Assembly (NCBI GenBank): GCA_947174305.1
Contig: CAMWIH010000009.1
Location: 1-33,766 of the forward strand
Reading direction: 5' to 3'
From: an uncultured Porphyromonadaceae bacterium
Lineage (GTDB): Bacteria; Bacteroidota; Bacteroidia; Bacteroidales; Muribaculaceae
DNA length: 33,766 nt
Shown here: one piece after another, positions 1 to 33,766 of the stretch
Position numbering within the stretch: the first letter of the stretch is position 1
Layout of the letters: each line of letters begins with the position of its first letter
Notes under the pieces: model-generated
Seen by the model: only the letters and a program-made list of their open reading frames with translations
Told to the model about the DNA's origin: nothing
The model's database searches: none
Made by a program: the position numbers and the translations under genes

Positions 1-1433
1 TCGGTATCCTCGCATCGCTCCAGGCAGTGCTCACGCTTTCCGGTATCGCCGGTATAGTGCTCGCCCTCGGTATGGCAGTGGATGCCAACGTTCTTATCTT
101 CGAGCGTACCAAAGAGGAGCTCAAGACAGGGAAGAAACTTCGTCAGGCTATTTCAGAGGGTTACAGCAACGCATTCTCCGCGATCTTCGACTCTAACCTC
201 ACCTCTGTGATTACCGGCGTAATTCTCCTTATCTTCGGTTCGGGCCCGATCAAGGGTTTTGCTACAACCCTCATCATCGGTCTTGTATGCTCATTCTTCA
301 CAGCCGTGTTCCTCACCCGCATCGCCTTCGACCTTATCACCAAGAACGGACGTTGCGCAAACATGACATTCACCACAGCGCTCAGCCGCAACTTCCTCAC
401 CAATCCGAAAGTCAATTTCCTCGGCCAGTGGAAGGGTGCCGCCGCAGTTTGGGTATTCCTAATCGTGATCGGCATTGCATCGCTCGCAATCCGCGGCATG
501 AACCAGGGTATCGACTTCTCAGGTGGTCGCAACTATGTGGTGCAGTTCGAGAAGGATGTTGACCGTCAGGCAGTGCAGGATAACCTTACAAAGCTTCTGC
601 AGGAAACAGCAAACGATCCTACTGTTTCGGTGGCTGTAATCAACATCGACAATCCTTCCAAGCTCCGTATCTCCACCAACTACAAGATTGCCGATGAGAG
701 CGAGAATGTAGAGAATGAGATTGCCGACCTCCTTTACAAAGGTCTCAAGAATGAGTTGACAGTGAATGGCAAGACAATGGATGAGAATGCGTTCGCAGTG
801 GCCGATGAGGCACACGGTATCATCTCTATCCAGAAGGTTGGTCCTTCTGTGGCAGATGACATGAAACGCGACGCCATCTGGGCCGTGAGCATCGCACTTG
901 TCTGCATGTTCCTCTACATCCTTCTCCGTTTCCGCAACATCGCATTCTCTGTGGGTGCCCTCTGTGCGGTAATGCTGACTGCATTCCTCATCATCGGCTT
1001 CTACTCCGTATGCTGGGGCTTCCTGCCCTTCTCAATGGAGATTGACCAGTCGTTCATAGCAGCCGTGCTGACCATCATCGGTTATCAGATCAACGATACT
1101 GTGGTTGTATTCGACCGAATCCGTGAGATGATGAAGGATTATCCGAAGGAAGACAGATTCAAGACCTTCAACAAGTCCTTGAACCAGACATTGAGCCGTA
1201 CGGTGATGACATCGTTCTCCACACTGCTCGTGCTCCTCTGCATCTTCTTCCTCGGTGGCGACACAATCCGTTCGTTCACATTCGCAATGATCTTCGGTGT
1301 GGTTGTAGGTACATTCTGTTCTCTCTATTGTGCGGCTCCGGTTGCATACAGCATCATGCGTCGCAAGATCGACAAGCAGATTGCCGATAACGATGGCAAA
1401 CCCAGACTTCAGGGTAACCGCCGATTCAATTAA
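1..1433 (+). CDS. secDF: SecDF protein translocase fusion, C-terminal part (5' end outside window)
   Basis: In-frame translation GILASLQAVLTLSGIAGIVLALGMAVDANVLIFERTKEEL is the SecD C-terminal motif, followed by a SecF-like region (GIDFSGGRNYVVQF, IGYQINDTVVVFDRIRE). Frame is open from base 3. Confidence 0.97.
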   Translation, partial: GILASLQAVLTLSGIAGIVLALGMAVDANVLIFERTKEELKTGKKLRQAISEGYSNAFSAIFDSNLTSVITGVILLIFGSGPIKGFATTLIIGLVCSFFTAVFLTRIAFDLITKNGRCANMTFTTALSRNFLTNPKVNFLGQWKGAAAVWVFLIVIGIASLAIRGMNQGIDFSGGRNYVVQFEKDVDRQAVQDNLTKLLQETANDPTVSVAVINIDNPSKLRISTNYKIADESENVENEIADLLYKGLKNELTVNGKTMDENAFAVADEAHGIISIQKVGPSVADDMKRDAIWAVSIALVCMFLYILLRFRNIAFSVGALCAVMLTAFLIIGFYSVCWGFLPFSMEIDQSFIAAVLTIIGYQINDTVVVFDRIREMMKDYPKEDRFKTFNKSLNQTLSRTVMTSFSTLLVLLCIFFLGGDTIRSFTFAMIFGVVVGTFCSLYCAAPVAYSIMRRKIDKQIADNDGKPRLQGNRRFN

Positions 1434-1459
1434 TCAGGATTTGAAACAATCTTAATAAT

Positions 1460-1490
1460 AAGGGTCGCGTTTGGAAAAGACGCGACCCTT
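1460..1490 (+). terminator. Hairpin terminator downstream of secDF
   Basis: AAGGGTCGCGT / ACGCGACCCTT 11-bp stem with 9-nt loop just after the secDF stop. The downstream T-tract is poor. Confidence 0.65.
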
Positions 1491-1532
1491 ATGCCTTATA
1501 AATCCTTATAACTGATGTTTAAATCAAGACTC

Positions 1533-2912
1533 ATGAAGAAATATTTACTTTTAACAGTAGCGCTCCTCGGAATGTGCGGATCAGCAGTGGCAGACAACAA
1601 CGGCAATAATGACTCGATCCCGGTGCGTATTTATGACGGAGTGGTCTTTTACGACGGTTACCGTATGAAAGACAACCCGGACAGCCTTCTCAACGACGGC
1701 ACGTTACGTCATTCCTGTTCCCTTTATTCAAGAAGACTTACTGATGAGCAGCTCGATGCTCTCGGTGAGAAGCTTGACCTGAATGTATATGTGGAGGCAT
1801 GTTGCGATAACTATGACCGTATCGGAAACATTAACATAGCTTTCGTTGAGAAAGGGGCTGAAAACTATGTTCCTGAAGAGACTCAAAGGATTGAGATAGG
1901 ACGCTTCATCACTCCCTTTATGAATAAGAACAAGGAGCCGAAAGTGGTGCCTTATAGCTATCAGATTAACTATCTGAGCGGACTGCTTCGCGACAAAGAC
2001 CTGCGTGCTAAGCATGACCTGTGGCTTGAATTTGAGCTTTTCGGAGTGCCATACGCCGCAAATACGCAGATAAAAGGATGCGCTGACAGGAACGATGTAT
2101 TTGCCGGGACGTTAGAGTTCGTGACCAATCAGCCGGCAGGAGCCACTCAAGGGAATGTGCTTGTGCCTATAGTGATGAAGAAGCCTGAGTATATAGGCTC
2201 CAACCTCAATAACTATAAGGAGGAGGCAACTGATACTATAGGCAAGACCGTGAAGACATACACTTTCAGCGTACCTGAGAATGTTGCGGATGCCCAACTG
2301 GTGCTTATCACTTCAAACCACGGAGCAAATCAGGGTGGGGAAGAATACAACCGTCGCAAACATTTTGTATATGTTGACGGAGAGTTGGTGCTGACTTATA
2401 CTCCCGGTCGCACAAGCTGTGAACCATTCAGGAAATATAACACTCAGGCCAATGGTATTTACGGCTACTATAAGATGAGCGATGCGGAATGGCAGTCGTT
2501 CAGCAATTGGTGTCCGGGCGATGTGATAGATAATCGCATCATCAGTCTTGGAGCATACGAGGCCGGAGAACATGATGTCATGATTGCTGTGCCTGATGCG
2601 AAATTCGTGGGGAAACAGGGAGATATACCTGTCTCACTCTATTTCCACGGGCTCAAGGAGGGTAAGTTTGAGTCGGGCGTGAAGGATGTAGTGATGGATT
2701 CAGCTCCGGTTTCGATTGAAAAGAGAGGAGGATATCTGATGATAGGTGCGGAAAAAGATGTGGTGTCGGTAGAGGTTTATACAATTGATGCCGACATGGT
2801 GCATCACCAGTGGAACAGGAATCCGATTGACGTTTCATCACTTTCAGGCGTTCACGTGGTATGCGTGGAATTTACCGACGGCAGTATGGTGAGCAAGAAG
2901 GTAATGCTTTAA
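1533..2912 (+). CDS. Secreted PNGase F-like peptide-N-glycosidase family protein with T9SS type A-like C-terminal domain
   Basis: Signal peptide MKKYLLLTVALLGMCGSAVA; ITSNHGANQGGEEYNRRKHFVYVDGELVLTY...GRTSCEPFRKYN...NWCPGDVI resembles the PNGase F C-terminal domain. The C-terminus VEVYTIDADMVHHQW...LSGVHVVCVEFTDGSMVSKKVML resembles a T9SS sorting domain. An alternative start lies at 1515. Confidence 0.8.
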   Translation: MKKYLLLTVALLGMCGSAVADNNGNNDSIPVRIYDGVVFYDGYRMKDNPDSLLNDGTLRHSCSLYSRRLTDEQLDALGEKLDLNVYVEACCDNYDRIGNINIAFVEKGAENYVPEETQRIEIGRFITPFMNKNKEPKVVPYSYQINYLSGLLRDKDLRAKHDLWLEFELFGVPYAANTQIKGCADRNDVFAGTLEFVTNQPAGATQGNVLVPIVMKKPEYIGSNLNNYKEEATDTIGKTVKTYTFSVPENVADAQLVLITSNHGANQGGEEYNRRKHFVYVDGELVLTYTPGRTSCEPFRKYNTQANGIYGYYKMSDAEWQSFSNWCPGDVIDNRIISLGAYEAGEHDVMIAVPDAKFVGKQGDIPVSLYFHGLKEGKFESGVKDVVMDSAPVSIEKRGGYLMIGAEKDVVSVEVYTIDADMVHHQWNRNPIDVSSLSGVHVVCVEFTDGSMVSKKVML

Positions 2913-2969
2913 GAATAATTGGTAACTAATTTGTAATATAACTAAAAAAGAATACAAGACTAAAAGGGA

Positions 2970-4694
2970 TTAGGCCGGAGGGGTTTCTCTTCCGGCCTGA
3001 TTTTTAAGAAGCTTTGCGTATTCTGAGGGAAGCATGCCCATATTTATGCGGAAAGCCTTTGTAAAAGTGGTTCGCGTATTGAAACCGACACTTTCGCTAA
3101 TGGCATCAATAGTCAAATTGCCAAACTTTTCAGTGTTGCCCATGCGCCGGCATGCCTCCTGCACCCTCAGCTTGTTCAGAAGATTTCCGAAGGTCATTCC
3201 GTAATGCTCGTTGATAGCACGTGATATATAGCTTGTGTTGGAGCCGACAATGGCAGTAAGCCTCTGGAGAGAGAAGTTTTTATCGCAAACTTCATCAATA
3301 TCTGAAAGAGCCTCCTCAATTTTTATTATGAGACTTTGGCGTGTTTCATCAGTCATTGAACTGTCACGATATTTCTCAGGTTTCTTTTCTTCAGTGGAAA
3401 TACCTTTCTCAATGTCAGCCATCTTTGCACCGGCAGAAGCAACGGCAGTCTTGTCGGCTAAAATGGATTGTGTCTGGTTAAAGATAACCTTATTCTTAAG
3501 CTGTAACTGCCGATTCTTACGGTAAATGATCCACACCACGCCGGAGAGGATGATAAGCAAGATGAATACACAGGCAAGTATGACGTAGGTGGTTTTCTTT
3601 TCCGCATCTATCTTGCGGGCATAGTCTTTCATGTGATTCAGCTCAATTCCCAGTCGCGTCGGCTCCAATTCCACAAGATCCTTGGTAAGGCTATCTTTCG
3701 CCTCGTGATACCTTATATGATAAAATGATGCGGAATCCGGCTTCTGTGCCAATTCATAGAATCTTGAGATGAGATCGTAGGCTTCCATACGCACGTCGAT
3801 ATCGTTGATTCCGCTGTTGGGTTCAATCATTGATTTTACAGATGCCACAGCTTTGTCGTAATCCTTTTGCTTCAAATAGACGGCCGCCAGACATAGATTT
3901 GCCATATATCTTTCGCGTGGCGCCATTTGCCCGATTGAATCGCGCATATTGGTGAAGAGATTTCTTGCATTCTCAAATTTATTGTTGGCAATTGCTTCCG
4001 TGCCATTGTAGAGAAGAAAGGTGAGCGTGTAGTCTTTTGATGATTGCAGAACGGAATCTTGGAAAAGCTTTTTCATAAAATCGTTCTGCTCCCCGTCAAT
4101 ATTGAATGGGAGCTGGAGCATCATCCGGTTAATATAGGCGGAACAAACCAAGTTCCAATCTTTTGCCTTCGATGCGACTTCCATGGAGCTGTCATAATAA
4201 TTCCTGGCGCGGGTTGACTCCTTGCTGTTGCCGGAAGGAAAAATATAATCGTACATATTGAACAGGTTCCCCATGTTCAGGAGAACGGTTGCATATGCGG
4301 CCTGGTCGTCCGATTCGCGAAAGATTGTCTCAGCTTCCTCAAGACAACGGTAGGCGCTGAGGTAATCGCTGAAACGGGTATAGTAAAGTTGTCCCATTTC
4401 CGAAAGTGCAGATCCGACAAGAAGTCGGGTCTTTTCATTTTTAGAATCCCTGTGCGCCTCCACAAGCCATGAATAATATATCAGGGCACTGTCGAGGGAT
4501 TCCGATTTCTGGAAACGGGTAGCTTTCTCAAATACTTTTTCAGGAGAATCGTTGGCAAAAGGTATGTTGAGGGAGTTGGAGCGAATGGCGGCATATCCTG
4601 AGAAAAGAGGCGGCATGGAAAAAAGGACTGCCATAAACAGGAGGCACGTCACAGGGTGAAGATATGATGTTGAGGAAATAGATTTGCGTTTCAT
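2970..4694 (-). CDS. Membrane-anchored TPR-repeat protein with C-terminal AraC-type HTH
   Basis: N-terminal hydrophobic segment, TPR-like helical repeats, TM segment TTYVILACVFILLIILSGVVWIIY, C-terminal AraC HTH (ISRAINEHYGMTFGNLLNKLRVQEACRRM...TIDAISESVGFNTRTTFTKAFRINMGMLPSEYAK). Confidence 0.85.
   Translation of the reverse strand: MKRKSISSTSYLHPVTCLLFMAVLFSMPPLFSGYAAIRSNSLNIPFANDSPEKVFEKATRFQKSESLDSALIYYSWLVEAHRDSKNEKTRLLVGSALSEMGQLYYTRFSDYLSAYRCLEEAETIFRESDDQAAYATVLLNMGNLFNMYDYIFPSGNSKESTRARNYYDSSMEVASKAKDWNLVCSAYINRMMLQLPFNIDGEQNDFMKKLFQDSVLQSSKDYTLTFLLYNGTEAIANNKFENARNLFTNMRDSIGQMAPRERYMANLCLAAVYLKQKDYDKAVASVKSMIEPNSGINDIDVRMEAYDLISRFYELAQKPDSASFYHIRYHEAKDSLTKDLVELEPTRLGIELNHMKDYARKIDAEKKTTYVILACVFILLIILSGVVWIIYRKNRQLQLKNKVIFNQTQSILADKTAVASAGAKMADIEKGISTEEKKPEKYRDSSMTDETRQSLIIKIEEALSDIDEVCDKNFSLQRLTAIVGSNTSYISRAINEHYGMTFGNLLNKLRVQEACRRMGNTEKFGNLTIDAISESVGFNTRTTFTKAFRINMGMLPSEYAKLLKNQAGRETPPA
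2972..3005 (+). terminator. Hairpin between convergent genes
   Basis: AGGCCGGA...TCCGGCCT stem followed by GATTTTT. It overlaps the 3' end of the minus-strand regulator ORF. Confidence 0.6.
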
Positions 4695-4790
4695 TCCGTA
4701 AAGTTACATTAAATTTATAAATTATTGTCACTCATATAGAAAAATAGGGAGCAAATTTATAAATTTTATCTCTGTCGAGCCTTGTTTTTT

Positions 4791-4821
4791 TTGAAGTTGT
4801 GTATTTAATCCTATACATTTG
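4791..4821 (+). promoter_or_regulatory. Bacteroidota-type promoter (TTG-N20-TACATTTG)
   Basis: TTG at 4791-4793 and TACATTTG at 4814-4821, 20-nt spacing, upstream of the ORF at 4875. Confidence 0.6.
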
Positions 4822-4874
4822 CGAATGTTAAAACCAGTTTATCACGTATTCACGAACAATTAAAAATAAAGCTT

Positions 4875-6092
4875 ATGAGAAATTTTACGATCTCTTCGAT
4901 GCTTCTCGGTATTGCGATGACAATGTCGGTTTCGGCATTTGCAATCACAACTTCCATACCGGAAGATTACAGAGTGGAGCCCGCTCCGGGCACAACAGTA
5001 GAGGCGATTACCGAAATTACGGTAGTGAATAGAGAGGGAGACGAAATCACTAATTCTGGGAATATAATTTATATAAATGATGCGGAATATTCCACAACCC
5101 CGACTACAGACTATAACAAGGTGACATTCGTTCTTGATAAGCCTGTTACTGAAGCAGGAACCTATGAAATCTACATCCCTTCGGGACGAGTAGATGATGG
5201 ATGGTTTGGAGTCGATGAGTTCATATTCACTCTTTATGTAAGCAACTCCGAGCAGGGTGGCGACAATGATCCTGTTTCGCCGGAGACAGTGATTCCCAAA
5301 GGATTCACGCTATCTCCGGTTCCGGGGTCGGATGTAGAATTTATACAAGAGTTTAAGTTAACTTACGATGACGATTATTCTGATTTATCTCTCGATAAGA
5401 AAAGTATCCTTGTCGATGGACAGGAGATGTCGGTAAACGGCTATGGAGGTTGGGGTGAACTTACGATAACTCTTATAAGTAAAATTACTGAACCGGGAGT
5501 GCATACGATTGTCTTTCCTGTTGGAACGTTTACTATTGATTCGCTGGACAAGAATGAACTATTTAGTTTCACTTTAACAGTTACCGGCACTGAAAGTCCG
5601 GAAGACCCCGGAACTGACCTTGGCGAATTGGCCGGAATTCCTGAAGACTTTAGTGTAATTCCGGCTGCAGATGCCACTATCGAAAGTTTATCAGAGATTC
5701 GTATTGAGGATGAATATTATGGATATATTCGTGTACCACAGGTAGCTGACCTCTATATAGATGGTGAGAGCGTGGAATATACTGCAGAAGTTGAGGGTGA
5801 TGATGATGAGATACTGGTTATAACTCTTAATAAAGAAATCACCGCCCCCGGCCTTCATACCATCCAGCTTCCGGAGGGTTTCTTCAGATATTATATATAT
5901 AAAAGTGAACCGTTTGGCTGGACAGTTACTGTTAAAGATTCCGGCACAAACACAGGAATTAATAACATCGAAGCAGAAATAGGCGAGACAGAAGTATTTA
6001 CTATTGAAGGACTGCGAGTAACTGAGATGAAAAGAGGGAATATCTACATTGTCCGCAGTGGAGATAAGATTTTCAAGACAATAGGAAAGTAA
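4875..6092 (+). CDS. Secreted protein with repeated beta-sandwich-like modules and short C-terminal sorting-like tail
   Basis: Signal peptide; three related modules (IPEDYRVEPAPGTTVEAITEI..., IPKGFTLSPVPGSDVEFIQEF..., IPEDFSVIPAADATIESLSEI...). C-terminus TEVFTIEGLRVTEMKRGNIYIVRSGDKIFKTIGK. Confidence 0.7.
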   Translation: MRNFTISSMLLGIAMTMSVSAFAITTSIPEDYRVEPAPGTTVEAITEITVVNREGDEITNSGNIIYINDAEYSTTPTTDYNKVTFVLDKPVTEAGTYEIYIPSGRVDDGWFGVDEFIFTLYVSNSEQGGDNDPVSPETVIPKGFTLSPVPGSDVEFIQEFKLTYDDDYSDLSLDKKSILVDGQEMSVNGYGGWGELTITLISKITEPGVHTIVFPVGTFTIDSLDKNELFSFTLTVTGTESPEDPGTDLGELAGIPEDFSVIPAADATIESLSEIRIEDEYYGYIRVPQVADLYIDGESVEYTAEVEGDDDEILVITLNKEITAPGLHTIQLPEGFFRYYIYKSEPFGWTVTVKDSGTNTGINNIEAEIGETEVFTIEGLRVTEMKRGNIYIVRSGDKIFKTIGK

Positions 6093-6113
6093 AAGCAACC
6101 AAATTAATCTTAT

Positions 6114-9100
6114 ATGAACCAGAAATATAGAAGTTTGCTGGGCTATGGTGCCGCAATTACAGTGATATGTGCCGGATTCATAGGTATCAGTGCGATGCCC
6201 CTGATCCCTGAATTCAGTAAAAGAGATAAGGGTGCGAGTGAGAGTAAATTGCACAGTTTCAAGTCTGCCCACAGGACTAAGGCAGAGTCGAAAAGAAAGG
6301 TGGAAATCCATAGAAGCGCCGCAGCTTCTACAGCGTCCCGGAATTTCCAATGTGTGCTGAGTTATTCAGATACCTGGGATGAGCTTGAAGATGCAACAGG
6401 AGTATATACCTTTTCCACCTCCTTGCCAATCACTTTTAAAGAGAAGTTTGTAAGCGAGGATTACACCCCATCGGGAGGTGCGTTCTTCACTGACAAATAT
6501 TACTTTCTTACTGCTGTTTCAGAAGATTGGTTTACAGGAGAGGTTGCTGTATATACCTATAAGTATTTCCGCGAGGGCTGGGAAGAGCTGAACTATGCTG
6601 TGCAGAGCATATATGATCTCTACAATGCCATCTGCTATGATCCCATAGACAATCTTGCTTACGGTTACTTTTATAGTGATAATGGCGGCGACTGGGGATA
6701 TATGAATGTAGATAATTTCAGTGTTACCCATATAGCACCTTTGGATGTACAATTGGTTTCTGTTGCAATAAACGAGCATGGAAAGGCCTACGGTGTGGGC
6801 GTGGATGGTAATTTCTACGCCATAGACAAGAGAAGCGGTGGCATGACAAAAGTGGGCGCCACGGGCTTGACCCCTTATTATATGCAGAGCGCGGCATTCG
6901 ATGATGAAGGTAATCTCTATTGGGCAGCCTCGGAAGCATACTCTTCAGGCCTATATACAATTGACGTGACCACGGGAAAAGCTACTGAAATCGGAAACTT
7001 CAATGGCAATGAGGAGGTTTGTGCTCTTTATGCTTTGAATGCTGAAGTTAACAGAGGTGCTCCTTCCCCGGCTGTAACTCTAAAGACTGACGTATCGGGC
7101 AGCGAATTGACTTTCCCTTTCTCATTTAAGATTCCTTCTACTACTGCAGGGGGAAGCAATTTGACAGGGGAAATTGATTACGAGGTAAAAATCGATGGTG
7201 TGAGTGTTAAGAAAGGGAAAGGAACAGCTGGAACGGAGGAGACGCTCTCTCTGACGGTAGAAAATCCGGGTTATCATCTTTTCAAGGTTATCTTGGCAAA
7301 TGCTGAAGGAAGTTCAGAACCTACGACTTTACGAAGCTGGATTGGAGTGGATGAACCTAAGAGTGTACGCAACGCAACCGCACAGAAGATCTCGGATAAT
7401 TCTATAAAGATAACATGGGAGACACCTGATGGAGGAGTGAACGGCGGTTTCTTTAATGCGGATATGATTACCTACAACGTTACGCGCCTTCCGGAAGGAA
7501 AGATTGTGGCAAAGAATATCAAAACCACCGACTTCACAGATGTGATAGATCTAGCAGAGGGTCAAAGTCTGATCCGCTATCTCATCACGCCCACCGTGGA
7601 AGGCCTTGAGGGAAAGAATGCAGAGACCAATGGTATTGTAATTGGACAGCCATATCAAACACCGGTCGATTTCACATTCGATACGGAAGAGGATTATAAT
7701 ATCTTCACAGTGATTGACAATAACGAGACAGTGACTCTTGATTCAGGGCTATGGCAGTTTACTCCTTCAGGAGAGGCGGCCGGTTATGTCGGAGGAACAA
7801 AAGATGGAGACGATTGGCTCATCACACCTTCTGTATATCTTAAGGCCCGCACCAATTATATCTTCTCGCATGATGTGCTTTGCTATGCCGATACTTGGCC
7901 TGAAGAATATTCCGTCTATCTCGGGACATCGCCAGACATCGCCGGGATGACGCAAGAAATCCTGCCGAACACAACAATCTGGTGGGATGAATACCGAACT
8001 AAAACCGTTACAGTGTCCGTGCCGGAAGATGGGGTCTATTATTTCGGTTTCCATGCCACATCTGAAGCCGGGAGTGCCTTCTTCCTTCTGGATAACATTT
8101 CCATCCATGAATCAAACAGTCTTGATGCCCCGGCTGCTGTAACCGGTCTTAAGGTTGAGGCTGGTGCACAGGGAGCTAAGGAAGCAACTGTCTCGTTCAC
8201 GACTCCGGAAAATAAAGTTGACGGCAAGAAGCTTGAAGGTAAAATGACAGTCAGCTTATGCCGTGATGGGGTAATAGTTACAAGCTTTGCCGATGTTGCT
8301 CCAGGCGAATCAATGACATATACAGATAATGCGGCCGCTGATAAGGCAATGAATACTTATGAGGTGTTCTGTTCCAACGCTTATGGTGCGGGACCAACAG
8401 AATCTGCTGAAGTTTGGGTAGGTCTTGATGCTCCCTCTGCTCCCGTCGATGCCAAGGTTAGTCTCAATGCCGACGGAAATCCTGTGATCAGCTGGTCAAA
8501 ACCGGAGGGACGCGGAGTTCATGGTGGATATGTCGATAATTCCGACTTGAATTATACTGTGGCTATGTTGAGGAACGGTGCGCTTGTGCCTGTGGTTGAG
8601 AAAACTGATGCCTTCACATGCACCGACACAAATACTGTGCTGGAGAACACGGGCGACCAGGTAATGAATCAATATTACATTGTGCCTGCTTCCAACCGGA
8701 CGGGAGAATATGGCAATAATACTACGGCACTCTATATCTCCGGAAAACCTTATCCCCTTCCTTTCAAGGAATCGTTTGCAAACAGGAAGCCGACTAATTT
8801 CTGGGCCCTTACCGGCACTGACGGAGAGGGTTGGGAAATAGGTGACGATTTCAGCATCGGTTCGCAGGATGATGATGATGGTGTGCTTACATATCTGCCG
8901 GCTGTTCCGGAAGTGACGGCAACCGCAATGTCGGGAAAGATAAGCCTTTCGGGAGCAAAAAATCCTCAGCTCACATTCTATCTCAGAAAGATGAGTATTG
9001 CCGACAACGGTTTCTATGACACGGATCCTTCCAAGGATGTTCTAAATATAAAGGTTGGTGTGGATGGTTTCAATCTGGAAACAATCAGCTCAATCCGGCT

Positions 9101-10577
9101 TGAAGATATAAAGAAAGTTGGAGATTATCTTTATCAGGCGGTTTCGCTTAAGGATATCGATGCGAAAGAATTTGTGGTGATAGCATTTGAATATGAAGCC
9201 GTGAGCACACGCACGCCCATAATGATCGACAACATTGCCGTTAAGGATGTCTGCGACTATAATGCAGTGGCCGGAGAGGTGACTGCTCCTGAAGCTGTGG
9301 AAGTGTTTGATGACCTGATTGTAAATGTGAATGTCATTAACGGCGGAAACAACCCGTTGAGCAATATTAAAGTCCGTCTTATGAGAGGGGAGAAAGAGGA
9401 GGCTGAATCCACTGTTGAGAGTCTTGATCCCGATCAGACGGTGGTGGTGAAGCTTGAAGCGGAGGCAACTCCTGAATGGGGTGAGGAAGCAGAGTTCACG
9501 GTGACGGTGGATGCAGAGAACGATGAAGTGGAAGGTGACAATACATCCGATTCTTTCAAAGTGAAGGTTGCCTACCATCGCCGCCCGGCAGTCTCAGATC
9601 TTGAGGGCGTGGTGAAGGATGATGAATTGAAACTGTTGTGGAGTGAACCTGCCGGCTTGACCGCTCTTGAAACCAGAGTGACCGAAACATTTGATTCGTA
9701 TAATCACAGTGACCTTTCATTCGGAGAATGGAAGAGCGAGGATAAGTCTTTCTGGGGATTTGAAGGTGTGAAGACAATTACCGTTGACGGTGTCAAGATC
9801 GAGATTCCGAACTCTGACGATGCGCAAGCATTTATGGTGTTTGATCCGGCATTCGCGGGAATAGACCTGGATGATAACCCTGAATGGGAACCGATATCGG
9901 GCGATAAACTCATCGTTTCATTCGGGGATGCCGCCAATGACGATATGGAGGCTAACAATGACTGGCTGATCTCTCCCGAACTTTCCGGAAAAGAACAGAC
10001 CATCACATTCTGGGCACGCACGGCTGCCAAGAAAGGTAAACCGGATGATATACGCATCCTGACTGCAACCGAGATTGAGTATAACAACAGCGGAACAGTT
10101 AAATCTTCCTGCTTCGAGACGCTTGAAGGGGGCGACATAACACTGACACGCGAATGGGTGAAATATGAATTCACACTTCCTGCAGGAACAAAATATTTTG
10201 CAATCCGTAATATTTCGGAAGATGGTTTCGCCGTATTGATTGACGACATAACCTATGAGCCATATCTTGAGAAGGCTAATGCCGTGCTTGAGGGTTACAA
10301 TGTTTATCGCGATTCAAGTCTCCTGACTCCGGCTCCTACATCGGTGACTTCATTCACTGTTTCGCCGGTTGTGGATGGAGACTACACGGTGAAAGCTGTA
10401 TATGATGAGGGTGAATCGGAAGCTTCGAATGTTGTCACCATCACCGGTAGCGGAATTAATGAAATATCAAATCATCTGGACAGTGATACCCTGTATGACC
10501 TGAATGGTTATAAAGTGAAACAGACAGAGAAAGGGAGAATTTATGTTCGTAGGAACAAGAAGGTGATGACCCACTGA
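6114..10577 (+). CDS. Large secreted multidomain protein (fibronectin type III-like and choice-of-anchor/cleaved-adhesin-like modules)
   Basis: 1487 aa; repeated Fn3-like segments (LDAPAAVTGLKVEAGAQGAKEATVSFTTPENKVDGKKL...), DDWLITPSVYLKARTNYIFS...FLLDNISIHE and NDWLISPELSGKEQTITFWARTA, typical of choice-of-anchor J-like modules. C-terminus LYDLNGYKVKQTEKGRIYVRRNKKV. Confidence 0.7.
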   Translation: MNQKYRSLLGYGAAITVICAGFIGISAMPLIPEFSKRDKGASESKLHSFKSAHRTKAESKRKVEIHRSAAASTASRNFQCVLSYSDTWDELEDATGVYTFSTSLPITFKEKFVSEDYTPSGGAFFTDKYYFLTAVSEDWFTGEVAVYTYKYFREGWEELNYAVQSIYDLYNAICYDPIDNLAYGYFYSDNGGDWGYMNVDNFSVTHIAPLDVQLVSVAINEHGKAYGVGVDGNFYAIDKRSGGMTKVGATGLTPYYMQSAAFDDEGNLYWAASEAYSSGLYTIDVTTGKATEIGNFNGNEEVCALYALNAEVNRGAPSPAVTLKTDVSGSELTFPFSFKIPSTTAGGSNLTGEIDYEVKIDGVSVKKGKGTAGTEETLSLTVENPGYHLFKVILANAEGSSEPTTLRSWIGVDEPKSVRNATAQKISDNSIKITWETPDGGVNGGFFNADMITYNVTRLPEGKIVAKNIKTTDFTDVIDLAEGQSLIRYLITPTVEGLEGKNAETNGIVIGQPYQTPVDFTFDTEEDYNIFTVIDNNETVTLDSGLWQFTPSGEAAGYVGGTKDGDDWLITPSVYLKARTNYIFSHDVLCYADTWPEEYSVYLGTSPDIAGMTQEILPNTTIWWDEYRTKTVTVSVPEDGVYYFGFHATSEAGSAFFLLDNISIHESNSLDAPAAVTGLKVEAGAQGAKEATVSFTTPENKVDGKKLEGKMTVSLCRDGVIVTSFADVAPGESMTYTDNAAADKAMNTYEVFCSNAYGAGPTESAEVWVGLDAPSAPVDAKVSLNADGNPVISWSKPEGRGVHGGYVDNSDLNYTVAMLRNGALVPVVEKTDAFTCTDTNTVLENTGDQVMNQYYIVPASNRTGEYGNNTTALYISGKPYPLPFKESFANRKPTNFWALTGTDGEGWEIGDDFSIGSQDDDDGVLTYLPAVPEVTATAMSGKISLSGAKNPQLTFYLRKMSIADNGFYDTDPSKDVLNIKVGVDGFNLETISSIRLEDIKKVGDYLYQAVSLKDIDAKEFVVIAFEYEAVSTRTPIMIDNIAVKDVCDYNAVAGEVTAPEAVEVFDDLIVNVNVINGGNNPLSNIKVRLMRGEKEEAESTVESLDPDQTVVVKLEAEATPEWGEEAEFTVTVDAENDEVEGDNTSDSFKVKVAYHRRPAVSDLEGVVKDDELKLLWSEPAGLTALETRVTETFDSYNHSDLSFGEWKSEDKSFWGFEGVKTITVDGVKIEIPNSDDAQAFMVFDPAFAGIDLDDNPEWEPISGDKLIVSFGDAANDDMEANNDWLISPELSGKEQTITFWARTAAKKGKPDDIRILTATEIEYNNSGTVKSSCFETLEGGDITLTREWVKYEFTLPAGTKYFAIRNISEDGFAVLIDDITYEPYLEKANAVLEGYNVYRDSSLLTPAPTSVTSFTVSPVVDGDYTVKAVYDEGESEASNVVTITGSGINEISNHLDSDTLYDLNGYKVKQTEKGRIYVRRNKKVMTH

Positions 10578-10601
10578 TAGTATTAGTTTCATAAATTGGT
10601 T

Positions 10602-10633
10602 AGCCCGGGAGAGCGATTCTTCCGGGCTTTTTG
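10602..10633 (+). terminator. Intrinsic terminator
   Basis: AGCCCGGGA...TCCGGGCT followed by a T-run. Confidence 0.75.
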
Positions 10634-10715
10634 TATCATTATTTCATTTTTAACATTTCGGCTTTAAACAATTGCGGGGTGGGTGCGGTTGTGTTAATAT
10701 ATAACATTTGATACT

Positions 10716-11408
10716 ATGAACGCATCCTTCCTTAAATCAGCCGTTTTATCTGTCGCTCTCCTCGGCGGAGCAACTTTTATGAATGCCTCCGTCAACACGT
10801 CCCTTTCCGAAATGACGGCGGCTGAAATCATTTCCATTTTGCCCGAAACTACTGTCGCCTCGGCTCAGACCCTAAACCGTGATTCAAATAGTGAAGCAAT
10901 GCAGGTTTCAGGTCGCGACCTCATCACGAAGGCTTACGGCATGATTCCGGCCGTGAACAGCCGCCAGTCCACAATCGAGCTTTCTGAGGAGATGATGAAC
11001 GTTACTCCCACGGCTGAGGATAACAATCTTTGGCTTGACAGCACCGATGGCTATGCAATCAATTATAATGGAATGACCCCAGATGTTTCAGCCCTGGTGC
11101 GTCTTGAAAACGACTCGATAAGTGATTACGGTTTCTTTTTCCTCTTCCCTTATTCGGAGGTTGATAAGAAATATGCCACAGCCGATCAGGTAGATTTCAG
11201 CAAGACTATGCTCCAGGAATTTGAAGATATGGGTCTTGACCTCGGTGCCAATCCTTATACATCGGACCTCTTTGAAGTTACAGGCGACTATACGGACAAT
11301 TTCGTGGCAATGCGACTTATTGATGATAAGGAGGGTGAACGCTACATACTTATGCTCAGCGTTGAGCCTAACGCCATGAGCGAGATTGACAATCTGGTTG
11401 TGGATTGA
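10716..11408 (+). CDS. Hypothetical exported protein
   Basis: ORF of 230 aa with N-terminal signal-like segment MNASFLKSAVLSVALLGGATFMNASV. Confidence 0.6.
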   Translation: MNASFLKSAVLSVALLGGATFMNASVNTSLSEMTAAEIISILPETTVASAQTLNRDSNSEAMQVSGRDLITKAYGMIPAVNSRQSTIELSEEMMNVTPTAEDNNLWLDSTDGYAINYNGMTPDVSALVRLENDSISDYGFFFLFPYSEVDKKYATADQVDFSKTMLQEFEDMGLDLGANPYTSDLFEVTGDYTDNFVAMRLIDDKEGERYILMLSVEPNAMSEIDNLVVD

Positions 11409-11540
11409 TAAGATGTTCAGGAGGATGCAAAATAAGTTAAAAATTATTAAAATATACAAAAGATGGTGAAATTTATTGATTGAAGTGGCATTTTGCTCAG
11501 AGAAAAAGGGTCAGGCAAGGTTAAAACCGATATTTTTTAT

Positions 11541-11548
11541 TATCTTTG
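11541..11548 (+). promoter_or_regulatory. -7 element (TATCTTTG) of the rimP-nusA-infB operon
   Basis: TATCTTTG matches TAnnTTTG about 110 nt upstream of rimP. Confidence 0.5.
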
Positions 11549-11558
11549 CAAAGAATTC

Positions 11559-11590
11559 CGGAGGGGACGCAAGTCTCCTCCGCGTTTTTT
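11559..11590 (+). promoter_or_regulatory. Terminator-like leader hairpin with GCAA tetraloop upstream of rimP
   Basis: CGGAGGGGAC-GCAA-GTCTCCTCCG: 10-bp stem with one G-U pair, followed by CG and T6, between the -7 element and the rimP start. Confidence 0.65.
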
Positions 11591-11653
11591 AGAATATCGG
11601 CCCGGTTGAGGGCCGGGAAAATCCCGGTTAGGGTAGTAAAAATAAAGAAAAAT

Positions 11654-12118
11654 ATGATTGACAAGTCAGCGATGAAATCCTTCATTGATAAGGAGCTTGA
11701 AGGCACAGGCTATTATCTGGTGGATTTGAGGATAAGCGATAACAACGAGATAACGGTTGAGGTTGATTCCGATGAAAATGTGGATATTGATTTCTGCATC
11801 GCCCTCACCCGCAAGATAGAGGAGGCTTTTTCGCGCGATGAAGAGGATTATGATCTTGAGGTCGGATCTTGTGGCCTTACTTCCCCTTTCAAGGTGCTTC
11901 GGCAATATGAGAAGCATATAGGGGATGAAGTGGAGGTTATTGAGAAGGGGGGCCGTAAACGCAAGGGAGTGCTTAAGAGTGCGGATCCGGAGCGTTTCGT
12001 TATCGAGGTGCAGGAGAAGGTGAAGCCGGAAGGCGCCAAGCGCCCGGTGATGCAGGCTTCTGAAATCGGGTATGGCTACGACGATGTGAAGCAAGTGACC
12101 TACGTGCTCGACTTCTGA
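11654..12118 (+). CDS. rimP: Ribosome maturation factor RimP
   Basis: MIDKSAMKSFIDKELEGTGYYLVDLRISDNNEITVEVDSDENVDIDFCIALTRKIE... immediately upstream of nusA. The ORF-track start at 11546 is an upstream extension. Confidence 0.9.
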   Translation: MIDKSAMKSFIDKELEGTGYYLVDLRISDNNEITVEVDSDENVDIDFCIALTRKIEEAFSRDEEDYDLEVGSCGLTSPFKVLRQYEKHIGDEVEVIEKGGRKRKGVLKSADPERFVIEVQEKVKPEGAKRPVMQASEIGYGYDDVKQVTYVLDF

Positions 12119-12170
12119 TTGACCCGGTTGAAAAAAGGAAATAAGAATTGAATAATATATTTACGAGATA

Positions 12171-13418
12171 ATGGCAAAGAAAGCAGCTACAGTGAATATG
12201 GTCGATCAATTTCAGGAGTTCAAGGAACTCAAGAATATTGACAAGACCACGATGATATCAGTGCTCGAAGAGAGTTTCCGCAATGTGCTGGCCAAGATGT
12301 TCGGTTCAGACGAGAACTTCGATGTGATTATGAATCCCGATAAGGGAGACTGCGAGATATACCAGAACCTGGAGGTTGTTCCCGACGGTGAGGTTGAGAA
12401 TAAGGATATGCAGATTGGCCTTACCGAGGCACGCGAAATCGACCCTGAATGTGAAATCGGCGAGGATGTGACACGCCGCATCTTCTTTGAGAAATTCGGA
12501 CGCCGTGCGATCCTCAACCTTCGCCAGACGCTACAGTCGAAGATTCTCGACCTGCAGAAGGATGCCATCTACTCCAAGTTCAAGGAACTCGAAGGTGAGA
12601 TTGTGGCTGCCGAAGTGCATCAGATATGGAAACGCGAAATGCTTCTCATTGATGAGGAGCAGAATGAACTCATAATGCCAAAGGATGAACAGATCCCGGG
12701 TGATTTCTTCCATAAGGGAGATATCGTGAAGGCGATCGTGAAGCGTGTTGATAACCCCAACAACAATCCTAAGGTTATCGTGAGCCGCACCGACGAGCGT
12801 TTCCTCCGTCGTCTGTTCGAGCAGGAGGTGCCGGAGATTCACGACGGGCTCATCACGATACGCGCCGTTGCCCGAATCCCGGGTGAGCGTGCCAAGATTG
12901 CCGTGGAAAGCTATGACGACCGCATCGACCCGGTTGGAGCCTGCGTCGGTATCAAGGGAAGCCGCATCCACGGTATCGTGCGCGAACTGCGCAATGAGAA
13001 CATCGATGTGATACCTTTCACATCAAATCCATCGCTTTACATTCAGCGTGCGCTCAGTCCCGCCAAGATTTCATCTATCCGCCTTAACGAGGAGGATAAG
13101 AAGGCGGAGGTGTTCCTGCATCCCGACGAGGTTTCCCTCGCGATTGGAAAGGGAGGTATGAACATACGTCTGGCCACCCAGCTCACCGGATATTCGATCG
13201 ATGTGTATCGCGATATAGAGGAGGGCGAGGAGGATATCTACCTCGACGAGTTTAGCGACGAAATCGACGGATGGGTGATCGAGGCTCTCAAGAATCTCGG
13301 ACTCGGCACAGCCAAGGCAGTGCTGAATGCTTCCAAGGAACTTCTTGATCAGGCCGACCTTGAAGACGATACGCTTGAGCATGTGCTTGAAGTGCTCCGC
13401 GCTGAGTTCGAAGACTGA
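12171..13418 (+). CDS. nusA: Transcription termination/antitermination factor NusA
   Basis: NusA-type S1/KH motifs (VDNPNNNPKVIVSRTDERFLRRLFEQEVPEIHDGLITIRAVARIPGERAKIAVESYDDRIDPVGACVGIKGSRI). Confidence 0.97.
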   Translation: MAKKAATVNMVDQFQEFKELKNIDKTTMISVLEESFRNVLAKMFGSDENFDVIMNPDKGDCEIYQNLEVVPDGEVENKDMQIGLTEAREIDPECEIGEDVTRRIFFEKFGRRAILNLRQTLQSKILDLQKDAIYSKFKELEGEIVAAEVHQIWKREMLLIDEEQNELIMPKDEQIPGDFFHKGDIVKAIVKRVDNPNNNPKVIVSRTDERFLRRLFEQEVPEIHDGLITIRAVARIPGERAKIAVESYDDRIDPVGACVGIKGSRIHGIVRELRNENIDVIPFTSNPSLYIQRALSPAKISSIRLNEEDKKAEVFLHPDEVSLAIGKGGMNIRLATQLTGYSIDVYRDIEEGEEDIYLDEFSDEIDGWVIEALKNLGLGTAKAVLNASKELLDQADLEDDTLEHVLEVLRAEFED

Positions 13419-13499
13419 TAGTCGTGGTCCGGAACAGCAACCGACGCCATACACCCGGGTGGCATTCGGATAATATAACAGGGATTGGATAGAGGAACG

Positions 13500-13523
13500 C
13501 CCCGGGGGCGTTCACCCCCGGGG
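13500..13523 (+). other. GC-rich perfect hairpin in nusA-infB intergenic region
   Basis: CCCCGGGGG-CGTTCA-CCCCCGGGG, 9-bp perfect stem with 6-nt loop, no T-tract. Confidence 0.7.
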
Positions 13524-13550
13524 AAATCCTTCAGCATCTAAAACCGTTTT

Positions 13551-16500
13551 ATGCGAACAAAAATAAGCAAGATAGTAAAAGACCTTAACGTGGGGCTGAG
13601 CACGGCAGTGGAGTTCCTGCGAAAACATAATATCGAGGTGGAGGAGAATAATCCCAACGCCCGAATAGATTCTGATGCAGTGGAACTGCTCACCAAGGAG
13701 TTCAGCACAGACAAGGATGTGAAGAAACGCAGCCTTGATTTCATAAACACGAAGAAGGAGAAGAAGAACGACCGCGTGCAGTCGAAGGAGGTCAAGACCG
13801 AGCTCCCGCAGCCCAAGGTGTTGGGAAAGATCGACCTCGAGAACGTGGGCAAGCCTAAGCCGGAACCTCGCAAAGAGGAGAAGAGAGAGGATAGGAGGGA
13901 GATGAAGAAAGAGGATAAGCCGGCACAGGCTCCCGTGGCTCCCGCTCCTGAAAAAGCGGTGACAGCTCCGAAACCGGAGGCAAAGGATGCGGCTGAGCCA
14001 AAACCGGCTCCCGTGAACTCTCTCAAGCCTGAGGTGAAAGCTGACCCCACACCGCAGCCCAAGGTCGCCGCTCCTCAGCCCAAGGCTGAATCCAAACCTG
14101 AACATAAGGCTGAACAGAAGCCAAATGAACCGAAGAAGCATGAGGCTAAACCGGTTCAGCAGGAGAAGGCGCCTGTTCAAGAGTCTCAGCCAAAGAAAGA
14201 GTCAACTACAAAAGATAAATCAGTGAACAAAAACCATCATCCTGAGAAGAGCGAAGCCCCCAAGACGGCTTCCGCTGAATCTCAGGCTCCGGCGCAAGAG
14301 CCGGAAAGCAAGGTGTTCCGTCTCTCCACTCCCCCGCAGGGACCGGAACTGAAAGTGGTCGGTAAAATCGACCTTTCCTCACTTAACCAGGCTACACGCC
14401 CGCGAAAGAAAAGCAAGGCTGAACGCGCACGTGCCGCAGGCCAGGGAAATGAAGCCGACCGAAAGAAACGTAAGCGTATAGGCAAAGAGAAGGTGGATAT
14501 AGAAAAGGCCGCCTCTCAGCCAGGGTTCGGCTCAGATAACCGTAAGAAGGAACGTGGCGGAAATAACGGTAACAACAATGGTGGAGGCGGAGGAAACCGC
14601 AACAATGGCGGTGGCCGCAATGAAAATCGTGGCGGAGGCAACGCAGGCGGCGGACGCAACCGCGGACGCAACCGTGACGATCGCCGTTCCAACAAGCCGG
14701 AGGTGAATGCAGAAGATGTGCAGAAACAGGTGAAAGAGACTCTTGCACGTCTCACCAACAAGACCACCAAGAAGAGCGTGAAGTGGCGTAAGGAGAAACG
14801 CGAGGAGATGCACAACCGCGAGATTGAGAACCAGCAGCGTGAAGCCGCTGAAAGCCGCGTAATCAAGATCACGGAGTTTGTGACTGCCAATGACCTTGCA
14901 AACATGATGGATGTGCCCATCAACAATGTGATTGCAACATGCATGAACCTTGGCGTCATGGTTTCAATCAACCAGCGTCTTGACGCAGAGACCATCAATA
15001 TCGTGGCTGAAGAATTCGGATTCTCCACTGAATTTGTGAGTGCTGACGTTACTGAAGCGATCGAGACTGTCGAGGATAACGAAGAGGATCTTGTGGAGCG
15101 TCCCCCTATTGTGACCGTGATGGGTCACGTTGACCACGGTAAGACTTCGCTTCTCGACTATATCCGCAAATCGAATGTGATTGCCGGCGAGGCCGGAGGT
15201 ATCACACAGCATATCGGCGCCTACAATGTCAAGCTTGCCGACGGACGACACATCACATTCCTTGACACTCCGGGTCACGAGGCGTTCACTGCAATGCGTG
15301 CCCGCGGTGCGAAGGTGACCGACCTTGCAATCATCATTGTGGCTGCCGACGATGACGTGATGCCTCAGACAATCGAGGCCATCAACCATGCATCGGCCGC
15401 AGGTGTGCCGATGGTGTTCGCCATAAACAAGATTGATAAGCCGGCCGCCAACCCCGACAAAATCAAGGAGGAGCTGGCCAACATGAACTATCTCGTAGAG
15501 GAATGGGGCGGTAAATATCAGAGCCAGGATATCTCAGCCAAGAAGGGTCTCGGTGTGGAGGAACTTATGGATAAGGTTCTTCTTGAAGCTGAGCTTCTCG
15601 AGTTGAAGGCTAACCCGAACCGTAACGCGATCGGATCGGTGATTGAGTCGTCGCTCGACAAGGGACGCGGATATGTAGCCACTGTGCTTGTGCAGAACGG
15701 TACGCTCCATGTGGGCGACGTGATACTTGCCGGAACTCATTACGGAAAGGTAAAGGCAATGTTCAATGAGCGTAACCAGCGTGTGACAGAGGCCGGTCCG
15801 GCCACTCCGGTGCTTATCCTCGGTTTGAACGGAGCTCCGACTGCGGGCGACACATTCAATGTGCTCGACACCGAACAGGAGGCGCGTGAGATTGCAAGCA
15901 AGCGCGAGCAACTCCAGCGTGAGCTCGGACTCCGCACCAAGAAACGCGTAGGACTCGAAGAACTTGGCCGTCGCCGTGCGCTCAACGACTTCCACGAGCT
16001 TAACCTTGTGGTCAAAGGAGACGTTGACGGTTCCATCGAGGCTCTTTCCGACTCCTTGCTCAAGCTCTCCACTCCGGAGGTGCAGGTCAATGTGCTTCAC
16101 AAGGGTGTGGGTGCAATCTCGGAATCGGATGTTACGTTGGCCGCCGCTTCGGATGCCATCATCATCGGTTTCCAGGTGCGTCCTTCGGCCGCCGCAAAAC
16201 GCGAAGCTGAGAAGGAGGGTGTTGAAATCCGTCTATATTCTGTGATCTATAAAGCCATCGAGGAGGTGAAAGACGCTATGGAAGGCCTACTTTCTCCCGA
16301 AATCAAGGAGGAGATTACAGGTACGGCCGAAGTGCTTCAGACTTATCATATCTCGAAGGTGGGCACGATTGCCGGCGCCATCGTGCGCGACGGCAAGATC
16401 AAGCGCGGCTCGAAAGTGCGCCTGATCCGCGACGGTATCGTGATTTATACCGGCGACCTTGGTTCTCTAAAGCGATTTAAGGATGACGTGAAGGAAGTGG

Positions 16501-16604
16501 TTTCAGGCTATGATTGTGGTCTTTCAATCCAGGGATACAACGACATTCGCGAGGGCGACCTCATCGAAGGTTTTGAAGAAGTGGAAGTTAAGAAGACTCT
16601 CTGA
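13551..16604 (+). CDS. infB: Translation initiation factor IF-2
   Basis: GTPase motifs [30 protein letters not shown]-2 N-domain; long basic/Pro/Ala and Gly-Asn-Arg linker. Confidence 0.98.
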
Positions 16605-16615
16605 TATTGCATGAA

Positions 16616-17026
16616 ATGAAATATTATATAAATATCGGCACCAATCTGGGCAACCGAAGGCTTAACCTGAGCCGTGCGGTGGCTGCCGTGGAGAGGCGTT
16701 TCGGATATTTTGAAATCTCAAAAGTGGTGGAGTCGGAACCTTGGGGTTTCGATTCCACCAATGCTTTTCTTAATGTTGCGATGATGTTCGAGAGCGATGA
16801 GGAACCGCTTGATGTGCTTCATGAACTTCAGAAGATTGAGAAAGAGATTTCACCGGAAGCGCATAGAAATCCTGACGGAACCTATCGGGACCGTCTCATC
16901 GACATAGACATAATGGCTATTGAGAATGTGGAGGTGGATTTGCCGGAATTGAAGGTGCCCCATCCTCATCTATTCGACCGGCCGTTCTTTATCAATCCTC
17001 TTAAAGAGTTGCTGGGGAAGATTTGA
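16616..17026 (+). CDS. folK: HPPK, 2-amino-4-hydroxy-6-hydroxymethyldihydropteridine pyrophosphokinase
   Basis: INIGTNLGNRRLNL, ESEPWGF, NPDGTYRDRLIDIDIM, PHPHLFDRPFFINPL. The ATG at 16616 is a better start than the TTG at 16607. Confidence 0.92.
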   Translation: MKYYINIGTNLGNRRLNLSRAVAAVERRFGYFEISKVVESEPWGFDSTNAFLNVAMMFESDEEPLDVLHELQKIEKEISPEAHRNPDGTYRDRLIDIDIMAIENVEVDLPELKVPHPHLFDRPFFINPLKELLGKI

Positions 17027-18829
17027 TCAGTTTATCTCCGCTTCTATATTCTTGAGAAATTCGCCGAGTGCGGGATTCTGTGCGATGGCTTTTGCTATAA
17101 ATTCTTTAGGAGGGAGCATCTTCACCACCTCAATTGAGGTGTCGAGTTCAGGTTTCAGGGCAATGAAATCATTTTTCAGGTTGTCGCGCAGGAAGGTTAC
17201 CAGTCTGGTGGATGATTCAAAGGCTTGCCGCTGTGCCGGATGCTCAACAAGTATTTGAAATTCATTTTGCCCCACCATAGATATTTTTGATTTCCTCATA
17301 GCTGAGGTGAGTATGTATTGATCCGGGTTATCCTGGATGAACTTGTTCCAGACCTGCATGAATTTGTCAATATCAACCGGGCTGTTCCTTGGTTCGAGAG
17401 ATGCTGACTCGGTGTGCGCAGTGTCGGATAGCCGGAAAGTGCGAGGCTTCCCCATAGGTTGCCTCGCCTCAGGCGCATGACCGGCTCGTGGAGGTTGATG
17501 GGAGGAAGCAGGCAAAGATGAAGAATGAGCGGGAGCGGAGATTATAGCCGGTTGAGCGGTTGGTTCAGTTTGATGGGAGGAAACTGGGGGCGCAGGATCC
17601 GGAGCCGGAGAGGGGGCTTGCGACGTATATTGAGACTGACTGTCGTTGCTCACAGAAACCGGGGGAGTGGCCGGGTCATGAAGGGGTGGGTTCTTGTAAG
17701 TTCCCGTAAAAGGGGGATCGGCGGGAGCCAGAAGCTGACAGAGACGTATGAGCGTCACTTCAACAAGCAGTTGCTTGTTGGAGGCAGTGCGGTAATTGAA
17801 ATCGCAGTCATTAAGAATCTTCATAGCCGCGTAATACCATTGCAATGGCAGGGAAGTGGCCTGCTGTCGGAAACGCTGGGCTGTGTCGGCCGGCATCTCG
17901 AGCAGGGGAAGGGTGCGGGCATCGGCGGCAACCATCAGGTCGCGGACATGGCTTGCCAATCCTCCGATGAAGAAGAGCGAATCAAAACCCTTGTCGCGAA
18001 TCTCCTTATAAATCAGCAGGGAATCGGGAACGTCAGACTTTGCAAAAGCATCGACCAGCCGGAAATAATATTCATAATCCAGCACATTCAATGTGTCAAT
18101 CGTGGCCTCGTATGTAACGTTTCCCTGACAGGATGCGGCCACCTGATCAAAGATGGAGAGCGCATCGCGCATGGCGCCATCCGCTTTACGCGCAATAACG
18201 CTCAGTGCACGGCGTTCGGCATTAATTCCCTCATTCTTTGCCACATATTCTAGATGATCAACAGTGTCGTCGATAGTGATGCGCTTGAAATCATAAATCT
18301 GACACCGAGACAGGATTGTGGGAATCACCTTATGTTTCTCGGTGGTGGCGAGGATGAAAATAACGTATGAAGGCGGTTCCTCAAGAGTCTTCAGGAAAGC
18401 ATTGAAGGCCGCGGCTGTAAGCATGTGTACCTCATCGATGATGAAAACACGATATTTCCCCACTTGCGGAGGGATGCTGACCTGTTCGGTTATTGCGCGG
18501 ATGTCATCCACACCATTGTTTGAGGCGGCATCGAGTTCGATAAGGTTATATGAATTGCCCTGGTCGATGGCACGGCACGACTCGCATTCACCGCAGGCCT
18601 CACCGTCGGCTGTCGGATTAAGGCAGTTAATGGTTTTGGCAAAAATACGGGCACATGAAGTTTTTCCCACACCCCGGGGTCCGCAGAAAAGATAGGCCTG
18701 GGCAAGGCGTCCCGAAGAGATGGCATTCTTGAGAGTCGAGGTGAGGTTCTTCTGGCCTACCACAGTGTGGAATGTTGACGGACGGTATTTCCGTGCGCTT
18801 ACGATATATCGTTGATTGTTTTCAGGCAT
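17027..18829 (-). CDS. dnaX: DNA polymerase III subunit gamma/tau
   Basis: KYRPSTFHTVVGQKNLTSTLKNAISSGRLAQAYLFCGPRGVGKTSCARIFAKTINC, zinc-module cysteines, DEVHML; Pro/Ser/Ala-rich linker to the C-terminal domain. Confidence 0.97.
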   Translation of the reverse strand: MPENNQRYIVSARKYRPSTFHTVVGQKNLTSTLKNAISSGRLAQAYLFCGPRGVGKTSCARIFAKTINCLNPTADGEACGECESCRAIDQGNSYNLIELDAASNNGVDDIRAITEQVSIPPQVGKYRVFIIDEVHMLTAAAFNAFLKTLEEPPSYVIFILATTEKHKVIPTILSRCQIYDFKRITIDDTVDHLEYVAKNEGINAERRALSVIARKADGAMRDALSIFDQVAASCQGNVTYEATIDTLNVLDYEYYFRLVDAFAKSDVPDSLLIYKEIRDKGFDSLFFIGGLASHVRDLMVAADARTLPLLEMPADTAQRFRQQATSLPLQWYYAAMKILNDCDFNYRTASNKQLLVEVTLIRLCQLLAPADPPFTGTYKNPPLHDPATPPVSVSNDSQSQYTSQAPSPAPDPAPPVSSHQTEPTAQPAIISAPAHSSSLPASSHQPPRAGHAPEARQPMGKPRTFRLSDTAHTESASLEPRNSPVDIDKFMQVWNKFIQDNPDQYILTSAMRKSKISMVGQNEFQILVEHPAQRQAFESSTRLVTFLRDNLKNDFIALKPELDTSIEVVKMLPPKEFIAKAIAQNPALGEFLKNIEAEIN

Positions 18830-19090
18830 TACAGTGATGAAGTTGCTGCGAATAATTTGGTAAAAAGATTCCTCTTCTACTTCTTATAGCGGGAGTGAAA
18901 GAGAAATAATTACAAATCTAATAAAAAAATCTGATATGGTTGATATGATGGATGCAACAATATCGGGTGTGAGACGTTACAAATTTAAGAATATAACCAA
19001 AATTTACGGCCTGTATTGTGTAAATGAGGCTAAGTGAAAATTAATCATTACCGGGAGAGGTGCCCGGGTTGCTTATTAAAACAGGAAATT

Positions 19091-19648
19091 ATGAAGAGCT
19101 CTTTATACACACGCACCGGAGATGACGGCACCACATCGCTCGTAGGTGGCGCGCGTGCCAAGAAGAACAGTCCGCGTCTGGAAGCATACGGAACAATTGA
19201 CGAATTATCATCTTACCTCGGAGCAATTGCATCCGACATACGCGCTGACAATGAGTTGCAGGGACAGGTGAAGGAGATTCAGAATGAATTGTTCAATATC
19301 GGTGCTTACCTTGCCACGCAGCCGGCTATGGGAGAGCGTCCGGCCTGCAAGAGCCTTACTGAGGAGAAAATGAACCAGCTGGAGGGTTGGATTGATGCCC
19401 TTGATGAGCAGACTCCCAAGATCAATGCCTTTGTATTGCCCGGAGGAAGCGAGTTGGCATCGAAGGCTCACCTTGCAAGGGTGGTATGCCGCAGGGCAGA
19501 ACGACGCATCATCGACCTCTCGGATGTGGAGTATGTGGATCCTCAGGTCACTGCCTATATAAACCGCCTTTCCGATTATCTCTTCATCGCCGCACGTTAC
19601 ATCAATTTCATGCGTGGCGTGAACGAGGTGGTATGGCATCAAGGTTGA
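19091..19648 (+). CDS. PduO-type cob(I)yrinic acid a,c-diamide (ATP:cobalamin) adenosyltransferase
   Basis: LYTRTGDDGTTSLVGGARAKKNSPRLEAYGTIDELSSYLG...FNIGAYLAT...CRRAERRI...YINRLSDYLFIAARYIN. Confidence 0.92.
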   Translation: MKSSLYTRTGDDGTTSLVGGARAKKNSPRLEAYGTIDELSSYLGAIASDIRADNELQGQVKEIQNELFNIGAYLATQPAMGERPACKSLTEEKMNQLEGWIDALDEQTPKINAFVLPGGSELASKAHLARVVCRRAERRIIDLSDVEYVDPQVTAYINRLSDYLFIAARYINFMRGVNEVVWHQG

Positions 19649-19771
19649 AGGTGTATATTAAGGATTAGTTGATATGTTGCCAAGCTTGATAGTGGCAATT
19701 TCAATAAGAAAAAAGATTAGTAACAGCCAACTTGGCTGAAAATTATAGAAAACAAATAAAAACAGAAAGAT

Positions 19772-19993
19772 ATGTATTGGACACTTGAACTTGCGTCAAA
19801 GCTTGAAGACGCACCCTGGCCCGCTACAAAAGAGGAGTTGATTGATTTCGCCATGCGTAGCGGTGCCCCGATGGAAGTGATTGAGAATCTCCACGAGATA
19901 GAGGATGAAGGCGAGATCTACGAGAGCATCGAAGACATCTGGCCCGACTATCCCTCCAAAGACGACTTCTTCTTCAACGAGGAGGAGTATTAA
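19772..19993 (+). CDS. Small acidic DUF2795-like protein
   Basis: 73 aa MYWTLELASKLEDAPWPATKEELIDFAMRSGAPMEVIENLHEI...EDIWPDYPSKDDFFFNEEEY. Confidence 0.8.
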   Translation: MYWTLELASKLEDAPWPATKEELIDFAMRSGAPMEVIENLHEIEDEGEIYESIEDIWPDYPSKDDFFFNEEEY

Positions 19994-20022
19994 GTCTTAA
20001 TAATTGAATTAAATTACTAATA

Positions 20023-20069
20023 ACCAGCCATATAAACAATAATTATTTGTTTGTATGGCTGGTGTTTTA
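20023..20069 (+). terminator. Long-stem intrinsic terminator
   Basis: ACCAGCCATATAAACAA / TTGTTTGTATGGCTGGT 17-bp stem (one T-G wobble), 7-nt loop, then GTTTTA. Confidence 0.75.
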
Positions 20070-20230
20070 TGGTCTGAAATGGCGAAATTTGTTTGTATTT
20101 AGATGTTATTTTTCAACCATTGTTTGTATATAAGTATTGTTTTATGTGGATTGACCGGAATATAGTGAAATCTCATTCAAAATTAACAAAAATAAATAAT
20201 GTGGTTTAATGTTTTGGCAGATACATTGAT

Positions 20231-20242
20231 TAATTTTGCACC
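20231..20242 (+). promoter_or_regulatory. -7 element (TAATTTTG) 4 nt before the ATG; likely leaderless start
   Basis: TAATTTTG at 20231-20238, CACC, ATG at 20243. Confidence 0.45.
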
Positions 20243-21301
20243 ATGAAGCAGAAAAGAGTAAAAATTTGCAAGGAAGATGGAAGCGAGGTTGATGCTGTGG
20301 CTCCTGTGATATTGTCAGCGAGCAGGGCCACGGATATTCCGGCATTTTACTCTGAATGGTTTTTCAATCGGCTTGACAGCGGGTATTGCTGTTGGCGCAA
20401 TCCGTTTAATGGAGTCGAGACCTATGTGTCGTTTCAGGATGTGCGATTTGTTGTCTTCTGGTCAAAGAATCCCGCTCCTCTATTGCCTTATCTTAAGCGG
20501 TTGCAAGGGAAGGGGATACGTTGCTATATTCAATATACCCTCAATGACTATGACTCGGAAGGACTTGAGCCCGGAGTTCCGCCATTAGCTCAACGCATAG
20601 AGACTTTCAAGATGCTTGTTTATATATTAGGTAAGGGGAGGGTTGTCTGGAGATTTGACCCCATGATTCTCACTGATAAGATCAACATTGATAATTTGCT
20701 TGAAAAAGTCAAAAGAATAGGAGATCAACTACAAGATTATACAGAGAAATTAGTGTTTAGTTTCGCCGACATATCGTCATATCGAAAAGTTAAGTCTAAT
20801 CTCGAAAAGACTGGAATCAATTATATTGAGTGGACTGAAGCTTTAATGATCGAATTCGCTGAAAAACTGTCAGCAATGAACGAGAAATGTGGTTGGAACT
20901 TCAAACTTTCCACATGCTGTGAGCGAATTGATTTGGCCAAATATGGCATAGAGCCCAATAGATGTGTTGATGACGAACTTATATCGCGCATAGCGTGGAG
21001 TGATAAGGATCTGATGGAATATCTGGGTATTAGGCTTGGGTCAATTGAACGAAATATTTTCGAGGAAGAGATTGTGCCGGAGGGAGGATGGAAAATTTCG
21101 GATAGTCTTTATGCCATCCGCACTCATGGAAACCGTGACTCAGGACAACGCCAATATTGCGGATGCGTATCATCGAAAGATATAGGAGCATACAACACCT
21201 GTCCACACGGCTGTGTGTATTGCTATGCGAATTCGACTCTTGGTTCTGCCCATAAATCCTTCCTCCGACATAATCCCAATGCTGAAGCTATTATGGGTTA
21301 A
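20243..21301 (+). CDS. DUF1848 family protein with C-terminal CxxxCxxC (radical SAM-like) motif
   Basis: VILSASRATDIPAFYSEWFFNRLDSGYCCWRNPFN...VVFWSKNPAPLLPYL...QYCGCVSSKDIGAYNTCPHGCVYCYANST. Confidence 0.85.
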   Translation: MKQKRVKICKEDGSEVDAVAPVILSASRATDIPAFYSEWFFNRLDSGYCCWRNPFNGVETYVSFQDVRFVVFWSKNPAPLLPYLKRLQGKGIRCYIQYTLNDYDSEGLEPGVPPLAQRIETFKMLVYILGKGRVVWRFDPMILTDKINIDNLLEKVKRIGDQLQDYTEKLVFSFADISSYRKVKSNLEKTGINYIEWTEALMIEFAEKLSAMNEKCGWNFKLSTCCERIDLAKYGIEPNRCVDDELISRIAWSDKDLMEYLGIRLGSIERNIFEEEIVPEGGWKISDSLYAIRTHGNRDSGQRQYCGCVSSKDIGAYNTCPHGCVYCYANSTLGSAHKSFLRHNPNAEAIMG

Positions 21302-21372
21302 TACATGATTTCCATAGTGGTCCAAGTAAGCTCTCATTTCATCCACACAATAAGACAGATTAAAGGCTTAAT

Positions 21373-21442
21373 TTAGTTTTTGGTGGCGTTTTATTTTAGT
21401 TCTTTGCGGTGTTTTGTTTTAGTTTTTTGTGATATTTAGTTT
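21373..21442 (+). repeat. Degenerate T-rich direct repeat, 23-bp period, about 3 units
   Basis: TTTAGTT anchors with TAG at 21374, 21397 and 21420 (spacing 23 and 23). Confidence 0.5.
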
Positions 21443-21600
21443 TGAACTTGTACTGCTCCAATAAAAGTAGATGCTATATTGGATGTAATGATATTTGTTT
21501 GGCCAATGTTTGGCCGTAAAAAATAGATTTTTTTAACCAATCGCCTCAGACCGTCTCAAATGGTCTGGCTTGTTTGACCATATTCCAGTTTAAATGTGCG

Positions 21601-22803
21601 TTATTGTACGCTTAATAACCAGCGTGGAATATCTACTATTCTTATCCCTTCGTAATCAGTTTCTTCGTTTCGGGTCCGTGCAAGTAGCAGTTTGGGATAG
21701 GCATCACGTATCTGCAACAACGGTTCCACCTCACGTTTGAAAGTCGTTTCTACTGAAATATCATCACTTACCTGAATGTAGATTTTATCCCCACCTTTCA
21801 TTGCAACGAAATCTATCTCCTTCTGGTAGAGTTTGCCTACATATACCTCATACCCACGTCGTAACAATTCAATGAACACTATGTTTTCAAGCATACGCCC
21901 CCAGTCCATGTTTCGTTTGCCCAGTTCTGCAAAACGTATCCCGGTGTCCGCAAGATAGTATTTGCTCAATGATTGCAGATAGTTTTTCCCTTTTACATCG
22001 TAGCGTTTAGCTTCGTAAAACACAAAAGCGTTGCACAGATAATCTATGTATCTGCCGACAATCTTATGATTGGTTTCCACCCCATCGGCTATAAAACTCC
22101 CGCTTATATTTCGTGAAGAGGATATATTGCCGATATTGTCCATTAGGTAATGGCTCATACGCTTCATCATCATTGGATTGCCAAGCTTATATTTCTCTAC
22201 AAGGTCACGGATAAGTATTGTTTCATAAACGTCTCGGATATATTTATCTCTATCTGCTGTCCTTGAATAAGGATATGCACCTGACAGACCGCCTACCTGG
22301 ATGTAATCAGTGAAAGCTTCTTGCATATTGCTATCTGCTATCTCAAAATATGTGCAGTATTCACTGAAACTGAACGGAAAAACATGTATCTCTATATGGC
22401 GACCTGTAAACAGAGTGGCAAGATCGCTGCTCAAAAGAAAAGCATTGGAGCCAGTAATGTATATGTCATACCTTTCTTCCGAATGCAGGCTGTTTATTGT
22501 AAGCTCAAAACCAGCACACAGCTGCACCTCATCAATCATAAGATAGTTGTTTACTCCATCCTTATATTGCTCTTCTACATACTCATTAAGAGCATGGTAT
22601 TCTTTTAACTTTTCAAAACGGAGCTTAGTAAGATCAATTTCAATAATATTTGCCGTCGAATCAACGCTACGGATATAACGGGCAAAGGCACTCAGAAGCT
22701 TTGATTTTCCAGAGCGTCTGATACCGGTCACTATCTTTATGTCGGGAGTATTCATTACTCCTGATAACTGATTGAGATAGTGTGGTCTGCTTATTAGTTT
22801 CAT
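21601..22803 (-). CDS. AAA ATPase / DUF4143 family protein
   Basis: IVTGIRRSGKSKLLSAF (Walker A), YLMIDEVQL (Walker B), YDIYITGSNAFLLSSDLATLFTGRHIEIHVFPFSFSEY, C-terminal FIELLRRGYEVYVGKLYQKEIDFVA. Confidence 0.9.
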   Translation of the reverse strand: MKLISRPHYLNQLSGVMNTPDIKIVTGIRRSGKSKLLSAFARYIRSVDSTANIIEIDLTKLRFEKLKEYHALNEYVEEQYKDGVNNYLMIDEVQLCAGFELTINSLHSEERYDIYITGSNAFLLSSDLATLFTGRHIEIHVFPFSFSEYCTYFEIADSNMQEAFTDYIQVGGLSGAYPYSRTADRDKYIRDVYETILIRDLVEKYKLGNPMMMKRMSHYLMDNIGNISSSRNISGSFIADGVETNHKIVGRYIDYLCNAFVFYEAKRYDVKGKNYLQSLSKYYLADTGIRFAELGKRNMDWGRMLENIVFIELLRRGYEVYVGKLYQKEIDFVAMKGGDKIYIQVSDDISVETTFKREVEPLLQIRDAYPKLLLARTRNEETDYEGIRIVDIPRWLLSVQ

Positions 22804-23053
22804 ATCGAGTGGTGTCCCAAACTTAAAAATATTTCATTTTTGGGATGTGAGACAAAGATAAGTATTAATTCCAAATTATACAAAAGATTCTGTAGGAATT
22901 GCACGGAAAATATGATTTCAAAATTATTGCTGTCGTACATTTGTATGACAGCAATAATTTATTAAACGCACAAGATGGGTTGGAAGTGAAGAAATTTTAA
23001 AGAATTGTGTTAATTTTGCAGTTGTCAGTTGCCTTTACACTTTTTTAATTTAT

Positions 23054-23953
23054 ATGAATCAGAGTAAACTTATTGGCCATCTGGCCATGTTGGGAGCCAA
23101 TGTGATGTGGGGATTGATGTCGCCGGTGGCCAAGATGGTGTTTGCCGGAGGGATTGTGGCGCCGGTGGTGATGGTGGATTTCAGAGTGGGCACTGCCGCC
23201 CTGTTGTTCTGGCTCGCTTCCCTCTTCACAGCGCGAGCGCATGTGCCACCCAAAGATATACTGCGGCTATTTGGTGCCGGAATGTTGGGAATACTTCTGA
23301 ATCAGGGGTGCTTTATATTTGGCGTAAGCCTTACTTCTCCCGGCGAAGCCTCTCTCGTAACAACCACCATGCCGATGTGGGTGATGCTCCTCGCATGGGT
23401 GTTTCTTCGCGAGCCTGTCACTGTAAAGAAATGGGGAGGAATCCTGTTGGGAGCTTGCGGAGCTGTGATCCTTATTTTGGGAAGCGGGAATGTTGGAGGC
23501 GGAGACAAGCCGGCCTTGGGAGATTTTATAGTGCTCTGCGCACAATTAAGCTATGCATTGTATCTTACACTATATCGTAATTTCATACGCAAATACAGCC
23601 TTGTCACGCTTATGAAATGGATGTTCCTCTCGGCTGCTGTGGTAGCGTTACCAGGAAGTATTAATTCGATTATCTCCACCGATTGGCATTCTATTGCGCC
23701 TATGGAATGGGGAGGAATCGGGTATGTGGCGGTCTGCGGAACGTTTCTGGCTTACGTCTGCATAATGATAGGGCAGAAGCGACTTCGGCCAACATTAGTT
23801 GGAATGTATAATTACGTTCAGCCGATAGTGGCGACCATTACAGGTATCAGCCTTGGGCTTGACGTATTCACCCCGTTAAAAGGTCTTGCCATCATATTGA
23901 TATTCTCCGGTGTTTGGCTTGTGACCGTGAGCAAAGGAAGGGAGAATGGCTGA
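23054..23953 (+). CDS. EamA/DMT family transporter
   Basis: MLGANVMWGLMSPVAKMV...about 10 hydrophobic helices, duplicated EamA-like halves. Confidence 0.9.
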   Translation: MNQSKLIGHLAMLGANVMWGLMSPVAKMVFAGGIVAPVVMVDFRVGTAALLFWLASLFTARAHVPPKDILRLFGAGMLGILLNQGCFIFGVSLTSPGEASLVTTTMPMWVMLLAWVFLREPVTVKKWGGILLGACGAVILILGSGNVGGGDKPALGDFIVLCAQLSYALYLTLYRNFIRKYSLVTLMKWMFLSAAVVALPGSINSIISTDWHSIAPMEWGGIGYVAVCGTFLAYVCIMIGQKRLRPTLVGMYNYVQPIVATITGISLGLDVFTPLKGLAIILIFSGVWLVTVSKGRENG

Positions 23954-24055
23954 TATCATTATGTGGAGGATACGCTTTCGCTAAAGTTAAGTTAGATGAA
24001 CACAGGAGAGGGTGAATTAAAAATTATGATCTTCTCTCCATCCGGATAAAAGTAT

Positions 24056-24098
24056 GACGGTGTGTCAAATTTTTGCATTTTGACACACCGTCACTTCT
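24056..24098 (+). terminator. Intrinsic terminator with GGTGTGTCAAA stem
   Basis: GACGGTGTGTCAAA / TTTGACACACCGTC 14-bp stem with flanking T-rich sequence. Confidence 0.7.
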
Positions 24099-24286
24099 TT
24101 TATGGATTGATTAACTTCTTTATCAAAGCTGTGGCCTTATACCGTAATTCTGCCTTTCGAGATGTTGGTAGTTTAAAATACCAGATTATACCACCTATTA
24201 TGGTGAAAAGAAGAGCATAATCAAGCAAGCCGAATATTAAACGACAGGTCCATTTTATGATAAGGTATGTGCAGACAAAATATAGT

Positions 24287-24889
24287 TTAGTCGATTGTAT
24301 CTTCTGAGGCTATAACTGATACTGGATTCTTTGATATTGACGATTTTGTTTGTATCAATATTTCTGTTATACCGGCAGCCATACTCAAAAGTCCAAGATA
24401 TATGTGAAAGCCCTTATCGCTGGTAAAGTCAGAAGAGGACCAGTTCTTTAGTGCATCAAAACTACTACCTACAATATTTTGATCTTGAATGGGGAACAGG
24501 AGAGCCACAAATATCACTCCACAAACAGGCACAAGCATAAACCACTTATTGACAGTCCAAGTCTCACCATAAAGCCTATATGCCATAAATAGCATTACAA
24601 CTGCCAGAATTATCTTTTCCAATCCAAGCATAATGCCCACTGTCCCTATAATATTAGCACCACCAAACATAAAGAACGCTATAGCATAACCAGCCACCAT
24701 CCATGTTGCTTTCTGCCCTCTTATGAAAGGAGGGAGCATTCCGAATATAATCATCAATGCTATGATGACATTTTGTTTCCAAGCAGCTCCTTCAAGGATG
24801 GCGCTCCCGAAGAGATTTACACCAGAAAGTGTGATTACTCCCATAGCGATTAAATAAATGGGGAAAAGAAGATTGTTATAAGATTTCAT
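24287..24889 (-). CDS. Hypothetical polytopic membrane protein
   Basis: 200 aa with several hydrophobic segments (FPIYLIAMGVITLSGVNLFG, WKQNVIIALMIIFGMLPPFI, ILAVVMLFMAYRL, FMLVPVCGVIFVALLF). Confidence 0.6.
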   Translation of the reverse strand: MKSYNNLLFPIYLIAMGVITLSGVNLFGSAILEGAAWKQNVIIALMIIFGMLPPFIRGQKATWMVAGYAIAFFMFGGANIIGTVGIMLGLEKIILAVVMLFMAYRLYGETWTVNKWFMLVPVCGVIFVALLFPIQDQNIVGSSFDALKNWSSSDFTSDKGFHIYLGLLSMAAGITEILIQTKSSISKNPVSVIASEDTID

Positions 24890-24898
24890 TTTACCAGC

Positions 24899-25099
24899 TT
24901 ATTTGATGTTTACACTCATTGAGAATCCTTTACTGACGTTTGCACCGGGAAAATTCGCTTGAATCCATTGTTCCTGCTTGGCTTTATTACCCATCAATTG
25001 AGAATAGTATCCGGTTTCTGAGGAGGAGCATTCGAGTGTGCGGGTGAATGGTTTCGGACCATTCATCTGGTAAACTCCCTTGATTGTTACTTTCGCCAT
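24899..25099 (-). CDS. Small conserved-looking soluble protein
   Basis: 66 aa MAKVTIKGVYQMNGPKPFTRTLECSSSETGYYSQLMGNKAKQEQWIQANFPGANVSKGFSMSVNIK. An internal ATG is the likelier start than 25165. Confidence 0.6.
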   Translation of the reverse strand: MAKVTIKGVYQMNGPKPFTRTLECSSSETGYYSQLMGNKAKQEQWIQANFPGANVSKGFSMSVNIK

Positions 25100-25161
25100 G
25101 TTGTAGTAGGTTATTAAGTTATTTTTAAATGACTTCGATAGTATGAGTAGTAAGGTATAGG

Positions 25162-25521
25162 TCAATCGCGTTCCGTCTTTTCTCGGAATGACTTCAGTGC
25201 GAGTATTGTCAAGAGAATAGCTTCGGTGAGTTTGTGGAGTTTGTTGTCCATTACCTCATCCAAGGCTTGTTTGAGCTTGTCAAAAGAATTCAGGCCACCC
25301 CTCAATTCTCCAGACCTGGTCATTTGCACGAAGTCATCGAAGTCAAGATCACATTCAATGTCTTTTATTTGCCGTTGAACGTCATCACAAGCCTTACTAA
25401 GATTGTATTCAACATCATCGAGTATTTCATCGATAGCCATAAGACGTTCTGTTGTTTTCTTGATTGATCTCATGTTTGTATTCCTGAGTGTGTAATCTAT
25501 TGATTCATTTAGATATCCCAT
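25162..25521 (-). CDS. Hypothetical helical protein
   Basis: 119-aa ORF in the same orientation as its neighbours; charged, helix-rich. Confidence 0.5.
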   Translation of the reverse strand: MGYLNESIDYTLRNTNMRSIKKTTERLMAIDEILDDVEYNLSKACDDVQRQIKDIECDLDFDDFVQMTRSGELRGGLNSFDKLKQALDEVMDNKLHKLTEAILLTILALKSFREKTERD

Positions 25522-25619
25522 TCACCGCCTTCAGACAGTAATGCCGATACTTTGTTGATGTCTGCAAGGTCTTTGAATGGGCTTGATGCCGCAAGTCCAT
25601 TCAAAGATTTAATCTCCTA

Positions 25620-26447
25620 TTAGAAAAGTCCGAATCTTTTCTTCTTTTTGGGCAGGAATGAATTATGGATGTACATGTTCAGATGTTCCTTTTTCTTCTC
25701 ATCTTCTCCCACCATTACAAGACCTCGCTTAGACAATACTAAATGCAGGTTATCCCATGAACTTTCATCGCGTTGGTGCGACTGATTACAAACATATTCA
25801 AGCAATTCCATAAATTCTTGGAAATCGCTTGGCGTGGTGACAGATGACACCACTCGTGAAATCTGAATCTCACGTTGCTCCTCCAGTTCCATGACTTTAT
25901 CATCATCAGATTTCATAAAAATCTTCTTTCCTATGCCAACAGCAAGACCTGATACTCCTCCAGTGAGTGTATCCAGTACCGAAGCAAAAGCTGAGTCATC
26001 TCCAGCATATATAGCCTCTATCGCAGCGTCAAATTTCTTATCAATTTCAGACACTTCTAAAGCTAACTTTTTAGCTGGAGACAATGTATCCTTAGGATTA
26101 GCGACATTTGCTTGTCCTATAGACTTCTTTGAAAGCTTAAGTTGCTTTTTGACTACGAATATTACCTCATCGGGATCAAATCCTTCTTTTTCGGCTACCT
26201 TTATAAGCATATCCTTTTCTTCCTCGTTCAGTTCTCCATCGGTCAAGACAAGCTCAATTAGCCTGTCTATCTTTTTAGAAAACGTTATTTCAGGAGCTGC
26301 CGATGTCACAACATCAGCGTTGCTTTCATCACTTTCATTTTTCTTTCCCTTTACAGTCCGAATAAGTCCGGATGCAGTAGATGCCAGATCTTTTGTAGAT
26401 GATATAGCATTAGCTATATCACCGATAGATTTGAAATTAAATGCCAT
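25620..26447 (-). CDS. TerB-like domain-containing hypothetical protein
   Basis: KIDRLIELVLTDGELNEEEKDMLIKVAEKEGFDPDEVIFVVKKQLK resembles the TerB acidic helical repeat. Confidence 0.55.
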   Translation of the reverse strand: MAFNFKSIGDIANAISSTKDLASTASGLIRTVKGKKNESDESNADVVTSAAPEITFSKKIDRLIELVLTDGELNEEEKDMLIKVAEKEGFDPDEVIFVVKKQLKLSKKSIGQANVANPKDTLSPAKKLALEVSEIDKKFDAAIEAIYAGDDSAFASVLDTLTGGVSGLAVGIGKKIFMKSDDDKVMELEEQREIQISRVVSSVTTPSDFQEFMELLEYVCNQSHQRDESSWDNLHLVLSKRGLVMVGEDEKKKEHLNMYIHNSFLPKKKKRFGLF

Positions 26448-27561
26448 AATTAATTATTTTTGAATTTAACTTTTCCGTCAGCTTATCAATCCATTTTATT
26501 ACGGATGCGCGGGCGCGGTCGTTTGTCGGGAGTTGAGCGAGAAGAGTTCCTTCTGTCACACCATAGTTATTGATGGGGAGTTCACGCCACCACGTGCCAT
26601 ATCGTCTTGACCCTTTGAAGTTATCTTTGAGAGTCTGCGAGAAATCACTGTCATCTCCTTTAGTTGCTTCCACGACATATTTACCTTTCTTACGATATAC
26701 CGCGATTCTCACAGGTGAATTTTTAGATGATAGAGTAAAGGAATCATTGCCATTTTCTAAAGACCAACCCTTTGAGGCAAGTTCTTTGATTTTAGCATCC
26801 CATGATTGTATCTTTGAATTGTTGACTGCCTCCTCATCCTCTTTCTGCTCCTCTTCATTCTCTTTCTCCTTCTGCTCCTCAGTCGGTTCTACCTGGCTTC
26901 CGGCTATAGCCTCAATAAAAGTGTCAAGTTTAAGAATATTATCATCAGTAGCGCATGAGGGATAAAGTTCATTACGGAAAATGCCACTTATTCGGTTAAG
27001 TGCTTCTATCAACTTTGTAATTTCAGTCTTGTCACCATTACCGGTTGTTTTGATCACCTCAATGACATTATCAATAAATGACTGCACAACTCCCGGATCC
27101 GCATGCATTTGAATGGCCATTGTATGAAAAATCAAAGCCTTCTTATTTTCTTCAGAATTTTCTATCACATAGTCCGAGAGTGCAGAAAGGAAGTTATTAT
27201 ATGTGGATAGTTTCTCTATAAAAATAGTTGAGTCTCGATGCTCTTTCCTTTCAATAGCATGTTGTGATTCTACAAGTTGCTGTTGAAGATCCTGCTGTAG
27301 CTTTGTCTGCTTTTCTGCCAATTCAGCTTGGAGTTTGATCTGCTTCTCATCTAAGTCAGCCTGTTGTTCTGATTGTCCTTTCAATAGTATGAAAGATGCA
27401 AATACAGTCATAATCACTCCCAAAACAGCTCCGATAATTGTAACCGGGAGGTCTTGACTGTCAACCAGAGCAACGGTCACCATCACAATAGATAGAATTG
27501 CTATACAGAATACTATCCACCATGTCTTTGAAAACAATGGCTTAGAGGATTCGTGTGCCAT
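26437..27561 (-). CDS. Membrane protein with two N-terminal TM helices and coiled coil
   Basis: TMs WWIVFCIAILSIVMVTVALV and VTIIGAVLGVIMTVFASFILL, then EKQIKLQAELAEKQTKLQQDLQQQL coiled coil; overlaps the downstream ORF by 11 nt. Confidence 0.65.
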   Translation of the reverse strand: MAHESSKPLFSKTWWIVFCIAILSIVMVTVALVDSQDLPVTIIGAVLGVIMTVFASFILLKGQSEQQADLDEKQIKLQAELAEKQTKLQQDLQQQLVESQHAIERKEHRDSTIFIEKLSTYNNFLSALSDYVIENSEENKKALIFHTMAIQMHADPGVVQSFIDNVIEVIKTTGNGDKTEITKLIEALNRISGIFRNELYPSCATDDNILKLDTFIEAIAGSQVEPTEEQKEKENEEEQKEDEEAVNNSKIQSWDAKIKELASKGWSLENGNDSFTLSSKNSPVRIAVYRKKGKYVVEATKGDDSDFSQTLKDNFKGSRRYGTWWRELPINNYGVTEGTLLAQLPTNDRARASVIKWIDKLTEKLNSKIINYGI

Positions 27562-27604
27562 AAATAATTCATAGCCTCCGGACTCTCCTCGTTGGTGTTA
27601 AGTT

Positions 27605-27935
27605 ATTAAAAATAAAGAGAAAGCGTGAGAGCCGTACTTGTTGCTCGTTCCACAATTGGAGGCCTTCGCATTGCCCGGTTAGTTGAACGAGCAACTGCAG
27701 AAGCCTCACGCAGATATATGTATCTGCGCTTTCAATTTACGCTCGCGCGCAAACAGAAAGCGGAATATACATATCCACAAGGCATCTACTGTTGCTGCAA
27801 TCCTGACTAACCAAAGAAAGTTGCGAAGTTTCCAATTGTCAAGAAAGAGCGTCGAGTAAACGCATTTCTAAAATCTATATGTAAGTCTCTCCTTAACAGG
27901 CACCGATAACCGAGGCTTCTGCATGGAGATTACCG
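27605..27935 (-). ncRNA. Candidate structured RNA or long structured 5' leader of the minus-strand operon
   Basis: Minus-strand -7 TAACTTTG at 27947-27940; several perfect inverted repeats; terminal two-tier hairpin GCGTGAG...GTTGCTCGTTC...GAACGAGCAAC...CTCACGC followed by TTTCTCTTTATTTTT. Confidence 0.4.
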
Positions 27936-28020
27936 AGTGCAAAGTTAATAATTATTTCCGTATATGAAAATATCGAGACATATATTCTGATGCAAAGATA
28001 ATATTATTAAGCAGAATGCG

Positions 28021-28077
28021 TTTGGTCCCTTTTAATCCACTTTTTAATAGCATAATTAATTTGGCCCCTTTTGATCC
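28021..28077 (+). repeat. Direct repeat TTTGG(T/C)CCCTTTT(A/G)ATCC, two copies 39 bp apart
   Basis: Copies start at 28021 and 28060; 18 bp with 2 differences; upstream of the kinase promoter. Confidence 0.6.
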
Positions 28078-28136
28078 TTTAGGGAGGCGGGCTATTGTTT
28101 AGAAGGAATGTTGATTTATTTTTGAGAAGGGCAGTA

Positions 28137-28167
28137 TTGGTTAATATTACGTTTTTTTATATTTTTG
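28137..28167 (+). promoter_or_regulatory. Bacteroidota-type promoter (TTG-N20-TATTTTTG) for the kinase gene
   Basis: TTG 28137-28139 and TATTTTTG 28160-28167. Confidence 0.6.
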
Positions 28168-28193
28168 CTTGAAAATAGATATGCATTGTAGCA

Positions 28194-29561
28194 ATGAGTG
28201 ATGAGGTACCTGTATCGTTGATTATTGAAGATGGACAGTCCGATGCGTTCGGGACAGAAGAGCTGTGCCGACATTCAAAGAGGGTGTTATGGCTCGCTGT
28301 CAGGGACGGTCGTCGGGTAGTGTATAAAGGCCTTACGGAGGATTTGCGTCATCATCCGGAGGAAATTGCTTCATTGCGCAAGGAGTATTCTCTCGGCTTT
28401 CGTTTGGATTGTGAGGGGGTTGTCCGGTTTTATTCTTTTGAGTTGCATCCGCATTTTGGCCCGATTATCGTAATGGAGTATGTAGATGGATATACGCTCC
28501 AGGAATATTTAGATAAGATCCGTGATGATGGCATTGATTTGCCAACGCTTGACGAGCGCCTGAGGATTTCAATGGATATCGTGGAGAGTCTTGAGATGAT
28601 TCATGGTGCCGGGATTTTGCATCGTGATCTAAAACCGGATAATATACTTATCCGAAAGAGAGATCAGCGCGTCAAGATAATTGATTTCGGACATGCCGAT
28701 GCCGAAGATTTTATGATATATAAAAACTCTGTCGGAACACCACAATATGGCTCCCCTGAACAGCAGGAGCCTTCAATAGGAAGTAAGGCAGGAGATATTT
28801 ATTCATTCGGAAAGATTCTGGAGAAATTGCTTCCTGAGCCGCGGTATAGGAAGATTATAGATGCTTGCATTTCAGAAGAGGAATCCAAACGTCCGGATAT
28901 AGAATGGATAAGTGAACACCTTTCAGGCTCCGGGCGTGGAAGCACGCGGAGGATATGGATTATGGGAGCGGGGTTGGCGTTATTATTGCTTGTAGTGAGC
29001 CTAAAGTTTTATTTCTCAAATGATAATCGCGATGGCGTAAATGCCAGGGTGGTCGAAGAGGTAAAAACAGATAGCATCTTTGAGGTTAAGACAATGGGAA
29101 GAGAGCCGGAAGATGTGGAGACACCGGATGTAGGGAAAAATGTGACTCTCCATAAGTCGGAGACGGAATCAGTGGCAAAAGGGGAGTATGTAAAGGCTCC
29201 GTTACCTTCTAAGGCGGCTGAAACTATAGATGATACAACAAATCAGACTCTTCAGGATAATGTAACTGCAATCTTAAATAAATATATCCGTAAAGCTGAC
29301 AATATTAATAAACGTTATGGCAAGCTTTCCTATACCGATAATGTTGAAGAGAATAGGAAACTGCGCATTAAACGCGGTAACGAGCATTATGCATTATCGG
29401 ATAGTATGGAGAAGGAGCTATCAGGTTTGGGTATAGATAAATCAACGCACCAGGAGGCCTATCATCAGTTGTGGACTCACATAGTGTTTGAGACCAATCG
29501 GATAGACGGGGCGGATGAGATTGTGAGGAAGATTATGCAGCAACTCGAGACTCAGCAATAA
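28194..29561 (+). CDS. Membrane-anchored serine/threonine protein kinase
   Basis: Kinase motifs VVYKGL, ILHRDLKPDNILIR, VKIIDFGHAD, GTPQYGSPEQ, AGDIYSFGKIL; TM IMGAGLALLLLVVSLKFYF; C-terminal extracytoplasmic region. Confidence 0.92.
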   Translation: MSDEVPVSLIIEDGQSDAFGTEELCRHSKRVLWLAVRDGRRVVYKGLTEDLRHHPEEIASLRKEYSLGFRLDCEGVVRFYSFELHPHFGPIIVMEYVDGYTLQEYLDKIRDDGIDLPTLDERLRISMDIVESLEMIHGAGILHRDLKPDNILIRKRDQRVKIIDFGHADAEDFMIYKNSVGTPQYGSPEQQEPSIGSKAGDIYSFGKILEKLLPEPRYRKIIDACISEEESKRPDIEWISEHLSGSGRGSTRRIWIMGAGLALLLLVVSLKFYFSNDNRDGVNARVVEEVKTDSIFEVKTMGREPEDVETPDVGKNVTLHKSETESVAKGEYVKAPLPSKAAETIDDTTNQTLQDNVTAILNKYIRKADNINKRYGKLSYTDNVEENRKLRIKRGNEHYALSDSMEKELSGLGIDKSTHQEAYHQLWTHIVFETNRIDGADEIVRKIMQQLETQQ

Positions 29562-29577
29562 AGTCTGAGCCGGAGGA

Positions 29578-30162
29578 TTAGCTTTTGGAGTGGAGGCGGT
29601 AGGATATTCCTTGGGCGGAGCCTGCTATATAAGAAAATGGTTTGTTGCTGTCTCTGCTCACCCGGAAGAATGCGGGGGCATGCTGTGTCAGAGAACTGCA
29701 CTGTACGTTATCGCCAATTCTCAGGCGCGAGTTTTCATTTTCTACAACCTCGAAACTTTCTGCACCGATATAGCGCAGCTTCACCTTGCGGTTAGGTTGC
29801 CAGAGGATTGTAATTTCTGTATCTTCAGGGAGTGACAGAGTCTCTATGTATTCCCCCTTATATTCCTTCGACTGAATTTCAGCCGGCTCTGAGCAATATT
29901 CCGATATGTCGTTAAACCCTATAAACTTGCAGAGTGAATTAAGTGTGTAGGAGCTTGGGGTGTATTGATTGCCTTTGTCGGATATATATCCCCATACGCG
30001 TTTAAGTGTTGTAGGGCTGATATAACCATGACCTTCATTTTGTAGTCGCTCGCTTAGGTATATGTAATCGGCAGGTGAGTGGAGAACACGTGATATGTAT
30101 CGCTCCACATCCTTTTTCAGGCGATTTAAATCTCCTGCTTCGATTTTGTTATTATCCTTCAT
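29578..30162 (-). CDS. Hypothetical protein with HTH-like N-terminus
   Basis: 194 aa; YLSERLQNEGHGYISPTTLKRVWGYISDKGNQYTPSSYTLNSLCKFIGF resembles a DNA-binding helical region; beta-rich C-terminal half. Confidence 0.55.
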   Translation of the reverse strand: MKDNNKIEAGDLNRLKKDVERYISRVLHSPADYIYLSERLQNEGHGYISPTTLKRVWGYISDKGNQYTPSSYTLNSLCKFIGFNDISEYCSEPAEIQSKEYKGEYIETLSLPEDTEITILWQPNRKVKLRYIGAESFEVVENENSRLRIGDNVQCSSLTQHAPAFFRVSRDSNKPFSYIAGSAQGISYRLHSKS

Positions 30163-30693
30163 TATCTTTATCAGCTGCTTATGAAAAGTGTGATCATATA
30201 CTGTTGCGAAATTACAAAATTTATCGGTATCAACAATGGTATCAAGTGTGTGGAGTATTTTTCGGAAATGGTTTTTGTGATGAATTAAGATATTACTTCA
30301 AGTCGCTATGTAATAAGGCTTACTGGTTCACCCATATCAGTTTGTCGGTATCATATCCGCGTTTTTGGGCTTCGACACGGATAAGGAAAAAATCTTTTTC
30401 ATGTTGCTTATTTTTTAATTGATTGTAATGAAGTCGTTTAGACTGAATTGATGTGTTCTATCTTTTTAACAATCACTAAGCTAAAAAAGAAAAGGTGCAA
30501 AGAATATTTTAACTGTTTTTAAAATTTATCGCCAGATTGTTATTTTTATTGATCGCTATGCCAGGATTCGTTTCTGCCTGAATATTGCCGGCTTGCCGCT
30601 GAGGGATGTTTGCCAAATGTGGGTTGGTTTTGTAAAAGGAGATAGAACCGTTTAATTCATTCACGCGTTTATTTAATATAAAAAGAAAATACT

Positions 30694-31056
30694 ATGACAC
30701 GAAAAGAACTTACTGATATTATATCCGCAAAGGTGGCGGAAGTGATCGATAACCCCGGGTTCTGGGGAGAGGATCCGCAGATAAGTATAATTCCTACGAC
30801 ACTGTTGGTAGGCATTGAACGGCATGATGATGCCGATCGTGCTATTGCGTTCAGCGACTACGCCATTGAGGAAGATGCTGTGGAGGATGGAGACTATTCC
30901 GAAGACGCAGCAGATTTTCAGTCTGCCTCCGACCCGAAACTTTATCCGGTGTGGACATTGATTGACAACGCCACCAAGAAGCCGGATATGAAAAAGATCC
31001 ATAAGTTGGTAGATGAATTCATCCCACAGCAGGAGGAGAATCTTTATGCCGAGTAA
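30694..31056 (+). CDS. Hypothetical acidic small protein
   Basis: 120-aa ORF MTRKELTDIISAKVAEVIDNPGFWGEDPQISIIP..., strongly acidic. Confidence 0.6.
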   Translation: MTRKELTDIISAKVAEVIDNPGFWGEDPQISIIPTTLLVGIERHDDADRAIAFSDYAIEEDAVEDGDYSEDAADFQSASDPKLYPVWTLIDNATKKPDMKKIHKLVDEFIPQQEENLYAE

Positions 31057-31095
31057 ACGGCTATATTATTTGATTTCGATTATTGAAAACAGGAC

Positions 31096-31132
31096 GGTGT
31101 GTCAATTTACGGAAATTTGACACACCTTCTTT
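31096..31132 (+). terminator. Intrinsic terminator with GGTGTGTCAA stem
   Basis: GGTGTGTCAA / TTGACACACC followed by TTCTTTT; same stem sequence as the terminator at 24056. Confidence 0.7.
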
Positions 31133-31262
31133 TATTATCGTTCTGCGTATGTGGTTTCAATCACGTTTTGCAATAGCGGAAATGAATTGCTTTGATTCTT
31201 CAATTATACTACTATACTACTTTTGATTCATAGACCATTTAGCGCATAAACTAAAAAATTAC

Positions 31263-31274
31263 TAAATTTGTAGA
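31263..31274 (+). promoter_or_regulatory. -7 element (TAAATTTG) 4 nt before the ATG of array gene 1
   Basis: TAAATTTG at 31263-31270, TAGA, ATG at 31275; same arrangement before the other two array genes. Confidence 0.5.
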
Positions 31275-31312
31275 ATGGAGAAGAATCAAGGGAAGAATCA
31301 GTGTAATGCAGG

Positions 31313-31335
31313 ACTGGTCGCAAATTGCGACCAGT
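31313..31335. repeat. Intragenic palindrome 1a (23 bp)
   Basis: ACTGGTCGCAA-A-TTGCGACCAGT, perfect 11-bp arms. Confidence 0.9.
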
Positions 31336-31510
31336 TGAAGATGCCGATAGAAAATCGGATACTTACATTTAGGGGTAAGCCAGTGATGATTGATCGTGAT
31401 TTGGCTGAGTTGTATGGAGTGGAGACAAAACGTCTAAATGAACAAGTTAAAAGAAACATAGAAAGATTTCCAGAATCATTTAGGTTTCAACTGAATGACT
31501 TGGAGAGGTA

Positions 31511-31539
31511 TGAACTGGTCACAAATTGTGACCGGTTCA
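31511..31539. repeat. Intragenic palindrome 1b (29 bp)
   Basis: TGAACTGGTCACAA-A-TTGTGACCGGTTCA, one T/G wobble in the arms. Confidence 0.9.
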
Positions 31540-31790
31540 ATGGACTTAAGCATTCCAGTTCTAATCCCTTCGCTTTTACCGAACAAGGTGTTGCGATGCT
31601 TTCTGCTGTATTGAAAAGCGAAACTGCTATAAGGACAAGTATTCGCATCATTGAGGCATTCGTTGCCATGCGTAATTTCCTTCTGAATAATGCTTCAATT
31701 TTTCAGAGAATTGAAAGTATTGAGAAGAAGTAACTGAAAACTGATGAGAAAGTCGATGCAATTCTTGATAAGCTTGGTGATAATGAGAAA

Positions 31791-32289
31791 CCGAAGGAGG
31801 GAGTCTTTTTCAACGGCCAGATTTTTGATGCCTACGCCTTGGTTGCGGATCTTATCCGTGAGGCAAAGGAAAGGATTGTTTTGATTGACAATTATATAGA
31901 TGATACGGTGTTGGTTCAGCTTGCCAAACGTAAGCCGGGGGTGACGGTTGACATTTACGACGGACATATAACGAAGCAACTGCGTCAGGATGTTGAGAAA
32001 CACAATGAGCAGTATCCGGGAGTTACATTGCATAAATACACCACAGCTCACGACCGTTTCCTGATAATCGATGAAGATGTTTATCATATCGGAGCATCTC
32101 TGAAAGATCTCGGCAAGAAACTCTTCGCTTTTTCCAAGATGGAAGTGATGACAGGGACGGAACTCCTAACAGGGCTGTGACTGCAAAATAATGATTAATT
32201 TTGATTCTTAATATAGGCTGTTCATCTGGGTTCATAGACCATTTAACGCATAAACTAAAAAAATTACTAAATTTGTAGAATGGAGAAGA
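31791..32289 (+). repeat. Long direct repeat, copy 1 (PLD-like domain + intergenic promoter cassette + first codons)
   Basis: Matches 32760-33258 at an offset of 969 bp; 31887-32043 is identical to 32856-33012 over 157 bp. Confidence 0.9.
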
Positions 32290-33149
32290 ATAGCGTGAAT
32301 GAAATCATACTTTATCAGCCGGACGATACTCTTACCTTGGATGTAAGGGTGGAGGATGAATCGGTATGGTTGACACAGGCACAGATGGCTGAACTATTTC
32401 AGACCACGCGAAATAATATAACGCTTCATACGCGTAATATCTTTAAAGAGGGTGAACTGGTAGAGCAGTCAGTTAGTAAGGAATCCTTACTAACTGCCAA
32501 AGACGGTAAGCGGTATCGTACCAAATTCTATAATTTGGATGTGATTATATCTGTAGGCTACCGAGTCAAATCCTTAAGGGGAACTCAATTTAGGATATGG
32601 GCTTTAAAGATTATAAAAGATTATCTTCTTCGAGGCTATTCTGTCAATCAGCGTCTCTTACTATTGGAGGATAAGATTGACAGAAGATTTTCGGAATATG
32701 ACCAACATTTTCGTGAATTGGATGGAAAGGTTGATTTCTTTGTGCGTTCTTCCCTGCAACCGAAGGAGGGAGTCTTTTTCAATGGCCAGATTTTTGATGC
32801 ATACGCTTTGGTTGCGGATCTTATACGTGGCGCAAAGGAAAGAATTGTGGTGCTCGACAATTATATAGATGATACGGTGTTGGTTCAGCTTGCCAAACGT
32901 AAGCCGGGGGTGACGGTTGACATTTACGACGGACATATAACGAAGCAACTGCGTCAGGATGTTGAGAAACACAATGAGCAGTATCCGGGAGTTACATTGC
33001 ATAAATACACCAAAGCTCACGACCGTTTCCTGATAATCGATGAAGATGTTTATCATATCGGAGCCTCTCTCAAAGATCTCGGCAAGAAACTCTTCGCCTT
33101 CTCCAAGATGGAGGTGATGACAGGGTCTGAACTCCTATCCAGTCTATGA
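32280..33149 (+). CDS. Array gene 2: RhuM-family N-terminus + PLD-like C-terminus
   Basis: VWLTQAQMAELFQTTRNNITLHTRNIFKEGEL...YRTKFYNLDVIISVGYRVKSLRGTQFRIWALKIIKDYLLRGY is RhuM-like; C-terminus AKERIVVLDNYIDDTVLVQLA...HDRFLIIDEDVYHIGASLKDLGKKLFAF is PLD-like. Confidence 0.88.
   Translation: MEKNSVNEIILYQPDDTLTLDVRVEDESVWLTQAQMAELFQTTRNNITLHTRNIFKEGELVEQSVSKESLLTAKDGKRYRTKFYNLDVIISVGYRVKSLRGTQFRIWALKIIKDYLLRGYSVNQRLLLLEDKIDRRFSEYDQHFRELDGKVDFFVRSSLQPKEGVFFNGQIFDAYALVADLIRGAKERIVVLDNYIDDTVLVQLAKRKPGVTVDIYDGHITKQLRQDVEKHNEQYPGVTLHKYTKAHDRFLIIDEDVYHIGASLKDLGKKLFAFSKMEVMTGSELLSSL
32470..32496. repeat. Intragenic palindrome 2 (27 bp)
   Basis: CAGTTAGTAAGGA-A-TCCTTACTAACTG, perfect 13-bp arms. Confidence 0.9.
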
Positions 33150-33258
33150 CGACAAAATAATGATTAATTTTGATTCTAAAATGAGGGCTATTCATCTGGG
33201 TTCATAGACCATTTAACGCATAAACTAAAAAATTGCTAAATTTGCAGAATGGAGAAGA
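32760..33258 (+). repeat. Long direct repeat, copy 2
   Basis: Second copy of 31791-32289 at +969 bp. Confidence 0.9.
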
Positions 33259-33766
33259 ATCAAAGGAAAAATCAACAAAATGCGGCAGCAGTAATAAGTT
33301 ATGATAGTGCATTGCTTCCTGTACGTATTGAATCGCTAATACACACAATTAGGGATCAGCCAGTTATGACTGATCGTGATTTGGCTAGACTTTATGGTGT
33401 GGAGACGAAAGTATTAAACCAAGCGGTGAAACGTAATATTCAACGTTTCCCCCCGGATTTTATGTTTCAACTGACAAAGGAGGAATGTTTAAGGTCACAA
33501 ATTGTGACCTTAAAAGAAGGTCGCGGGCATCATCTAAAATATATGCCGTATGTCTTCACCGAAAATGGTGTGGCGATGCTCAGCAGTGTGTTGCGGTCGG
33601 AGAAAGCTATTGAGGTCAACATTAGTATTATGAGAGCCTTCTCTGCAATGCGTAATTTCCTTGTGAACAATGCAGCTATATTCCAACGTATGGATCAATT
33701 GGAAATGAAGCAACTGAAAACTGATGAGAAAGTCGATGCAATTCTTGATAAGCTTGGTGATAATGA
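33249..33766 (+). CDS. Array gene 3: ORF6N-domain protein, truncated by the window end (absent from the supplied ORF track)
   Basis: MEKNQRKNQQNAAAVISYDSALLPVRIESLIHTIRDQPVMTDRDLARLYGVETKVLNQAVKRNIQRFPPDFMFQLTKEECLRSQIVTLKEGRGHHLKYMPYVFTENGVAMLSSVLRSEKAIEVNISIMRAFSAMRNFLVNNAAIFQRMDQLEMKQLKTDEKVDAILDKLGDN; open to the window edge. Confidence 0.88.
   Translation, partial: MEKNQRKNQQNAAAVISYDSALLPVRIESLIHTIRDQPVMTDRDLARLYGVETKVLNQAVKRNIQRFPPDFMFQLTKEECLRSQIVTLKEGRGHHLKYMPYVFTENGVAMLSSVLRSEKAIEVNISIMRAFSAMRNFLVNNAAIFQRMDQLEMKQLKTDEKVDAILDKLGDN
33488..33514. repeat. Intragenic palindrome 3 (27 bp)
   Basis: TTTAAGGTCACAA-A-TTGTGACCTTAAA, perfect 13-bp arms; 17-bp core identical to palindrome 1b. 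Confidence 0.9.

Follow-up and report, generated by a model that had tools for sequence, protein, structure and literature searches.

A multi-copy structured RNA of gut Bacteroidales with two competing conserved folds, probably a transcription attenuator ahead of exchangeable operons

Related systems and the element in the window

Riboswitches and leader attenuators are the described systems closest to the element reported here, which shares with them a promoter-bearing 5' leader, mutually exclusive helices and an intrinsic terminator just ahead of a start codon. It differs from them in that it has no aptamer match and no known ligand, its rival fold is a rod of ~90 bp spanning the whole RNA, and it occurs in up to ~16 copies per genome before unrelated, exchangeable genes. 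6S RNA (including 6S-Flavo) is likewise long and rod-like and has a promoter and a terminator of its own; it is normally present in single copy, whereas the element is multi-copy, is tied to downstream start codons, has a second conserved fold and has no Rfam match. Hot spots of cargo exchange, among them the integron platform with its promoter Pc and attI, also place a fixed expression module before variable cassettes, but here no adjacent integrase or attC-like array was found, the module would be an RNA switch, and ordinary recombination could account for the exchange. Bacteroidales have few known classes of large structured RNA. Among the short RNAs predicted for Bacteroidetes in a human-microbiome screen (Fremin and Bhatt 2021, PMC8040213) is HMP2_1881, which is 108 bp long, lies near radical SAM domains and is expressed in stool. 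The element resembles HMP2_1881 (PMC8040213) in being structured, from Bacteroidetes and sometimes near radical SAM genes (two units here); HMP2_1881 is shorter, and in this comparison, which was by description only, it could overlap part of the element.

No family in Rfam 15 reached its gathering score anywhere in the window, by which we mean the whole 33,766-nt stretch of DNA that was analysed, and the best sub-threshold hits at the element had E-values of 2 or worse. In 20 loci with diverse members of the family, the sole match was to a tRNA elsewhere in one locus. The covariance models that a first-pass annotation of this DNA had proposed to try, 6S-Flavo among them, thus gave no assignment, and neither 6S nor 6S-Flavo matched in the window or the 20 loci. 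A search of the open literature found no description of such a Muribaculaceae or Bacteroidales RNA. We infer that the element works like an attenuator or riboswitch, while membership of any named class is not supported.

The first-pass annotation had noted several sequences on the minus strand (TAACTTTG, TGCAGAAGCCTC, GAGGCTTCTGCA, GCGTGAG/CTCACGC, TTGCTCGTTC/GAACGAGCAA and a T-rich tract), and each lies where it had been placed. When checked on the sequence, TGCAGAAGCCTC (27923-27912) was fully complementary to GAGGCTTCTGCA (27707-27696), and we estimate that a perfect 12-bp match between two stretches in such a length is expected ~0.003 times by chance. RNA folding of the minus strand from 27937 to 27600 gave -122.9 kcal/mol (z = -6.6), and none of 100 dinucleotide shuffles was as stable. 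The member of the family in the window consists of a core at 27597-27872 on the minus strand together with a 5' domain and a promoter, reaching ~27970, and has the following parts.

27940-27947, minus strand: Bacteroidetes-type -7 promoter element TAACTTTG, from sequence; the TAnnTTTG motif recurs upstream of relatives.
27888-27935, minus strand: 5' domain, a sensor candidate from folding and sequence, with stem CGGTAA/TTATCG (27935-27930 / 27909-27904) and alternative stem TCTCC/GGAGA (27929-27925 / 27892-27888); its family counterpart, hairpin GACCG/CGGUC, covaries.
27912-27923, minus strand: 5' loop sequence TGCAGAAGCCTC, a proposed anti-antiterminator with conserved core GCAGAAGCC at 27922-27914.
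27597-27872, minus strand: core RNA (rod/terminator domain), a full-length match to covariance model R1 (259.6 bits) and the sole R1 hit within the window.
27849-27863, minus strand: 5' hairpin GCGTTTACTCGACGC of the terminator state, from covariation of that fold; its GCGT pairs in the rod with ACGC of the terminator arm.
27801-27844, minus strand: 5' helix TCTTGAC/GTCAGGA of the terminator state (27844-27838 / 27807-27801), from family covariation; its strands have other partners in the rod.
27781-27789, minus strand: rod strand GTAGATGCC, from rod covariation a proposed antiterminator and competitor for GGCUUCUGC.
27697-27705, minus strand: nearly invariant switch strand GGCTTCTGC, whose partner is either GTAGATGCC (rod) or the 5' loop GCAGAAGCC.
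27623-27711, minus strand: terminator hairpin with outer helix GCGTGAG/CTCACGC (27711-27705 / 27629-27623), inner helix TTGCTCGTTC/GAACGAGCAA (27694-27685 / 27650-27641) and apical helix GGGC/GCCT (within 27676-27660); 97.5-98.8% of cells are paired and double changes are present.
27608-27622, minus strand: T-rich tract completing the intrinsic terminator, from sequence; found after CTCACGC in nearly all copies.
27562-27607, minus strand: spacer up to the start codon, inside which sister-species homology stops, at 27574-27580.
26437-27561, minus strand: first downstream gene, encoding a 374-aa protein with two apparent membrane segments, a coiled coil and a weak SLATT_5 match below the cut-off.

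Two conserved folds and a long-range loop pairing

The consensus fold of 141 aligned copies is a single rod of ~90 bp, and the window copy folds likewise on its own. In a 60-sequence alignment, 92.4% of the rod's cells were paired and 48 of its 84 pairs had double changes, a score that none of 500 shuffles reached, while slid controls dropped to ~40% paired. Several of the helices show all four Watson-Crick pair types with ~90% or more of cells paired. The rod's cells also contained 1777 G-U versus 236 A-C combinations, and while part of this excess comes from a few columns in which G-U is the rule, the imbalance indicates that it is the minus-strand RNA, and not a DNA hairpin, that is under selection.

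A second fold, the terminator state, comprises the 5' hairpin GCGUuuacucgACGC, the helix UCUUGAC:GUCAAGA, a terminator hairpin (outer GCGUGAG:CUCACGC, inner UUGCUCGUUC:GAACGAGCAA, tip GGGC:GCCU) and then a U-rich tract. For this state 97.1% of cells were paired, 17 of 37 pairs had double changes and 0/500 shuffles did as well; in its helix of columns 28-35 with 65-72, 94.5% of cells were paired and seven of the eight pairs had double changes. The rod's weak yet conserved U-G pairs coincide with strands that have perfect partners in the terminator state. Individual switch bases covary with both partners: column 185 changed jointly with 77, its partner in the rod, on 12 branches and with 233, its partner in the terminator, on six, and column 186 with 76 on 12 branches and with 232 on eight, while the rod pair 24-233 had no double change on the tree. 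These branch counts use a tree built from the elements themselves, which recombination between copies would blur. Such three-way covariation argues that both folds are maintained by selection; the rod and the terminator state are two mutually exclusive conserved folds on shared bases, and the family offers unusually clear evolutionary evidence for these competing folds and for the long-range loop pairing described below. The first-pass annotation had described a minus-strand RNA that is structured, has long-range helices excluding one another as well as a terminator, and shows the layout of an attenuator, and it had named compensatory changes in homologues as the test; such changes are present, the arrangement recurs in 145 distinct full copies, and that description is supported. 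Two further hairpins that it had listed fared differently, as CGCTTTC/GAAAGCG belongs to an apical stem that is variable yet covarying, whereas CGCAGATA-CATA-TATCTGCG is not conserved in other copies.

In most copies GCAGAAGCC lies in the loop of hairpin GACCG:CGGUC, which lies ~45-80 nt upstream of the core and itself covaries (e.g. G-C to U-A). This loop sequence is complementary to the near-invariant GGCUUCUGC; 97 of 135 copies can form the full set of nine standard pairs, versus one in shuffled upstream sequence. Across copies, a changed GGCUUCUGC is often met by a matching change in the loop. Matched loop/switch changes include GGTTTCTGC/GCAGAAACC in L024, L067 and L089, GACTTCTGC/GCAGAAGTC in L038, GGCTTCCGC/GCGGAAGCC in L011, GGCCTCTGC/(T)CAGAGGCC in L004 and, in a member from another family, GGCTTCGAC/GTCGAAGCC (L180). 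An alignment chosen from copies with a shorter 5' domain (A5) gave 98.7% paired cells for the loop helix and five pairs with double changes, with 0/500 shuffles as good. About a quarter of the copies, including some with a changed switch strand, have no perfect nine-pair loop partner, which implies that the loop layer is dispensable or has been replaced in them.

The 12-bp pairing to which the first-pass annotation had drawn attention is therefore real, with a conserved part of only nine base pairs (GCAGAAGCC:GGCUUCUGC). Its overlap with the terminator arm is a single base family-wide; in the window copy the complementarity of 12 bp runs three bases into the arm, and this extra GAG overlap is a feature of the window and its closest copies. 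The annotation had also proposed that the 5' segment disrupts the terminator as its competitor. This does not hold in the family consensus, in which the partner GGCUUCUGC falls within an internal loop of the terminator hairpin and the real competitor is the rod. Since GGCUUCUGC is unpaired inside that hairpin in the terminator state, the loop pairing can coexist with the terminator but not with the rod. As GGCUUCUGC both lies in the terminator's internal loop and is a strand of the competing rod, the loop pairing, which abuts the terminator arm and blocks the rod, should favour termination, the opposite of what had been suggested. The unit goes beyond a layout of one hairpin and one competitor, being a predicted transcript of ~330 nt with several layers of alternative pairing.

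Distribution of the family and the genes behind it

A BLAST search with a 346-base query found four copies in the element's own genome and detected copies of 70-99% identity in the majority of genomes from that genus. A degenerate pattern built from the most conserved strands, GCGTGAGGYTTCTGCRN{0,7}TGYYCGTYC, was found in at least 116 named contigs and one IMG/VR contig, and every locus found in this way holds the element by profile, some truncated by the contig end. Among the matches listed, the named records belong to Bacteroidales; most of them are Muribaculaceae, and two are isolates. A few records titled Lachnospiraceae or Pseudoflavonifractor probably represent misassigned MAG contigs. 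Covariance model R1 (275 positions, 84 pairs) gave matches at ten places in the own genome, of which nine are real and the tenth is the palindrome read backwards. Of 37 genomes in the genus it matched 36, at up to 16 places per genome, and it matched 108 of 393 sampled Bacteroidales genomes (65 of 207 genera); elsewhere in the phylum it was nearly absent, with one other genome matching in a phylum-wide sample of 198. The family is thus an uncatalogued structured RNA of ~330 nt, present in several copies per genome in many gut Bacteroidales; with no Rfam match and a range of at least 65 genera of a major gut order, it can now be annotated with the R1 model.

Of 139 copies, 134 have the promoter motif TAnnTTTG within the 200 nt ahead of them, mostly at 60-69 or ~86-100 nt before the core; after shuffling, 15 of 139 have it. 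Copies typically end in an intrinsic terminator with a start codon ~45 nt beyond it and, judged from the limits of homology between diverged copies, the conserved unit runs from ~100 nt upstream of the core to the terminator. The first downstream ORF was co-directional in 121 cases and antisense in 10, and 58 first ORFs start 30-69 nt past the element, most often at 42-50 nt. In about half of the copies with a co-directional ORF the start lies outside 30-69 nt; some of these ORF calls are wrong and some gaps are 400-900 nt long.

The genes behind the units are diverse. BspA-type leucine-rich repeats were identified in 24 of 155 downstream proteins, several others had Ig-like domains or lipoprotein signals, a few resembled defence proteins, and most were without a Pfam match. 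A PADLOC scan of this cargo gave scattered single defence hits and no theme. Two operons have a radical-SAM protein after a short Cys-containing peptide. With contents this mixed, the cargo offers no clue to a ligand. A DRT/retron reading, prompted by the weak SLATT_5 match, was rejected as the cargo is too diverse and no reverse transcriptase was seen, none being among the Pfam matches listed for the 155 downstream proteins (25 of ~40 families per set). A short protein with an SRRQFFKKAA-type leader and a Cys-containing tail was observed behind some units (L044, also L019 and L017); at L044 (own genome, C4) the peptide (8870-9184, minus strand) and a radical-SAM protein (7579-8811, minus strand) resemble a RiPP pair.

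The following genes differ even between close relatives. Sister species that share the neighbouring kinase gene carry a unit with 92-95% identity to that of the window, but the genes after it are unrelated, homology to the window ending at 27574-27580. In other close pairs synteny likewise breaks 29-48 nt past the terminator. The neighbour in question is a protein kinase-domain gene at 28194-29561 of the window (plus strand), divergent from the unit, and its linkage is kept in the sister species. Units also occur close together: L034 (G005:C105) has three in the same orientation within 9 kb (2036-2298, 6155-6416 and 8518-8777, plus strand), the first two of which precede different operons, and L035 has two nearby units that are 95% identical and have unrelated genes behind them.

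A probable attenuator and the alternatives

Based on these comparisons, the unit is probably a promoter-borne 5' leader that attenuates transcription in cis by way of two conserved folds, each of which excludes the other. A terminator hairpin with its U-tract lies between promoter and gene, and an alternative helix that excludes the terminator is present, with rod and terminator state covarying on shared bases. We propose that RNA polymerase would start near 27935 and make the 5' domain first, displaying GCAGAAGCC in its loop, with the local 5' hairpins forming next. The emerging GGCUUCUGC could then pair with GUAGAUGCC, upon which the ~90-bp rod would zip up and bury GCGUGAG, giving read-through and genes that are ON. 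Alternatively, the 5' loop GCAGAAGCC would capture GGCUUCUGC, the rod would be blocked, and GCGUGAG would be free for CUCACGC before the U-tract, giving termination and genes that are OFF. The choice may be made by a signal (a metabolite, a protein or an RNA polymerase factor) read through the 5' domain or through conserved rod bases. By predicted energies, the terminator state lies a median of 17 kcal/mol above the minimum free energy (MFE), and the loop duplex is worth about -15.6 for 9 bp, or -21.7 for the 12 bp of the window; forced-rod energies were left out, being above the unconstrained MFE with consensus pairs imposed on every copy. A gap of 17 kcal/mol against a loop duplex of about -15.6 suggests that the states are roughly balanced, such that a signal could tip the balance. 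The element would therefore offer a concrete, testable switch ahead of fast-changing BspA-like, lipoprotein and peptide operons.

It is unlikely that the element is instead an independent small RNA gene, present in multiple copies, whose product acts in trans on mRNAs or on a protein, for instance as a 6S-like rod that binds RNA polymerase, with the downstream genes expressed by read-through or from their own promoters. Nearly every copy does have its own promoter motif and intrinsic terminator, the rod is very stable, and in some copies 400-900 nt separate it from the next ORF. These features have to be weighed against the strong co-orientation and the start-codon spacing peak at 40-55 nt, and against the second conserved fold around the terminator, for which such an RNA has no need; a 6S type is further opposed by the multiple copies and the failure of the Rfam 6S models to match. 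The free-standing ncRNA of ~330 nt that the first-pass annotation had offered as its other option is for the same reason less likely, with start codons ~45 nt downstream in many copies. Termination products of the element could nonetheless exist as stable RNAs.

We consider it improbable that the long hairpin is a recombination or cassette-capture site through which, as DNA or as RNA, downstream genes would be exchanged site-specifically in the manner of attC or RNA-guided transposition. Such a site would account for sister species in which promoter and RNA persist but the genes immediately behind the element differ, synteny breaking off 29-48 nt beyond the terminator, and for tandem copies with different cargo (L034, L035). 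It leaves the two competing folds, the promoter and the terminator unexplained, however, and the strand-asymmetric G-U pairs indicate an RNA rather than a DNA hairpin. In the maps examined no recombinase was adjacent to a unit; most units are single, and six unassigned tyrosine recombinase hits lie elsewhere in the genome. Ordinary recombination among many similar units suffices for the exchange. A reading as a MITE or attC was rejected on the grounds that orientation and start-codon spacing are too regular and that the G-U bias reflects selection on RNA.

Still less probable is a processive antitermination element, in which the rod or 5' domain would recruit RNA polymerase, NusG-like or other factors to pass its own and downstream terminators; the location at operon starts with an own terminator and the near-invariant sequence in excess of pairing needs are consistent with it, but no conserved trans-factor was identified and many downstream units have only one to three genes. 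That the element belongs, in divergent form, to a known class of riboswitch or leader is barely credible, since beyond the order of a 5' domain followed by an expression platform there was no Rfam match at gathering threshold in the window or the 20 diverse loci, only chance-level hits with E-values up to 10.

One and the same promoter and proposed switch module stands ahead of unrelated accessory operons, with the operons exchanged and the module staying. A tentative extension, which we hold to be possible rather than probable, is that the module is a portable promoter and RNA-switch platform. Through many copies of one sensing leader RNA, it would subject unrelated and often exchanged genes for surface, peptide and conflict functions to one shared signal at the RNA level, and newcomers would be inserted directly behind the switch. 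Were this true, the regulon would be defined by a large multi-state RNA switch and not by a protein regulator.

Several further observations concern the surroundings of individual units. Plasmid and phage collections gave no match to the element, and one copy was found on an IMG/VR contig (L170, IMGVR_UViG_3300036769_000637), a putative viral contig with a complete unit at 5737-6016 (plus strand). A BspA-like gene lies further downstream of this unit, and elsewhere the contig carries genes for a terminase large subunit (phrog_2) and a helicase-like protein, which hints at carriage by a phage or prophage. In a Bacteroidales MAG (L123, 308-913), a relative of the window gene at 26437-27561 (minus strand) with 46% identity lies behind another unit. 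Finally, a short ORF of ~65 aa beginning MAKVTIKGVYQMNGPKPFTR lies at 24899-25098 of the window (minus strand), and its DNA recurs in two other genomes at 82-86% identity, beside units in L052 and L035.
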